Positions 1-64,000 of a stretch of DNA of 64,000 nt are shown in pieces. The DNA comes from Rhizobium sp. Q54 (GTDB lineage Bacteria > Pseudomonadota > Alphaproteobacteria > Micropepsales > Micropepsaceae), in NCBI GenBank assembly GCA_945860165.1, contig CAMAPL010000002.1, positions 1 through 64,000 on the forward strand. The letters run 5' to 3'. The position numbers and the translations under genes were made by a program. The notes below the pieces were generated by a model that saw only the letters and a list, made by a program, of their open reading frames with translations, ran no database searches and had not been told where the DNA came from. Every line of letters begins with the position of its first letter. Position 1 is the first letter of the stretch.

Positions 1-861
1 CCCGCTCCGCTGCGGGCCCTATGGACCGGGATTGTCGCCGCCGCGCGGCCAGCCTGGGGCTTTATCATCACTGCGCATCCAGGGGCCGGAACAGGCCCAT
101 GCCGGCATCGCGCTGGCGATCCTGGCGGAGCTGATTTTGGTGACGGCGCAGGCCCTGCTGCGGGCGGGCGTGCGCGACGGAAATATCATCGCCGGCTATC
201 ACACCAGCTTTGATGCGACCCGGCCCCTGATCGCGCGCCTGGCGGTGACGGCACAGACCGCGCGGCTTGTGACCGGCAAGGTGAATCTCGCAGCGTTTGA
301 TTTCGATTATCTGTGCTGGCGCGGCGTGCGCTTTGGCCAACAGGCGCTGGCGGGCATGGCGCAAGGCGGCTCGCCCGAGATCGCGCGCGATGCGTCGGTC
401 ACCCTCGCCTCGGTGCGGGGTGGCGGTGCCCCCACCCCTATGGAAATTTGCGCCAATATCATTGTGCAAACACAGGGCCGCGGCCGCCCTCGTCGCTGCT
501 GGCCCAGGATTGGTCTGAAGCGGGCCAGGATGTTCCGCCCCGCCTGACCAGGCCAGCCTTGTCCTGCGATGCCTGGTTCCTGGACCTGGACCACGACGGC
601 GCAAACCAGATCTTGCTGGTCTATGCCACCGATGCGCGGTGGTGGGCGGCGGTGATGAAACAAAGTGAGCAGGGCTGGACGGCCGCCGCCAGTTTTGCAT
701 CCCCCTCCTGCCGCGGCACCCTGGCGTCCCTGCGCAGTGGCCGGTTCGCCTTGGCCGATCCCCTGCCCGGCTGGCGCGATCTGCTGGTTTCCGGCATGCG
801 GCTCAGTGCCCCCCCTGCGCAAACCGCCGAACTGCCCTGCCCGGGGCTTACTTCTAGATAA
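1..861 (+). pseudogene. C-terminal remnant of a DUF4153-type membrane protein, frame-disrupted
   Basis: No single frame is open over the coding-like stretch. Bases of about 95-475 read well in frame 2: a hydrophobic helix (ILAELILVTAQALL), then VNLAAFDFDYL, as in the C-terminal part of DUF4153/DUF4173 membrane proteins. From about 475 to the TAA at 859-861 the signal continues in frame 1 (LDLDHDGANQILLVY). Bases 1-85 look best in frame 1 (WTGIVAAARPAWGFI), so two indels near 85 and 480, both in G/C runs, would be needed; the first is less certain. The 5' end lies outside the window. The family has no established function, and the assignment is from memory of its shape. It may be a pseudogene or contain sequencing errors. 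Confidence 0.45.
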
Positions 862-901
862 CCCCTCCGGCTTTCGCTGGCCCGAAGGCCATCTACAGCC
901 A

Positions 902-935
902 CCTCCCCTTCCATGTGCTACGTGCAAAGGGGAGG
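902..935. repeat. REP-like hairpin with CCTCCCC/GGGGAGG arms
   Basis: Nine-base arms CCTCCCCTT and AAGGGGAGG enclose about 16 bases. The preceding CCCCTCCGGC-type text at 862-895 recurs inverted near 51035-51062, and hairpins with the same arm type occur at 24489-24523 and 50947-50978. This suggests one family of short palindromic intergenic repeats. It sits between the disrupted DUF4153-like gene and hisH and may also act as a terminator; no T-tract follows. Confidence 0.5.
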
Positions 936-991
936 CGCTTCGACAAACGGGCAGTAAGTCGGTATTAAGCCCGCGATTTTCGCGAGTTCTT

Positions 992-1627
992 ATGCCCGTC
1001 ACCGCCCTGATCGATTATGGCTCCGGCAACCTCGCCAGCGCGGCGAAGGCACTGGCACACTCCGCGAACGGGACATGCGAGATCGTCACCACCGCCGATC
1101 CGGACGTGGTGCTGGCCAGCGAGCGCGTGGTGCTGCCCGGCGTCGGCGCTTTTGCCGATTGCATGAACGGGCTTTGCGCCGTGCCCGGTATGGTCGAGGC
1201 GCTGCGCGAAAAAGTGCTGAAAGAAGGCGCGCCCTTTCTTGGCATCTGCGTCGGCATGCAGCTGCTGGCAACGGTGGGCGTGGAGTTCGGCCGCCATGCC
1301 GGTTTGGGCTGGATCGCCGGCGAAGTGGTCAAGATCACGCCTGGTGATGCTGCGCTGAAGATTCCCCATATGGGCTGGAATGAGCTGAACTTCACGCAGG
1401 ACCATCCGCTGCTGGACGGCATCGCGCCCGGCGCGCACGCCTATTTTGTGCATAGCTTTCAGTTCAAGCCGGTTCTGCACGAAGACCTGATCGCAACCAC
1501 CGATTATGGCGGGCTGCTGACCGCCATGGTGGGCAACGAGAATATCGCCGGCACCCAGTTCCATCCGGAAAAAAGCCAGGCCACCGGCCTGAAGCTGCTG
1601 GAAAACTTCTTGAAATGGCGCCCATGA
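992..1627 (+). CDS. hisH: Imidazole glycerol phosphate synthase, glutaminase subunit HisH
   Basis: HisH hydrolyses glutamine and channels ammonia to HisF, which makes imidazole glycerol phosphate and AICAR in histidine synthesis. At 211 aa it has the usual family length. The class I amidotransferase triad is visible: the nucleophile C86 in GICVGMQ, and H191 and E193 in [15 protein letters not shown] near the N terminus is also typical. ATG 992 begins the conserved [10 protein letters not shown] segment; longer in-frame extensions upstream show no homology. Its stop overlaps the hisA start (ATGA). Neither hisB upstream nor hisF downstream is present, so the usual alphaproteobacterial his cluster is broken here and the HisF partner must lie elsewhere. 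Confidence 0.96.
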
Positions 1628-2364
1628 TCATCTTTCCCGCGATTGATCTGAAGGACGGCGTCTGCGTTCGTCTCAAGAAAGGCGTGATGGCCGACGCCAC
1701 CGTCTTCAACACCAACCCCGCCTCTCAAGCGAAAACGTTTCAGACGCAGGGCTTTCAGTGGCTGCACTGCGTCGATCTCAATGGCGCCTTCGCCGGCAAG
1801 AGCGCTAACACCGACGCGATAAAGTCCATCCGCGCCGCCATCGACCTTCCCATCCAGCTGGGCGGTGGCATCCGGGACATGGCTGCGGTCGAGGGCTGGC
1901 TGGCAGCAGGCATCACCCGCGTGATCCTGGGCACCGCCGCCCTGACAGATCCCGAATTTGTGAAAAACGCCGCTCGCGCCTTTCCGGGGCGGATTGTGGT
2001 CGGGGCCGACGCCAAAGGCGGCAGAATTGCCACCCAGGGCTGGGCCGAGATCTCCGAATTGACCCCGGTCGAGCTGGGCAAGCGCTTCGAGGATGCCGGG
2101 GTCGCCGCTATCCTGTTCACCGATATTGACGGCGACGGGCTGCTCAAAGGGGTGAATTTCCTGGCTACCGCGGCGCTGGCCCGCGCCCTGTCCATCCCTG
2201 TGATCGCCTCGGGCGGGGTCGGCTCGATTGTCGATATCGACGCCCTGATCGCGGCCAACGAGCCGGGCATCGAAGGCGTTGTGGTGGGCCGGGCGCTGTA
2301 TGACGGGCGGATCGACGTTCACGCCGCCCTGGCGCGGGCAGCCGACGCCGGCCATGGATATTAA
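1624..2364 (+). CDS. hisA: ProFAR isomerase HisA
   Basis: HisA is the (beta/alpha)8-barrel enzyme that isomerises ProFAR to PRFAR, the substrate of HisHF. At 246 aa the length is normal. D8 in FPAIDLKDG and the Asp in VVGADAKGG match the two catalytic aspartates; the duplicated half-barrel phosphate-binding segments LGGGIRDM and ASGGVGSI are present. ATG 1624 overlaps the hisH TGA; another in-frame ATG at 1615 would add three residues. It is followed after 27 bases by the convergent parB stop rather than by hisF. Translation is probably coupled to hisH. Confidence 0.96.
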
Positions 2365-2391
2365 CCATTCTTTAACAATGGGTTGATGTTC

Positions 2392-3267
2392 TTAGGCGGG
2401 CTTGTTCAAGCGCCGTGTGAGGTCGTCCAGCTGTTCGAGGCTGGTATAGGTAATTTTCACCTCACCCTTGTCCTCACCCTTATTCACTCTGTGGGTGATG
2501 TAAACTTTCAGGCCCAAGACATTGGAAATACTGGTTTCCAAGGCTGTGATGTTGGGATCGCGGGGCGGTGGCGTTCCGGGATGCTTCCTGGCGTCCGAAC
2601 GGCGTTCAGCTTGGCGTACCGTCAAGTCGCTTGCCATCAACTCTTTGGCCAGCGCTTCGGGGTCAGGGACGCCAAGTACCGCCCGGGCGTGACCCGCCGT
2701 CAGCTTGCCCTCCCGCACCCATGTCTTGACGCTTTCCGGCAGTTTTAGCAGCCGGATCGTGTTGGCGACATGGCTGCGGCTTTTGCCAATCTCCTTGGCA
2801 ACATCTTCTTGGGTGCGCCCGAATTTCTGGATCAGGTCCTGATAAGCCGTTGCCTCTTCTATGGCGTTGAGATCGGCGCGCTGGACGTTTTCGATGATGG
2901 CGATTTCCAGCGCCTGGTCGTCGGCCAGTTCGCGCACCACCACCGGCACATCGTGCAATTTGGCGAGCTGAGCGGCGCGCCAGCGGCGCTCGCCCGCCAC
3001 GATCTCATAGCGGTCCGGGCCGATGGGCCGGACCAGGATGGGCGACAATACACCCACTTCCTTGATCGAGGCCGCGAGGTTGGCCAACGGCTCCTGATCA
3101 AAGGTCTCGCGGGGCTGGTAGCGCCCCGGTGTCAGAAACGCGATCGGCAGCGTGCGCGTATCTTTTTTGTTTACGGGCTCGCCCTTCACGGCGGCAACTT
3201 CATCGCCGATCAGCGCCGAGAGTCCGCGCCCCAAACCGCGCGGGCGATCCTGTGAGGGAGGATTCAT
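2392..3267 (-). CDS. parB: Chromosome-partitioning protein ParB
   Basis: ParB is the centromere-binding CTPase that loads at parS near oriC and, with ParA, segregates the origin. At 291 aa it shows the N-terminal ParA-interacting motif GLGRGLSALIG (11-21), the CTP-binding GERRWRA box (92-98) with ENVQRADL (126-133), a helix-turn-helix around 150-172 containing KSRSHVAN, and a C-terminal dimerisation domain. Its start overlaps the parA stop (ATGA), so the two form one operon downstream of rsmG. The DNA-recognition region reads as ordinary ParB, which matters for the unusual parS-like sites nearby. Confidence 0.97.
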   Translation of the reverse strand: MNPPSQDRPRGLGRGLSALIGDEVAAVKGEPVNKKDTRTLPIAFLTPGRYQPRETFDQEPLANLAASIKEVGVLSPILVRPIGPDRYEIVAGERRWRAAQLAKLHDVPVVVRELADDQALEIAIIENVQRADLNAIEEATAYQDLIQKFGRTQEDVAKEIGKSRSHVANTIRLLKLPESVKTWVREGKLTAGHARAVLGVPDPEALAKELMASDLTVRQAERRSDARKHPGTPPPRDPNITALETSISNVLGLKVYITHRVNKGEDKGEVKITYTSLEQLDDLTRRLNKPA

Positions 3268-4070
3268 GCTGCCGCCCGAATCCGTTCGCGCTGGATCAGT
3301 TCGCCCGCCAGCTTGATATAGGCCTGGCTGCCCGGACAGCGCAGGTCATACACCAGCACCGGCACGCCATGCGACGGCGCCTCGGAAACACGGACGTTTC
3401 TCGGGATCATGGTTGTGTAGACTTTTTCGCCCAGGGTCTCGCGCACGTCGGCGGCGACCTGGTCGCTCAGCTTGTTGCGCTTGTCGAACATGGTCAGGAC
3501 AATGCCCTGGATTTCCAGGGTGGGATTCAATTTCTCGCGCACCAGTTCGATTGTCTTCATCAGCTGACTCAAACCTTCCAGCGCGAAGAACTCGCATTGC
3601 AACGGCACCATCACCGCATCCGCCGCTGCCATCGCGTTCAAGGTGAGGAGGGTGAGGGAAGGCGGGCAATCGATCAGGATGTAGGAGAACTTGTTTTCTC
3701 CGTGTACGGAATATTCTTCCAGCGCGTCCTTCAAAATGAAATTGCGCCGGGGCATGCTGGCCAGCTCCAGTTCGGCGCCGGACAGGTCGACCGTCGCCGG
3801 GACAAGGGAGAGGCCAGGGATGCGGGTGGCGACAATGGCCTCGGCCAGCCTGGCTTCGCCGGTCAGGACTTCATAGGTGGTGAGCTTGCGGTCCTGACGG
3901 TGGATGCCCAGGCCCGTGGAGGCGTTGCCCTGCGGATCGATGTCGATCACTAGGGTCGGCTCGCCTACGGCGGCCAGCGCCGTACCCAGATTGATCGCGG
4001 TCGTAGTCTTACCGACGCCGCCCTTTTGGTTGGCGACGACCAGGATTCTCGGTTTTTTGGGGTTGGACAT
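3264..4070 (-). CDS. parA: Chromosome-partitioning ATPase ParA
   Basis: ParA is the deviant-Walker ATPase that forms a nucleoid-bound gradient and pulls ParB-parS complexes. At 268 aa it has the deviant Walker A box KGGVGKTT near residue 16, Walker A' IDIDPQGNAS and the switch segment YILIDCPPSL. ATG 4070 gives a standard N terminus. The first 62 bases of parA lie inside the 3' end of rsmG, so rsmG and parA overlap out of phase, and parA overlaps parB by four bases. The order mnmG-rsmG-parA-parB is a classic origin-proximal arrangement. Confidence 0.97.
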   Translation of the reverse strand: MSNPKKPRILVVANQKGGVGKTTTAINLGTALAAVGEPTLVIDIDPQGNASTGLGIHRQDRKLTTYEVLTGEARLAEAIVATRIPGLSLVPATVDLSGAELELASMPRRNFILKDALEEYSVHGENKFSYILIDCPPSLTLLTLNAMAAADAVMVPLQCEFFALEGLSQLMKTIELVREKLNPTLEIQGIVLTMFDKRNKLSDQVAADVRETLGEKVYTTMIPRNVRVSEAPSHGVPVLVYDLRCPGSQAYIKLAGELIQRERIRAAA

Positions 4071-4683
4071 GACGGGGACCCAGCTCTCTCACGGTCACTA
4101 TAGCACCCAACGGATCAGTCTGGCTCGGGGCCTGAGAGACCTGCATATTCCAATATTTAGTGGCTTCGGTCAATTCAGGTGCTAAATTTTGTCCTTTGAG
4201 GAAAAAGCAAACACTGTTCGGTCCGACGAAGCTGTGGGCGTAATCCAACAGCCGGGGCAGGGGGGCGCAGGCCCGGGCCGTGACGACGTCAAAGGCGCGG
4301 CGCGGCAATTCCTCCATCCGGGCATTCTCTATGGTGACGTGCAGGTCCATGCGGTCTGCCGCAGCTTGCAAGAATGCACATTTCTTGGCCGTGGCCTCGT
4401 ACAGCGTCACCGCGAGGTCGGGGCGCATTGCGGCCAGCACCAGGCCGGGAAAGCCTGCCCCCGAACCTAGATCAGCGAGGTTTTTGGCGTCTGGTGGAAT
4501 GAAGGGGGCCAGCTGGGCGGAATCCAAGAAATGCCGCCGCCAAAGGTCGCCCAAGCTGCTCTTGGAGACCAGGTTATGCCGGGCATTCCAGTCTGTGAGC
4601 AGATCGGCATAGGCCTCCAGCTTCGCCATTGTTTTTTGTGAAACATTCGCCTGCAGGGCGAATTCCTCAGGCACGAAAAGCAT
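4009..4683 (-). CDS. rsmG: 16S rRNA (guanine-527-N7) methyltransferase RsmG
   Basis: RsmG (GidB) methylates G527 of 16S rRNA with SAM. The SAM-binding loop [13 protein letters not shown] and the [10 protein letters not shown] segment are present. I chose ATG 4683 ([10 protein letters not shown]), which overlaps the mnmG end by 17 bases; the longer upstream extension is mnmG coding read in another frame. The protein has 224 aa, including about 20 basic C-terminal residues beyond the usual end near VRELGPR, all encoded within the start of parA. Its N-terminal NVSQKT peptide is encoded by the parS-like element at 4630-4648; many relatives have NVSRET here, the peptide a perfect parS encodes. Confidence 0.95.
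4630..4648 (-). promoter_or_regulatory. Degenerate parS-like site inside rsmG (copy 1)
   Basis: The plus strand reads TGTTTTTTGTGAAACATTC. On the minus strand this contains TGTTTCACAAAAAACA, which matches 13 of 16 bases of the parS consensus TGTTTCACGTGAAACA: one half-site is perfect and three bases of the other differ. An identical 19-mer occurs at 5108-5126 in mnmG in the same coding phase (NVSQKT). ParB binding is inferred from position and similarity only. Confidence 0.45.
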
Positions 4684-6544
4684 TTTTGGCCTTTTGACTG
4701 CCTTTGACAAAGGCCAGAACGAGGGTGAGGGCCGCGGCCGTGATGCCTTCGATACGGGCCGCCTGGCCCAAGGTGGCGGGACGGATACGTTCCAGCTTCT
4801 GGCGCACTTCATTGGACAGACCAATAACTGCGCCATAATCGAGATCGGCGGGCAGGGCGCGGTCCTCGTCGCGGCGGAAGGCGACGATGTCCGCATCCTG
4901 GCGGTCCAGATAACCGGCATATTGGGCGTCTATCTCCAGCTGCTCGACAATTTCGGGCTGCAACGAGCTGAGTTCGGGCCAAATGCGGGTCAGGGAAGTG
5001 AAGCCCGTAAGGCTCAAGAGCTCCAAGGCATTGCGGCGAACCCCGTCCAACCGGATGGCGATGCCGTGCTTGGCAGCCCCATTGGGAGTCAGGGTCAGTT
5101 CTGAAAGTGTTTTTTGTGAAACATTCAGCTGATCCAGCTTGGCAGCGAAGACGGCGGCGCGACCTGCGCCTACGATCCCCTCAGCCTCGCCAAGCCGGGT
5201 CAGGCGCTGATCGGCATTGTCGGAGCGCAAGGTCAGCCGGTATTCGGCGCGGCTGGTGAACATGCGGTAGGGCTCGGATACGCCCTTGGTCACCAGATCG
5301 TCGATCATCACCCCGATATAGGCCTGGGCGCGGTCCAGAATGACCGGCGCGGCGCCGCCTGCGGCCCGGGCGGCATTCCAGCCCGCCATAAGCCCTTGGG
5401 CGGCGGCCTCTTCGTACCCGGTGGTGCCGTTGATCTGGCCGGCCAGATAGAGGCCCGGCACAGACTTCACTTCCAGCGCGGGGGAAAGCTCGCGCGGATC
5501 AACATAGTCATATTCGATGGCATAGCCGGGGCGCTGGACCACGGCATTTTCCAGTCCGGGAATGGTGGCCAGAAGCGCGACCTGGACATCCTGGGGCAGG
5601 GAAGTAGAAATGCCGTTGGGATAGATGGTATTGTCATTAAGTCCTTCTGGTTCAAGGAAAATTTGGTGTGACTCCCGATCCGCGAAGCGGCTGACCTTAT
5701 CCTCGATCGAGGGACAATAGCGCGGGCCGGTCGAGGCGATCTGGCCGGAATACATCGGCGAGCGGTGCAAGTTGGCGCGGATCACGGCATGGGTGGCCAG
5801 GGTGGTGCGGGTGATGCCACAGGCGATCTGCGGGGTGGTGATCGCCTTGGTGAGAAACGAAAAAGGCGAGGGCGGGTCGTCGCCCTGCTGCATTTCCAGA
5901 GCAGCCCAGTCGATGGTGCGGCCGTCCAGCCGCGGCGGCGTGCCGGTCTTCAGCCGGCCCATGGCGAGGCCAAAGTCATAGAGCGTTTTCGACAATCCCA
6001 GCGACGGCGCCTCGACACCGTCTTCGACTTTCATGCGTCCGGCGGGAATTTTGGTCTCGCCGATATGGATCAGTCCGTTCAAGAAGGTGCCGGTGGTCAG
6101 CACCACCTTGCCGCAGGCGATCTCCTCGCCAGCGCCGGTCAAAACGCCGAAAACAATTCCGTCCTTTAAAATTAGGTCTTCGGCGGATCCCTCGCGAATT
6201 TCCAGAACGGAAATGCTGCGCAGCATGGATTGCATTGCTGCGCGGTAAAGCGCTCGATCTGCTTGCGCTCTTGGCCCCCTTACCGCAGGGCCCTTGCGCC
6301 GGTTGAGCAGGCGAAACTGGATGCCCGCCGCATCGGCCACCCGGCCCATCAAGCCGTCCAGCGCATCGATTTCGCGCACCAGGTGGCCTTTGCCGACGCC
6401 GCCGATGGCGGGATTGCAGGACATCTCGCCTAGGGTTTCGAATTTTTGGGTGAGGAGGAGAGTGCGGGCGCCAAAGCGCGCCGCCGCGCTTGCGGCTTCG
6501 CAGCCGGCATGGCCCCCGCCAATGACGATGACGTCGTACCTCAT
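4667..6544 (-). CDS. mnmG: tRNA uridine-5-carboxymethylaminomethyl modification enzyme MnmG (GidA)
   Basis: MnmG is the FAD-dependent partner of MnmE that installs the (carboxymethyl)aminomethyl group at wobble U34 of several tRNAs. With the start at ATG 6544 ([18 protein letters not shown]) it has 625 aa, the normal length. The FAD dinucleotide fold [11 protein letters not shown] is at the N terminus and the [21 protein letters not shown] signature follows. An open reading frame extends upstream, but those residues are not family-like. Here mnmE is not adjacent: an oppositely oriented glycosyltransferase lies between them, so mnmG probably has its own promoter in 6545-6626. A parS-like element is embedded in its C-terminal half. 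Confidence 0.97.
5108..5126 (-). promoter_or_regulatory. Degenerate parS-like site inside mnmG (copy 2)
   Basis: This 19-mer is identical to 4630-4648 and lies 478 bases from it in a different gene but the same reading phase, again encoding NVSQKT. Its codons (AAT GTT TCA CAA AAA ACA) are AT-rich compared with the surrounding GC-rich coding sequence, which suggests constraint on the DNA rather than on the protein. Confidence 0.45.
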
Positions 6545-6626
6545 GGCCGGGGTGAATAGGCGAGGATTTCCCCAGCGGCAAGGCTCGGCCTCAAAAGCCG
6601 GGCGGAACTGTGCTACCGGACGGGCC

Positions 6627-7415
6627 ATGAGCGGCGCCCGGATTTCCATCGTCACCCCGTCCTTCAACCAGGCGGCTTTTGTCGAAGACGCGCTGCGCTC
6701 GGTGCTGGATCAGGATTATCCGCATCTCGAATATGTCGTGATCGATAGCGGCAGCACCGACGGCTCGGTGGAGATCATCGAGAAATACAAAGACCGGCTG
6801 CACCATTTTGTCAGCGAGGCCGACACCGGCCATGGCAATGCGCTGAACAAGGGCTTTGCCAAAACCAGCGGCGAAATCATGGCCTGGCTCAACAGCGACG
6901 ACAAATATTGTCCCTGGACCTTCCGCACCGTCGCCGAAATCTTCGACGCCCAACCCGATGTGATGTGGATCGCCGGCTGTCATGGCGTCTGGAACGACCG
7001 CGGCACGCTGATGTCGGTGCAGCCCCAATACAAAAACATCTTTGATTACACATCCGGCAATTTCAGCTGGATCCAGCAGGAGACGGTGTTCTGGCGCCGG
7101 GCGCTCTGGAACAAGGCCGGCGCGCATATCAATGAAGATTATCGCTTCATGGTGGACGGCGAATTGTGGACGCGCTTTTTCCTGCAGACCGAACTGTGGC
7201 ATGCGACCTGTGCGTTGGGCGGCTATCGCCGCCATCGCGCCAACCGCGCCGCCCATCACCAGCACGAATGTCAGGACGAAATGATCCGGGCCATCGAGAC
7301 GATGCAGGGCCGCGCCACACCGGATTATCTCGCAAGGCTAAGCCGCGATTATCGCCGCCTCGCCTATGACGTACAGACATCCAGCTGGATGAAAACGAGT
7401 ACGCCGCGCCGCTAG
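6627..7415 (+). CDS. Family 2 glycosyltransferase
   Basis: This is a 262-aa GT-A-fold glycosyltransferase with no membrane segment. It starts [20 protein letters not shown] and has [11 protein letters not shown], the region of the nucleotide-binding aspartate, and the DXD-like WLNSDDKY. Such enzymes use nucleotide sugars to extend polysaccharides or glycolipids; the acceptor cannot be told from sequence. ATG 6627 is the first start giving the family N terminus; upstream in-frame sequence is antisense mnmG. It is divergent from mnmG (82-base gap), and its TAG lies one base from the convergent mnmE TAA. No other polysaccharide genes are nearby, so it looks like a single-gene insertion into the mnmE-mnmG locus. 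Confidence 0.9.
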
Positions 7416-7416
7416 A

Positions 7417-8715
7417 TTATTTGCCGATGCAAAAATCGCGGAAGACGAAGTCCAGCAGTTCTTCGACATCGACGCGGCCGGTGATGCGGCCGATGGCGCG
7501 CGTCGCCAGGCGCAAATCCTCCGCCAGCAATTCGGGCTGACCGGCTGGCGCGGCAAGACCATGCTTGAGCGCGGCCATCGCCTCGCCCAGCGCATGGCGA
7601 TGGCGCGGCCGTGTCAGGGCCGGTGATGCATCACCGGTTTCCAGCCGGCTACGCACCGCTACGGTCAGGCTTTCGATCAGCTGCGAGACCCCGGCGCCGG
7701 TCTTTAGCGAGATGCAGATTCCGTCACGCGCAAAGCCTAGGTCCGACTTGTTCCAGACGGTCAAATCGGGCGGCGGCAGATCGGGCGGCAACCCGGCGCG
7801 CGGCTCCGATACGCTGCCGTCGAGCAGCAGCAGGGTCATGCCGCCCTTAGCGTGGGACAGGGCGCGGCGCACGCCTTCGGCCTCGACGGCCTCGCTGGTT
7901 TCGCGCACGCCCGCGGTGTCGGCGACGGCCAGCAGATAGCCGCCCAGGTCCAGTCGCGCCTCGACCACGTCGCGGGTGGTGCCAGGCGTGTCCGAGACAA
8001 TCGCCACATCGCGCCGGGCCAGCGCATTGATCAGCGAGGACTTGCCGGCATTAGGGGGACCCAGAATGGTCAGGCGCAGGCCTTCGCGCAGCGCCTCGCC
8101 ACGCCCCGCATCATCCATATGTATTTGTATTTGCTCATATATTTCCGAAGCCGCGCGGCGAGCGGCGGCAAATTCGGCATCGCCCACCCCGTCGTCGGAG
8201 AAATCTATCGCCGCTTCGGCCCGGCCCAGAGCCGCGATCAGCGCCGTCCGCCAACCCTCATACAGGTCGGCCAGCGCCCCATCATGCTGGCGCAGCGCCT
8301 GGCGCAGCTGGGCCGGGGTTTGCGCATCGATCAGATCGGCGATGGACTCGCCCCGCGTCAGGTCCAGCTTGCCGTTTTCCACCGCCCGCCGGCTGAATTC
8401 GCCCGGCTCCGCGGGCCGCAAGCCCAGCGCCGCAAAGGCCGAGAACACCGCCTCGCGCACCGCCCGTCCGCCATGCAGATGAAATTCGGCCAGGTCCTCG
8501 CCGGTGAAACTGTGCGGTCCCTCGAACCACAACAGCAGGGCCTGGTCGATCCCGGCCCCATCAAAAGCCAGCCGCCGCAGCACCGCCTGGCGCGGCGCGG
8601 GCAAGGGGCCAGCCAATGCCGTCAGGGCAATACCGGCTTGAGGCCCGGAAACCCGGACCAGCGCAACCCCGGCCCGCCCCGGGGCGCTGGACAGGGCAAA
8701 AATCGTGTCGGGCAA
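7417..8715 (-). CDS. mnmE: tRNA modification GTPase MnmE (TrmE)
   Basis: MnmE is the G-domain protein that works with MnmG on tRNA wobble uridine. It has an N-terminal folate-binding domain (DTIFALSSAPGRAG), a central G domain with P-loop GPPNAGKSSL, DTAGVRE and NKSD, and the invariant C-terminal FCIGK that supplies the catalytic cysteine. TTG 8715 directly follows the TAG of the upstream DUF6489 gene and gives 432 aa, close to family length; an ATG at 8760 would add residues unlike the family and overlap that gene. AAGGA about 12 bases upstream may be the ribosome-binding site. Confidence 0.95.
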   Translation of the reverse strand: MPDTIFALSSAPGRAGVALVRVSGPQAGIALTALAGPLPAPRQAVLRRLAFDGAGIDQALLLWFEGPHSFTGEDLAEFHLHGGRAVREAVFSAFAALGLRPAEPGEFSRRAVENGKLDLTRGESIADLIDAQTPAQLRQALRQHDGALADLYEGWRTALIAALGRAEAAIDFSDDGVGDAEFAAARRAASEIYEQIQIHMDDAGRGEALREGLRLTILGPPNAGKSSLINALARRDVAIVSDTPGTTRDVVEARLDLGGYLLAVADTAGVRETSEAVEAEGVRRALSHAKGGMTLLLLDGSVSEPRAGLPPDLPPPDLTVWNKSDLGFARDGICISLKTGAGVSQLIESLTVAVRSRLETGDASPALTRPRHRHALGEAMAALKHGLAAPAGQPELLAEDLRLATRAIGRITGRVDVEELLDFVFRDFCIGK

Positions 8716-8717
8716 GG

Positions 8718-8969
8718 CTATTTGCCGTCCTTCTTGCCCATGGCGGCGGCGCTGTCCCACATCATTTTCTGGAATTTGCCGAAGGCCTCAGCGCCGCCCA
8801 GCGGCATCCAAGCCTTCATCATGCCGTCCGGGTCGCCGGCATCGAACGCCGCCCGCATCCGCTGCTGCATTTCCTCCAGCATCTTGGTCTGGATGGGCGC
8901 GACATCAGGCAAGCCCATAAAGGCCCGGGCCTCCTGCGGGGTCATGTCCATCTCGATCGTCACCTTCAT
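8718..8969 (-). CDS. DUF6489 family protein
   Basis: This 83-aa soluble protein begins MKVTIEMDMTPQEARAFMGLPDV and ends in a Lys-rich tail. The TPEEAR-FLGLPD-type N terminus matches, as I recall, the alphaproteobacterial DUF6489 family, often found beside mnmE and possibly related to polyhydroxyalkanoate granule-associated proteins; no function is established. It is the first gene of a two-gene unit with mnmE: its TAG ends two bases before the mnmE TTG. The 123 bases between it and the divergent DUF255 gene should hold both promoters. Confidence 0.75.
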   Translation of the reverse strand: MKVTIEMDMTPQEARAFMGLPDVAPIQTKMLEEMQQRMRAAFDAGDPDGMMKAWMPLGGAEAFGKFQKMMWDSAAAMGKKDGK

Positions 8970-9092
8970 GGCGGTACCTCATTGCGGGCTTGCGGGCGCT
9001 CTTTCGGCCCGGGTTCATTCAGGGTAAGTAACCCCGCCCCAAAAACATCACAGAAGCGGGCCGGCGGGAAGCCGTGCGCGCCCAAATGGAAC

Positions 9093-11144
9093 ATGACGAT
9101 GAACAATGCCCTCGCCGCCAGCAACAGCCCCTATCTTGCCGCCCACAAGGACAATCTCGTGAAGTGGCGCATCTGGGGGGCCGAGGCGCTGGCCGAAGCC
9201 CGGGCCGCGGACAAGCCGATCCTGTTGTCCATCGGCTATACCGGCTGCAGCTGGTGCCATGTCCTGAATAGCGAGGCCTTCTCGGATGAAGCCGTCGCCG
9301 CCAAGATCAACGACAATTTCATTCCCATCCTCGCCGACCGCGAGGAGCGGCCTGACCTCGACCTAATCTATCAGGGCGCTGCGGGCGCTATGCGCCACAA
9401 TGGCGGCTGGCCGCTCAATATCTTCCTGACGCCCGACGCCGCCCCCTTTTGGGTGACGGGCTATCTGCCCCGCGAAGACAAGCAGGACATTCCATCCTTC
9501 ACGCGTGTGCTGGGCGATGTCGCCACGCTCTACCAGACCGACAAGGTCAAGGTGGCGGAAATCTCGGCCACCGTGCGCGCCAGCTTGGAGAATCTCTACA
9601 ATCGCGACATGGCCACGCCGCAGGAGAATATGAACCTGGACATGGCGGCACTGCGCATCGCCCAGAATTACGACATCTTCTTCGGCGGCCTGAATGGCCA
9701 GATAAAATTTCCCAATGCCCTGTTGCTGGAACTGATGTGGCGCGCCTTCCTGCGCACCGGCATGCCGCAATTCTCGCAGCTTATTTTCACCACCCTCGAC
9801 TCCATGCTGTTCGGCGGCGTCCATGACCATATCGGCGGCGGCTTCTTCCGTCACAGCTCGGACGAGCGCTGGCTGGAGCCGGTGTTCGAGAAGATGCTGT
9901 ATGACAATGCGCAGATTATCGAGGTCTGCATCAGCGCCGCCCAGTTCAACCGCAATGAACTGTGCCGCCAGCGCGTCACCGAAACCGTCGAATGGCTGCT
10001 GCGCGACATGCGGGTCGGCGACGGCTTCGCCGCGGCGGTCGGCTCGGGCGACGAAGCTGAAGACAGCAAATTCTACACCTGGAGCGAAGCGGAGATCGAC
10101 GCCGCGCTGGTGGGCACCTTCTCGGCCCGCTTCAAGCAGGTCTATGGCGTGACGCGGGACGGCAATTTCAAGGGCCGCAACCTGCCACGCCGCCTGGGCA
10201 ATCCGGTTCCCGCCAATGAAGCGGACGAAGCCTTGCTGGCCAAGCAGCGCAGTATGTTGCTGGCCGCGCGCGACAAGCGTGCCAAGCCCTGGCGCGACGA
10301 GCGCCTGCTGGCCGATTGGAACGGCCTTGCCATCGCCGCCATCGCGCGCGCCGGCATCGTGTTCGAGAAACCGGAATGGGTTCAGGCCGCAATCGCTGCC
10401 TTCGACCATGTCTCCCTGACCCTGGGCGATGGCGACCGCCTGGCCCATGTCGCCAGTGGCGGCGTGAAAGGCATCGGCGGCTTTGCCGATGACTATGCCA
10501 ATATGGCGCGCGCCGCGCTGCAGCTTTGGGAAATCACGGGCGACGAGCGCTTCCTGGCGCCGGCCAAGCTGTGGACCAAGACGCTGGACACGCTTTTCTG
10601 GAACACCCAGATCGGCGGCTATTGCTACACCGCCGGCGATGCCGAGCCGCTGTTCGTCCGCCCGCGCATGCTGTTCGACAATCCCACCCCGTCCGCCAAC
10701 GGCACCATGCTGACGGTGCTGACGCGGCTGGCGCTGCTCACCGGCGAAACCGACTATATGAGCCGCGCCTCAACCCTGGGCGCCACATTTGGCGACGAAG
10801 CCAACCGGGTGATGAACGGATCGGGTAGCTTCTTTGGCGGCTTTGAATATCTCGCAAACAGCCTGATCATCCTGGTCGTGGGGCATAAGGGTAACGCCAA
10901 GACCCAGGAACTGGTGCGCACCTTCTGGGGGAAGCCGGTCCCCAACGGCATGGTGGTGCAGATCGAGCCGGGCGCCCCCTTGCCGCCAGGCCATCCCGCC
11001 ACCGGGCGCGGCATGCAGGGCGGCCATCCGACCGCCTATATCTGCCAGTCGGGTCAATGCTCGGACGGCTTCACCGATGCCGCCATTCTGGCCAACGCCC
11101 TCACCCTCCCGGCGCAAATGCGCCAGCAGGTCCAGCAGAACTGA
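9093..11144 (+). CDS. DUF255 thioredoxin-domain protein (YyaL/SPATA20 family)
   Basis: This 683-aa protein has an N-terminal thioredoxin-like DUF255 domain with GYTGCSWCHVL (C52 and C55) followed by an (alpha/alpha)6 sugar-hydrolase-like barrel typical of YyaL and SPATA20. The segments HDHIGGGFFRHSSD, WLEPVFEKMLYDNAQ and DWNGLAIAAIA are hallmark stretches of the family. Its biochemical role is unknown; a thiol-redox or glycan-related function has been suggested. ATG 9093 precedes the conserved NSPYLAAHKDN; ATG 9099 is an alternative. No signal peptide is seen. The next gene, a quinone oxidoreductase, begins one base after the stop, so the two are probably co-transcribed. Confidence 0.9.
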   Translation: MTMNNALAASNSPYLAAHKDNLVKWRIWGAEALAEARAADKPILLSIGYTGCSWCHVLNSEAFSDEAVAAKINDNFIPILADREERPDLDLIYQGAAGAMRHNGGWPLNIFLTPDAAPFWVTGYLPREDKQDIPSFTRVLGDVATLYQTDKVKVAEISATVRASLENLYNRDMATPQENMNLDMAALRIAQNYDIFFGGLNGQIKFPNALLLELMWRAFLRTGMPQFSQLIFTTLDSMLFGGVHDHIGGGFFRHSSDERWLEPVFEKMLYDNAQIIEVCISAAQFNRNELCRQRVTETVEWLLRDMRVGDGFAAAVGSGDEAEDSKFYTWSEAEIDAALVGTFSARFKQVYGVTRDGNFKGRNLPRRLGNPVPANEADEALLAKQRSMLLAARDKRAKPWRDERLLADWNGLAIAAIARAGIVFEKPEWVQAAIAAFDHVSLTLGDGDRLAHVASGGVKGIGGFADDYANMARAALQLWEITGDERFLAPAKLWTKTLDTLFWNTQIGGYCYTAGDAEPLFVRPRMLFDNPTPSANGTMLTVLTRLALLTGETDYMSRASTLGATFGDEANRVMNGSGSFFGGFEYLANSLIILVVGHKGNAKTQELVRTFWGKPVPNGMVVQIEPGAPLPPGHPATGRGMQGGHPTAYICQSGQCSDGFTDAAILANALTLPAQMRQQVQQN

Positions 11145-11145
11145 G

Positions 11146-12123
11146 ATGATGATCAAGGCGATCCGTTTCGAAAAGCCCGGCGGCAGCGATGTGCTGCAGC
11201 TTGTCGAGTTCGATCTGCCGCAGCCGGCCAAGGGCCAGGTGCGGGTGAAGCACAGCGCCATCGGCGTCAACTTCATCGACACGTATCACCGCACCGGCCT
11301 GTATCCCTTGCCGCTGCCCTCCGGGCTCGGCTCGGAAGCAGCGGGCGTGGTCGAGGCGCTGGACGAAGGCGTGCGCGGCTTTTCGGTCGGCGACCGGGTC
11401 GGCTATGCCAGCGGCTTCATCGGCTCCTATGCGCAGGCCGCAAACGTTCCGGCAGACCGGCTGGTGAAAATACCCGACGGCATCAGCGACGAGATCGCTG
11501 CCGCGATTTTGCTCAAGGGCATGACCACGCAGTATCTGCTGCGCCAGATTCATCGCGTGAAGGCGGGCGAGACCATCGTGTTCCATGCCGCCGCCGGCGG
11601 CGTCGGCCAGATTGCCGTGCAATGGGCCAAACATCTGGGCGCCACCGTGATCGGCACCACCACCTCGCCCGAGAAAATCGCGCTGGCCAAGACCAATGGC
11701 TGCGCCCATGTCCTGAACAGCAAGGATGTGGGCTGGGAAAAAGAAGTGCGCTCCATCACCGGCGGCAAAGGCGTGCCGGTGGTTTACGATTCCATCGGCA
11801 AGGACACGTTCCTGGCCGGGCTCGACTGTCTGCAGCCGCGCGGCATCATGGTGACCTATGGCAATGCTAGCGGTCCGGTCGAACCTTTCGCGCCCGGGAT
11901 ACTGGCGGCCAAGGGGTCTCTGATAGTCACCCGCCCGACCCTGGGCCATTACACCATCACGCCGAAAGAACTTCAGGACACCGCCGATGATCTGTTCGCG
12001 GTGATCCTTTCGGGCGCGGTCAAGATCGCCATCAACCAGCGCTTTGCGCTGAAGGATGCCGCCCAGGCGCATGACGCGCTGACCAGCAAGCAGACCACCG
12101 GCGCGACGATTTTGATTCCCTAA
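11146..12123 (+). CDS. Quinone oxidoreductase, zinc-independent MDR family
   Basis: This 325-aa medium-chain dehydrogenase resembles NADPH:quinone reductase (QorA, zeta-crystallin type). It lacks the zinc-ligand pattern of alcohol dehydrogenases and has the NADPH-binding HAAAGGVGQIAVQWAK loop, plus NFIDTYHRTGLYP and GLGSEAAGVVEA near the N terminus, both typical of Qor. The reaction is NADPH-dependent reduction of quinones or alkenals; the substrate is not determinable. Two in-frame ATGs occur at 11146 and 11149, right after the preceding TGA. It is convergent with rho. Confidence 0.92.
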   Translation: MMIKAIRFEKPGGSDVLQLVEFDLPQPAKGQVRVKHSAIGVNFIDTYHRTGLYPLPLPSGLGSEAAGVVEALDEGVRGFSVGDRVGYASGFIGSYAQAANVPADRLVKIPDGISDEIAAAILLKGMTTQYLLRQIHRVKAGETIVFHAAAGGVGQIAVQWAKHLGATVIGTTTSPEKIALAKTNGCAHVLNSKDVGWEKEVRSITGGKGVPVVYDSIGKDTFLAGLDCLQPRGIMVTYGNASGPVEPFAPGILAAKGSLIVTRPTLGHYTITPKELQDTADDLFAVILSGAVKIAINQRFALKDAAQAHDALTSKQTTGATILIP

Positions 12124-12182
12124 CCCTAAACACTCCCGTCATGGCCCGCTTCATGAGGGTGATGACGATTCTGAAAGTCGGA

Positions 12183-13466
12183 TCAGGTATTCATCGACTC
12201 AAAAAAGTCGGCGTTATTCTTCGCGGACTTCAGCTTGTCGAGCAGGAACTCGATGGCGTCGATGGTGCCCATCGGCGCCAGGATGCGGCGCAGGACATAG
12301 GTCTTGGCCAAGGTGCCCTTCTCAACCAGCAGCTCGTCCTTGCGGGTGCCCGAGCGCATGATGTCGATGGCCGGGAAGACGCGCTTGTCGGCGACCTTGC
12401 GGTCCAGGATGATTTCACTGTTGCCGGTGCCCTTGAACTCTTCGAAAATCACTTCGTCCATGCGGCTGCCGGTATCAATCAGCGCCGTGGCGATGATGGT
12501 CAGCGAACCGCCTTCCTCGATATTGCGCGCCGCGCCGAAGAAGCGCTTGGGACGCTGCAAGGCGTTGGCGTCAACGCCGCCGGTCAGGACCTTACCCGAG
12601 GACGGCACCACGGTGTTGTAGGCGCGGCCCAGGCGGGTGATGGAATCCAGCAGGATGATCACGTCGCGCTTGTGCTCGACCAGGCGCTTGGCCTTTTCGA
12701 TCACCATTTCTGCGACCTGCACGTGACGCGTCGCCGGTTCGTCGAAGGTCGAGGAAATCACTTCGCCCACCACGGTGCGCTGCATGTCGGTAACTTCTTC
12801 CGGGCGCTCGTCGATCAGCAGCACGATCAGGAAGGCGTCGGGATGGTTAGCCGCGATGGCCTTGGCGATGTTCTGCAGGATCACCGTCTTGCCGGTACGC
12901 GGCGGCGCGGTGATCAGGGCGCGCTGGCCCATGCCCTGCGGCGCCACGATGTCGATGACGCGGCCGGTCTTGTCCTTGATGGTAGGATCGTCCAGTTCCA
13001 TCTTCAGCCAGCGGGTCGGGTAGAGCGGCGTCAGATTGTCGAAATGGACCTTGTGCTTGATCTGCTCGGGGTCTTCGAAATTGATGGTGGTGACCTTGAG
13101 AAGGGCGAAATAGCGCTCGCCTTCCTTGGGGGCGCGAATCGGACCTTCGGCGGTGTCGCCGGTACGCAGGCCGAAACGGCGGATCTGGGACGGGGAAATG
13201 TAGATGTCGTCGGGGCCGGGCAGGTAGTTGGATTCCGGGGATCGCAGGAAGCCAAAACCGTCCTGCAGGATTTCCACGACGCCCTGGCCGGTGATCTCAA
13301 CCTCGCGGTCGGCCAGCTCCTTGAGGATGGCGAACAGCATGTCCTGCTTGCGCATGGACGACGCATTCTCGATTTCCAGTTCCTCGGCAAAAGCCAGCAG
13401 ATCTGAGGGTTTTTTGTTCTTGAGATCCTGCAGCTTCATCGCCTGCAAGCCATCTTGGACAGTCAT
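12183..13466 (-). CDS. rho: Transcription termination factor Rho
   Basis: Rho is the hexameric RNA helicase that ends transcription. It has the N-terminal Rho domain ([15 protein letters not shown]), the cold-shock-like RNA-binding segment with DGFGFLRSP, Walker A PPRTGKT, Walker [11 protein letters not shown] and the Q/R loops [23 protein letters not shown] 13466 gives 427 aa; an internal ATG at 13439 gives the textbook MKLQDLKN start (418 aa) and cannot be excluded. A candidate promoter lies at 13619-13646, leaving an untranslated leader of about 145 nt. Rho leaders are often autoregulated in other bacteria. Confidence 0.97.
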
Positions 13467-13618
13467 GTGATCGGTACCTGGAAAAAGGCGGATTGGCCCG
13501 ATGAAACTGGGGCTGGCGGCCCCAAACGCGATCATCGAAGAGATTGGTTTGGACCCGCACCGGTTGTTCCGGTTCAGCTTGGCCTCAAGGCCAGCCGCGC
13601 GGGCTAGGAGAACAGTTG

Positions 13619-13646
13619 CTTATAACCCGATTTTCGAGGCTTGCAA
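13619..13646 (-). promoter_or_regulatory. Candidate sigma70-type promoter of rho
   Basis: Read on the minus strand, TTGCAA (13641-13646) and TATAAG (13619-13624) are separated by 16 bases. They lie about 150 bases upstream of the rho start in a 232-base gene-free stretch that also contains small GC-rich hairpins (GGGGCTGGCGGCCCC). The promoter is predicted from sequence only. Confidence 0.35.
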
Positions 13647-13698
13647 ACATCCCCCAAGCGACCGGCGAGCAATTAATGTTTCAGGCCGGAACACAGGC

Positions 13699-14148
13699 TT
13701 ATCCGCCAAAAGGTTTGACCACGGCGAGGATCACGATCAGCACCATCACCACCGCAGGCACTTCATTGGCAATCCGGTAGAAGCGGGCACTGCGCGTGTT
13801 GCGGTCATTGGCGAAGTCGCGCCAGCGCGCCACAAGAAAACTGTGAAAACCGCTCAGGCCGATCACCAACACAAACTTGATCTGGAACCAGGTCTTCAGA
13901 TGCGCCCCGCTGATCCAAGCGAGGGTAAGCCCCAGAATCCAGACCGCAATCATTGAAGGATTGATGATGCCCTTGAGCAGGCGGCGCTCCATGACCTTGA
14001 AGCGTTCGCTGCCTTCCGAACCCGGCGGCGTTTCGCAGTGATAGACGAACAGGCGCGGCAGATAGAGCATGCCCGCCATCCAGCTGATCACCGCGATGAC
14101 ATGGGCGGCCAGGATCCAGCTGTAATAACCGGCGAGGATATCGCGCAT
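13699..14148 (-). CDS. hemJ: Protoporphyrinogen oxidase HemJ
   Basis: HemJ is the membrane haem-biosynthesis enzyme that oxidises protoporphyrinogen IX to protoporphyrin IX in bacteria lacking HemG and HemY. At 149 aa with four predicted membrane segments it has family size. The motifs HVIAVISWMAGMLYLPRLFVYH and MERRLLKGI, with conserved histidines, match. ATG 14148 (MRDILAGYYSW) was chosen; the longer open frame runs back into hemH. It lies four bases from the hemH stop and supplies the substrate for ferrochelatase. Confidence 0.9.
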   Translation of the reverse strand: MRDILAGYYSWILAAHVIAVISWMAGMLYLPRLFVYHCETPPGSEGSERFKVMERRLLKGIINPSMIAVWILGLTLAWISGAHLKTWFQIKFVLVIGLSGFHSFLVARWRDFANDRNTRSARFYRIANEVPAVVMVLIVILAVVKPFGG

Positions 14149-14152
14149 CAGA

Positions 14153-15172
14153 TCAGTTCTTCCTGCAACCGCACAGACCGACCGTGCATCCACCCGGCTG
14201 TCCCGCCACAATTTCCGTCACCAGGGCGCGGCGTACAAGTCCCGCCAGGCCGGCGATGAAACCGGGATGGATGCCGGCGGTGGCGGCGCGGCGGTAATCG
14301 GGCACTCCCGCTTCCCCGGCCAGCTTGCGATACTCGATGTCCAACTCGACCAGGGTTTCGGAGTGCTCGCTGACAAAGGCGACCGGCGCGATGATCACGC
14401 CCTTGCCTTGCGCGCCAGCGCGGCGGATTTCATCGTCGGTGGACGGCCCGATCCATTCCAGCGGCCCGACCCGGCTCTGATAGCAGACCTGCGAGTCCAG
14501 CCCCGGCATGGCCAGCGCCGCGACAATCGCCGCGGCGCTCTGCTCCACCTGGCGCTGATAGGGATCACCCTTCTGGATGACGCGCTTGGGCAGGCCGTGC
14601 GCCGACAGCAGCAGGCGATAGGAAATGTCGCTGCGCGCACCTGCCATAGCTTCGCGGATATGCGCAGCAGCCGCCGCAATGAATCCGCTTTGCGTGGAAT
14701 AGCAGCAGATCTGTGATGTCGGCGTATTCAGTCCCGCCTTCTTCGCCGCCTGCGCCCAGTCCTGCAGCGACGAGGCGGTGGTGGTGGTGGAATATTGCGG
14801 ATAGAGCGGCAAAAGCACAATTTTATCGGCATCAAACGCCTTGATCGCCCGTACCGCGCCATCGCTGAACGGATGCCAGTAGCGCATGGCGACAAAGGCC
14901 CTGGCCTCGACGCCGTCCTGCGACAGGGCCGCTTCCAGCGCGTCGGCCTGCTTGCGGGTTTCCTCGAAGATCGGCGAGCGCCCGCCGATCTGGGCATAGA
15001 TTTCGCGCGCGACAGGCGCCCGGCGCCAGGCGATGAAGCGAGCCAGCGGCAGGCGAAAGATCGCGGGCAGCCCGATGATGGCGCGGTCGGAAAACAGGTT
15101 GCGCAGGAAGGGCTGCACCGCCTCGGGGCAATCCGGCCCACCGAGATTGAATAGAACGATTGCCAGCTTCAT
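14153..15172 (-). CDS. hemH: Ferrochelatase HemH
   Basis: Ferrochelatase inserts Fe(II) into protoporphyrin IX to make haem. At 339 aa it shows VLFNLGGPDCPE at the N terminus, LPLYPQYSTTT, the catalytic-histidine motif SAHGLPKR (H192) and SEHSETLVELD (H270). The C terminus GGCTVGLCGCRKN has three cysteines (329, 334, 336), and C156/C157 lie mid-protein. That pattern resembles the [2Fe-2S]-ligand set reported for Caulobacter-type ferrochelatases, although C-x4-C-x-C spacing differs from the form I recall. It overlaps the hemE stop by ATGA. Confidence 0.96.
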   Translation of the reverse strand: MKLAIVLFNLGGPDCPEAVQPFLRNLFSDRAIIGLPAIFRLPLARFIAWRRAPVAREIYAQIGGRSPIFEETRKQADALEAALSQDGVEARAFVAMRYWHPFSDGAVRAIKAFDADKIVLLPLYPQYSTTTTASSLQDWAQAAKKAGLNTPTSQICCYSTQSGFIAAAAAHIREAMAGARSDISYRLLLSAHGLPKRVIQKGDPYQRQVEQSAAAIVAALAMPGLDSQVCYQSRVGPLEWIGPSTDDEIRRAGAQGKGVIIAPVAFVSEHSETLVELDIEYRKLAGEAGVPDYRRAATAGIHPGFIAGLAGLVRRALVTEIVAGQPGGCTVGLCGCRKN

Positions 15173-16191
15173 CCGCGGATACGCTTAAGCAATTGCCCAA
15201 CATGGGCAATCGGCGTCTCGGGCAGGATGCCGTGGCCAAGATTGAAGATATGCGGCTTGCCTACGGTGGCTTGCAGAATGTCATCCACCGCCCGGTCCAG
15301 CGCCGCACCGCCCGCGATCAGGGCGATGGGATCGAGATTTCCCTGGATCGCACAGCTCAGATTCTTGGCGCCCCACCGCATCGGCGCCGAAGTGTCGAGT
15401 GACACCGCGTCCACACCGGTGGCCTGCACATAGGCTTCGTAGCCAGCCAGGGTCGCGGCACGGGGAAAGCCGATGATCTTCGCACCTGGCCTGGCGGCAC
15501 GCACCGCGGCGACAATTTTCCGGGTGGGGGCAATCACAACCTGCGCGAACAGGGCAGGGGGAAGGCCGCTGGCCCAGCTATCGAAGATCTGCACCGCATC
15601 GGCGCCCGCCTCCAGCTGGCGGATCAGGTGGAAGGCGACACACTCGCTCAAGATATCCAGAAGATATCCAAAGCCTTCCGGGTCCCGATACACCCACAGC
15701 TTTGCCGCCTTCTGCTCATCGCCGCCCGCGCCCGCCGCCAGATAGGTCGCCAGGGTCCAGGGGGCGCCGGCAAAACCCAGCAAGGCCGTCTCGTCCGCCA
15801 GACCGGCCCGCGTCAGCCGCAGTGCCTCATAGACCGGCTCGAAATAGGCCGCCCATTGTTCCCGGTTTTCGTTGAAACCCTTTGCCGAGGTCACCGGCGT
15901 CAGGCTGGGACCCTCGCCCGCCGTGAAGGTCACCTTCTGGCCCAGCGCCTCAGGTACCGTCAAAATGTCGGAGAACAGGATCGCCACATCAAAGCCGAAA
16001 CGGCGGATCGGCTGCAGGGTGACCTCGGCGGCATAGCGCGGGGACAGAGCCATCTCCCAAAACCCGCCGGCTTTCGCCCGGACTTCCCGATACTCCGGCA
16101 GATAGCGTCCCGCCTGGCGCATCAGCCAGACCGGCGGCACCTTTTCAGAAGTTCCTTCCAGAACACGCACAAGCTTGGCCGCACTACTCAA
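15169..16191 (-). CDS. hemE: Uroporphyrinogen decarboxylase HemE
   Basis: HemE decarboxylates the four acetates of uroporphyrinogen III to give coproporphyrinogen III. At 340 aa it has normal length with the signature PPVWLMRQAGRYLPEYRE, the catalytic-Asp segment ILFSDILTVPEALG and GFAGAPWTLATY. It is the first gene of the leftward unit hemE-hemH-hemJ. The gap between its start and the divergent ppsR start is the place where Caulobacter-type chromosomes carry oriC. Confidence 0.97.
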   Translation of the reverse strand: MSSAAKLVRVLEGTSEKVPPVWLMRQAGRYLPEYREVRAKAGGFWEMALSPRYAAEVTLQPIRRFGFDVAILFSDILTVPEALGQKVTFTAGEGPSLTPVTSAKGFNENREQWAAYFEPVYEALRLTRAGLADETALLGFAGAPWTLATYLAAGAGGDEQKAAKLWVYRDPEGFGYLLDILSECVAFHLIRQLEAGADAVQIFDSWASGLPPALFAQVVIAPTRKIVAAVRAARPGAKIIGFPRAATLAGYEAYVQATGVDAVSLDTSAPMRWGAKNLSCAIQGNLDPIALIAGGAALDRAVDDILQATVGKPHIFNLGHGILPETPIAHVGQLLKRIRG

Positions 16192-16466
16192 GCAAGACTC
16201 CTAGAATCCTAAGATGATGAAGATGATGTAAGGGCTGTTAGTTGTGGGTGAAAATGTGAAAGCGGCTTTTCATTAAGCCCAAGTCCGCATGGACTCAAGC
16301 ACTTGGCGAAGGACAGAGCGGGGCAGGGGGCTTGTCATACTGTGTTGACCGTTAACGATAGCGTCCCCAAACCATACCGGTTTGCACAGTTGCGGTTTTC
16401 CCGGCTAGGAGCCTGTGGTCAGAAACGGGCTTACACCCAGCCGGACCAAATTTTCGGGATAGTTCT
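16192..16466. other. Candidate chromosomal replication origin (hemE-ppsR intergenic region)
   Basis: This 275-base gene-free stretch lies between divergent hemE and the RP001 homologue, the position of Caulobacter Cori. It holds DnaA-box-like 9-mers: GTTTGCACA at 16380-16388 (one mismatch to TTWTNCACA), TGTGGATCA at 16466-16474 (reverse of TGATCCACA, one mismatch, overlapping the ppsR start) and weaker TGTGGGTGA at 16243-16251. GANTC sites occur at 16196, 16204 and 16292, with one more at 16500. Gene direction flips here and parAB is 12 kb away. It has no obvious AT-rich unwinding element and is shorter than known origins of this type, so the assignment rests mainly on synteny. Confidence 0.6.
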
Positions 16467-17288
16467 GTGGATCATAAATTTCACGTTTACCTCGTGTCGG
16501 ACTCTACTGGTGAGACCCTGCGCGCCATGGTCAATGCAGCCTTGGCCCAGTTCGAAAATGTCGATGTCCATGTCCATCCCTATGCCTTGGTCCGCAGCGA
16601 GCATCAACTGACCCGGGCACTGGATCATATCGCCATCATGCCGGGGATTGTGTTCTTGACCCTGGCCAACCAGGCGCTGCGCGACAAGCTGATCGCGCAC
16701 TGCAACAACATGGAAACCCGCGCCATCGATGTGCTGGAAGGCCCGGTTTTGGCGCTGCGGAAATTCCTGGGCAAAACGGAAACCCACAAGGTTGGCCGCC
16801 AGCACCAGGTGGACCAGCGTTACCTAGAGCGTATCGAGGTTCTCAACTTCACCATCGCCCATGATGATGGCCAGTCGCTGGAGACGATTGACGAAGCCGA
16901 AGTGATCCTGACCGGGGCCAGCCGCACCTCCAAGACGCCGACCTGCGTCTATCTCGCCATTCGCGGGCTCAAGGCCGCCAACGTGCCGCTGGTGCCGGGC
17001 CTGCCGCCGCCGCCCCAGTTGCTGGCCGCGAAGAAACCCCTGATCGTCGGACTGTGGGTGTCGCCCGACCGGCTGGTGCAGGTACGGCGCAACCGCCTCA
17101 ACACCATGGGCGAGACCCGTGACACCGATTATATCGAACCGGATGCGGTGCGCGCCGAAATAGCCGCCACTCGCCTGCTGTTCGAGAATAACGACTGGCC
17201 GATGATCGACGTGTCGCGCCGTTCCATCGAGGAAACCGCGGCGGCGGTGATGAACCTTTTAACCGAGCGCAAAGAGGCGCTTGCGTGA
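16467..17288 (+). CDS. ppsR: PPDK/PEP synthase regulatory protein (bifunctional kinase/phosphorylase, RP001 family)
   Basis: This 273-aa DUF299 protein reversibly phosphorylates pyruvate phosphate dikinase or PEP synthase on threonine using ADP and Pi, switching gluconeogenic flux. It starts FHVYLVSDSTGETL and has the P-loop-like GASRTSKTPT at 150-159 and PLIVGLWVSPDRLVQVRRNR. Start is GTG 16467, and a DnaA-box-like 9-mer overlaps it. Its stop overlaps maf (GTGA). It is the first gene right of the candidate origin, as RP001 is in Rickettsia and Caulobacter. Which dikinase it controls here is not shown. Confidence 0.93.
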   Translation: MDHKFHVYLVSDSTGETLRAMVNAALAQFENVDVHVHPYALVRSEHQLTRALDHIAIMPGIVFLTLANQALRDKLIAHCNNMETRAIDVLEGPVLALRKFLGKTETHKVGRQHQVDQRYLERIEVLNFTIAHDDGQSLETIDEAEVILTGASRTSKTPTCVYLAIRGLKAANVPLVPGLPPPPQLLAAKKPLIVGLWVSPDRLVQVRRNRLNTMGETRDTDYIEPDAVRAEIAATRLLFENNDWPMIDVSRRSIEETAAAVMNLLTERKEALA

Positions 17289-17872
17289 GGCTGGTTCTTG
17301 CCTCCGCCAGCGCCAGCCGTACCGCGCTTTTGCGGGCAGCGGGCGTCGACTTCATCACCGATCCCGCCGATCTGGACGAAGAGGTGCTGATGGCGCAGCT
17401 GCGCGGCGCGGATGCGCAGACGGTTGCCTCCACCCTGGCGCAGCAAAAAGCGCGGCATGTTTCGGCGCGCCATCCTGGTGCGGTCGCGCTGGGCGGCGAT
17501 AGCGTGATCGGTTTCGACGGCGATCACTTAAGCAAATGCGCCACGTTGGAAGAAGCAAAGGCCTTGCTGCGGCGCCTGTCCGGCCACACCCACCTGCTGG
17601 TTTCGGCGGCAGCGCTGGCCCGGGACGGCGACCTGCTATGGACGCATGTCAGCCCCTGCCAGATGACAATGCGCGATTTAAGCCCGCAATTCTTGGACGA
17701 TTACATCGCGGCGGAAGGTATGGCGATCCTGTCGTCGGTGGGCTGCTATCATTTTGAAGGGCGCGGGGCGCAGCTTTTCGATAGAGTGGACGGCGATTAT
17801 TTTTCGGTGCTGGGACTGCCGCTGCTGGCAGTCCTGGCCGCGCTCAGGAAAGAAGGCATGCTGACGTCATGA
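17285..17872 (+). CDS. maf: Maf family nucleotide pyrophosphatase
   Basis: Maf proteins hydrolyse nucleoside triphosphates, often modified pyrimidines or dTTP/UTP, and were first linked to septum control. At 195 aa it has LASASASRTALLRAAG at the N terminus (the SxSxRR-like substrate loop) and ALGGDSVI, containing the catalytic acid. GTG 17285 overlaps the ppsR stop, and its own TGA overlaps aroE by ATGA. The first part is slightly divergent (ASRTALL rather than SPRR), so substrate class cannot be assigned. Confidence 0.88.
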   Translation: MRLVLASASASRTALLRAAGVDFITDPADLDEEVLMAQLRGADAQTVASTLAQQKARHVSARHPGAVALGGDSVIGFDGDHLSKCATLEEAKALLRRLSGHTHLLVSAAALARDGDLLWTHVSPCQMTMRDLSPQFLDDYIAAEGMAILSSVGCYHFEGRGAQLFDRVDGDYFSVLGLPLLAVLAALRKEGMLTS

Positions 17873-18708
17873 CGATGAATGCGGGCATTGTCGGATGGCC
17901 GGTGACGCATTCGCTGTCGCCGGTACTGCACGGCTACTGGCTGAAAGAACACGGTATCGACGGCGAGATGCTGCGGTTGCCCGCCAGCTCCGAAGAGTTC
18001 GGCGCCGTGATCGCGCGCGCCCGTGCCGAGGGGTTCAAGGGCGTTAATGTCACCGTGCCGCACAAGGAAAGTGCCTTTGCGTTGGCCGACCGGCTGGATG
18101 CTTCCGCCAAGGTGGCGGGCGCGGCGAACCTTTTGGTATTTCATGACGGCGCCATTGAAGGGCGCAACACCGACAGTTATGGCCTAGCGCAATCTCTGCA
18201 CGAAAATCTCGGCACCCTGGCCGGGACAAGCGTGGTGCTGCTGGGCGCGGGTGGTGCGGCGCGCGGCGCGGTGCTGGCGCTGGAAAGCGTGGGCGCGGCG
18301 TCGATCCACATTCTCAACCGCGATGCGGGCCGCGCCGCAATACTGGCGCAATCCCTGACCCCGCACGTCAACGCGCAACTGTTTCCAGGTGCGCTGACCG
18401 ATTGGCCCGCGGTTGCTGGCAGCGTTGCGCTTGTGGTCAACAGCACCAGCGCGGGGATGAGCGGCAACCCGCCGCTCGATCTCGACCTGGCGGCGCTGCC
18501 CGCTTCGGCGGCGGTTTGCGACATCGTCTACAAGCCGCTGGAAACTGAGCTGCTCCGCGACGCCAAAGCGCGTGGTCATCAGATCATCGACGGACTGGGC
18601 ATGCTGATGCACCAGGCCGTACCGTCCTTCGAGGCATTTTTCGGTGTGCGGCCCGAAGTAACGCAAGGCCTGCGCGATGCGCTGGTGGCGGTGCTGCGTG
18701 CGCAGTAA
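17869..18708 (+). CDS. aroE: Shikimate dehydrogenase AroE
   Basis: AroE reduces 3-dehydroshikimate to shikimate with NADPH in aromatic amino-acid synthesis. At 279 aa it has the shikimate-binding VGWPVTHSLSPVLHGYWL and NVTVPHKE (catalytic Lys and later Asp in GRNTDSYG), and the NADP-binding VLLGAGGAARGAV loop. The start overlaps maf and the end overlaps coaE by 11 bases, so it belongs to the ppsR-maf-aroE-coaE-dnaQ unit. Confidence 0.96.
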   Translation: MTMNAGIVGWPVTHSLSPVLHGYWLKEHGIDGEMLRLPASSEEFGAVIARARAEGFKGVNVTVPHKESAFALADRLDASAKVAGAANLLVFHDGAIEGRNTDSYGLAQSLHENLGTLAGTSVVLLGAGGAARGAVLALESVGAASIHILNRDAGRAAILAQSLTPHVNAQLFPGALTDWPAVAGSVALVVNSTSAGMSGNPPLDLDLAALPASAAVCDIVYKPLETELLRDAKARGHQIIDGLGMLMHQAVPSFEAFFGVRPEVTQGLRDALVAVLRAQ

Positions 18709-19288
18709 GCCTTTTGTGATCGGTCTGACCGGCTCGATAGGCATGGGCAAAAGCGAAACCGCCAAACTGTTTGCAGGCGAGCGCATCCCGGTGTTCGACG
18801 CCGATGCGGTGGTGCACGCGCTTTACGCCGGCGAGGCGGCAGCGATGATAGAGGCGGCCTTTCCCGGCAGCACGAAAAACGGCGCGGTGGACCGCGCCGC
18901 GCTGGCACGGCTGGTGACCGGCGACGGCGCGGCACTGGCGCGGCTGGAAAGCCTGATGCATCCGCTGGTGGCCGAGCGGCGGATCAAATTCCTGGAAAAC
19001 ACCCAGGCGCCCATTGTGCTGCTGGATATTCCCCTGCTGCTGGAAACGGCTACCCCGGCGGATGCCGTGGTGGCGGCGACTGCGCCGCAAGCCGTCCAGC
19101 GCCAGCGTGTCCTGGCCCGCCCCGGCATGACGGAAGAAAAATTTGCCGCCCTCACGGCGCGCCAGATGAGCGACGCGCAAAAGCGTGCACAGGCCGATTA
19201 CCTGGTGATGACCGACAAGGGCTTGGATGATGCCCGCGAACAGGTGAAAATGATCTTGGCGGATGTGCGGGCAAAGTTAGATGCGTGA
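18698..19288 (+). CDS. coaE: Dephospho-CoA kinase CoaE
   Basis: CoaE phosphorylates dephospho-CoA, the last step of coenzyme A synthesis. The P-loop GLTGSIGMGKSETA and the FDADAVVHALY, MHPLV and LDIPLLLE segments are all present. GTG 18698 gives RSKPFVIGLTGS directly at the normal N terminus (196 aa) and overlaps aroE by 11 bases; an upstream start would add unrelated residues. It overlaps dnaQ by eight bases. Confidence 0.96.
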   Translation: MRSKPFVIGLTGSIGMGKSETAKLFAGERIPVFDADAVVHALYAGEAAAMIEAAFPGSTKNGAVDRAALARLVTGDGAALARLESLMHPLVAERRIKFLENTQAPIVLLDIPLLLETATPADAVVAATAPQAVQRQRVLARPGMTEEKFAALTARQMSDAQKRAQADYLVMTDKGLDDAREQVKMILADVRAKLDA

Positions 19289-19967
19289 AATTGTTTTCGA
19301 CACCGAAACCACCGGCTTTGAGCCAAGTGATGGCCATCGCATCGTCGAGATCGGCTGTGTTGAGCTGGTGGACCATTTCCCCACCGGCCGCACCCTGCAG
19401 TTTTACCTGAATCCCGAGCGTGACGTTCCCATGGAATCCCAGCGCGTGCATGGCCTGTCGGCGGAGTTCCTGGCCGACAAAGCCTTGTTCGCCCATGTGG
19501 TGGACGAGTTCCTGGAATTTCTCGGCGACGCGCCGCTTGTGATTCACAATGCCAGCTTCGACATCAAGTTCATCAATGCCGAACTGAAGCGGGTGGGCCG
19601 CGGCCCCATTCCTTTGGCCCGCTCCATCGACACAATCGAAATCGCCAAGCGCAAGTTTCCGGGGGCGCGCTATTCACTGGACGAGCTCTGCAAGCGCTTC
19701 GGCGTCGACCTCACCGCGCGCACCAAGCATGGCGCGCTGCTGGATGCCCAACTGACCGCAGAAATCTATCTGGAACTGGTGGGCGGCCGGCAGAAGGGCC
19801 TGATGTTGGCGCCGGTGGAAGTCGCCGCCGCACATGCCGGCGAGCCGGTGCGTGCGGCGCGCCAGCGTCCCGAGAAGCTGCTGCCACAGATCACCGCCAT
19901 GGAAATCGAAATCCACGCCACTTTCATCGCCAAAGAGATCGGCGAGAAGAACCTCTGGAATTCATAG
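19281..19967 (+). CDS. dnaQ: DNA polymerase III epsilon subunit DnaQ
   Basis: DnaQ is the 3'-5' proofreading exonuclease of the replicative polymerase. The DEDDh residues are visible in FDTETTGFEP (D and E), HNASFDIKFIN (D) and TKHGALLDA (H and D). At 228 aa it has the usual size, with a C-terminal tail that should contact the alpha subunit. ATG 19281 overlaps coaE. It is the last gene of the rightward ppsR operon; a palindromic repeat follows and secB converges on it. Confidence 0.95.
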   Translation: MREIVFDTETTGFEPSDGHRIVEIGCVELVDHFPTGRTLQFYLNPERDVPMESQRVHGLSAEFLADKALFAHVVDEFLEFLGDAPLVIHNASFDIKFINAELKRVGRGPIPLARSIDTIEIAKRKFPGARYSLDELCKRFGVDLTARTKHGALLDAQLTAEIYLELVGGRQKGLMLAPVEVAAAHAGEPVRAARQRPEKLLPQITAMEIEIHATFIAKEIGEKNLWNS

Positions 19968-19973
19968 AAAACC

Positions 19974-20054
19974 TGTCATTCCCGCGAAAGCGGGAAACCG
20001 CCTTGCCCAATGGCACATGCTGAAAAATGGATCCCCGCTTTCGCGGGGATGACA
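19974..20054. repeat. Inverted palindromic repeat between convergent dnaQ and secB
   Basis: Outer arms TGTCATtCCCGC and GCGGGGATGACA are inverted copies, and each arm is itself a small hairpin (CCCGCGAAAGCGGG and CCCCGCTTTCGCGGGG). This is the common proteobacterial intergenic repeat of the type GTCATTCCCGCGAAAGCGGG. Lying between converging stops, it probably also works as a bidirectional terminator. Confidence 0.7.
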
Positions 20055-20061
20055 AGCGGGT

Positions 20062-20547
20062 TTAGGCGGTGCCTTGCGGCACTCCACCGGCCGGCTGACC
20101 CGCAGCCTGGGCCACGCGCGCCTGGTACAAGGCCATAAAGTCGATCGGCTCGATCATCAGGGGCGGCATGCCGCCGTCGCGCACCACATCGGACACGATG
20201 CGGCGGACGAAGGGGAACAGCATGTGCGGCGCCTGGATCAGCAGGATCGCCTGCTGGGTGGCGGTATCGGGCACATTGCGCAGCTGGAACACGCCCGCAT
20301 AGGCCACTTCGAGCAGGAAAAGCGCCTTTTCCTCGTTCTTGGCGTCGACGCGGATCTTCAGCTCGACCTCGAAAACCTCGTCCTCGACCCGCTTGGCGTT
20401 CAGGTCCACGGCCAGATCGATCTGGGGCCGCTGGGCGATTTCCGTCACCGCGCCCGGATTTTCAAAGGACAAGTCCTTGATGTACTGGGCCATGACCTGG
20501 AGGTTGGGCACCGCGGGGGCGTTAGACGTGGTTCCTTCGCTGCTCAT
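20062..20547 (-). CDS. secB: Protein-export chaperone SecB
   Basis: SecB is the cytosolic tetrameric chaperone that keeps secretory proteins unfolded and passes them to SecA. At 161 aa it has the typical N-terminal YIKDLSFENP, the LLEVAYAGVFQL strand and FPFVRRIVSDVVRDGGMPPLMIEPIDF near the C terminus. Its neighbours dnaQ and the Tim44-like gene match the usual alphaproteobacterial order. The divergent 175-base gap to the Tim44-like gene should contain both promoters. Confidence 0.96.
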   Translation of the reverse strand: MSSEGTTSNAPAVPNLQVMAQYIKDLSFENPGAVTEIAQRPQIDLAVDLNAKRVEDEVFEVELKIRVDAKNEEKALFLLEVAYAGVFQLRNVPDTATQQAILLIQAPHMLFPFVRRIVSDVVRDGGMPPLMIEPIDFMALYQARVAQAAGQPAGGVPQGTA

Positions 20548-20722
20548 TATGGTAATCTTCCTGTTTGAACTCGGGGCCGCCCGACGGGTCTTGTGGCTGA
20601 ATGCGGCCCGCGCGCTACCATGGATTGCGCGGGGCTGACAAGGAAAAGCACTTCACAAGCCTTGTCCCGGGCGGCTAGGGTCCGGCCATATGGGGCGGGC
20701 CGGGTAGTCAAAGGTTGCATCA

Positions 20723-21307
20723 ATGCCGGATTCGCAAACATTGGGACTTTTCATCGCCGCCACCCTGGCCGGCATTGTCTGTTTTCGCCTGTACATGGTC
20801 CTGGGGCGGCGTACCGGCCATGAGCCGCCGCCGCAGGCAAGGCCCTCGCCCCTGAGCGCGCCCACACCGGTGGCGCAGCCGGTACCCGCCGCGCTGGAAG
20901 CCCCGACCCCCACCGCCAAGGGCGGGTTGCTGGAGATCCAGCTAGCCGACCGGAGTTTCGATGCGGCCCGTTTCCTCGGCGGCGCGCAGCAGGCTTACAC
21001 CATGATCGTGGATGCCTTCGCGCGCGGCGACCGTGACGCCTTGAAGCCCTTATTGTCGCCCGACGTGATGGCCGCCTTTGACGGTGCGATCACCGGGCGC
21101 AGCGAGCCGCCCGCGCCGCTCACAAAATTGTCCGACGCCAAGATCGTCAACGCCGTGCTGGACGGCCGGCAGGCGGAAATCACCGTCGCCTTCACGGCGG
21201 AATTCGATGCCGGTCCGATCACCGATGTCTGGACCTTCGCGCGCAATGTCGATGCCCGCGACCCCAACTGGCTGCTGATCACCACCGCCGGTGACATGCC
21301 CGGATGA
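20723..21307 (+). CDS. Tim44/TimA family membrane-anchored protein
   Basis: This 194-aa protein has one N-terminal membrane helix (LGLFIAATLAGIVCFRLYMVLG), a Pro-rich linker and a C-terminal Tim44-like domain (about 75-190; AYTMIVDAFARGDRDALKPLLSPDV). Alphaproteobacterial relatives (TimA) are the presumed ancestors of mitochondrial Tim44 and are thought to act at the inner membrane, but their role is not well defined. Its stop overlaps the mltA start (ATGA), the common arrangement Tim44-mltA-smr. Confidence 0.88.
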   Translation: MPDSQTLGLFIAATLAGIVCFRLYMVLGRRTGHEPPPQARPSPLSAPTPVAQPVPAALEAPTPTAKGGLLEIQLADRSFDAARFLGGAQQAYTMIVDAFARGDRDALKPLLSPDVMAAFDGAITGRSEPPAPLTKLSDAKIVNAVLDGRQAEITVAFTAEFDAGPITDVWTFARNVDARDPNWLLITTAGDMPG

Positions 21308-22464
21308 GGGCAGTGCGTTTCCTGATTCTGGCTGCCGTGATCGGCGCGCTGTCGGGCTGCGCCAGCCAGGCCCCCAAACCACCCGCCCCTGAATCCTGGA
21401 GCATGACACGCGTCAGTTTTGATGCGCTGCCGGGATGGGATGGCGCCGCGCTTGAGGCGGCGCTGCAATCCTTCCGGCGCAGCTGCGCCGTGCTGGCGGC
21501 AAAACCAGACAGTGCGGCAATGGGCGGCGCGGGCTATGCCGGCACCGTGGCCGACTGGCGCAGTGTTTGCGCAGGCGCGAGCGGCGGCGCCAAAACATTT
21601 TTTCAATCCAATTTCACGCCTTTTGCGCTGACCGGCGGCGCAGGCTTGTTCACCGGCTATTACGAGCCGGAAATTCGCGGCAACCGCACGCGGCAGGGCG
21701 CGTATCAGACGCCGGTCCACGGCCTGCCGCCCGACCTGGTGCGCGTTGACATTGGCCAGTTCATTCCCAAGCTGAAAGGCGAGCGTGTTTCGGGGCGGGT
21801 GTCGGGCCATGCCCTGGTGCCCTATGCCAACCGGGCTCAGATCAATACCGCCTCCGATGCGCCGGTCCTGTTCTATACCGACGATCCGGTGGCGTTTTTC
21901 TTCCTGCAGATTCAGGGGTCGGGCCGGATCGTCTTCGATGATGGCGGCAGCGCGCGCATCGGCTATGCTGGCGAGAATGGCCGCCCCTATACCGCCATCG
22001 GCCGCACTTTGATCGCCGAAGGCGCGCTGACCCGCGAGACTGTTTCGCTGCAAACCATCCGCGCCTGGCTGCTGGCCAATCCTGCCCGCGCCCGCAGCGT
22101 GATGGAAGGCAATGAAAGCTACATCTTCTTTGAAGAAAAACCGCTGGGGGACACGGCGCTGGGCAGCACCGGTTCGCTGGGCGTGGCGCTGACGCCCGGG
22201 GCCAGCCTGGCGGTGGACCCGCGCATTCATGCCCTGGGCGCGCCTTTTTATCTCGATGCCGGCGGACCCGATCCGATGCGCGGCCTTTTGGTAGCGCAGG
22301 ATATTGGCGGCGCCATTCGCGGCGCAGTGCGCGGCGACATCTTTTTCGGCTTTGGCGCGGAGGCAGAGCGCCGCGCCGGTGCGATGAAGGCGCCGGGGCG
22401 GCTCTATCTGCTTTTGCCCAACGCCTTGGCCGAGAAAACCGGGGCATCGAGAAGCTGGCCATGA
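21304..22464 (+). CDS. mltA: Membrane-bound lytic murein transglycosylase A (MltA)
   Basis: MltA cleaves peptidoglycan glycan strands, giving 1,6-anhydro-muropeptides. At 386 aa it has a lipoprotein signal with lipobox LSGC (C19), the MltA core FTGYYEPEIRGNR and LVPYANRAQI, FFLQIQGSGRI, and a C-terminal 3D domain with the catalytic-Asp region AQDIGGAIRG and RGDIFFGFG. It is predicted to be anchored in the outer membrane. It is coupled by ATGA overlaps to the Tim44-like gene and to the Smr gene. Its products could feed the AmpG-like importer at 38-39.7 kb. Confidence 0.95.
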   Translation: MRAVRFLILAAVIGALSGCASQAPKPPAPESWSMTRVSFDALPGWDGAALEAALQSFRRSCAVLAAKPDSAAMGGAGYAGTVADWRSVCAGASGGAKTFFQSNFTPFALTGGAGLFTGYYEPEIRGNRTRQGAYQTPVHGLPPDLVRVDIGQFIPKLKGERVSGRVSGHALVPYANRAQINTASDAPVLFYTDDPVAFFFLQIQGSGRIVFDDGGSARIGYAGENGRPYTAIGRTLIAEGALTRETVSLQTIRAWLLANPARARSVMEGNESYIFFEEKPLGDTALGSTGSLGVALTPGASLAVDPRIHALGAPFYLDAGGPDPMRGLLVAQDIGGAIRGAVRGDIFFGFGAEAERRAGAMKAPGRLYLLLPNALAEKTGASRSWP

Positions 22465-22934
22465 GCCGCCGCAAGGTCAGCGACGAGGAGCGCAAGCAGT
22501 TCGAGCAGGATTTCCTGGAGGCGCGGCCCATAAAAATCGCCGCGTCCAAAGCTAACGCGAAGAAAAGAAACGCCGCATTGCAGCCCAGCGGCGTCAATGG
22601 CGCCACCAAAGATCGTCTGCGGCGCGGCCTGCTGGAGCCGGACGCCAAGCTCAACCTGCATGGCATGACCGAAGCCGCTGCCTATCGCGCCCTAGGCAAA
22701 TTTCTGATTGGCGCGCGGCAGCGCGGCAACCGGTTGATTTTGGTGGTGACCGGAAAAGGTAATCCCCGCAAGGAGGAAAGCGCCAGCTGGATGGCGTCGC
22801 CGCATGGCGTGCTCAAGCAGATGGTGCCGCGCTGGCTGAAGGAGCCGGAGCTGGCGGCGCTGATCGCCAGTACCAGACCCGCGCATGTCCGCCATGGCGG
22901 CGGCGGCGCGCTCTATGTCTATTTGCGTAAATAG
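22461..22934 (+). CDS. Smr-domain protein
   Basis: This 157-aa protein has a charged N terminus and a C-terminal Smr domain: LNLHGMTEAAAYRAL, LILVVTGKGNP and the final VRHGGGGALYVYLRK. The domain is found in MutS2 and in stand-alone nucleases that act on branched DNA or on mRNA of stalled ribosomes. The H-G motif after LDLH is present, so activity is plausible, but the substrate is unknown. It overlaps mltA by ATGA. Confidence 0.92.
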   Translation: MSRRKVSDEERKQFEQDFLEARPIKIAASKANAKKRNAALQPSGVNGATKDRLRRGLLEPDAKLNLHGMTEAAAYRALGKFLIGARQRGNRLILVVTGKGNPRKEESASWMASPHGVLKQMVPRWLKEPELAALIASTRPAHVRHGGGGALYVYLRK

Positions 22935-22937
22935 CCC

Positions 22938-23354
22938 ATGAAACAGGCGCAGCGCACTCTCACCGTGCCAACCCATGGGCCGGGGCTTTATGAATTCACC
23001 GATGCGCTGGGCGATTTCGTGCGCATCGCGGCGATCGAGAACGGGCTGCTCACCTGCTTCATCCGCCACACCTCGGCCTCGCTCCTGATCCAGGAAAATG
23101 CCGATCCCGATGTATGTAAGGATTTGCAGAGCTTCTTCGCCCACCTGGCGGCTCCCGGCATGAACTACTGTCATACGGCGGAAGGCCCCGATGACATGCC
23201 GTCGCATATCCGCTCGGCGCTGACGCAAACTTCCATCGGGATTCCATTACACAAGGGCCGGCTGGCGCTGGGTACCTGGCAGGGGATTTACGTCTTCGAG
23301 CATCGCGACGCACCGCATCAGCGGGAGGTTACCCTGCATCTGATAGGCGAATGA
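22938..23354 (+). CDS. UPF0047/YjbQ family protein
   Basis: This 138-aa protein belongs to the YjbQ family, compact trimeric proteins for which weak thiamin-phosphate-synthase-like activity was reported; the physiological role is unclear. Conserved stretches are FIRHTSASLLIQENADPDV, MPSHIRSAL and LALGTWQGIYVFEHR. It starts three bases after the Smr gene and ends this rightward unit. A palindromic repeat directly follows its stop. Confidence 0.92.
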   Translation: MKQAQRTLTVPTHGPGLYEFTDALGDFVRIAAIENGLLTCFIRHTSASLLIQENADPDVCKDLQSFFAHLAAPGMNYCHTAEGPDDMPSHIRSALTQTSIGIPLHKGRLALGTWQGIYVFEHRDAPHQREVTLHLIGE

Positions 23355-23416
23355 TCCTCATGCTTCGACGGGCTCAGCATGAGGATATCCTCACCCTGAG
23401 CTTGTCGAAGGGTGAG
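23354..23416. repeat. Two adjacent hairpins between convergent yjbQ and pfkB-type genes
   Basis: The arms ATCCTCATGC/GCATGAGGAT (23354-23386) and CTCACCCT/AGGGTGAG (23390-23416) flank CTTCGACGGGCTCA and its inverted relative GAGCTTGTCGAAG. This is a widespread alphaproteobacterial repeat type (CACCCTGAGCTTGTCGAAGG). The placement between two converging stops suits a bidirectional terminator. Confidence 0.65.
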
Positions 23417-23417
23417 C

Positions 23418-24431
23418 TTAGATCAGCCCGGCTTTGGCCGCGAGTTCCTTGAGCGAGGCCTCGGGCCGCGCGCCATAGTGCGAAATCACTTCCGCTGCCG
23501 CCAGCGCGCCAAGCTTTCCGCAATCGGCCAGCCCCTTGCCATTGGTCATGCCATAGAGAAATCCGGCGGCGAACTGGTCGCCCGCGCCGGTGGTGTCGAT
23601 CACGCGGCTAACCGGCGCGGCGGGAACGACATGTTCCTGGCCTTCTTCGATGATGACGCAGCCCTTGGCCGAGCGCGTCAGGGCAGCGATCCCGCCCCAC
23701 TGCTTGGCTGCGGCGATCACGCCGTCAAAGCTGTCCTGCTGAAACAGCGCCTTGGCCTCGTCCTCATTGGCGAACAGGATGTTCACATCCTTGTCCAGCA
23801 GATGCAGGAATTCGTCACGGAAGCGTCCGACACAGAAAGAATCCGACAGCGACAGGGCAATGCGCCCCCCCGCGCCCTTCACGGCGGCAATCGCCTTGCG
23901 CGCCGCCTGCTTGGCTTCGTCCCGGTCCCACAGATAGCCCTCGATATAGAGGATGCGGGCGCCCGCGACCTGTTCTTCGTCGATATCGTCCGGCACCAGT
24001 TCGCGGCAGGCGCCCAGATAGGTGCTCATGCTGCGCTGACCGTCCGGCGTCACCGCGATCATGCAGGTGGCGGTGGAGGAACCCTGGCAGGCCGGCGCGG
24101 TGGTGAAGGTCATGCCCAGGCTGGCCATGGAGTCGCCGAACACCTTGCCCAGCCGATCGTCGAATACCTTGCCGACAAACACGCCGTTGCCGCCCAGCGA
24201 GGCGATGCCCGCCATGGTGTTGGCGGCCGAGCCGCCCGCCACTTCATGCACGCTGCTCATGGTCTGCTGATTGTCGGCCAGCAGCTTGAGCAGTTCCTTG
24301 GCGCGGAACTCGTCAATCAGGGTCATGCCGCCCTTGGCGATGCGATGGTTCAGCAGGAACCGGTCACCCACCGAGGCGATGACATCCACAATGGCATTGC
24401 CCAGACCGGCGACATCATACTGCTGCGACAT
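23418..24431 (-). CDS. PfkB family sugar/adenosine kinase
   Basis: This 337-aa ribokinase-fold kinase begins YDVAGLGNAIVDVIA and carries the PfkB signatures GGSAANTMAGIASLGG and DTTGAGDQFAAGFLYG with the catalytic Asp. The overall look is closest to alphaproteobacterial adenosine kinases, which phosphorylate adenosine to AMP, but sequence alone does not exclude another nucleoside or sugar. It stands alone, convergent with yjbQ. Confidence 0.88.
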   Translation of the reverse strand: MSQQYDVAGLGNAIVDVIASVGDRFLLNHRIAKGGMTLIDEFRAKELLKLLADNQQTMSSVHEVAGGSAANTMAGIASLGGNGVFVGKVFDDRLGKVFGDSMASLGMTFTTAPACQGSSTATCMIAVTPDGQRSMSTYLGACRELVPDDIDEEQVAGARILYIEGYLWDRDEAKQAARKAIAAVKGAGGRIALSLSDSFCVGRFRDEFLHLLDKDVNILFANEDEAKALFQQDSFDGVIAAAKQWGGIAALTRSAKGCVIIEEGQEHVVPAAPVSRVIDTTGAGDQFAAGFLYGMTNGKGLADCGKLGALAAAEVISHYGARPEASLKELAAKAGLI

Positions 24432-24488
24432 GCAAACCCCCGCGAAACTCGGTTTCGCTTATACGGGATAGGGCCGGGGCTGCAAGCG

Positions 24489-24523
24489 CCTCCCCCGCTG
24501 CGCGAAGCGCCAGGCGGGGGAGG
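24489..24523. repeat. REP-like hairpin CCTCCCCCGC/GCGGGGGAGG
   Basis: Ten-base perfect arms enclose a 15-base loop containing GCGCGAAGCGC. It has the same arm type as 902-935 and 50947-50978. It lies in the divergent gap between the PfkB gene and the small lipoprotein. Confidence 0.55.
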
Positions 24524-24573
24524 GGGGAAAAGAAGCACTTGTGAGACCAAAAAGACTGGTGCAGAAGGCCGAC

Positions 24574-24936
24574 ATGATCCGCCGCTTCGCCTGTCTTTTT
24601 GTTGCTTTGCTGGCCGCCGGCTGTGCCAATCAGGCGCCGCGCCAGCCCCGCGCCGCCGCAGCCATTCCCAGCACCCCGCCGCGCGGCGAACCGCCCGGCT
24701 ACTTCAACCTTTCGGCCGCGGCCCTGCAGGCGGTGTTCGGCCGCCCGGCCTTTGTCCGCAAGGATGGTACCATCGAGATGTGGCGCTATGACGGCACGGC
24801 CTGCCGCGCCTTTTTCTTTTTCTATGGTGCGCCCTTGGCGGTGCGCCATGTCGAGACCCTGCCGCATGGCGTGAGAGCGGCGGCGGACGATGGCTGCCTC
24901 ACCGCGCTCCGCGTTTCGCCATCGAAGACGCCATAA
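24574..24936 (+). CDS. Small secreted lipoprotein of unknown function
   Basis: This 120-aa protein has a lipoprotein signal (MIRRFACLFVALLAAGC, Cys at 17). The mature part has a Pro-rich linker and a small domain with LQAVFGRPAFVRKDGTIEMWRYDGTACRAFFFFY. That FGRP-x5-DG-x4-WRY-x7-C pattern resembles SmpA/BamE-like or related small outer-membrane lipoprotein domains seen in Alphaproteobacteria; I cannot name the family with confidence. ATG 24574 is chosen because it starts the signal peptide; the open frame extends 11 codons upstream. Confidence 0.75.
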   Translation: MIRRFACLFVALLAAGCANQAPRQPRAAAAIPSTPPRGEPPGYFNLSAAALQAVFGRPAFVRKDGTIEMWRYDGTACRAFFFFYGAPLAVRHVETLPHGVRAAADDGCLTALRVSPSKTP

Positions 24937-24949
24937 ACAACTTCTCCAT

Positions 24950-25018
24950 GGGCGGGCTTGGCCCGTCCATCCAGCAGCTGATGAAGCAAAGTTGGATGGC
25001 CGGGTTAAACCCGGCCAT
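24950..25018. repeat. Palindromic repeat/terminator between convergent lipoprotein gene and nth
   Basis: An imperfect hairpin GGGCGGGC/GCCCGTCC (24950-24968) is followed by a perfect one, ATGGCCGGGTT/AACCCGGCCAT with a single-base centre (24996-25018). They lie between two converging genes. No T-tract is obvious, so terminator function is inferred from position. Confidence 0.5.
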
Positions 25019-25034
25019 GGTGAGATTGGTGAGG

Positions 25035-25715
25035 TTAACGGACTTTCGCGCGCGGTTTTTCCGGCGGCAGTTCTTTCGTCTTCTCTTTGAATCGGCAGAG
25101 ATCGCGCACCACACAGACCGGGCACAGGGGTTTCCTCGCCACGCAGGTGTAGCGGCCGTGCAGGATCAGCCAGTGATGGGCGTGGCTCTTGAAATGATCG
25201 GGCACGATCTTTTCCAGGCCCATCTCGACCTCGACCACAGTCTTGCCCGGCGCCAGGTTGGTGCGGTTCGAAACGCGGAAGATATGGGTGTCCACCGCGA
25301 TGGTCGGTTCGCCAAAGGCGACATTCAGCACCACATTTGCGGTCTTGCGCCCCACGCCCGGCAAGGCCTCCAGCGCCTCGCGGCTTTGCGGCACCTCGCC
25401 GCCATGCTGTTCCAGCAAAATTTTCGACAAGGCGATGACGTTCTTCGCCTTGCCGCGGTAAAGCCCGATTGTCTTGATCGCCTCGCTCAAGCCGGCTTCG
25501 CCCAGCGCCACCATCGTCTGCGGTGTGTTCACCGTCTTGAACAGCGGCGCGGTCGCCTTGTTGACGCCTTTATCGGTAGCCTGGGCCGACAGCGCCACGG
25601 CCACCAGCAAGGTATAGGGATTGACGTAGTTGAGCTCGGTCTTGGGCTCGGGCTCAAGCTTCTTCAGCCGCGCGAAAAACTCTTCGGCTTCGGCGGCTGT
25701 GAAACGCTTAGGCAT
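25035..25715 (-). CDS. nth: Endonuclease III (Nth)
   Basis: Nth is the DNA glycosylase/AP lyase that removes oxidised pyrimidines. At 226 aa it has the helix-hairpin-helix [14 protein letters not shown] with the catalytic Lys, [12 protein letters not shown] with the catalytic Asp, and the complete [4Fe-4S] loop C-x6-C-x2-C-x5-C near the C terminus. A basic tail ([10 protein letters not shown]) follows. The start overlaps the dapB end by eight bases, so the two are co-transcribed leftward. Confidence 0.97.
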
Positions 25716-26517
25716 TCAACCCAAGCACATCCGTCATCGAATAAAGGCCGGGCTTCTGGCCGTGGCCCCAGCGCGCCGCCGTCAGCGCGCCATGCGAGAA
25801 GATGGAGCGGTCCTCGGCGGAATGGGAAAGCGTGATGCGCTCGCCGGTACCGGCGAAGATCACGGAATGTTCGCCCACCACACTGCCGCCGCGCAGGGCG
25901 GCAAAGCCGATATCGCCGTCCTTGCGCGCGCCGGTATGGCCATCGCGGGACTTGACCGCGTGCTTGCTAAGCGCCACCGCGCGGCCCTTGGCTGCCGCAT
26001 CGCCCAGCAGCAGGGCGGTACCCGATGGGGCATCCACCTTGTTGCGGTGATGCATTTCCAGAATCTCGATATCGTAATCTGCCAGCGCCTTGGCGGCCCG
26101 TTCCGCCAATGCCGCCAGCAGATTGACGCCCATGCTCATATTGCCGGATTTGACGATCACCGCATGGCGGGCGGCGGCGTTGATCCGGGCTTCGCCCTTT
26201 TCGTCAAAACCTGTGGTGCCGATGACATGGACGATGCGCGCCTGCGCCGCCAGGTCGGCCAGCATGGTGGAGACCATGGGGGTGGTGAAATCCACCACCG
26301 CCTGGGCATGGGCCAGCAGCGGTAGCGGATCGGCGGTGAGCATGATGCCATTGGGCTGCATCCCGGACAGGGTGCCGCTGTCCAGCCCCAGATTAGGATG
26401 GCCTTCCATTTCCAGCGCGCCGCACAAAGTGATGCCGGAGCCCTGTGCGATTTCGCGGATCAAAGTGCGCCCCATGCGTCCAGAGGCGCCGGTGACGACG
26501 ATTTTCAGGTCAGCCAT
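25708..26517 (-). CDS. dapB: 4-hydroxy-tetrahydrodipicolinate reductase DapB
   Basis: DapB reduces hydroxy-tetrahydrodipicolinate to tetrahydrodipicolinate in lysine and diaminopimelate synthesis. At 269 aa it has the NAD(P)-binding [33 protein letters not shown] and the catalytic/substrate motif [15 protein letters not shown]. It lies eight bases downstream of grpE, and the minus-strand order hrcA-grpE-dapB-nth is compatible with one transcription unit. Confidence 0.97.
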
Positions 26518-26525
26518 GCGCCCCC

Positions 26526-27089
26526 TCAGATTTTCGTGTCGATGTTTGCGGACGCGGGATCCTTGCGCGCCACCGTTACCATGGCAGGACGCAGCAGCCG
26601 GTCGCCGATCATGAAGCCGGTCTGTACCACAGCCACGATGCTGCCGGGCGGTTTGCCATCGCCTGGCACTTCGGCGATTGCCTGATGCAGATTGGGATCG
26701 AACTTGCCGTCCCCGGTTTCGATCTGCTTCACGCCATAGCGTTCCAGGGTCTGCAGCAGCTGGCGGTCAGTGGCTTCCACGCCGTCCAGCACGGCGGCAA
26801 CCTGCGGGTCGGCGGCTTCGCGCACGCCGGCCGGCACGGCGGCCAGGGCGCGGGCGAAATTGTCCGCGATACCCACCATGTCGCGGGCGAATTTAGTCAC
26901 GGCATACTGGCCGGCTTCGGCCCTTTCCTTGTCGGCGCGGCGGCGGATATTCTCGACCTCGGCCAGGGCGCGCAGGCGCTGATCCTTGAGGGTTTCGACT
27001 TCTTCCCGCAGCGCTTCCAGCACGGCAAATTCAGCCGCATGGGGGTTCTCGGCGATATCGGGCATTTCGGGATTGTGTTGGTCACTCAT
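26526..27089 (-). CDS. grpE: Nucleotide exchange factor GrpE
   Basis: GrpE releases ADP from DnaK in the chaperone cycle. At 187 aa it has a long N-terminal coiled-coil helix ([25 protein letters not shown] in part) and the C-terminal beta domain with [13 protein letters not shown] and [17 protein letters not shown]. It sits 18 bases downstream of hrcA, the usual stress-operon order; dnaK is not in the window. Confidence 0.96.
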
Positions 27090-27107
27090 GGGGCGCGTCC
27101 TTAAACC

Positions 27108-28166
27108 TTAAGCAAGCAGTCGTCCAATGACTTTGGCGGTATGATCGACCATGGGGATGATACGGCCATAGTTCAGCCGGGTCGGCCCCAATACGCCTAT
27201 CACGCCGACGATCTTGCCCTGCGCATTGGCATAGGGCGCGGCGACGATGGAGGAGCCGGAAAGCGAGAACAGGCGGTTTTCTGAGCCGATGAAGATCCTC
27301 ACCCCCTCGCCATCCTTGGCGAGTTCCAGCAGCCGGATCAGATCGGCCTTGCGCTCGATATCGTCGAACAGGCTGCGGATACGCTCGATATCGTCGCCCG
27401 CGCCCACACTGTCCAGCAAGTTCGACTGGCCGCGTACGATCAGGACTTTTTCCGGCCCGGCCAGGGTGGCCAGCCCCTCGGCCACCACCTTGGCGGTCAG
27501 GGCGTCCAGTTGCAGTTTCTCGCTGTCCAGTTCGGCCAGGATTTCGGCGCGGGCGGTGTCGATGGTACGGCCGCGCAGGCGCGCGCCCAGATAGTTGCCC
27601 GCCTCGATCAGCGCCGAAACGGGAAGGCCCACCGGCGTGTCGATGACTCGGTTTTCCACCTGGCCATCCTCGCTGACCATGATGACCAGCGCCTTGCCCG
27701 GCGCGACGGCGACAAACTCGACATGCTTGAGCGCCGAATCCTGCTTGGCTGTGACCATCAGCCCGGCGCAGCGCGACAGGCCTGCCAGCGATTGGGTGGC
27801 CTGGGTGAGAAGCTCTTCGATACCGCGCCCGCTGCCCGACATCCGTGCCTCGATGGCGACGCGTTCGTCCGGCGCTAGTTCGCCGATTTCCAGCAGCCCG
27901 TCCACGAACAGGCGCAGGCCTTTTTCGGTCGGCACCCGCCCGGCGCTGGTGTGGGGCGCATATAGCAGGCCCATGGATTCCAGGTCCGACATCACGTTGC
28001 GGATCGAGGCGGGCGATAGCGCCAGAGGCAGGCGCTGGGACAGGGTGCGCGACCCCACAGGCTCGCCCGAGGCAAGGAAAGCTTCCACCAGATGGCGGAA
28101 CACCTCGCGCGGCCGGTCGGTCAGGCCGGGCGGGACAACCAGAGAGGGGCGCGGTTCTAGACTCAA
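27108..28166 (-). CDS. hrcA: Heat-inducible transcription repressor HrcA
   Basis: HrcA represses class I heat-shock genes by binding CIRCE. It has an N-terminal winged helix (REVFRHLVEAFLASGEPVGSRTLSQ; SPASIRNVMSDLESMGLL; HTSAGRVPTEKGLR) and the C-terminal GAF-like domain ending GVLGPTRLNYGRIIPMVDHTAKVIG. The open frame extends to 28277, but the family-like N terminus begins near TTG 28166 (LSLEPRPS), preceded by AAGG; that gives 352 aa. The exact start is uncertain. I saw no CIRCE inverted repeat in the divergent 98-base gap to rph, so its own promoter is not obviously self-regulated. Confidence 0.92.
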   Translation of the reverse strand: MSLEPRPSLVVPPGLTDRPREVFRHLVEAFLASGEPVGSRTLSQRLPLALSPASIRNVMSDLESMGLLYAPHTSAGRVPTEKGLRLFVDGLLEIGELAPDERVAIEARMSGSGRGIEELLTQATQSLAGLSRCAGLMVTAKQDSALKHVEFVAVAPGKALVIMVSEDGQVENRVIDTPVGLPVSALIEAGNYLGARLRGRTIDTARAEILAELDSEKLQLDALTAKVVAEGLATLAGPEKVLIVRGQSNLLDSVGAGDDIERIRSLFDDIERKADLIRLLELAKDGEGVRIFIGSENRLFSLSGSSIVAAPYANAQGKIVGVIGVLGPTRLNYGRIIPMVDHTAKVIGRLLA

Positions 28167-28264
28167 GCTATTGAAAACCTTGAATATTCTGCAATGCAGT
28201 TGCTTGTTGGGCGAAGGCCACTGTAGGTAACGCCTCACGTTAGCAGACCCATATATGAGGCTCC

Positions 28265-28974
<710 letters not shown>

Positions 28975-28978
<4 letters not shown>

Positions 28979-29586
28979 GGCTGTCGCGCGGCAGCCAGTT
29001 GGTGGTCGCTTCGCACAACGCCGGCAAGGTGCGCGAGATCAAGGCGCTGCTGGGGCCGCATGGCATCGAGCCCATCAGCGCGGGATCGCTGGGCCTGCCC
29101 GAACCGGAAGAGACCGGCACAACCTTCGCCGCCAATGCCGAGCTCAAGGCACATGCATCCGCCAAGGCTAGCGGCCACGCCGCCCTGGCCGATGATTCCG
29201 GCCTATGCGCCGACGCGCTGGGCGGTGATCCGGGAATCTATTCGGCGCGCTGGGCGGGACCGGACAAGGATTTCCGCCTCGCGATGAACCGTATCCATGA
29301 CGAATTGCGCCACAAGGGCCTGACGACAAGCGCCGCCAAATTCGTCTGCGCCCTTTGCGTCGCGCTGCCGTCGGGCGAATTCCAGACCTTTGAAGGCGAA
29401 TCGCATGGCCGCCTGACCTTCCCGCCGCGCGGTGATCACGGTTTTGGCTATGATCCCATCTTCATCGCCGACGGCATGGAGCAGACCTTCGCGGAAATCG
29501 ATCCGGCCAGGAAACACGCCATGAGCCATCGCGCCAGGGCGTTCAAGAAATTGCTCCACTCCGGCATCTTCACCGAAAGTTTGTGA
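28975..29586 (+). CDS. rdgB: XTP/dITP pyrophosphatase RdgB
   Basis: RdgB removes non-canonical purine nucleotides (dITP, XTP) before they enter DNA or RNA. At 203 aa it shows the substrate loop [24 protein letters not shown] with the catalytic acid, [10 protein letters not shown], and [11 protein letters not shown] with SHRARAF at the C terminus. Start is GTG 28975, overlapping rph. Confidence 0.96.
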
Positions 29587-29587
29587 G

Positions 29588-30775
29588 TTGGCCTTCGGCG
29601 TCTACGTCCACTGGCCGTTCTGCACCGCCAAATGCCCGTACTGCGATTTCAATTCCCATGTCCGTACCGCGATAGATGAAGACGGCTGGGTGGACGGCAT
29701 TCTCTCGGAGCTGGACTGGGTGGCGGGAAAGCAAGGAGCGTCGGCGAGGCCCATAGCGGCAGCGTATGAGCGAGCGACCAATAAAAACTTCCGCCCCGTG
29801 GTCGAAACGATTTTCTTCGGTGGCGGCACGCCGTCGCTGATGCAGGGTCGCTCGGTGGGGCGCATCCTGCAGAAGATCGCCGCGCTGTGGCCGATGGCCA
29901 ATGACCCGGAAATCACCCTGGAAGCCAATCCGGCATCCGCCGATGCGGCGCGCTTTGCCGATTACCGCGCCGCCGGCGTCAACCGTGTCTCGCTGGGGGT
30001 GCAGGCGCTAAACGATGCCGACCTGAAAAAGCTGGGACGCTTGCACGATGTGGCCGAGGCCAGGGCCGCGCTGAAAATGGCGATGGGTGTTTTCGACCGG
30101 GTTTCACTGGACCTGATCTATGCCCGCCCCGGCCAGAGCGATGCCGCGTGGCGCGGCGAATTGAAAGAGGCACTGGATTTCGGCACCGGGCATCTGTCAC
30201 TCTATCAGCTGACCATCGAGCCGGAAACGCCCTATGCGTTGTTGCACCGGAACGGAAGCTTGCAAATTCCCGACGATGATATGGCCGCCGGGCTTTATGA
30301 GACTACCCAGGAACTGACCGAAGCGGCGGGCGTGCCGGCCTATGAGATTTCCAACCATGCCCGCCCCGGTGCGGAAAGTCGCCACAACCTGATCTATTGG
30401 CGCTATGGCGAGTATGCCGGCGTCGGCCCGGGCGCGCATGGACGGCTCAACCTGGGCGGGCGGCGCACCGCCACCGCCGCGATCAAATTGCCGGAACGCT
30501 GGCGCGACACGGTCGGCAAAAGTGGTCATGGCTTTGCCGAGCGCATGACGGTCTCAAACGACGAAGCAAGCCGCGAACATCTGCTGATGAATTTGCGCCT
30601 GGCCGAAGGCCTCGATCTCGCCGCCTATGAACAGCGTTGGGGCGCGCGGCCGCAGGCGCAAAAGATTACCGCCATGGCGCAGCAGGGTTTTGTGACTCTT
30701 GATGGCGACACGCTGACAGCAACGCCCAGCGGGCGCTTGCTGCTCAACAGCGTGATCGAAAAACTGCTGAACTAA
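29588..30775 (+). CDS. hemW: Radical SAM haem chaperone HemW
   Basis: HemW (formerly HemN-like) is a radical SAM protein that binds haem and delivers it to target enzymes; it is not an oxygen-independent coproporphyrinogen oxidase. The cluster motif C-x3-C-x2-C is in HWPFCTAKCPYCDFNSH, followed by FFGGGTPSLM. Start is TTG 29588, one base after the rdgB stop. An extra stretch of about 20 residues (around QGASARPIAAAYERATNKN) lies between the first helix and the FFGGGTP strand compared with E. coli HemW. Its TAA shares bases with the convergent lipoprotein gene stop. Confidence 0.94.
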   Translation: MAFGVYVHWPFCTAKCPYCDFNSHVRTAIDEDGWVDGILSELDWVAGKQGASARPIAAAYERATNKNFRPVVETIFFGGGTPSLMQGRSVGRILQKIAALWPMANDPEITLEANPASADAARFADYRAAGVNRVSLGVQALNDADLKKLGRLHDVAEARAALKMAMGVFDRVSLDLIYARPGQSDAAWRGELKEALDFGTGHLSLYQLTIEPETPYALLHRNGSLQIPDDDMAAGLYETTQELTEAAGVPAYEISNHARPGAESRHNLIYWRYGEYAGVGPGAHGRLNLGGRRTATAAIKLPERWRDTVGKSGHGFAERMTVSNDEASREHLLMNLRLAEGLDLAAYEQRWGARPQAQKITAMAQQGFVTLDGDTLTATPSGRLLLNSVIEKLLN

Positions 30776-31989
30776 AACCCTGGCTGCAGGAATGTGGTCG
30801 GCGCCGGGCTGACCACCACGGGCCCGGCGACGTTCATTTCCAGCACGGCAAGCCCGCGCTCCGATGTACCATCGGCCCTGAAGCGGAAAATGCCGTTGAC
30901 CCCGGCAAAGCCGTTGGGGTCCATCAGGGCTGCGGGCGTGAAGCGATAATAGGGCTCGCCCTGCGCCAGCAGCGCCACCAGCGACATCGCGTCATAGGCG
31001 AGGTTCGCCAGCCCTGCCGGGGCAGTGACGAAGGCGGCGCGATACTTGGCGATGAAATCGGCATCGGCATTGGGCATTGGAGCAGCATACCAGCTGCCCT
31101 GCAGGCTGGATTCGCGCGCCAGCGCGGGATCATTGTCCCACAAGCCGGTGCCCAGCAGCTTGACCTTGTCGCGCGCCATGCCGTCCAGCGACAGGGTCGG
31201 CGCGATGGCGCGCAGGACGGTGCCGCCTTGTGCGATCAGCACCGCGTCCGCGCCGCTCTTGGCGATCACGCTGGCTGGCGCGGTCACTGCGGCGGCGTTG
31301 GGTACGAAACGTTGCACATCCACGATATTGCCCCCGGCGGCAATGACAGATTGCCGGAAAGCGGTCTGCGCTACATCACCATAGGCGCTCTGCGGCACCA
31401 GTGCCGCGAACTGGCGGTTGCCCTTGCTGGCCGCCCAGGACACCACCCGCCGCACTTCATTCTGCGGCAGGAAACTCAGCAGATAGACGCCGGTGCCCGC
31501 CACGCTGCGCTCGGTCGAAAATGCCAGCACCGGCACCGCCCGGTCGCGCGCGATGGGCGCCACCGCCGACACCGAGGCGCCGAACAGCGGACCCACGATA
31601 ACTTCAGCGCCCTGCGCCAGAAGCTGCTCGGCGGCCTTGGCGGCGCCGGCGCCGCCATTACCTTCATCGGCGGTGATCAGAAGGATGCGGGAATTGCCGG
31701 AATCGAACATCGCCAGCTGGGCGGCCCTTACCATCGACGCGGCCAGGGCGCGGGTGGCGGGGGTGCTGCTGGAAAAGGGCAGGATCACGCCCACCCGCAC
31801 CGGTGGGCCGTCGGGCAGGCCGGGCAGGCGCAGATAATTGGGCAGGTCCCGGTCCAGCGGATTGGCGGCCATGGGCGCCCGGGGCGCGGCGACCATGGGC
31901 GGCGGCAGTGGAGCGGGCTTTGCGGCGCAACCGGCTATCGCTAGGCCCAAGGCAATGGCACAAAGCCGGGACAGGGAACGCAATGTCAT
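30772..31989 (-). CDS. Penicillin-binding protein activator-like lipoprotein (LpoA-type)
   Basis: This 405-aa lipoprotein (lipobox AIAGC, Cys near 21) has a Pro-rich linker and a periplasmic type I solute-binding fold: VRVGVILPFSSST, AEQLLAQGAEVIVGPLFG and LLGTGLWDNDPAL. It matches the alphaproteobacterial penicillin-binding protein activator family related to LpoA, which stimulates class A PBPs from the outer membrane; activity here is inferred. The Shine-Dalgarno AAAGGA lies seven bases from ATG 31989, inside rsmI. Start codons of the two genes are one base apart on opposite strands, and the 3' end overlaps hemW. Confidence 0.85.
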   Translation of the reverse strand: MTLRSLSRLCAIALGLAIAGCAAKPAPLPPPMVAAPRAPMAANPLDRDLPNYLRLPGLPDGPPVRVGVILPFSSSTPATRALAASMVRAAQLAMFDSGNSRILLITADEGNGGAGAAKAAEQLLAQGAEVIVGPLFGASVSAVAPIARDRAVPVLAFSTERSVAGTGVYLLSFLPQNEVRRVVSWAASKGNRQFAALVPQSAYGDVAQTAFRQSVIAAGGNIVDVQRFVPNAAAVTAPASVIAKSGADAVLIAQGGTVLRAIAPTLSLDGMARDKVKLLGTGLWDNDPALARESSLQGSWYAAPMPNADADFIAKYRAAFVTAPAGLANLAYDAMSLVALLAQGEPYYRFTPAALMDPNGFAGVNGIFRFRADGTSERGLAVLEMNVAGPVVVSPAPTTFLQPGF

Positions 31990-32888
31990 CGAAATATCCT
32001 TTGCCGAACGAACTTAAGCCTTCGGACGCGGGCGGTAAATCACCGGATCGCGGCAGTTTGGCGGCGGGTCTCTATATCCTGGCCACCCCCATCGGTAATG
32101 CCCGCGACATTTCTTTGAGAGCGCTGGACACGCTGAAAGGTTGCGACGTCATCGCCGCCGAGGATACCCGCGTCACCTCCAAGCTGCTGTCGATCCACGG
32201 CGTCTCCAAACCCCTGATCGCCTATAACGACCACAATGCCCCAGAAATGCGGCCCCGGATCCTGGCGCGGCTGGCGCAGGGCGAGGTGGTGGCGCTGGTC
32301 AGCGATGCGGGCACGCCGCTGGTGTCCGATCCCGGCTACAAGCTGGTGCGCGCCGCAATCGAGGCGGGCGCGAATGTCGTCTCCATTCCCGGACCCTCGG
32401 CGGTGCTGGCGGGGCTGACCTTGAGCGGTTTGCCATCGGATCGTTTCCTGTTCGCAGGGTTCCTTCCCAGCCGCCAAGGCGAACGCAAGAGCGCGCTGGA
32501 AGAATTGAAAAGCGTCCGAGCCACACTGATCATTTTTGAATCGGCGCAGCGTCTGTCGGAATCTTTGGCGGCGATGGCCGAAGTGCTAGGCGACCGGCCC
32601 TGCGCCATGACGCGGGAACTGACCAAGATGCATGAGGAAGTGCGGCGCGGCTCCTTGTCTGAACTGGCGGCGCATTACGACAAGGCGGGAGCGCCCAGGG
32701 GCGAGGTAACGCTTTTGGTGGGACCGCCCGGCGAGGCCGTGACCGACGATGCCAAGATCGATGCCGCACTCGCCGCCGCCCTGGCCTTTATGCCGGTCAA
32801 GGCGGCTGCCAACCTGATCGCCGACTTGACCGACGGATCGCGCAAGAAAATCTATGACCGCGCGCTGGACCTGAAAGATGAAAACTAG
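31983..32888 (+). CDS. rsmI: 16S rRNA 2'-O-ribose C1402 methyltransferase RsmI
   Basis: RsmI methylates C1402 in the decoding centre. At 301 aa it has LYILATPIGNARDISLRAL, AAEDTRVTSKLL, LVSDAGTPLVSDPGY and FLPSRQGERKSALEEL. ATG 31983 is preceded by AGGGA at five bases; the longer upstream frame is antisense to the lipoprotein gene. It overlaps yraN by 11 bases. The order LpoA-like (divergent), rsmI, yraN, gshB is typical for Alphaproteobacteria. Confidence 0.95.
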   Translation: MSSKYPLPNELKPSDAGGKSPDRGSLAAGLYILATPIGNARDISLRALDTLKGCDVIAAEDTRVTSKLLSIHGVSKPLIAYNDHNAPEMRPRILARLAQGEVVALVSDAGTPLVSDPGYKLVRAAIEAGANVVSIPGPSAVLAGLTLSGLPSDRFLFAGFLPSRQGERKSALEELKSVRATLIIFESAQRLSESLAAMAEVLGDRPCAMTRELTKMHEEVRRGSLSELAAHYDKAGAPRGEVTLLVGPPGEAVTDDAKIDAALAAALAFMPVKAAANLIADLTDGSRKKIYDRALDLKDEN

Positions 32889-33246
32889 CCGCCAGCTTGC
32901 CGAATATCGTGGCCATAACAGCGAGAGCGTGGCGGCACTGTGGCTACGACTGAAGGGTTATCGGATTTTGGCGCGGCGGCTGAAAACCCATGCCGGGGAA
33001 ATCGACCTGGTGGCCGCGGCGCCCTTCGGCCCGGTCTGTTTTATCGAGGTCAAGGCGCGGGCCCGTGCGCGCACCGCCGCGGAATCGGTGCTGCCCAGCC
33101 AGCAGACTCGCATTGCCCGCGCCGCCTCCTTATATCTCGCCAGCCGTCCCGGCCTGGCCCGGCGCGGCAGCCGTTTCGATATTGTCGCCATCGTCCCGCG
33201 CGCCCTGCCGGCGCATTTCCGGGATGTGTGGCGGCCCGATTTCTGA
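32878..33246 (+). CDS. UPF0102 YraN-like endonuclease-fold protein
   Basis: This 122-aa protein of the YraN family has a Holliday-junction-resolvase-like PD-(D/E)XK fold. Motifs are RGHNSESVAALWLRLKGYRILARR, THAGEIDLVA (E and D) and CFIEVKAR (E-x-K). Its cellular role is unknown. It overlaps the end of rsmI and precedes gshB by 46 bases. Confidence 0.9.
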   Translation: MKTSRQLAEYRGHNSESVAALWLRLKGYRILARRLKTHAGEIDLVAAAPFGPVCFIEVKARARARTAAESVLPSQQTRIARAASLYLASRPGLARRGSRFDIVAIVPRALPAHFRDVWRPDF

Positions 33247-33292
33247 GCAACGCGCCCGCGTTGCGACCATTGAAAGTTGAGCAGAGGTTTTC

Positions 33293-34234
33293 ATGGCGCT
33301 GACCGTCGCAATCCAGATGGACCCGATCGAGAAGATCGATATCGGCGGCGATTCCACGTTCGCGCTGGCGCTGGAAGCGCAGCGGCGCGGCCATGCCATG
33401 CTCTATTACGGCCCGCGCGATCTGTCCTTCCGCGACGGTAAGGTGACGGCGCATGTGCGCCCATTGAATGTCCGCGCCGTGAAGGGCGATCACTTTGCGC
33501 TGGGCGACGGGTTTGTTTACGACCTCAGCGCCGCGGATGTGGTGCTGATGCGCCAGGACCCGCCCTTCGACATGGCCTATATCACCGCCACCCATATTCT
33601 GGAGCGTATCCATCCCAGAACGCTGGTGGTGAACAACCCCGCCGAAGTGCGCAATGCGCCCGAAAAACTTTTCGTCACCGAATTTGCGGAGCTCATTCCA
33701 CCGACCCTGATTACGTCTGACCTGCGCGAAATCCGCGCCTTCCGAGACGAGTTCAAAGACATCATCCTCAAGCCGCTTTACGGCAATGGCGGCGCGGGCG
33801 TCTTCCGGGTCAAATCCGATGACGAAAATTTCGGCGCCCTGATGGAAATGTTCACCCAGTTCTATCGCGAGCCGGTTATCGTGCAGCGCTATCTGTCCGA
33901 TGTGCGCAAGGGCGACAAGCGCATCATTCTGGTGGACGGCGAGTTCGCCGGCGCCATCAACCGGGTTCCCGCCTCGGGCGAGGCTCGCTCCAACATGCAT
34001 GTGGGGGGCCGCCCGGAAGCCACCGACCTGACGGCCCGTGAGAAGGCGATATGCGCCGCCATCGGGCCAGCGTTGAAAAAACGCGGGCTGATCTTCACTG
34101 GTATCGACGTGATTGGCGACTATATGACCGAGATCAACGTTACCTCCCCAACCGGCATTCACGAGGTCAAGCGGTTCGGCGGCGCCGATATCGCAGCCCT
34201 TGTCTGGGACGCCATTGAAAGAAAACGCAAATGA
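33293..34234 (+). CDS. gshB: Glutathione synthetase GshB
   Basis: GshB ligates glycine to gamma-glutamylcysteine with ATP. At 313 aa this ATP-grasp enzyme has [50 protein letters not shown] and [14 protein letters not shown], all hallmark segments. It is coupled by ATGA to the pirin gene. gshA is not in the window. Confidence 0.97.
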
Positions 34235-34929
34235 TCACCGTGCGCAGATCTGAAGACCGCGGCAAGGGCAAGATCGACTGGCTGGATTCGCGCTTCAGCT
34301 TTTCCTTCGGCGACTATTATGACCCGGCCTTTGAAAGCTTCGGGCCGCTGCGCGTGATCAATGAAGACTGGATCAGGGGCGGCGCGGGCTTCCCGCCCCA
34401 TCCCCATCGCGACATGGAAATCGTCACTTATATCCTGGAAGGGGCCATCGCCCACAAGGATTCCACGGGCGGCGGCGGTACCATCCGCCCCGGCGAAATC
34501 CAGCGCATGAGCGCGGGCAGCGGCATTGTCCATGCCGAGTTCAACGCCAGCCCCACCGAGACCTGCCATCTGCTGCAGATCTGGATCATGCCGTCCAAGA
34601 CCGGCATCGCGCCCGGTTATGAGCAGAAAACGATTCCCCCCGAAGTGGTGCAAAATCATTTTGGCCGCATCGCCGCGCCCGAGCCGTGCGAGAACGAAGT
34701 GCGGCTGGTGCAGGATGCGGAAATCTGGGTGGCGAAACTGGACGCCGATGTCGAGGCCATGCGCCCCCTGGCGCAGGGCCGCAAGGCCTGGCTGCAGGTG
34801 GCCAGGGGCGAAGTCACGCTGGGCGAGGAAACGCTGAAGGCGGGTGACGCCGCCGCCATCTCCGACCAGACGCAGATTACCGTCCGGTCCAATGTGCCCA
34901 GCGAAGCTTTGCTGTTCGACCTGTCCTGA
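34231..34929 (+). CDS. Pirin family protein (possible quercetinase)
   Basis: This 232-aa bicupin protein has the N-terminal metal site [18 protein letters not shown] and IVHAEFNAS, with the three His and one Glu of pirins, and a C-terminal pirin domain. Some bacterial pirins (YhhW-like, this size) show quercetin 2,3-dioxygenase activity; the natural substrate is unknown. Its start overlaps gshB. It is convergent with the M20 peptidase. Confidence 0.9.
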
Positions 34930-36432
34930 TTACCAGTTCAGCCGCGACATCATTCCGGCATAGACCTCCACCGCATCCCAAAGGTTGCGCAGCCGCAGAT
35001 TCTCGTTGGCGGCATGCTGGCTGTTGTCATGGTTGGAGATGGGAAGGCCAATCACCGGCACTTTCATGATGTCGTCGAACAAATAGAGGTGCACGCTGGC
35101 GCCCATCATGGGCAGGATCGTGACCGGTTTTCCGGCGGCGGCATTGGCGGCGGCAATCACCCCGCGGGCCGCCGGGCTGGTCATGTCGCTGCGCAAGGCG
35201 GGATAGGCATCGCGCCAGGCAAGCCGGATGATGCGCGGATGCACCAGCCGCGCTGCCGTGTCGGGCGCGTCCGTGACGACGGTCCAGCCCTTCGATTTCA
35301 GGAAAGTTTCCACCTTGGCCCGCACGCCTTGCGGCGTCTGGCCCGGCACCAGACGAAAGCCCATGGCCATAATTGCATCCACTGGAATGGCGCCGGCCGC
35401 CTCGGCCCCGACCTGGCCGGAACGCAGACCCTTAATATTGAGGGCGGGGCGCATGGTGCTGGCTGTCAACTCTTCATTGCCTTCGCTGCGACCGATGCCG
35501 AATTCGTGCCGCAAATCATTTTCCATCGAGGGCAGCCGTGCAATCGCGGCCTTTTCCTCGGCGGTCAGGGGGCGCACATCATCGCCAAAGCCGGGGATCA
35601 GGATGCGCCCCTCACTGTCGCGCAATTGCGCGATCAGTTCGGCGGCCATGACCGCCGGGTTGGGCACCCAGTTTCCATAATGCCCGTCATGCAGGGCGCG
35701 CCGCAGGCCATAGACGGTTGCTTCCAACCCCAGATTGCCGCGGGCGCCGAAATACAAAGTGGGCGCGCGAGATTGATGCACCGGGGCATCGCCGATCAAC
35801 CACAGATCGGCGCACAATTCGTCCTTATGGCTTCGCGTGATTTCGGCAAGATGCGGTGAGCTGCGCCCTTCCTCGCCTTCCCAAAACACCTTGATGTTGA
35901 TCGATGGCTTGTGGCCAATGGCTTTCAGGGCGTCGAATCCTGCCAGAAAAGCGGTGATGGAGTTCTTGTCGTCGGCAGCGGCACGGCCGAAAAAGTGCCA
36001 TTCCGGATCAAAGGGCGGCTTGGCATTCTTCCAGTCCACATCCTTCGCGCCATCACGCATGACGGGCACAAAAGGATCGGAATTCCATTGCTCGGACGTC
36101 ACCGGCTGCCCGTCATAATGGGCATAAAAGACAACGGTGCGTTTGGCGCCGGGACTGTTGTAGGACCCGAATACCACCGGCGGCGCGCCCTGCGCGGCCA
36201 TCAGCGAGGTTTTGAATCCCCGCGCCTTCAACAGGGTTTCCAGCCGGGCTGCAGTGGCGGTAAGGCCATCGGGGCTTGCCGCCACGCTTTGCAGACGGAC
36301 TAGTTCATCCAACTAGCCGACGATGGCCGCTTCATTGGCTGCGTGATAATTCTGTACCTGCCGGCCCAGGTCATCGCCCCATGCGGGGCTGATGAACGCG
36401 GCAAGGACAAGGACAGCAGAAAGAATCTTCAC
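34930..36432 (-). pseudogene. M20 family metallopeptidase interrupted by an in-frame amber codon
   Basis: From GTG 36432, with AAGG about seven bases upstream, the frame encodes a signal peptide (MKILSAVLVLAAFISPAWG) and runs 39 codons to a TAG at 36313-36315. The same frame continues for 460 codons as a complete M20 dinuclear zinc peptidase: HYDGQPV, AAADDKNS, WEGEEGRSS and NHDNSQHAANENL supply the zinc ligands. TTG 36312 directly after the TAG could start a shortened protein, but it has no ribosome-binding site and would lack export. The change may be GAG to TAG in an ELDEL-type segment. Expected role is periplasmic dipeptide or acyl-amino-acid hydrolysis. It could be a nonsense mutation, readthrough or a sequencing error. 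It lies 20 bases downstream of ridA. Confidence 0.8.
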
Positions 36433-36452
36433 GGGATGCCTTTCAGGCCGGG

Positions 36453-36902
36453 CTATTTCGCGGCCGCGATGACGGTGATTTCGACTTTCACATTGTGCAG
36501 CAATTTTGCGACCTGTACGAAGGTGCGCGCCGGATAGGGTGCCTTGAAATAAGAGGCATAGACCGCATTCACGGCGGCGAAGTCGTTCACATCGGTGACA
36601 TAGACGGTGGCAGACACCACATCGGCCAGGGTCAGTTTGCCCGCGCCTAAGGTCAGGGCGATATTGTCGAGCACCCGCCTAGTCTGGGCGGTGACATCCA
36701 GAAGGCTGTAGTCGATCTTGCCGGCGGGATCGAAGGGCGGCGAGCCGGAGGCGAACACCAGTCCACCGTTCTTGATGGCCTGCGAATAAGGCCCGATCGC
36801 CTTGGGCGCTTCGGGCGATTCAATCAGGATTTTTTCCGCAAGTGCGGGCGCGCCACAGGCAAGCAGCATCGCCAGCGCCAATCCGAACACGCGCATTTTC
36901 AT
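36453..36902 (-). CDS. Secreted RidA family protein
   Basis: This 149-aa protein has a signal peptide (MKMRVFGLALAMLLACGAPALA) and a RidA (YjgF/YER057c) domain: PKAIGPYSQAIKNGGLVFASG, SATVYVTDVNDF and PARTFVQVAKLL with the conserved Arg. Cytosolic RidA hydrolyses reactive enamines and imines; exported members are less well understood. It is the first gene of a unit with the downstream M20 peptidase (20-base gap), suggesting joint handling of amino-acid derivatives in the periplasm. Confidence 0.88.
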   Translation of the reverse strand: MKMRVFGLALAMLLACGAPALAEKILIESPEAPKAIGPYSQAIKNGGLVFASGSPPFDPAGKIDYSLLDVTAQTRRVLDNIALTLGAGKLTLADVVSATVYVTDVNDFAAVNAVYASYFKAPYPARTFVQVAKLLHNVKVEITVIAAAK

Positions 36903-36957
36903 CTCCCCTCAATGAATGGATACCCTTCCCTCGCGGCTGAACGTCGCTCGCCGGGGA

Positions 36958-36981
36958 TGACAGCGCGCTAGCGCGCTGTCA
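36958..36981. terminator. 24-base perfect palindrome at the olsB 3' end
   Basis: TGACAGCGCGCT followed directly by its complement AGCGCGCTGTCA forms a perfect 24-base palindrome. It includes the TGA stop of olsB. A hairpin without a T-tract is likely; attenuation or Rho-independent pausing between olsB and ridA is inferred. Confidence 0.45.
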
Positions 36982-37863
36982 TTTCGTCAGCCCGAAGCGG
37001 CTTTTGTAGCGGGCATCGAGCCCGGAGACGGGGAAATAGATAAAGACGTCGGTGGTGCCGAACTGGCGGTCCACCACGGCGCCGTTACCGATGCCGCATC
37101 CGGCGCGCACATAACCCTTGAGAATGGCGGGCAGGCTGCGAATGCCTTCGCGCGGATCAATTGCCTCCCTGGGCATGCGGTTCATCTCCACGAACAGTTC
37201 GGGGCGCGCCTTGACACGCAGACGTTCGGGCATCGGGACAAAATGGTGGAGATAGGAAAGCGGCAATGTCATCTCTTCGACATTGGTGCCGGGCAGGGAG
37301 GCGCAGCCGAACATCATGTCGATGTCGAAGCGCGCCACATAGGCCATCAACCCCTTCCACAACAGCTGCATGGTGCCGGGTCGGGCGCGATAGCTTTTCA
37401 GGATGCAGGAGCGGCCCAGTTCCAGATATTTGGTTTCGGGCGGCAGCGCCTTCAGCATCGGCGACAGGTCGAATTCGCTGGAGCCATAGAAGCCGCCGAC
37501 CTTGGCCGCATCGCGTTCGCGGGTGAGACGATAGGTGCCCACCACCAACGGCTGGCCATCTTCGTCATGGGCGTCGCGGTCCACCACCAGAAGGTGATCA
37601 CAGACATCGTCGAACTTGTCGAAGTCGCGTCCGGTCTCGCGCATCTGCGGCGAGGGGATGGCGCTCATCTCTTCATAAAAAACGGAATAGCGCAGGCGCT
37701 GCGCCTGTTCGATCTCCAGTTCGGTCTCGGCCAGGCGCACTTCCAGCACGCCGGAGAAAGCCAGAACCGGCCATTGCTCCACGCGGCCTTCGAAAGGTCC
37801 CGCTTCGTAAATATTGACCACGATCGCTTCCTGTTTGGCGCGGTCCCCACGACTCACCGCCAT
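36979..37863 (-). CDS. olsB: Ornithine N-alpha-acyltransferase OlsB (ornithine lipid synthesis)
   Basis: OlsB transfers a 3-hydroxyacyl group from acyl-ACP to the alpha-amino group of ornithine, giving lyso-ornithine lipid. The GNAT-type protein shows AQRLRYSVFYEEM, DFDKFDDVCDHLLVVD, YLELGRSCILKSYR and MFGCASLPGT, matching the rhizobial OlsB pattern. ATG 37863 (MAVSRGDRAK) gives 294 aa, near the rhizobial length; the open frame reaches 37908. Its acylating partner OlsA is not adjacent; the PlsC-like protein at 60.1 kb could be OlsA or ordinary PlsC. Confidence 0.85.
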   Translation of the reverse strand: MAVSRGDRAKQEAIVVNIYEAGPFEGRVEQWPVLAFSGVLEVRLAETELEIEQAQRLRYSVFYEEMSAIPSPQMRETGRDFDKFDDVCDHLLVVDRDAHDEDGQPLVVGTYRLTRERDAAKVGGFYGSSEFDLSPMLKALPPETKYLELGRSCILKSYRARPGTMQLLWKGLMAYVARFDIDMMFGCASLPGTNVEEMTLPLSYLHHFVPMPERLRVKARPELFVEMNRMPREAIDPREGIRSLPAILKGYVRAGCGIGNGAVVDRQFGTTDVFIYFPVSGLDARYKSRFGLTK

Positions 37864-37990
37864 CGGCTCTTGTGCATGGGGTAATCCCCTATTGCGACAG
37901 TTTGCCAATTTTACCCCACCCCCCGCCTCCGGAGCAATGGATTGTGACAGCCGCAGGCGGCTGGACGTTAAACGGTGTTAATCGGGGGAT

Positions 37991-39655
37991 TCAGGCGGTT
38001 TTGGGTCGCCGGGCCCACAGGGCGGCAGTCAGGATGACGGCGAGAACGCCCGCCGCGGCGGAATAAAGGAAGAATACGGTGTAGCCGGCGCCAAGGGCGG
38101 CCGGGGATACTTGGGATTTCTCCATCGCATGCGCGAAGCCGGTGCCGCCCTGAAACATTCCGAGGAACATGGCGCCCAGACCGCCGCTTTCACTACCCCG
38201 CGCCACGCCTTCAATAATGGCGCCGGACTGCGAGGCCAGCAGCTTGCCGGGCACCGCATAGAGCGAGGAGAAGAGAGCATATTGCGTGGCGGTGAACCCC
38301 TCGCTGGTCAGCGAGGACATGTAGGCGATCAGGCAGACGCCCGCGAAGGCGCCTGTGATGTTCTCAACGCCGATCACGGCGAAGAGCGTTGGCATGTCCG
38401 GCCCCGCCATAGCCACCAGGATGAACATGGCGTTGGAAAGGGGCTGGGCGAAAGCGCCGATCAACAAGCTGTTCATCAGGCCCAGCCGCGCCACCGATAA
38501 TCCGCCCAGGAACACGCCGAAAACAGTTGCGATCACGCCGAACACCTTGCGCACCTCGGCGATCTCAAGCGGCGTGTAGCCCACGTCGAGATAGAAGGGC
38601 GTCATGATGTTCAGCAGGAAGTCGGACAGGCGATAAAAGCAGATCATCGCCAGAATCAACCCGGCGCTACGGCCATAGCGGCGGAAGAATACTGCCAGCG
38701 GCTCCCCGAGCGCGTAATAGAGATGGATGCCCGGGCGTGTCTTGACGGCGGGCATCGGCGTGGCCGCCAGTCCCACCAGCAAAAGGCCCGTGATGACGAA
38801 GAAGAAGGAAAATATCGCGGCGCCGGAGCCGCTCCAATTGGTGCGCAGGCCGGCGGCAACGGGATCGAACGACAGAACGCCCAGCGTTTTTTCCAGAATG
38901 TCCATGTTGCCGGAGAGGCCGGTGCCGAGTAGTAGCGCCGCGATCAAGAGCATGGCCAGGCGCGCCAGCCATTCCAGCGCTTCGGCGGTGGGGCGGCGCG
39001 GAATGCCGTCGATCGGAATGGGCTTGATGATCCGTTTTTTTTCCGCTGGCGCCAGCAGCACCGCGACTATGCCTACCGCCATGAAGGCGCTCATCACCGC
39101 GTAGGAGAAATTCCAGCCCACCCATTCGGCCAGGATCAGCGGCACCGCGCCCGCCACCACCATGGCGATGCGAAAACCCCAGGTATAGGCGGCGGCCATT
39201 GCGCCCTGGCGTTCGGTTTCGGCGGCCTCGATGCGCCAGGCATCGATCACGATGTCCTGCGTCGCGCCGAAAAAGCCGGTTAGCACCGCGAAGGCGGCCA
39301 CGGCGCCCAGATTGGTGGCGGGATCACTGACCGAGATCAGCGCCAGCCCGCACGCGATGGCAAGCTGCGCCACCAGCATCCAGGCGCGGCGATGGCCGAG
39401 CCTGGCGTCCAGGAAAGGCACGCGCGTGCGGTCCATCAGCGGCGCCCAGAGGAACTTGAAGGCATAGACCAGCGTCGCCAGTCCGAAGAAGGCGATGGTC
39501 TGCAGCGAAAGGTTGGACTGGCGCAGCCAGGCCGACAGCGTGTCGAAAATCAGCAGGAAGGGCAGGCCGGAGGAGAAGCCCAGGGCCAGCATCACCGCGG
39601 TGCGGCGCTCCCCATAGACAGCCAGTCCGGCAAAACGGTGGGAAGAAGTGGTCAT
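37991..39655 (-). CDS. AmpG-like muropeptide MFS transporter
   Basis: This 554-aa major facilitator protein has about 12-14 membrane helices. The segments LGFSSGLPFLLIFDTLSAWL, LWAPLMDRTRVPF and GATQDIVIDAWRIE match AmpG permeases, which import anhydro-muropeptides for cell-wall recycling. ATG 39655 (MTTSSHRFAGL) was chosen; nine codons lie upstream in frame. It could recycle the products of MltA. Confidence 0.87.
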   Translation of the reverse strand: MTTSSHRFAGLAVYGERRTAVMLALGFSSGLPFLLIFDTLSAWLRQSNLSLQTIAFFGLATLVYAFKFLWAPLMDRTRVPFLDARLGHRRAWMLVAQLAIACGLALISVSDPATNLGAVAAFAVLTGFFGATQDIVIDAWRIEAAETERQGAMAAAYTWGFRIAMVVAGAVPLILAEWVGWNFSYAVMSAFMAVGIVAVLLAPAEKKRIIKPIPIDGIPRRPTAEALEWLARLAMLLIAALLLGTGLSGNMDILEKTLGVLSFDPVAAGLRTNWSGSGAAIFSFFFVITGLLLVGLAATPMPAVKTRPGIHLYYALGEPLAVFFRRYGRSAGLILAMICFYRLSDFLLNIMTPFYLDVGYTPLEIAEVRKVFGVIATVFGVFLGGLSVARLGLMNSLLIGAFAQPLSNAMFILVAMAGPDMPTLFAVIGVENITGAFAGVCLIAYMSSLTSEGFTATQYALFSSLYAVPGKLLASQSGAIIEGVARGSESGGLGAMFLGMFQGGTGFAHAMEKSQVSPAALGAGYTVFFLYSAAAGVLAVILTAALWARRPKTA

Positions 39656-39752
39656 GCCCGTGCCCCAAAGGCGATTCAAGGGCGCCTTCTACCATGCTTC
39701 GCGGCAATTCAGGCGACGGCGACATAGGCCCGCTCTTCGCTGGGGAAGAGCA

Positions 39753-41955
39753 TCAGGCGGCGCGCACTTCGCCCGCGCGGATGGCGCGCGCCGCCTCGAT
39801 CCCGTCCATGCCGGGCATGTGAATGTCGGTGAGCAGCAGATCGAATGTTTCGTCCAGCATGGCCTGTACCGCGGCAGTACCGGTCGTGACTTCCACCACG
39901 CTATGGCCGCGGCGGCGCAGCAGCTCGCGGATCAGCATCATGTTGATGGGATTGTCCTCGGCCAGGAGAATGCGCAACCCGTGTTCCGCCGAAGTCTTCG
40001 CAACAGCAGGCCCGACGCTTCGTGCGGAGACGGGATGGTCTTCCATGAAGGGCGCGGGAATCGCGGGCGGATCGAAATCCGGATAATCGGGCGCCCAAGC
40101 CTGCGGTGCGGTGTTGAAAGGGTGGGGGCTCGTCCGCGTCCGCGCTTTGCATCACCGGCGCGGCGTGCGGGCCCAAACAGCCGGAGGCTTGCGCGCCTGC
40201 GGCGGCCTGCGGCGACTCGGCGCGGCGGTCGCTGCAGCACAGCAGCAGACGCGTCACCAGCGAGGATTGCCGCACCGGCTTGACCAGATAGCCCGCAAAG
40301 CCGAGGGCGCGCATATCTTCCAGGCAGCCGCGCGCATTGGGCGTCAGAAGCGCCAGCGCCGGAACGGCGGGATCGGTATGCACCGTCAGTTCGGGGGCAT
40401 TGCCGGTGCCGGCATCGATCAGCACCGCGTCGGCCTGGCCCTTGGTATCGACGGGAATGCCGCCGGCTGCCGCCACCTGCAGATACAGGCCTTCGCGCAG
40501 CGCCCTGTTCTTGCTCATCACCGCAACACGCAGGCCCTGGAGCGGCGGCGCGCTATCACTGGCCGGTTCGATCACTGTGACGGGCAGGGTGAACCAGAAG
40601 CTGGAACCCCCCGCCTCACCGAACATGGGAGGCGCGGCATCTACGCCGATCTCGCCACCCATCGTGTTCACCAGCCGCTTGGAGATGGCCAGCCCCAACC
40701 CGGTACCGCCGAACTTGCGGGCATGGCTGGCATCGGCTTGGACGAATTCCTGGAAAATTTCCTGGCGCCTGGCGGGCGGCACGCCGACGCCGGTGTCGCG
40801 CACTTCAAAGCGCAGGAAGGGACGGCCGTGCTGCATCACGCCTCGGACCTCGACGCAGACGCCGCCGGTTTCGGTGAATTTGACGGCATTGCCCATGAGG
40901 TTGGTGATGACCTGGCGCAGGCGGCCTTCGTCGGCGCGGACCTTCTGTGGCACTTCGGGCACGACGATGGCGGTGACTTCGACGCCCTTGGCATGGCCGC
41001 GCGGACACAGAAGTTCGGAAATGTTGCACAGCATGGTGCGCAGATCGACTTCGCTCTCGTCCAGACGCAGCATCCCCGCTTCGATCTTGGAGAAGTCCAG
41101 TATGTCGCCGATCAGGGTCAGCAGCGCCTCGCCCGAATGGGTGATGGCTTCGGCATAGGTGCGCTGTTCGGGGCGCAGTTCGGTTTCCAGCAGCAGCCGG
41201 CCCATGCCCAGCACGCCGTTCATAGGCGTGCGGATTTCGTGGCTCATGGTCGCCAGGAAGCCGGACTTGGCGCGGCTGGCTTCTTCGGCGGAATCGCGCG
41301 CTTCGGTCAGCGCGGTTTCCAGGGTCTTGCGGTCGGCGATGTCACGGCCGACGCTCTGCACCTCGACCAGCCGGCCACGGAGATCGCGCACCGCGAAATC
41401 TTCCCAGGCGATCCAGCGATAGCCCTGTGAGGTCATCACATGCTGGTCATAACGGGCGCGGTTGCAGGCCGATTCCAAAAAGCTGCCGAACAGTGGGGCG
41501 CAGCTTTCGGGATTCGGCTCGGGCGCGAAGGGATAGCCGACGGCGCGCGCCGGACTGACGCCGAACAGCTTGAAGAAGGCATCATTGCCATAGGTCAGGC
41601 GGCTGGCGGCATCGCGGCGGAAGATGGCGTCGCCCTGCGCGTCCACCAGTCCCTTGTAGCGCGCCTCGCTCTGGTTCAGCCGTTCATTGATGACGGCGGC
41701 ATTCTTCAGCGAGGCCTCCAGCCGGCCGGCGACGGTCTTGAGCTGGGTGCTCTGGCGCTCCAGCATTTCTTCGCGTTCGCGCGCCGACAGGATGCTGGTC
41801 AGAAGATAGGCCAGCGCCACCGCCACCAGGGCGCCGAAGCTGAGGGGCGAAATCAGGCTGAGGCGTCCCGACCACAGGATGTCGCCCAGGGCGGCGACCA
41901 GCATGACGCCCGCGATGGCACCAAATACAACCCTGATGATCCGCGCAAACGACAT
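39753..41955 (-). pseudogene. Hybrid sensor histidine kinase with a frameshift before the receiver domain
   Basis: From ATG 41955: two membrane helices (about 5-55), coiled coil, PAS domain (95-210), HisKA box [10 protein letters not shown] (H239), HATPase N and G boxes (NLMGNAVKFT, DTGVGVPP, GGTGLGLAISKRL), then a degenerate pseudo-receiver ending YLVKPVRQSS. The frame then degrades and ends at 39901. A true receiver (ILLAEDNPINMMLI, DLLLTDIHMPGMDG) is encoded at 39753-40046 one base out of phase. Skipping one base near 40100-40130, beside T and G runs, fuses both into about 733 aa. It may be a recent mutation, a sequencing error or, less likely, programmed frameshifting. Signal and regulon are unknown. 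Confidence 0.82.
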
Positions 41956-42131
41956 TGCAGGGCTTTTTTCCTTATTTTCCGAGGCTAATTCTGGCCCGCT
42001 GCCCCTTGAGAAACGCTTAAAGTTCCTCCCGTTTTGTTAACCGGGGCCTCCAGCGGCTAACTATATTTTCTTGGACCGGAAAGATAAGCAAAAACAATCT
42101 TTTAGTACATTTTTCGGCGGCAGCCTGGCGG

Positions 42132-42160
42132 CTGTCACAAAAGCTTTGCAGGACTGTGAT
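42132..42160 (+). promoter_or_regulatory. Possible Pho-box-like direct repeat upstream of pstC
   Basis: CTGTCAC (42132-42138) and CTGTGAT (42154-42160) start 22 bases apart, twice the 11-base period of PhoB boxes (CTGTCAT units with four-base spacers); the middle unit GCTTTGC fits poorly. It lies 63 bases upstream of the pstC start in the 267-base gap shared with the divergent histidine kinase. The rest of the gap is AT-rich with no other clear signal. Confidence 0.3.
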
Positions 42161-42222
42161 GTTCGTGGCGCGGGAGGCGTGTGGATTGCGCCCGAACTTT
42201 ATGACCTTCCTGGGGCTGTCTT

Positions 42223-43206
42223 TTGACCGATATCAGCTTGACCCAAACCCCCGACCTCATCATCAGAACCCTGACTGCGCGCCGTGCCGGCGCGGGCGAT
42301 ATCCGTTTCCGCCTGACGACCATGGCGGCCGCCATCCTGGTGCTGCTGATCTTCACCGGTGTGGTAGCCTCCCTAATCCTCGGCGCCATGCCGGCCATAA
42401 AGGCCTTCGGCTTCGGCTTCATCACCACCGAAGCCTGGAGCCCGGCGCGTGACCGCTTCGGCGCGCTGGGCCCGATCTACGGCACCCTGGTCACCAGCGC
42501 CATCGCCATGCTGATTGCCTTGCCGGTGGGAATCGGCATCGCCATTTTTCTCACCGAACTCTGCCCGCGCATGTTCCGGCGGCCCCTCGGCATCGCCATT
42601 GAGCTGTTGGCCGGCATTCCCTCCATCATCTACGGCATATGGGGCCTGTTCGTCTTCGCGCCCTGGTTCCAGGTCGCTGTGCAGGAACCGGTAATGAATG
42701 CGGTTGCCGATATACCGGTGCTGAGCACCCTGTTCGGGGGCGCGCCCTATGGCATCGGCATTTTTACCGCCGGATTGATCCTCTCCATCATGATTCTGCC
42801 CTTCATCGCGGCGGTGACGCGCGATGTGCTTGAAACCGTGCCCTCGGTGCTGAAGGAGGCCGCCTATGGCGTCGGCGCCACAAAATGGGAAGTGATCCGG
42901 GAAGTGGCGCTGCCTTTTGCCCGCACCGGCGTGGTGGGCGGCGCGATGCTGGCGCTGGGTCGCGCCCTGGGCGAAACCATGGCCGTCACCTTTGTGATCG
43001 GCAATGCGCACCGCATCGCACCTTCGCTGTTCGCGCCCGGCACCTCGATCTCGGCCGCCATCGCCAATGAATTCACCGAAGCGACGACAGAACTTTACAC
43101 CTCCGCGCTGATCGAACTGGGCCTGCTGCTGTTCGTCATTACTTTCATCGTGCTGGCGGCGGCGCAACTGATGCTGCGCTCGATGGAAAAGGGGCAGGGC
43201 AGTTAA
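42223..43206 (+). CDS. pstC: Phosphate ABC transporter permease PstC
   Basis: PstC is one of the two inner-membrane subunits of the high-affinity phosphate importer. At 327 aa it has six predicted helices and the ABC permease EAA-type loop [22 protein letters not shown], plus [17 protein letters not shown] and [16 protein letters not shown], typical of PstC. Start is TTG 42223 (MTDISLTQ). It overlaps pstA by one base. No pstS or phoU is found on either side. Confidence 0.95.
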
Positions 43207-44054
43207 TGGTCGTCAACCGGGCTTTGTATTTCCGCCGCCGTCTCGCCAACACGACTTTTATCGTCCTGTCATTCAGCGCCGCCGCGTTTGGCCTGATCTG
43301 GCTGTGCTTCATTCTTTGGGCGCTGCTGTCGAATGGTGTCGCGGCGCTGGGGCCGCATCTGTTCACCGAAGCGACGCCGCCGCCGGGAAGCGCAGGCGGC
43401 CTGTCCAATGCCATCTTCGGCAGTGTGGTGATGAGCCTAGGCGCGGTGCTGATCGGCACGCCGATTGGGATTTTCGCCGGCACCTATCTGGCGGAATATG
43501 CCCGGTACGGAAAGCTTTCCTTCGTGGTCCGCTTCGTCAACGACATCCTGCTGTCGGCGCCGTCCATCGTACTTGGTCTCTTTGTATACGAGATGATCGT
43601 GGTCCCGATGGGCCATTTCTCGGCTGTAGCCGGCATCGCCGTCCTGGCGGTGATCGTGATCCCGGTGGTGGTGCGCACCACCGAGAACATGCTGCTGCTG
43701 GTGCCGGACAGCCTGCGGGAGGCCGCCAGCTCGCTGGGCGCGCCGCGAAACTTTGTTATCAAGCTGGTGACCTGGAAGGCGGCCCGGGCCGGCATCATTA
43801 CCGGTGCCCTGCTGGCGATTGCGCGCATCTCTGGCGAAACCGCGCCGATCCTGTTCACCGCGCTCAACAACAATTTCATGTCTACCGACTTGACCAAGCC
43901 GATGGCGTCGCTGCCGGCGGTGATCTTCCAGTACGCCATATCACCCTACGAAGACTGGCACGACCTGGCCTGGGCCGGCGCGCTGCTGGTCACTGCCACG
44001 GTGCTGACGCTTTCCATCATCGCCCGCATTCTCGGCAATCAAAAACGGATCTGA
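43206..44054 (+). CDS. pstA: Phosphate ABC transporter permease PstA
   Basis: PstA pairs with PstC. At 282 aa it has about six helices; [35 protein letters not shown] (EAA loop) and [17 protein letters not shown] are typical. It starts on the last base of pstC and is followed by pstB after three bases. Confidence 0.95.
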
Positions 44055-44057
44055 TAC

Positions 44058-44864
44058 ATGAACACCGTAGATCACCTCGCCCCCGCGCATCACGCACCCG
44101 CAACCGCGGCGGAAAAAATCAAGGTCGATATCCGGGACCTGAATTTCTATTACGGCGACAGCATAGCCCTGAAGAACATCACCCTGCCCCTGATGGAGCG
44201 CAAGGTTACGGCTTTTATCGGCCCGTCGGGCTGCGGCAAGTCCACCCTGCTGCGCGCCATAAACCGCATCTTCGAACTCTATCCCGCCCAGCGCGCCGAA
44301 GGCGAAATTCTGATGGATGGGAAAAATCTGCTGACCACCAAGGACCTCAACCTGCTGCGCGCCCGCATCGGCATGGTGTTCCAGAAGCCGACGCCCTTTC
44401 CCATGTCGATCTATGACAACATCGCCTTCGGCATCAAACTCTATGAACGCATTCCGCGCTCGGAGATGGATGGACGGGTGGAAGACGCGCTGAGACGCGC
44501 CGCGCTGTGGGGCGAAGTGAAAGACAAGCTCAGCGCCAGCGGACTGTCCCTGTCCGGCGGCCAGCAGCAGCGCCTGTGCATCGCCCGCAGCGTGGCGACC
44601 AAGCCGGAAGTGATCCTGATGGACGAGCCCTGCTCGGCGCTGGACCCGATATCCACCGCCAAGATCGAGGAACTGATCGAGGAATTGGCGGTCGACTACA
44701 CCATCGTGATGGTCACCCACAATATGCAGCAGGCCAGCCGCGCCAGCGACTATACCGCCTTCATGTATCTCGGCGATTTGATCGAGTATGGCGCGACAGA
44801 AAAGATTTTCACCGCGCCCAATAACAAAAGAACCGAGCAGTACATCACCGGGAGGTTTGGCTGA
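44058..44864 (+). CDS. pstB: Phosphate ABC transporter ATP-binding protein PstB
   Basis: PstB energises phosphate import. Walker [13 protein letters not shown]-loop [16 protein letters not shown], signature [14 protein letters not shown], Walker [14 protein letters not shown] and the H-loop THNMQQ are all present in 268 aa. The last gene of pstCAB; in most Alphaproteobacteria phoU follows, but here a hairpin and a convergent symporter gene follow instead. Confidence 0.97.
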
Positions 44865-44944
44865 TCCCGCTTGTCACGGCCCGCAAATGCGGGGCACCCA
44901 GACGATCCGAGGCTCGCTTTCGCTATTGACGCGCTATCAACTGG

Positions 44945-44967
44945 ATGGCCCACCCGCGGTGGGCCAT
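44945..44967. terminator. Hairpin between convergent pstB and the SSS symporter gene
   Basis: Perfect ten-base arms ATGGCCCACC/GGTGGGCCAT with a three-base loop. It sits between two converging stops, a good place for a bidirectional terminator, though there is no long T-tract. Confidence 0.55.
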
Positions 44968-44988
44968 GACAGAAAGCGTATCGTCAGC

Positions 44989-46551
44989 TCAAACGTAATC
45001 GCTGGGAACAGTCTCGTCGCGTTTGGGCGCGTTCGACACCATGTTGATCACCAGCGTCAGCACATAACTGACCGCCAGGTTCAGTACCAACGCGCTGACC
45101 GCGGCATAGCAGGGTATCGCCAGTCCGAAGAGGTGCAAGGTGTAGGTCGAGCCCTTGAAGGCCAGCTCCGAAACCATCCAGGTGCCCACGATTAAGCCGG
45201 TAGCCCAACCCGCTAGCAGCGCCATGGGATGGAAGAAGCGGGTGTAAAGTGCCAGCAGCACCGAAGGCAGGGTCTGGCACATCCATATGCCGCCCAGCAG
45301 CTGCAGCTGGATGGCATAGGTGCTTTTCATCTCCAGCACGAAAATCAGGGCGCCGAACTTAACCACAATCGACACGATCTTGGCGACATTGGATTCCTGC
45401 TTCGACGTACAGTTGGGATTGATGAACTCCCGGTAGATGTTGCGGGTGAACAGGTTGGCGCAGGCGATCGACATGATCGCGGCGGGCACCAGCGCACCGA
45501 TGGCAATGGCGGCGAAGGCGACGCCGGCGAACCAAGCCGGGAACATCTTCAGGAACAGCGCCGGCACAGCGAAGTTGTTGCCGAAGGCGGCGAAGCCTTC
45601 GGCATATTGCGGATCGCTTCCCACCCCGGACGCGATCGCCATGTAGCCCAGCAGCGCGATCAGCGCCAAGGCCAGCGAATAGGCCGGCAGGATCATCGCG
45701 TTGCGCCGAACCACTTGGCGGCTGGACGAGGACAGCAAGCCCGTCACCGCGTGCGGATACAGGAACAGCGCCAGGATGGAGCCCAAAGCCAGTGAAGCAT
45801 AGGCGAATTCCGCGCCCAGATTGTTGCCCGCGCCCTTGGCCAGCAGCAGGGCCTTCTGCGGGACTGCTTCGAATATCGCGCCATAGCCGCCCAGCTGCAT
45901 CGGAATGAAGATGATGGCGGCGAAGACGGTGATGTAGACCAGAAGATCCTTCACAACCGCGATCAGCGCTGGCGCGCGTAAGCCGCTGGAGTATGTGTAG
46001 AAGGCCAGGATCGTGAAGGCGATCAGCAGCGGCATGTCCACCGGACCAAAGCCCGGCAGGTTCAGCGAAAAGTTGATGCCCAGCGCCGCAAGCACCACCT
46101 GCATGCCCACCAGCTGCAGCGCGATGTAGGGCATGGTGGCGACGATGCCGGTGACGGCGATGGCCAGCGACAGGCTGCGGCTGCCGAACCGGCCGCGCAC
46201 AAAGTCGGCGGCCGTGACATAGCCGTGCTTCTGCGCCACCGACCACAGGCGTGGGAAGGCGACGAACAAAAGTGGATACATCAGGATCGTATAAGGCACG
46301 GCAAAGAAGCCGGGCGCGCCGGCGCCGAACATCAGGGCCGGCACGGCGATGAAGGTATAGGCGGTGTAGAGATCGCCGCCGAGCAGGAACCACGTCACCC
46401 ATGTGCCGAAGCGCCGTCCGCCCAGGCCCCATTCGTGCAGCTCGGAAAGATCGCCGGCGCGCCAGCGCGCCGCGAAAAAACCCACGACGGTGACCAGCGC
46501 GAACAGGCTCAGGAAGACCGTCAGGGTAACGGCATTGGGTGCCATGCTCAT
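44989..46551 (-). CDS. Sodium:solute symporter, monocarboxylate-type (SSS family)
   Basis: This 520-aa transporter has about 13 helices. LGGRRFGTWVTWFLLGGDLYTAYTFIAVPALMFG (in part), YVTAADFVRGRFGS and CANLFTRNIYREF resemble MctP-type monocarboxylate uptake permeases and the YhjB group. It is encoded just after a DUF3311 protein with an ATGA-type overlap, the usual pairing for this subfamily. ATG 46551 (MSMAPNAVTL) was chosen because it overlaps the DUF3311 stop; the longer frame runs into that gene. Substrate could be lactate, pyruvate or similar acids. Confidence 0.88.
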   Translation of the reverse strand: MSMAPNAVTLTVFLSLFALVTVVGFFAARWRAGDLSELHEWGLGGRRFGTWVTWFLLGGDLYTAYTFIAVPALMFGAGAPGFFAVPYTILMYPLLFVAFPRLWSVAQKHGYVTAADFVRGRFGSRSLSLAIAVTGIVATMPYIALQLVGMQVVLAALGINFSLNLPGFGPVDMPLLIAFTILAFYTYSSGLRAPALIAVVKDLLVYITVFAAIIFIPMQLGGYGAIFEAVPQKALLLAKGAGNNLGAEFAYASLALGSILALFLYPHAVTGLLSSSSRQVVRRNAMILPAYSLALALIALLGYMAIASGVGSDPQYAEGFAAFGNNFAVPALFLKMFPAWFAGVAFAAIAIGALVPAAIMSIACANLFTRNIYREFINPNCTSKQESNVAKIVSIVVKFGALIFVLEMKSTYAIQLQLLGGIWMCQTLPSVLLALYTRFFHPMALLAGWATGLIVGTWMVSELAFKGSTYTLHLFGLAIPCYAAVSALVLNLAVSYVLTLVINMVSNAPKRDETVPSDYV

Positions 46552-46757
46552 TTGCCTTCTCCGCGCAGGAAGACGGGCAAGATGCAAAGCGAGCCCAGCG
46601 GAATCCAGAGCATCTGCCACCAGTAGAAGAAGGGGATGCCCAGCAGCGTCGGCTCGATGACGTTATAGTACGGCACACAGAGCAGCGCGATGTAAGGCAG
46701 CAGCAGAAGAAGATAGACCGGATGGAATTTCCGGCGCGGCGGCTTGTATAAATTCAT
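46548..46757 (-). CDS. DUF3311 small membrane protein
   Basis: This 69-aa protein has two predicted helices (FHPVYLLLLLPYIALLCVPYY; FFYWWQMLWIPLGSLCILPVFL). DUF3311 proteins precede SSS symporters and are thought to be small accessory subunits. Start is either ATG 46757 (MNLYKPPRR) or ATG 46772; neither has a strong ribosome-binding site. It overlaps the symporter by four bases. Confidence 0.82.
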   Translation of the reverse strand: MNLYKPPRRKFHPVYLLLLLPYIALLCVPYYNVIEPTLLGIPFFYWWQMLWIPLGSLCILPVFLRGEGK

Positions 46758-46781
46758 CGTCACCAACCCCATTCACAAAAT

Positions 46782-46810
46782 CGCGCCGCCCGGCATCACC
46801 GGACGGCGCG
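46782..46810 (-). terminator. Rho-independent terminator downstream of the cupin gene
   Basis: Read on the minus strand, CGCGCCGTCCGG and its complement GCCGGGCGGCGCG form a strong stem with a four-base loop followed by ATTTTGT. It lies 18 bases after the cupin stop and separates that gene from DUF3311. Confidence 0.75.
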
Positions 46811-46827
46811 TTATTCAGTAAAGGCTT

Positions 46828-47373
46828 TTAGCGCGGCGGACCAACCGGTTTGCCGTTCTCGTCCACGTTATACGTAATGTTCGGACCGACGCCCGACAGG
46901 ATCAGCACGGCCGGCTCCTTCTCGCCGGTGCGCGCACCGTCCCAGTGGATGCCCTCCTTCAGGTCAACGGCCGCCGAGCCGGCACGGACAGGATAGGTGA
47001 GGCGCTCATCATAGACGTTGCTGGAGGAGGTCCACCAGGTGCCGGAAATGACATAGGCCCAGCGCACACTGTTGTGATAGTGCGGCTTGGAGAAATTGCC
47101 GGGATACCATTTGTACATCACCATGTAAGGGCCAGGCTTGGCGGGATCCCCAAACAGGATGCAGGTCTCCTGCTTGCCGACCGCGCCGGTGCATTTGAAG
47201 TCTTTGGGCAAGGTCGAGGTGACGCGGGTGGGATCGGGCACCGGGCCGATCGGATCGTTGACGGTGACGCCGACCTTCGGATCGGATTGTGCGATGGCGG
47301 CGAAACCGGCGGCGCTCAGGCCGACAAACGCGGCCGCGCCCAGAATCTTTTTGGCAACGGAATGCATAATCAT
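46828..47373 (-). CDS. Exported cupin-domain protein
   Basis: This 181-aa protein has a signal peptide (MIMHSVAKKILGAAAFVGLSAAGFAAIA) and one cupin barrel with metal-ligand candidates in SKPHYHNSVRWAYVISGTWW (H-x-H) and EGIHWDG. Similar exported cupins are common in Alphaproteobacteria, without assigned substrates. It appears monocistronic with its own terminator. Confidence 0.82.
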   Translation of the reverse strand: MIMHSVAKKILGAAAFVGLSAAGFAAIAQSDPKVGVTVNDPIGPVPDPTRVTSTLPKDFKCTGAVGKQETCILFGDPAKPGPYMVMYKWYPGNFSKPHYHNSVRWAYVISGTWWTSSSNVYDERLTYPVRAGSAAVDLKEGIHWDGARTGEKEPAVLILSGVGPNITYNVDENGKPVGPPR

Positions 47374-47517
47374 CCTCTCCCTTGGTTTTATCGGGCGGAT
47401 GATAGGCGGGAACTGTGGCGCATTTAAAGGGTCGCGCCGGACACGGCCTCATCTTTGCTCGGGTTGCCGGTCGCTCCCAGATTAATGTGTTCGCGGATGC
47501 AGCACGGCTAACGAGCG

Positions 47518-47718
47518 CTAGGCGGGCTTGCCGGCGAACACCAGACCCAGCCCTGCCAGCACGGCGGCGATTGCGGCGGCGGTGGAAATCCAGACGGTGT
47601 GCCGTTCCTCGGTGTTGACCTGCAGCGGCCCAGCCATCAGCAGGGGCTCGGTTTCGGTCCAGCTGATGTTGCTGAAGACCAGGCCGGCGATGCCGGCGAC
47701 AATCAGAACAATGCCCAA
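47518..47718 (-). CDS. Small membrane protein, DUF3185-like
   Basis: This 66-aa protein has two helices (MGIVLIVAGIAGLVFS; TAAAIAAVLAGLGLVFAG) separated by a short loop with VNTEERHTVWI. The layout resembles DUF3185-type two-helix membrane proteins, whose role is unknown. ATG 47718 is assumed. It stands alone between the cupin and ferredoxin genes; the flanking 144 and 172 bases show no other coding signal. Confidence 0.6.
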   Translation of the reverse strand: MGIVLIVAGIAGLVFSNISWTETEPLLMAGPLQVNTEERHTVWISTAAAIAAVLAGLGLVFAGKPA

Positions 47719-47890
47719 ATCATGATCGGCTCCATGAATGCTCCCGCCTCAATGGATGGGCTTGCCCCGTCTCGGAAACTTGCCTGGATAATGGGTGATA
47801 ACGGGGCTTGGCCGCTCGCCTAAACTCGCGGCGTTCGGCCATTCTCGCAGGTCCACTGGACCTGCTCAGGCGCTTGCGCGCGCCTTGGGC

Positions 47891-49308
<1,418 letters not shown>

Positions 49309-49337
49309 TCACAACCCCCGCCTATAACAGTGCTGCG

Positions 49338-49667
49338 ATGCAAAATGACGATCCCAAGACCCCTGGCCTGAAGCCTGCCGAAAACTGCGCTTCCATGGCG
49401 CAATTGCGCGTGGCGATTGATGCCCTGGATGCACGGCTGGTGGCGCTGTTGGCAGTGCGCCAAGCCTATATCGACCGCGCTGCCCAGCTCAAAACCGGCC
49501 GCGACCAGGTGCGCGATCCCGAGCGCATCGAGGATGTGGTGGCCAAGGTGATCGCGGAAGGAAAGAAGGCTGGGTTATCAGCCGAGATCGCGGAGCCGGT
49601 GTGGCGGGCGCTGATCGAAGCGTCGATCAGACATGAGTTCGAAAAGTTCGATGAAAAGAACGGATAG
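49338..49667 (+). CDS. Chorismate mutase, AroQ type
   Basis: This 109-aa all-helical chorismate mutase converts chorismate to prephenate for Phe and Tyr synthesis. LRVAIDALDARLVALLAVRQAYIDRAAQLK and a later VWRALIEASIRHEFEKF carry the expected Arg, Lys and Glu positions. Length and lack of a signal peptide fit a cytosolic monofunctional enzyme. A low-GC decayed stretch follows. Confidence 0.9.
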   Translation: MQNDDPKTPGLKPAENCASMAQLRVAIDALDARLVALLAVRQAYIDRAAQLKTGRDQVRDPERIEDVVAKVIAEGKKAGLSAEIAEPVWRALIEASIRHEFEKFDEKNG

Positions 49668-49675
49668 CTCTTCAA

Positions 49676-50553
49676 ATGATTCAAGATATCCCACAGGGCC
49701 AGCCGTTCACGTTGGCTTACTTGAAGCCGTCAACGTTGCAAAACGACAGTCAGCAGTTTCGCTCACGTCTATCAGCGGCATTTGTCTTCGTTGGCGCCGA
49801 TAAACAAGATGTACCTCCGTTGTTAAAACTCCGCAGGCGGGATAGATGTCCCACCGGGTTTCCACAGCTATCTTTAGGACCAGTTTTTCAAGACCGCAAC
49901 TTTAGGAGACACTCTCGATACCGTAGGGCTCACCTATGAGGCCATGCGCGCCAAAGGTCAGGCAAGTGCCGCTGATAAATGGAAGGCGCATTTTGAACAA
50001 ATTTTGGCTGGAGAAGCCATGGGATACCGCGTTAATACGCGGCGCGCAGTTCGAAAATCGGTTGACGAAGAATTCGAGCGCAGTCGCACTGCAACTATAG
50101 CAGGGCTAGGATTGTCTCGATACCGCTCTGTTTCGGACTTTTATCAAAAGGCTTTACCGCGCTAGAATCTCAACACATGGATACGCGTGGCGCGGGTTAG
50201 GGAGCTTTCGAAGCTGCGGAAGAAGTTTTCAAAAGGATGTTCGGCGCTGATCGCTTAGTTGCAAACGCCGTTCGAGATAAATTGAAACCGGAGAGCAGCG
50301 AAGCAGATCAAAAAAATCAGACTGCCGCTGCCGAAATGGCGAGGGCCTTCAGCAACTGGGTTGTCGCATTTCAGCAGTATCAGCATGCGCCTGGAACAGA
50401 ACACCTAGGTGATGTGAGCCCGGTGCTCCGTCCGCCGAGCTCGCTTTGGAAATGTTCGGCGCGAGATCGACGCATCTTCGTTGGCTGATCGCGCTAGACG
50501 AAGCGTCACTAGCCAAACTAGAAGCAACGCCTTCACCTCAAGCGGCTAAATAA
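49676..50553 (+). pseudogene. Decayed low-GC gene island, at least two broken coding regions
   Basis: About 880 bases hold only short interrupted frames. Protein-like pieces are 49878-50165 (FFKTATLGDTLDTVGLTYE; MGYRVNTRRAVRKSVDEEFE; LSRYRSVSDFYQKALPR) and 50206-50553, split by a frameshift near 50405-50430. The second joins NWVVAFQQYQHAPGTEHLG to PSAELALEMFGARSTHLRWL and ends in TAA 50551-50553. Base composition is visibly poorer in G+C than the flanks. I recognise no family; the last piece vaguely recalls C termini of small accessory proteins. The 3' end overlaps the Hpt gene by 16 bases. It is best read as remnants of acquired DNA. Confidence 0.5.
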
Positions 50554-50879
50554 TCCGCAATAAACGCCTGCACTGCATCGCCTTCGACGCGCAGCGCTTC
50601 GATCACTTCCACGGCGCGGTCGCGATTAGTGGCGGGATCGACAGGTTCGGCGGCGGCGGCTTCGCCCATTGCAAAAGCGCCAATACCACGCGCCGCGCTC
50701 TTGATGGCGTGGGTGACTTCGCGCCACTTGCGGCCGTCGCGCTGTTCCAGGACGCCCAGCAGCTTGCCGACCATCTCGCTGACCTGGCCATCGAACAGGC
50801 GCAGGATCTCGGCATTCAGCACCCTGTCGCCGCCGGTGTAGCGGGCGAGTTGGGCGAGATCGATGGGTGCGTCGGACAT
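50538..50879 (-). CDS. Orphan histidine phosphotransfer (Hpt) protein
   Basis: This 113-aa helical protein has the phospho-accepting Hpt motif THAIKSAARGIGA (H-x2-K-S-x-A). Hpt proteins relay phosphate from hybrid kinase receivers to response regulators. No kinase or regulator lies next to it; the only hybrid kinase in the window is at 39.8-42 kb and its receiver is out of frame. ATG 50879 (MSDAPIDLAQL) was chosen over an upstream start five codons earlier. Confidence 0.82.
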   Translation of the reverse strand: MSDAPIDLAQLARYTGGDRVLNAEILRLFDGQVSEMVGKLLGVLEQRDGRKWREVTHAIKSAARGIGAFAMGEAAAAEPVDPATNRDRAVEVIEALRVEGDAVQAFIADYLAA

Positions 50880-50946
50880 GGCACGCTCCTGCAAACACCC
50901 CGCAATCCTGCGCCCGCTGCGGATAAAGCCGCGTTAATGCGCGCTT

Positions 50947-51062
50947 CCTCCCCCGGCGCGTAGCGCGGAAGGGGGAGGTGGCATAGCTGGCCCCGGGCGC
51001 GAAGCGCCCTATTAACCAATTGCGCGCGTAGCGCGCGGATGGCCAGCCAAGCCGGAGGGGTA
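50947..51062. repeat. Cluster of REP-like palindromes
   Basis: CCTCCCCC/GGGGGAGG (50947-50978) is followed by GGGCGCGAAGCGCCC near 50996 and GCGCGCGTAGCGCGC near 51024, then GGCCAGCCAAGCCGGAGGGG. The last is the inverted relative of the sequence at 862-884. It lies in the divergent 250-base gap between the Hpt gene and the unknown gene at 51130; no gene is seen in it. Confidence 0.55.
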
Positions 51063-51129
51063 AAGCTGTGAAATGCCCCGCGATCATGCTTAAGATAAAA
51101 AAGGCAGGGCGGCTTCAGGGCTTTAGACG

Positions 51130-51759
51130 ATGACCAGAACATTCGGGAAGACGATCCCGCTGGACCTGTCGGCGCGCACCATGTCCACTCTCTATGCCCG
51201 TTCGACACACAAGGTCACGTCGCCCGATCTGGGCGGGCCGATGAAGCCGCAGGCGGAAGCCGAAAGCGACGGCCTCAAGGGTCTGGCGCGCAAGCTGACC
51301 TCACGCCGGCCCTCCGACAAGGCCTGGGAAATGAAGACCCTGCTGGCGGCAGCCGAGCATGGCAGCGACATGCGCGCAGGTCCCAAGACCGGCATCGATA
51401 ATGCCGCCACCCTGGGGGCGCTGGAACTGGCGCTGGCCGACATGGCGATTGATCTCTCGGCGCTGGACGAGGTTCAGCCGGGCGACGAGGACTGGAAACG
51501 TTATCTCGCCGGCGACCGCGCCGTGTTTGCGCGCCGTCTGGCGGATGCGATCGACAGCCGCGCGGTGGACCGCATCGCCACGCTGTATAGGGACGACGAA
51601 CGTTTCCACGGCGCGGCCGATGCCTATCTCAGCGAGTTCGAAACCTTGCTGATGCGCGCCCGCGAAGGCGATGGCGGCGGCCTGCTGACCTCGACCCTGC
51701 TGTCGGCGGATACCGGCAAAGTATATCTGACGATCGCTTATGCATTGGGCCGGTTATGA
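51130..51759 (+). CDS. Conserved-looking protein of unknown function
   Basis: This 209-aa soluble, mostly helical protein has no membrane segment or signal peptide. I recognise no domain. Features are a basic N terminus ([25 protein letters not shown]), a Lys/Arg-rich 40-70 region, and acidic helices ending [25 protein letters not shown]. Codon use resembles the surrounding genes, so it is likely real. Its stop codon is inside the loop and right arm of a long perfect hairpin. Confidence 0.65.
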
Positions 51760-51775
51760 CCGGCCCAATGCATAA
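51738..51775 (+). terminator. Perfect 17-bp hairpin spanning the stop codon of the upstream gene
   Basis: TTATGCATTGGGCCGGT (51738-51754) and ACCGGCCCAATGCATAA (51759-51775) are perfect complements separated by the loop TATG. The gene's TGA (51757-51759) falls at the loop and first base of the right arm. AGTTTATTTGGG follows, a weak T-rich tract. A terminator is most likely. Confidence 0.65.
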
Positions 51776-51843
51776 GTTTATTTGGGTCACTCCTGCTCTC
51801 ACAGATGCTCCTGCGTTGGGCCGCCTCTAGAAGGAATAGCGTC

Positions 51844-53331
51844 ATGCGCAACATCCTGGGCCTTGCCGCCGTTTGCGTGCTGCTTTCGCTTTCCGCCAGC
51901 ATGGCCCAACCGTCCTACGACCTGGTCATCGTCAATGGCCGCGTCATGGACCCCGAAACTAAAACCGACCGCATCGCAACGGTCGGCATACGTGCCGGAA
52001 AGATCATGGCGATCTCCGACCGCCCGCTGCAAGGCGCAAGGACCATCGACGCCAGAGGGCTGGTGGTCGCGCCCGGCTTCATCGACCTTCATTCCCACGC
52101 CCAATATGCCTTCGGCTATGACCAGCAGGCGCAGGACGGCGTCACCACCGCGTTGGAGCTGGAAGAGGGCATCTATCCCGTCGCGCCCTTCTATGCCGTG
52201 CGTGCGGGCAAAACCCGCATCAACTTCGGTGCCAGTGTCGGGCTGCAGAGCATCCGGGTAAAGATCAAGACCGGGATTGACGAGGAAGGCAGCCTCAATG
52301 CGCCCTTCGCGACCTGGGGAAAGATTCTGCCGCGCAAGGCTGAATGGGCGGAACAACCGCTGTCAGCGGCGGAGCGCGCGCGAGAGCGCCAGATGTTCGC
52401 CGATGATTTCGCCAGCGGCGGTCTGGGTCTGGGCCTGCTGCTGGAATATCTGCCGGGCGCGGGCCGGGACGAGATTTACTTGTTGCTCAAGGACGCGGGC
52501 CGCCTGAAAGCGCCGGTGTTCGTGCATGCCCGTGCCTCGGAACGCGCCGACGCCAACAATCTGATGGCGCCGATCCAGGAGCTGGTGGCTGATGCCGCGG
52601 CGACGGGCGCGCCTGTCCATTTCCATCATATCGGCTCCAAGGCGCTGGATGCCGTGGACATGGTGCTCGACATGCTGGACGGCGCGGCTGCGCGCGGCGT
52701 GGATGTGACCACCGAGGTCTATCCCTATAATGCCTCCAGCACCGCCATCGGCAGCGCCCTGTTCAATCCGGGCTGGCAGGAACGGAGCGGCAGTCGCTAT
52801 GAGGACATCGAATGGCCGCCGACCGGCGAGCGCCTCAATGAAGAGAGTTTCGCCCGCTACCGCAAAGAACAGCCGGGCGCGGCGATCATCCGTCACAACA
52901 TGCCCGACGCGTCCGTCACCGCGGCGGTGGCCCATCCTGGTGTGATGATCGCCTCCGACGCCATTGTCTATATCGACGGCAAAGGCCATCCGCGCGCCAC
53001 TGGCACCTTCGCCCGCGTGCTGGGTGTCTATGTGCGTCAGAGAAAGGCCCTCTCGCTGATGGATGCGCTGGGCAAGATGACGTTGCTGCCGGCCCGTCGC
53101 CTGGAAGGCATTTCACCGGCCATGCGCCACAAGGGCCGCGTGCAGGTCGGCGCCGATGCTGATCTCACTTTGTTTGATCCTGCCACCGTGATCGACCGCG
53201 CCACGTACCAGCGGCCGACCCTGACCTCGGCGGGCATTCCCTATGTGATCGTCGGAGGCGTGCCGGTGGTGGATGGCGGCAGGATCGTGGGGAGCGCCTA
53301 TCCCGGCAAAGGCATAAAGTCCGGCGGCTGA
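51844..53331 (+). CDS. Exported N-acyl-D-amino-acid deacylase family amidohydrolase
   Basis: This 495-aa protein has a signal peptide (MRNILGLAAVCVLLSLSASMA) and an amidohydrolase barrel of the D-aminoacylase type: DLVIVNGRVMDPETKT, VVAPGFIDLHSHAQ (metal H-x-H), VHARA, FHHIGSKALDAVDMVLDML and IASDAIVYIDGKGHPRATGTF. Members deacylate N-acyl-D-amino acids or related peptides; substrate here is unknown. ATG 51844 begins the signal peptide; upstream codons in frame do not fit. It is convergent with rsmB. Confidence 0.88.
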   Translation: MRNILGLAAVCVLLSLSASMAQPSYDLVIVNGRVMDPETKTDRIATVGIRAGKIMAISDRPLQGARTIDARGLVVAPGFIDLHSHAQYAFGYDQQAQDGVTTALELEEGIYPVAPFYAVRAGKTRINFGASVGLQSIRVKIKTGIDEEGSLNAPFATWGKILPRKAEWAEQPLSAAERARERQMFADDFASGGLGLGLLLEYLPGAGRDEIYLLLKDAGRLKAPVFVHARASERADANNLMAPIQELVADAAATGAPVHFHHIGSKALDAVDMVLDMLDGAAARGVDVTTEVYPYNASSTAIGSALFNPGWQERSGSRYEDIEWPPTGERLNEESFARYRKEQPGAAIIRHNMPDASVTAAVAHPGVMIASDAIVYIDGKGHPRATGTFARVLGVYVRQRKALSLMDALGKMTLLPARRLEGISPAMRHKGRVQVGADADLTLFDPATVIDRATYQRPTLTSAGIPYVIVGGVPVVDGGRIVGSAYPGKGIKSGG

Positions 53332-53333
53332 TA

Positions 53334-54614
53334 TCAGCGGCGCGTCAGCCGCGCGGCGAAGAATCCATCCATGCCACCCTGTTCGCTGAAGTGACAGGGC
53401 AGGGTGCGCAAGTCGCCTTCGGGCGTGATCCATTCGCCGCGACTGAACACATCCTGCGCCGTGACGGGCGCGCGGGAAAATTCGGGATGAGCGGACAGGA
53501 AGACAGCGATCTGCTCTTCGCCTTCTTCGCGTTCCAGCGAGCAGACCGCGAATACCAGCGTGCCGCCCGGCTCGACCAGCGATGCGCCGCTTTCCAGAAT
53601 TTCATAAGCCGCGCCTGCCGAGATGGTGACGTCGGCGGCGCCCTTGATCCAGGGCAGGTCGGGATGTCGGCGGATGGTGCCGGTGGCGGTGCAGGGCGCG
53701 TCGATCAGCACGAAGGGCGCGGTGGTCCTGAAGTCGCGCGCATCAGCGACGGCGATTTCGGCATTGAGTTTGGTGCGGCTGAGATTTTCACGAATGCGCT
53801 CGGCACGCACCGGATCAATCTCCACGGCGATGACGTTTGCGCCTGCCGCCGCCAGTTGCATGGTCTTGCCACCCGGCGCGGCGCAAAGATCGATCACCGT
53901 CTTGCCGCGCACATCGCCCAGCAGAAGAGTGGGCAGGGTCGCGGCGCAGTCCTGCACCCACCAGTCGCCTTGCGCAAAGCCGGGCAGCTCATCGATGCGG
54001 CCCGGGTCACTCAGGCGGCGAGCATAGCCGAACAGGGCTTCGCTGGGCGGAAAGGCTGCGTCGGCCGATTTGAGAACAATGTCGATCGGCGCTTCGCGCT
54101 GATGGGCGCGGGCGATCACCCGCGCGGTGCCGGAATCGTAGTGCGATGTCCAGCGCGTCCACAGCCAGTCGGGCGTGGACAGGCGTTCGCGGTCCAGCCC
54201 CGACAGTACGGCTTCGCCGTCCTTGGCCACTTTGCGCAGCACCGCATTGATCAACGGCTTGAAATGCACCGCCTTGAAATCCATGGCCGCCAGCTGGTTG
54301 GCGGCATCCACCGCCGCATGGGCCGCAACTTTCAGGATTAACAGCTCGCAGGCCCCTAGCAGCAATATCTCGCTGGTCGCGCCCGCCTTGTGCGGCACCA
54401 GCGGTTTGCCCACAAAGCTGCGCAGCACCGCGTCCAGCGCGCCCATATGGCGTAAGGTCTGACTGACTAGTGCGCGGGCGAAACCGGCGTCACGGGTGGA
54501 AAGGCCCGCAAGCTGATCCAGCCCCGCATCCAGCGGACGGCGTTTCTGCAGCACGCCGGACAGAATGGCGAGCGCCGCGCTGCGGGCGGGTAGTCCGGTA
54601 CTGATATCCGTCAT
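53334..54614 (-). CDS. rsmB: 16S rRNA (cytosine-967-C5) methyltransferase RsmB
   Basis: At 426 aa this has an N-terminal NusB-like domain (about 5-140) and a C-terminal Rossmann methyltransferase: VIDLCAAPGGKTMQLA (SAM), DAPCTATGTIRRHPD and VFAVCSLEREEGE with the two catalytic cysteines of m5C enzymes. Several alphaproteobacterial m5C methyltransferases are similar, but the NusB fusion supports RsmB. Its stop is two bases from the convergent amidohydrolase stop. Confidence 0.92.
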   Translation of the reverse strand: MTDISTGLPARSAALAILSGVLQKRRPLDAGLDQLAGLSTRDAGFARALVSQTLRHMGALDAVLRSFVGKPLVPHKAGATSEILLLGACELLILKVAAHAAVDAANQLAAMDFKAVHFKPLINAVLRKVAKDGEAVLSGLDRERLSTPDWLWTRWTSHYDSGTARVIARAHQREAPIDIVLKSADAAFPPSEALFGYARRLSDPGRIDELPGFAQGDWWVQDCAATLPTLLLGDVRGKTVIDLCAAPGGKTMQLAAAGANVIAVEIDPVRAERIRENLSRTKLNAEIAVADARDFRTTAPFVLIDAPCTATGTIRRHPDLPWIKGAADVTISAGAAYEILESGASLVEPGGTLVFAVCSLEREEGEEQIAVFLSAHPEFSRAPVTAQDVFSRGEWITPEGDLRTLPCHFSEQGGMDGFFAARLTRR

Positions 54615-54709
54615 GGCTTCTGTTTAGAGCAAGGGCGCGTTTGAGGACATGCCTCTTACGGGTATCTGTCCCAAGCGCATTATCCACGAATTGCCAGCGA
54701 GGTGAGGCC

Positions 54710-55462
54710 ATGACAGCGTTTGATCTGACGGGAAAGGTCGCTTTGGTGACGGGTGGCAATGGCGGCATCGGGCTGGGCATGGCCAAAGGGTTAGCTACTG
54801 CCGGAGCCACGGTCATGATCGCGGGCCGTGATGCCGAAAAGAACGGGCGCGCGGTGGAAGCCCTGGGCGGCAGTGCCGCTGCCATCGCGGTGGATTTGGC
54901 GGAAGAAAGCGGTGCGAAGACGGCTGTGAATGCGACGGTCCAGAAGTTCGGGCGCATGGATATCCTGGTCAACAATGCCGGCATCAATATTCGCAAATCG
55001 CCGCAGGAATTTTCGCTGGAAGAATGGTACAGCGTGCTGAACATCAACCTGACTAGCCTGTTCCTCTGCTGCCAGGCCGCCTATCCGCATTTGCGCATCC
55101 GGGGCGGCAAGATCATCAATATCGGCTCCATGATGTCGATTTTCGGCGCGTCCTTTGCCGCGCCCTATGGCGCCAGCAAGGGCGCGGTGGTGCAGCTGAC
55201 AAAATCGTTGGCTGTGGCCTGGGCCGTCGACAATATCCAGGTCAATGCCGTCCTGCCCGGCTGGATAGACACCGAACTGACCAAGGGCGCGCGCGAGCAG
55301 GTTTCAGGATTGCATGAGAAAGTGCTGGCCCGTACGCCGGCCGGTCGCTGGGGTGCGCCTGAGGACATGGCGGGGATCACCATGTTTCTTGCCAGCCCCG
55401 CGTCAGACTTCGTCACCGGCACCGCCATTCCGGTGGATGGCGGTTACAGCGCGCAAGGGTGA
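54710..55462 (+). CDS. Short-chain dehydrogenase/reductase
   Basis: This 250-aa classical SDR has TGGNGGIGLGMAKGL (cofactor), NNAGINIRKSPQEF, and the catalytic S-x13-Y-x3-K in GSMMSIFGASFAAPYGASKG, ending GTAIPVDGGYSAQG. It resembles 2-deoxy-D-gluconate 3-dehydrogenase and 3-oxoacyl-type enzymes; the substrate cannot be read. ATG 54710 is preceded by GAGGTGAGG. It is divergent from rsmB, and a small hairpin CCCGC-GAA-GCGGG follows at 55470-55482. Confidence 0.9.
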   Translation: MTAFDLTGKVALVTGGNGGIGLGMAKGLATAGATVMIAGRDAEKNGRAVEALGGSAAAIAVDLAEESGAKTAVNATVQKFGRMDILVNNAGINIRKSPQEFSLEEWYSVLNINLTSLFLCCQAAYPHLRIRGGKIINIGSMMSIFGASFAAPYGASKGAVVQLTKSLAVAWAVDNIQVNAVLPGWIDTELTKGAREQVSGLHEKVLARTPAGRWGAPEDMAGITMFLASPASDFVTGTAIPVDGGYSAQG

Positions 55463-55489
55463 AACAAGCCCCGCGAAGCGGGTCGTGCC

Positions 55490-56410
55490 TCACCCCCAAG
55501 GGCCCTTCGACGGCGTCACGATCTCACGCCCGCCAATCCACGGCCCGCGCTGCGCCGTCACGGGCGCGGCCTGACCCGCCATGGCGCTGAGGCGCGCGAT
55601 ACGGTCCGCGGTGGACGGATGGGTCGAGAACAGGCCCGCCAGGCCGCCGCCATGCAGTGGATTGATGATGAACAGATGCGCCGTGGCCGGATTGGCGTCG
55701 GCTTCCGGATTGGGCGTGCCGTCACGCACGCTGCGTTCCATCCGGCCCAGCGCGCTGGCCAGCCACATGGGGCGGCCGGAAATTTCCGCGCCGGCGCGAT
55801 CGGCTTCGAATTCCCGTCCGCGCGAAATCGCCGCCTGAACCAGCATGGCGGCGATGGGCGCCAGCATCGACACGATCAGCGTGAGCGCCATGCCGCCCGG
55901 CTGGTTGCGGCGGTCGCCGCCCATGAAGAAGGCCATGTTGGCCAGCATGGAAATGGCGCCCGCGATCACCGCTGTGATAGTCATGGTGAGGGTGTCGCGA
56001 TGCTTGATATGCGCCAGTTCGTGCGCCGCCACGCCCGCTAGTTCTTCCGGGGTCAGCTGTTCCAGAATGCCGGTGGTGAAGGCCACGGCGGCATGTTCCG
56101 GATTGCGCCCCGTGGCAAAGGCGTTGGGTTGTGGATTCTCCATGATGTAGACTTTGGGCATGGGAAGCCCGGCATTGCCCGCCAGATTTTCCACCATGCC
56201 ATACAGATCGGGCGCGCTGGCTGCATCGACCTGGCGCGCGCCATACATGCGCAGCAAGACCTTGTCGGAATTCCAATAGGCGAACAGGTTCATCGCCAGC
56301 GCCATGGCGAAGGCGAGCATCACGCCGGTGCCGCCGCCGATCATGGCGCCAACCGCCACAAACAGTCCTGTCATCAGGGCCAGCAGCATGCCGGTGCGAA
56401 GGGTATTCAT
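55490..56410 (-). CDS. htpX: Membrane metalloprotease HtpX
   Basis: HtpX is the zinc-dependent inner-membrane protease of envelope quality control. At 306 aa it has two N-terminal helices, [26 protein letters not shown] in part, the zinc motif [10 protein letters not shown] (HExxH), and the distal Glu in [19 protein letters not shown] 56410 ([12 protein letters not shown]) fits the family; 17 codons upstream in frame do not. It diverges from the DUF1674 gene with a 39-base gap. Confidence 0.95.
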
Positions 56411-56449
56411 TTCTTTGTTCTCCTTACGCCACTGATGTAATCTCGCCTG

Positions 56450-56644
56450 ATGGCCAATCAAGCATCCCCGAATCAGGTTGCCGCCCGCATCGCCGAGGCC
56501 GCCCAGCGCGCCAATGCCGAAGCCGGGGCCCGCCGCGCCAAAGAGACTAAAAAGGAATTGCCGCCGGAATTGGGCGGACCCAAGGGACTCGAACCGACGC
56601 GTTACGGCGACTGGGAGAAGAAAGGCATCGCGTCTGACTTTTAA
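56450..56644 (+). CDS. DUF1674 (SDHAF4-like) succinate dehydrogenase assembly factor
   Basis: This 64-aa protein has an Ala-rich helical N terminus and the conserved C-terminal [21 protein letters not shown] signature of DUF1674, the bacterial relatives of SDHAF4, which binds flavinylated SdhA during complex II assembly. Role here is by homology. It is convergent with the DUF2239 gene, whose stop lies three bases away. Confidence 0.9.
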
Positions 56645-56647
56645 GGG

Positions 56648-57142
56648 TCAGAACGCCTCTTCAGTCATTTTCTCAAGCTCGTTGCGCACATCCGCCGGCC
56701 AGGCTTCGATATGGGCGGCGAACTCGTCGTGCTGCCCGGCATACAGCGCCCGGATGGCTTCCTCATATCCCGGCGCATTGCCGACCAGGGCGGTGGCGAA
56801 GCGATAGGCGGCGTCGCGGCGCTGGCGCAGTTGGGCGGCCGGGTTGCGGCTGGCCTCTTCCAACAGCTTGCGCAAGGCGACCGAGGCGCCGCCCGGCTGG
56901 GTCGCCAGCCAGTCCCAGTGCCGGGGCAGCAGGGTGACTTCACGCGGTACCACCCCTAGCTTGGGGCGGCCGGGTTTGGGGCCGTCTTCGCCCGAAGGCG
57001 GAAAGCGGGGATCGATATCCACCACCCGGCCACTGGCCCGGTCGAAAATCAGAGCTCCGGCGATATGGCGGCTGACGCCATAGACTTGCTGAAGGGTGCC
57101 GGAAGCAATCTGTTCGAAGCTGGAAAAGGCGGTATGGCTCAC
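56648..57142 (-). CDS. DUF2239 family protein
   Basis: This 164-aa soluble protein contains RVVDIDPRFPP and PGRPKLGVVPREVTLLPRHWDWLATQPGGAS, with YRFATALVGNAPGYEEAIRALYAG, matching as I recall DUF2239, a proteobacterial family of unknown function. The PGRPKLGV-REVTLLPRHWDWL segment resembles a ribbon or helix DNA-binding element, so a regulatory role is possible. Inverted TTACCCGG sequences lie 10-46 bases upstream of its start and may be an operator for the gene's own promoter. Confidence 0.82.
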   Translation of the reverse strand: MSHTAFSSFEQIASGTLQQVYGVSRHIAGALIFDRASGRVVDIDPRFPPSGEDGPKPGRPKLGVVPREVTLLPRHWDWLATQPGGASVALRKLLEEASRNPAAQLRQRRDAAYRFATALVGNAPGYEEAIRALYAGQHDEFAAHIEAWPADVRNELEKMTEEAF

Positions 57143-57151
57143 CTCTATGAA

Positions 57152-57188
57152 TTATCCGGGTAAAAATGAAAAGTCAATATTACCCGGA
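57152..57188. promoter_or_regulatory. Inverted-repeat operator candidate TTATCCGGGTAA ... TTACCCGGA
   Basis: TTATCCGGGTAA (57152-57163) is itself near-palindromic; TTACCCGGA (57180-57188) is its inverted copy 28 bases away, with AT-rich sequence between. A weaker third relative, TTATCGGGAGTA, lies at 57238-57249 before nfu. The position in the divergent DUF2239-nfu gap suggests a repressor site; the regulator is unknown. Confidence 0.5.
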
Positions 57189-57268
57189 AGAAAGTATATA
57201 TTGTTCAAGCCTTGATGCGCACCGCCCCGAGGTTCAATTATCGGGAGTATTAAACGAAAAGCGCGGCC

Positions 57269-57826
57269 ATGTTCATCCAGACCGAATCCACTCCCAATCC
57301 CGCCACCCTGAAATTCCTTCCCGGCCGGGAGGTTATGGGCGAAGGCGGCGTGGCCGACTTCCCGGATGCCTCCTCCTCGGGCCGCTCGCCGTTGGCCAAG
57401 GCGCTGTTTTCCATCCCCGAAGTCAGCCGCGTCTTTTTCGGAGCAGACTTTATTTCGGTGACCAAGCGCGACGGCGACTGGAAGCATCTCAAGCCGGCTA
57501 TCCTGGGCGCGGTGATGGAGCATTTCACCCAAGGGCTACCGCTGCTGGAAGGCGGCGCCGACGAGGCCGAGGAAAGTTACAGCGATGCGGATTCCGACAT
57601 TGTGGTGCAGATCAAGGAACTGATCGAAACCCGGGTCCGTCCTGCGGTGGCACAGGATGGCGGCGACATCATCTTCAAGGGCTTTGACGGCGCCAGCGGC
57701 GTGGTCTCGCTGCATCTGCAGGGCAGCTGCGCGGGATGCCCGTCCTCAGCGATGACCCTGAAGAACGGCATCGAAAACATGCTGCGCCACTATGTGCCGG
57801 AAGTGACCGCAGTCGAAGCGGTGTGA
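57269..57826 (+). CDS. NifU/Nfu-type iron-sulfur scaffold protein
   Basis: This 185-aa protein has an N-terminal Nfu_N domain (MFIQTESTPNPATLKFLPGREV) and a C-terminal NifU domain with the cluster-binding C-x2-C in QGSCAGCPSSAMTLKNGIE. It delivers Fe-S clusters to target proteins, as mitochondrial NFU1 does. It is separated from the next gene by 11 bases, so they are probably co-transcribed. Confidence 0.94.
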   Translation: MFIQTESTPNPATLKFLPGREVMGEGGVADFPDASSSGRSPLAKALFSIPEVSRVFFGADFISVTKRDGDWKHLKPAILGAVMEHFTQGLPLLEGGADEAEESYSDADSDIVVQIKELIETRVRPAVAQDGGDIIFKGFDGASGVVSLHLQGSCAGCPSSAMTLKNGIENMLRHYVPEVTAVEAV

Positions 57827-57837
57827 TAGCGTCTGCC

Positions 57838-58461
57838 ATGAGTAACGCTGAACCCTATCTCGCAGAACCCGATCATGCGATTGCTGATGCGGCGCTGGAC
57901 ACGATTTTCCGCGGCGCCCGCACCTTGCGCCGATGGCAGGACAGGCCGGTGTCGCCGGCGCTGCTGATGGCGGTGTATGACCTGATGCGCTGGGGGCCGA
58001 CCGAATCCAACATCACCCCGGCGCGTTTTCACTTCGTGGTGTCGAAAGAGGCCAAGGCGCGGCTGGAGCGGTTGCTGGATGAAGGCAATAGCAAGCAGAC
58101 CATGAGTGCGCCCGCAACCGCCATCATCGCTTACGACCTGGATTTTGCGCGCACTTTGTCCAAGCTGGCGCCGCGCGCTACGTCCTTGCCGGAAACGCTG
58201 GCGCAAGATCCGGGCAAGGCGCGCTTCATGGCGATGCGCAGCGCCGGCCTGCAGGGCGGGTATTTCATCGTTGCCGCGCGTGCGCTGGGGCTGGATTGCG
58301 GTCCGATGTCGGGCTTCGACAAGGGTGCCGTGGACAAGGAATTCTTCGCAGGCACCGCCATAAAATCGTATTTCCTCTGCAATCTGGGCTATGGCGTGGA
58401 GGGCAGCGTTCGTCCCCGCGCCGCCCGTCTTGGCTTCGACGAAGCCTGCAAGATTCTCTAG
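57838..58461 (+). CDS. Nitroreductase family protein (RutE/HadB-type, malonic semialdehyde reductase-like)
   Basis: This 207-aa FMN-dependent nitroreductase-fold protein has IFRGARTLRRWQDRPVSPALL, YDLMRWGPTESNITPARF and AGLQGGYFIVAARALGLDCGPMSGFDK. That pattern is close to RutE (YcdJ) and HadB, which reduce malonic semialdehyde or similar. No rut genes are nearby, so the physiological substrate is unproven. ATG 57838 fits; its TAG overlaps the tsaB GTG. Confidence 0.88.
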   Translation: MSNAEPYLAEPDHAIADAALDTIFRGARTLRRWQDRPVSPALLMAVYDLMRWGPTESNITPARFHFVVSKEAKARLERLLDEGNSKQTMSAPATAIIAYDLDFARTLSKLAPRATSLPETLAQDPGKARFMAMRSAGLQGGYFIVAARALGLDCGPMSGFDKGAVDKEFFAGTAIKSYFLCNLGYGVEGSVRPRAARLGFDEACKIL

Positions 58462-59120
58462 TGAAGCTGCTGGCCATAGATACCGCTTTGGGTGGCTGTT
58501 CGGTCGCGCTGCTGGATGGCGATAAAATCCTCAGCCACATTTTTGAAGCCATGGACCGCGGCCATGCCGAGCGTTTGGCACCCATGGTGCAGGACGCGAT
58601 GCGCCACGCGGGCGCGGAATTTCCGGTCCTGACACATCTTGCCGTCACCACCGGTCCCGGCACCTTCACAGGCCAGCGGGTCGGGCTGGCTTTCATGCGT
58701 GGCCTGCGGCTGGCGCTGAAGCTTCCATTGACCGGCGTCACCACCCTGGAAGTCATTGCACTGGCGGCGATGGATGAAATAGGCCAGCCCAAAGCCGCGG
58801 TCATTCATGATGCGCGGCGGGAGGAAGCCTATTTGTTGCTCCAGGATGGCGGGCAGGTCGTGCTGCAGCCCTGTGTGATGACGTTTGCCGGGGCGGTCGA
58901 ACGCATTCGCACCTTCGGACCCTGCGCGCTGGCGGGAACAGGCGCGGCGGCGGCCAAGGATATGCTGGGCGCAGATTTCACGCTCTCCACCATCCGCCAG
59001 CCCGATGCCTTGTGGGTGGCGCGGCTGGCCCATGCCTTGCCGGTGCCGGTAGAGGCGCCCGGGCCACTCTATCTGCGCGCTCCAGATGCAAAGCTACCCG
59101 GTGGAAAAGCGCTTGTCTGA
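58461..59120 (+). CDS. tsaB: tRNA threonylcarbamoyladenosine synthesis protein TsaB
   Basis: TsaB scaffolds TsaD and TsaE in t6A37 formation. At 219 aa it has LAIDTALGGCSVALLDGD, AVTTGPGTFTGQRVGLAFMRGL and DARREEAYLLLQ, all typical. GTG 58461 starts at the last base of the preceding stop codon. It overlaps rimI by 35 bases, a common pairing. Confidence 0.95.
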   Translation: MKLLAIDTALGGCSVALLDGDKILSHIFEAMDRGHAERLAPMVQDAMRHAGAEFPVLTHLAVTTGPGTFTGQRVGLAFMRGLRLALKLPLTGVTTLEVIALAAMDEIGQPKAAVIHDARREEAYLLLQDGGQVVLQPCVMTFAGAVERIRTFGPCALAGTGAAAAKDMLGADFTLSTIRQPDALWVARLAHALPVPVEAPGPLYLRAPDAKLPGGKALV

Positions 59121-59547
59121 CATCGGGCCTTTTGACTCCCGCGCCGGCACCTACGCGCTGGCGGCGCTACATATGGCCTGCTTTCCCGATGCCTGGAACG
59201 CCGCCGCGATCAGCGCGCTGCTGGTCAAGCCAGGCACCCTTGCCTATGCCCATGAAGACGGTTTTGTGCTGGCGCGGGTGGCGGGCAACGAAGCGGAGAT
59301 CCTCACCTTGGCGGTGGCGCCAGCGGCGCGGGGCCGGGGGCTGGGCCGCGCCTTGTTGCAAGCCGTTATCACCAAGGCGGCCGCGATGGGGGCGAACAGC
59401 ATGTTCCTGGAAGTGGGCGTCGACAACCCGGCGGCCATGTCACTGTATGCCGGGCTGGGCTTTTCCACGGTCGGGACGCGAAAAGCCTATTACAATGGCA
59501 GGGATGCGCTGGTTCTCAGGCTTTCACTGCCTGCCAAATTCGCCTAA
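59086..59547 (+). CDS. rimI: Ribosomal protein S18 alanine N-acetyltransferase RimI
   Basis: This 153-aa GNAT acetyltransferase has the acetyl-CoA loop VAPAARGRGLGRALL and VDNPAAMSLYAGLGFSTVGTRKAYY, with LEVGVDN as in RimI. It acetylates the N-terminal alanine of S18. ATG 59086 lies inside tsaB. Its position after tsaB and before fur matches Caulobacter-like genomes. Confidence 0.92.
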   Translation: MQSYPVEKRLSDIGPFDSRAGTYALAALHMACFPDAWNAAAISALLVKPGTLAYAHEDGFVLARVAGNEAEILTLAVAPAARGRGLGRALLQAVITKAAAMGANSMFLEVGVDNPAAMSLYAGLGFSTVGTRKAYYNGRDALVLRLSLPAKFA

Positions 59548-59580
59548 CCTGCGGGTTCTTTCCGCAATCGGGAAATATTC

Positions 59581-59658
59581 GTGACGCGCATCGAAAAACT
59601 CTGTGTCGACAGGAGCGCCCGCGTGATTGGGAGCGACCAGCAAAGGAATTGTCCGTGA
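59581..59658 (+). CDS. 25-codon upstream ORF duplicating the start of fur
   Basis: GTG 59581 opens a frame encoding MTRIEKLCVDRSARVIGSDQ and five more residues, stopping at TGA 59656-59658, which overlaps the fur GTG (GTGA). Its first ten residues, TRIEKLCVD included, repeat the N terminus of Fur (MTRIEKLCVDKGLRM), with 11-base GTGTCGACA text shared at DNA level. GGGA lies about nine bases upstream. Either a remnant of a tandem duplication of the fur 5' end or a translated leader coupled to fur. Expression is inferred. Confidence 0.5.
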   Translation: MTRIEKLCVDRSARVIGSDQQRNCP

Positions 59659-60074
59659 CCCGGATTGAGAAATTGTGTGTCGACAAAGGCCTTCGGATGA
59701 CGGACCAGCGCCGCGTCATCGCGCGGGTGCTGTCCGACGCTCTCGATCATCCCGACGCCGAAGAACTGTATCGCCGCGCCTCGACGATCGATCCGCATAT
59801 CTCCATCGCCACGGTCTATCGCACCGTCAAGCTGTTCGAGGATGCCGGCATCCTGGAACGTCACGATTTCCGCGATGGCCGTTCGCGCTATGAGGAAGTA
59901 CCGGAATCCCATCACGATCATCTGATCGATGTGGCGACCGGCAGCGTGATCGAATTCCGCAACGAGGATATCGAGAAGCTGCAGCGCCGCGTTGCCGAGG
60001 AACTAGGCTTCGAGCTGATAGACCACCGGCTGGAGCTGTACGGGGTGCCGAAGGGGCGCAAGCCACAATCCTGA
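59655..60074 (+). CDS. fur: Fur family metal-responsive transcriptional regulator
   Basis: This 139-aa Fur-family repressor has the winged helix RMTDQRRVIARVLSDALDHPDAEELYRRAS and TVYRTVKLFEDAGIL, and metal-site residues in RYEEVPESHHDHLIDVATGSVIEF. It lacks the CxxC zinc motif, as alphaproteobacterial Fur/Mur proteins usually do; Irr, Mur and Fur cannot be separated firmly by eye. GTG 59655 has AAAGGA seven bases upstream; TTG 59649 is an alternative. The location before plsC-miaB-phoH-ybeY matches Caulobacter Fur. Confidence 0.9.
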   Translation: MTRIEKLCVDKGLRMTDQRRVIARVLSDALDHPDAEELYRRASTIDPHISIATVYRTVKLFEDAGILERHDFRDGRSRYEEVPESHHDHLIDVATGSVIEFRNEDIEKLQRRVAEELGFELIDHRLELYGVPKGRKPQS

Positions 60075-60087
60075 TGGTTGGGGCCTG

Positions 60088-60867
60088 ATGGCACGCCTGC
60101 GCGCCGCCGCCATCACGGCGGTCTTCTTCATCGTCACGCTGCTGTTGATGCCGGTGCAGTGGTTGTTCCTAAAGCTGCGCCTGCCCGCCGCCCGCAGCTT
60201 TCCGCATTTCTACCATCGCCTGGTCGCCGGCCTGTTCGGCATCCACATCACCGTGGTGGGCAAAAAAGTCAGCGGCGAGGGCGTGCTGCTGGTCGCCAAT
60301 CACACCAGCTGGGCCGACATCATCATCTTCTCGGCGGTGGCACCGATCTCATTCGTTGCCAAATCAGAAGTCGCGCGCTGGCCTTTCTTCGGCACTCTGG
60401 CGCGGCTGCAGCGCACGGTCTTTGTCGAGCGCGCCCGCCGCACCACCACCGGCGAAACCCGCGATGCCATCCGCGACCGCCTGCTGGAAGGCGATGCGCT
60501 GGTGTTGTTTCCCGAAGGCACCAGCCATACCGGCAACACCGTGCTGCCCTTCAAGAGCGCGCTGCTGGGCGCGGCTGAAGCCCGGCTGGCCAATGGCCAT
60601 TATGTGAAGGTGCAGCCGGTCTCGGCGGCCTTTACCGGCCTGCATGGCCTACCTATGGGGCGGGAAAACCGGCCCTATTTCGCCTGGTATGGCGACATGG
60701 AAATGCTGCCGCATCTGTGGGAGGCGCTGTTGGCCGGACCGCTGGATGTGGTGGTCCAGTTCCACGAGCCCTTCAGTCTGGACATGATGGACCGCAAGGA
60801 ACTGGCCCGCCGCGCCGAAGATGTGGTGCGGGCAGGCCAGGCCCATGCCATTGCCGGGCGTTCCTAA
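60088..60867 (+). CDS. plsC: 1-acyl-sn-glycerol-3-phosphate acyltransferase (PlsC family)
   Basis: This 259-aa membrane-associated acyltransferase has an N-terminal helix ([20 protein letters not shown]) and the motifs NHTSWADI (NHx4D), FVERARR and [16 protein letters not shown]. It acylates lysophosphatidic acid to phosphatidic acid, or lyso-ornithine lipid if it is OlsA; olsB is 22 kb away. It follows fur by 13 bases and precedes miaB by 40. Confidence 0.9.
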
Positions 60868-60907
60868 CCTTGAATTTCAGCTCCCCGGCCCCGATAACCA
60901 CTGCGGC

Positions 60908-62218
60908 ATGAAGAAGCTTTTCGTCAAAACCTATGGCTGCCAGATGAACGCTTATGATTCCGCCAAGATGGCGGATCTGCTGGCGCCGCTTGGCTATGCC
61001 GCGACGTACGCGCCCGAAGGCGCCGACATGGTGATCCTCAACACCTGTCACATCCGCGAACGGGCGGCCGAGAAAGTCTATTCCGAGCTGGGCCGTCTCA
61101 AGCAGCTGAAGGCCGCCAAGGCCAAGGACGGTGGGCGGATGGTGCTGGCGGTGGCCGGCTGTGTCGCCCAGGCCGAGGGCGCAGAGATCGTGGCGCGTGC
61201 GCCGCAGGTGGATCTGGTGGTGGGACCGCAATCCTATCACCGTCTGCCCGAGATGATCGCCCGCGCCGCGCGCCAGAACGGCCATGTGCTGGAAACCGAT
61301 TTTCCGGCGCTGGAAAAATTCGACACTCTAGCGCCGCCGCAGGCCAGCAAAGTCAGCGCCTTTCTCACCGTGCAGGAAGGCTGCGACAAGTTTTGTACCT
61401 TCTGTGTGGTGCCTTACACGCGCGGTTCCGAATATTCCCGCCCGCCTGAGGCCATTCTGATTGAGGCGCGGCAGCTGGCCGACAAGGGCGCGCGCGAAAT
61501 CGTGCTGCTGGGCCAAAATGTGAATGCCTATGCCGCAGATGGCTGGAGCCTGGCGAAATTGTGCAAGGCGATCGCCGAGATCAAAGACATTGAGCGCATT
61601 CGCTATACCACCAGCCATCCCCGCGACATGGGTGATGACCTGATCGCGGCGCATGGCGAAAACGAAAAGCTGATGCCCTATCTGCATCTGCCGGTGCAGT
61701 CCGGTGCCGACGCCGTGCTGGAGGCGATGAACCGCCAGCACAAAGCAGACGATTATCGCCGCCTGGTGGACCGCATTCGCGTCGCGCGGGGCGACATCGC
61801 CCTGACCTCGGATTTCATTGTTGGTTTTCCCGGCGAAAGCGACGCCGATTTTGAAGCGACGCTAAGCCTCGTGCGCGACATCGGTTATGCCACCGCCTTC
61901 TCCTTTAAATATTCAAAGCGCCCCGGCACGCCGGCCTCCACTATGCGCAAGCAGATACCGGAAGAGGTGAAGGCCGCGCGGCTGGAAGCGCTACAGAAGC
62001 TGCTGCTGTCGCAGCAATACAGCTTCGACGATTCCCAGATCGGCAAGGTGTTGCCGGTGCTGTTCGAGAAGACTGCGCGCGAGCCCGGCCAGCTCATGGG
62101 CCGCTCGCAATACTTGCAGCCGGTGCATGTGAATACGGATGCAGCGTGGATCGGGGGGGTTGTCGATGTCAGGATCGAGCGGCGCACCGCCAACAGCCTG
62201 CACGGGGTTCTGGCTTGA
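60908..62218 (+). CDS. miaB: tRNA-2-methylthio-N6-dimethylallyladenosine synthase MiaB
   Basis: MiaB is the radical SAM methylthiotransferase that makes ms2i6A37. At 436 aa it has the N-terminal UPF0004 domain with cluster cysteines ([27 protein letters not shown]), the radical SAM C-x3-C-x2-C in [16 protein letters not shown], and a C-terminal TRAM domain. ATG 60908 gives [14 protein letters not shown]; upstream codons read plsC in another frame. Its stop overlaps the phoH TTG. Confidence 0.96.
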
Positions 62219-63156
62219 GCGTCAGGAAGACGCCTGTCACGACCCTGGAATTTCCGGACAACAAGCTGCTGCGCGGCCTTTCCGGCCCGCATGCCAAGCA
62301 TTTCGCGCTGCTGGAGCAGAAGCTGAATGTCGGCATCGACATGCGCGGCAATCTGGTGGCGGTTGAAGGCAAGGACCGCGAATGCGCCGGCGCCATCCTG
62401 CGCGCGCTGTACCAGCGGCTGGTAGCGGGCGAAAGCGTCACCCTGGCGGAAGTTGATGCGGAAATCCGCTTTACCAACGAGGCCCGCCGCCACGCACCGG
62501 GCGCGATCAAGACCGCGTCATCGCGCGCGGTGCGGCCGCGCTCTCCGGTGCAGTCGGCCTATCTGGAGATGATGCGCCAGCATCCGCTGGTGTTCGGCAT
62601 CGGCCCTGCCGGTACCGGCAAGACCTATCTCGCCGCTGCCTTCGCCGCCCATATGCTGCATGACAAGTGCGTCGAGCGGATCATCCTGTCGCGTCCCGCC
62701 CTGGAAGCGGGCGAACGGCTGGGCTTCCTGCCGGGCGACCTGAAAGAAAAGATCGATCCCTATCTGCGACCGCTTTATGACGCGCTGTTCGATGTGTTGG
62801 GTGATGCCGCCGGGCGGTTGATCGAGCAGGGCGTGATCGAAGTGGCGCCGCTGGCCTTCATGCGCGGCCGTACCCTCAGCCGCGCTTTTGTCATCCTGGA
62901 CGAGGCGCAGAACACCACCCCGGCGCAGATAAAAATGGCGCTGACGCGGCTGGGCGAAGACAGCCACATGGTCGTGACCGGCGATACCTCGCAAAGCGAC
63001 CTGCCGGGCGGCGCGGCTCTGGGCCTGAATGAGGCGCTGGCCTTCCTGGAAGGGGTCGAAGGCGTCGGCGTGACGCGGTTCACCGAAAAAGACGTGGTGC
63101 GCCATCCCCTCGTCGCGCGCATCGTTGCCGCCTATAATCGCGGCGGCAAATCATGA
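62215..63156 (+). CDS. PhoH family ATPase (YbeZ)
   Basis: This 313-aa PhoH-like protein has Walker [47 protein letters not shown] in part, and Walker [11 protein letters not shown]. It partners YbeY in RNA processing; helicase or nuclease-accessory activity is suggested for the family. TTG 62215 overlaps the miaB stop. The next gene, ybeY, overlaps by four bases. Confidence 0.94.
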
Positions 63157-63596
63157 GCGGGATCACGCTGGTGGTCGAAGACCAGAACTGGCGTTCACAT
63201 CGGGGCCTCCAGGTGAAGCTGCTCAGGGCCGCGGACAGTGCGCGCCAGAGCGCCAGGCTCAAAGGCGGCTTTTCCATCCTGCTGGCGGACAACAAGAAGC
63301 TGCGGGCGCTCAATCGTGACTTCCGTGGCAAGGACAAGGCGACCAATGTCCTGTCCTTCCCCAGTCAGGGCGACTATCGCGGCGACATCGCTATCGCCTA
63401 CGGCGTGACCAAAAAAGAAGCCAAGACCACCGGGAAGACGTTTGCCGACCACGCCACCCATCTGGTGGTGCATGGCGTTCTGCATCTGGCGGGTTATGAT
63501 CATGAACGCCCAAAGGACGCAAAGGCGATGGAGCCGCTGGAAGTGAAGATTCTCAAGCGGCTCGGCATTGCCGATCCCTACGTGACGTCGCCATGA
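63153..63596 (+). CDS. ybeY: Endoribonuclease YbeY (16S rRNA maturation)
   Basis: YbeY is a zinc-dependent single-strand RNase involved in 16S 3'-end maturation and ribosome quality control. At 147 aa it shows NRDFRGKDKATNVLSFP, GDIAIAYG and the zinc motif HGVLHLAGYDH (Hx3Hx5H). Coupled to phoH and corC by ATGA overlaps. Confidence 0.95.
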   Translation: MSGITLVVEDQNWRSHRGLQVKLLRAADSARQSARLKGGFSILLADNKKLRALNRDFRGKDKATNVLSFPSQGDYRGDIAIAYGVTKKEAKTTGKTFADHATHLVVHGVLHLAGYDHERPKDAKAMEPLEVKILKRLGIADPYVTSP

Positions 63597-64000
63597 GCGA
63601 ACCCACCCCGCTTCTCAAACGGCTTATCCACGCCCTCACCGGCCAGAATTCCTCGTCGATGGCGATGCGCGAAAGCCTGGAAGAGGTGATCGAGGAGAGT
63701 GACCGCGAATCGGCCGCTTTATCGGCCCAGGAACGGGTGATGCTGGGCAACCTGCTGCGGTTCGGCGAGCTGCGGCTGAGTGACGTGATGGTGCCGCGCG
63801 CTGAAATCATCGCCGTGGATGAAAGCATGAAGCTCGGCGAGTTGGTGCAGCTGTTCCGAGAGGCGCAGCATTCGCGCCTGCCGGTCTATCGCGGCACGCT
63901 GGATGATCCCACCGGCCTTGTGCATGTGAAAGATGTTCTGGCGCATCTTAACGCGCAGGACGATGAGGCCTACCGCCTGTCGCCCACCACCATCGTCAAG
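63593..64000 (+). CDS. CorC/TlyC-family CBS-domain protein, 5' part
   Basis: The first 136 codons run off the right edge. The start MSEPTPLLKRLIHALTG is followed by QERVMLGNLLRFGELRLSDVMVPRAEIIAVDES and HSRLPVYRGTLDDPTGLVHVKDVL, the beginning of a CBS pair as in CorC (magnesium/cobalt efflux) and TlyC haemolysin-like proteins. No membrane domain precedes the CBS region, so it is the short soluble type. It usually precedes lnt in this operon. Confidence 0.92.
   Translation, partial: MSEPTPLLKRLIHALTGQNSSSMAMRESLEEVIEESDRESAALSAQERVMLGNLLRFGELRLSDVMVPRAEIIAVDESMKLGELVQLFREAQHSRLPVYRGTLDDPTGLVHVKDVLAHLNAQDDEAYRLSPTTIVK

Follow-up and report, generated by a model that had tools for sequence, protein, structure and literature searches.

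A compact probable replication origin between hemE and ppsR, with a conserved candidate unwinding module, in a group of Alphaproteobacteria

The window analysed here comprises bases 1-64000 of contig C2 (230,657 bases) from an alphaproteobacterial genome of 2.48 Mb in 42 contigs, whose relatives are mainly metagenome assemblies from soil and freshwater; the named relatives include Rhizomicrobium electricum. Within it, hemE, encoding uroporphyrinogen decarboxylase (15169-16191, minus strand; PF01208, 346 bits), and ppsR, also designated RP001 or COG1806 (16467-17288, plus strand; PF03618, 291 bits), diverge from a gap of 275 bp at 16192-16466, which confirms the boundaries and gene orientation given in a preliminary description of this DNA. 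The neighbourhood includes rho, a UPF0093 gene, hemH and hemE on one side and ppsR, maf and aroE on the other; rho and aroE were identified from their translations and the remaining genes by Pfam. The left border gene, hemE, starts with TTG and is preceded by a Shine-Dalgarno-like AGGAG (CTCCT at 16198-16202 on the plus strand). A gap between divergent hemE and COG1806/RP001 is the arrangement that characterizes Cori-class origins, and the Caulobacter origin has been mapped between these genes (PMC1914354). Thirty gaps from the genus were aligned at first, and later 63 distinct sequences with further loci. Gap sizes in this family range from 179 to 310 bp with a median of 258 bp; in the smallest (locus L093, 179 bp) the module described below was not recognized.

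Several sites in the gap resemble DnaA boxes. The G-box at 16466-16474 on the minus strand (TGATCCACA) is an exact match to the Caulobacter type as defined previously (PMC4285127), and it overlaps the GTG start of ppsR. This overlap had been described before and stands, but the accompanying suggestion that it ties initiation to ppsR expression is unsupported. The ppsR gene starts with GTG in 50 of 63 distinct sequences. This GTG is usually part of a TGTG, which makes overlap between the start codon and a DnaA-box core common. At the other end of the gap, two overlapping box cores on the minus strand, TGTTAGTTG (16236-16244) and TGTGGGTGA (16243-16251), form a tandem at 16236-16251, and their TGTG and TTGTGG cores are almost invariant among relatives. 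The second of these, whose reverse complement is TCACCCACA, carries two mismatches to TTATCCACA and is indeed the weaker site it had been taken for. By comparison, the plus-strand site GTTTGCACA at 16380-16388, earlier credited with one mismatch, reaches that figure only under the relaxed consensus TTWTNCACA and has three mismatches to the strict TTATCCACA. A W-box-like TCCCCA lies at 16364-16369 on the plus strand, and such sites average 0.76 per gap in the family versus 0.19 in mononucleotide shuffles. The predicted DnaA sites of the gap are one exact G-box, one TCCCCA, and two-mismatch and relaxed boxes. Because a box with at most one mismatch to TTATCCACA or TGATCCACA is present in 8.6% of 300-bp windows of the contig, and two relaxed boxes in 1.7%, boxes alone are weak evidence for an origin. 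The three boxes named in the preliminary description do not make the case for oriC; it is carried by a module at the hemE end.

The preliminary description had called this end featureless, yet 16193-16251 is conserved more strongly than any other part of the gap in about 60 congeners. The hemE-proximal 60 bp, which on sequence grounds are likely to be the unwinding module, consist in order of AAGACTCCTAG, an A/T-rich stretch and GATGAAGATGATGTTAGGGCTGTGAGTTGTGG. Mean identity to the window over 29 congeners is 73% at 16208-16251, covering the triplet array and boxes, versus 33% at 16301-16450 and 52% at fourfold-degenerate sites of ppsR. Of 41 genomes, 16 have a single match to a degenerate pattern of the module core, located upstream of ppsR; all 16 are among the 25 genomes of the genus, and a reversed control pattern gave zero matches. 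A profile from which the window and two of its closest relatives had been withheld gave one significant match on the contig, at 16209-16249 (E=1.8e-6 in 1.53 Mb); the next best match anywhere had an E-value of 1.5.

By nearest-neighbour duplex stability, the gap is weakest over the 40 bp at 16193-16232, a predicted DNA unwinding element. This segment ranks among the least stable 0.08% of the contig and has 62.5% AT versus 37% for the contig, so the earlier statement that an AT-rich element is not evident was wrong. The 40-bp stability minimum falls at the same place, inside the module, in 55 of 59 relatives.

Within this element, the plus strand carries the in-phase triplets AAG ATG ATG AAG ATG ATG (16211-16228), which resemble DnaA-trios and are a candidate for the DnaA-bound strand. 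Comparison of 60 relatives shows that, in these triplets, G and T are kept far better than A. The tandem box cores begin 7 bases past the array. This order, with an unstable AT-rich stretch, a triplet array, a short G-rich spacer and tandem DnaA boxes of which the distal one is better, is that of the basal unwinding system (BUS) with DnaA-trios known from Bacillus subtilis incC (PMC6669920, PMC8287927). The distal box, TCACCCACA at 16243-16251, has two mismatches and lies 14 nt from the array end at 16228, within the BUS bounds of two mismatches and 16 nt. However, in the phase set by the fixed G the window triplets read 3′-GTA-5′ (plus-strand ATG) rather than the 3′-GAT-5′ of the BUS. The central position in this phase is T, and a central adenine occurs only in AAG or in the shifted phase GAT GAT GAA GAT GAT. 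We therefore describe the layout as BUS-like and do not assert membership in that class.

A predicted housekeeping-type promoter, TTGAGTC-13 bp-GCTTAAT, is located at 16272-16298 on the minus strand and points leftward through the boxes and triplet array towards hemE. The motif TTGAGTC-N13/14-GCTTAA or CCTAGA is matched perfectly in 29 of 59 relatives, and neither the opposite strand nor any of 20 shuffling rounds gave a match. Since the motif was composed after inspecting the sequences, the shuffle result shows how well it is conserved and should not be taken as an independent test of its discovery. The -35 element of this promoter contains one of three GANTC sites (GAGTC, 16292-16296), the others being GACTC at 16196-16200 and GAATC at 16204-16208. 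These three give the gap a density of 10.9 per kb versus 1.64 per kb in the contig, and at least one GANTC lies on the side of the gap that holds the second site in 58 of 62 relatives. Enrichment extends to the family as a whole (mean 3.03 per gap versus 1.22 expected) and is also seen in Caulobacterales and Hyphomonadaceae (4.47 versus 2.06). The window genome encodes GcrA, as well as a candidate CcrM-type methylase, a protein carrying the RAMA domain that is known from CcrM. Paired CtrA boxes (TTAA-N7-TTAA) are absent from the window gap and occur at chance level in the family (0.08 per gap versus 0.06 expected), although ctrA is present in the window genome.

The same promoter could be read differently, with the module serving as the promoter and leader of a hemE-hemH operon regulated by haem or DnaA while replication starts elsewhere. 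The promoter is well conserved and points into hemE, and hemH follows even at loci that have no hemE; a limited literature search found no paper on the hemE promoter. In several congeners hemE is gone from the locus and hemH adjoins the module. In the seven of them that were searched (G011, G021, G014, G024, G009, G027 and G028), a hemE of about 50% identity resides elsewhere, which looks like replacement by a distant copy. The module nevertheless stays at ppsR in all seven, and a profile search found it at none of the seven relocated hemE genes. Moreover, the module transcript folds no better than shuffled sequences (z of 0.0 and 0.55) and matches no Rfam family above its gathering score, and we rejected a leader RNA or riboswitch on these grounds. 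Layouts similar to the module also occur beside ppsR in other alphaproteobacterial families, where an AT-rich stretch, TAG/TGG/TTG triplets and often a TGTGG box can be made out by eye, unscored, near hemE. These data are compatible with regulation of hemH, so some weight stays with an operon leader, but we consider it improbable.

Features at the scale of the chromosome were examined for further indications of where replication starts. The core domain of parB (2638-3162, minus strand; TIGR00180, 207 bits) lies 13 kb from the gap, and two identical asymmetric copies of a parS-like sequence, TGTTTTTTGTGAAACA, are found in the window at 4630-4645 and 5108-5123. Together parB and these sites occupy a region 11-14 kb from the gap that is syntenic in congeners, with parB at a comparable distance from ppsR in three congeners and consensus parS in four. 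As for the sites themselves, among six other congeners that have them, five carry the consensus TGTTTCACGTGAAACA at matching spacing where the window has TGTTTTTTGTGAAACA, and G015 (L221) has a different asymmetric pair, TGTTTCACGAAAAACA, again with both copies identical.

The GC-skew analysis that had been proposed as a check was run on contig C2 and, separately, on a 26% sample of the complete congener G027, and it gave no usable origin signal. G027 shows no significant two-arc pattern (154 of 300 permutations were as good), and its cumulative skew has a maximum, not a minimum, near the hemE locus, partly because skew correlates negatively with coding direction (r = -0.40). Correcting for coding direction puts the optimum at 1.25-1.3 Mb, again without significance. 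On C2, where only one side of the locus is visible, the skew takes mildly positive values rightward of it, a pattern that would be compatible with an origin at the left. GC skew is known to be insufficient for locating the origin in several alphaproteobacteria (PMC1914354). Gene-strand bias in G027 favours 3.35-3.80 Mb, a range that includes the locus, but lies within the null range. An E. coli-type dif pattern had no match in four genus members and one match in another family, and the single 16S rRNA copy of G027 is too few to serve as an orientation marker.

An origin near dnaA would leave the hemE locus as old synteny only. The gene (L041; G000:C7:49366-50829) sits in a dnaA-dnaN-recF-gyrB neighbourhood on contig C7, and origins lie near such clusters in many other phyla. 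The weak, non-significant skew of G027 favours a position at 1.25-1.3 Mb; dnaA lies at 0.91 Mb. Against this, the dnaA-dnaN gap contains no relaxed box, and the surrounding 20 kb hold just one near-match box and no box cluster. The parB gene and parS sites, in three and four congeners respectively, sit at the hemE locus instead, and strand bias in G027 is -0.030 for dnaA versus +0.067 for the hemE locus, both within the null. An origin at dnaA is thus very unlikely. The encoded DnaA retains the RPRQ and GGRDHTTVLHA motifs of domain IV. Its AAA+ domain scores 127-140 bits against PF00308 in the genus (135-138 in the window genome) versus 181-242 bits in three other alphaproteobacterial families, and the residue matching Asn187 of B. 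subtilis is arginine, as judged by eye in an alignment to 8btg.

An ordinary bidirectional promoter region in which DnaA-like 9-mers arose by chance would accord with the near-chance frequency of the boxes (8.6% and 1.7% of windows), but this reading is extremely improbable given conservation of the module above that of fourfold sites, its single copy, its instability (lowest 0.08% of the contig) and the enrichment of GANTC and W-box sites.

We conclude that the hemE-ppsR gap at 16192-16466 is very probably the chromosomal origin, oriC, on the combined evidence of synteny and an independent conserved module. The proposal of an origin at this place thus holds, through synteny, the single-copy module and nearby parABS, while the anatomy first given to it, with its stress on boxes, does not.

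At such an origin, DnaA would bind the tandem box cores at 16236-16251, aided by weaker sites towards ppsR (the W-box-like site at 16364, the site at 16380 and the G-box at 16466). A DnaA filament could then extend from the cores onto the plus strand of the triplet array at 16211-16228 and melt the unstable segment 16193-16232, where the helicase would be loaded. Leftward transcription from 16272-16298 would cross the module and may assist melting, and the GANTC-bearing -35 element could couple this promoter to CcrM methylation and GcrA. CtrA would not be expected to act at the gap through its usual paired site.

Comparison with established and predicted origins places this gap within a known class. 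CtrA boxes in Cori-class origins are a feature of Caulobacter and are not universal in the class; they average 1.88 per gap in 17 Caulobacterales and Hyphomonadaceae loci, in contrast to 0.08 in this group. The gap shares with Cori of Caulobacter crescentus identical flanking genes and their divergence, the G-box TGATCCACA and a TCCCCA W-box-like site, although the window has one G-box and Caulobacter two. parABS is within about 14 kb here, and Caulobacter parS lies within 8 kb of its origin (PMC4468827). The group's gaps are also shorter, with a family median of 258 bp and 275 bp in the window versus a median of 460 bp at 21 other alphaproteobacterial loci. The predicted origins of Rickettsia and Wolbachia (PMC1914354) likewise occupy a gap linked to hemE or COG1806, with DnaA sites and AT content above that of the genome. 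However, these belong to AT-rich genomes, most have CtrA boxes, and in Wolbachia COG1253 replaces COG1806.

The hemE-RP001 origin class is known, and what is newly described are details of this lineage, namely compactness, the lack of CtrA sites and variant triplets. A specific, rather doubtful extension is that the lineage uses a variant mechanism, in which DnaA would open the origin on a 3′-GTA-5′ triplet code, not 3′-GAT-5′, matched by a divergent AAA+ domain, and initiation would be tied to CcrM and GcrA by a GANTC promoter transcribing across the unwinding site, at an origin that lacks CtrA sites. The family offers a compact set of origins (179-310 bp) in about 60 aligned sequences, in which conservation by itself is enough to delineate the probable unwinding module. 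It would thereby serve as a natural experiment on how much alphaproteobacterial origins can differ in the DnaA-trio code and in control by CtrA and CcrM.
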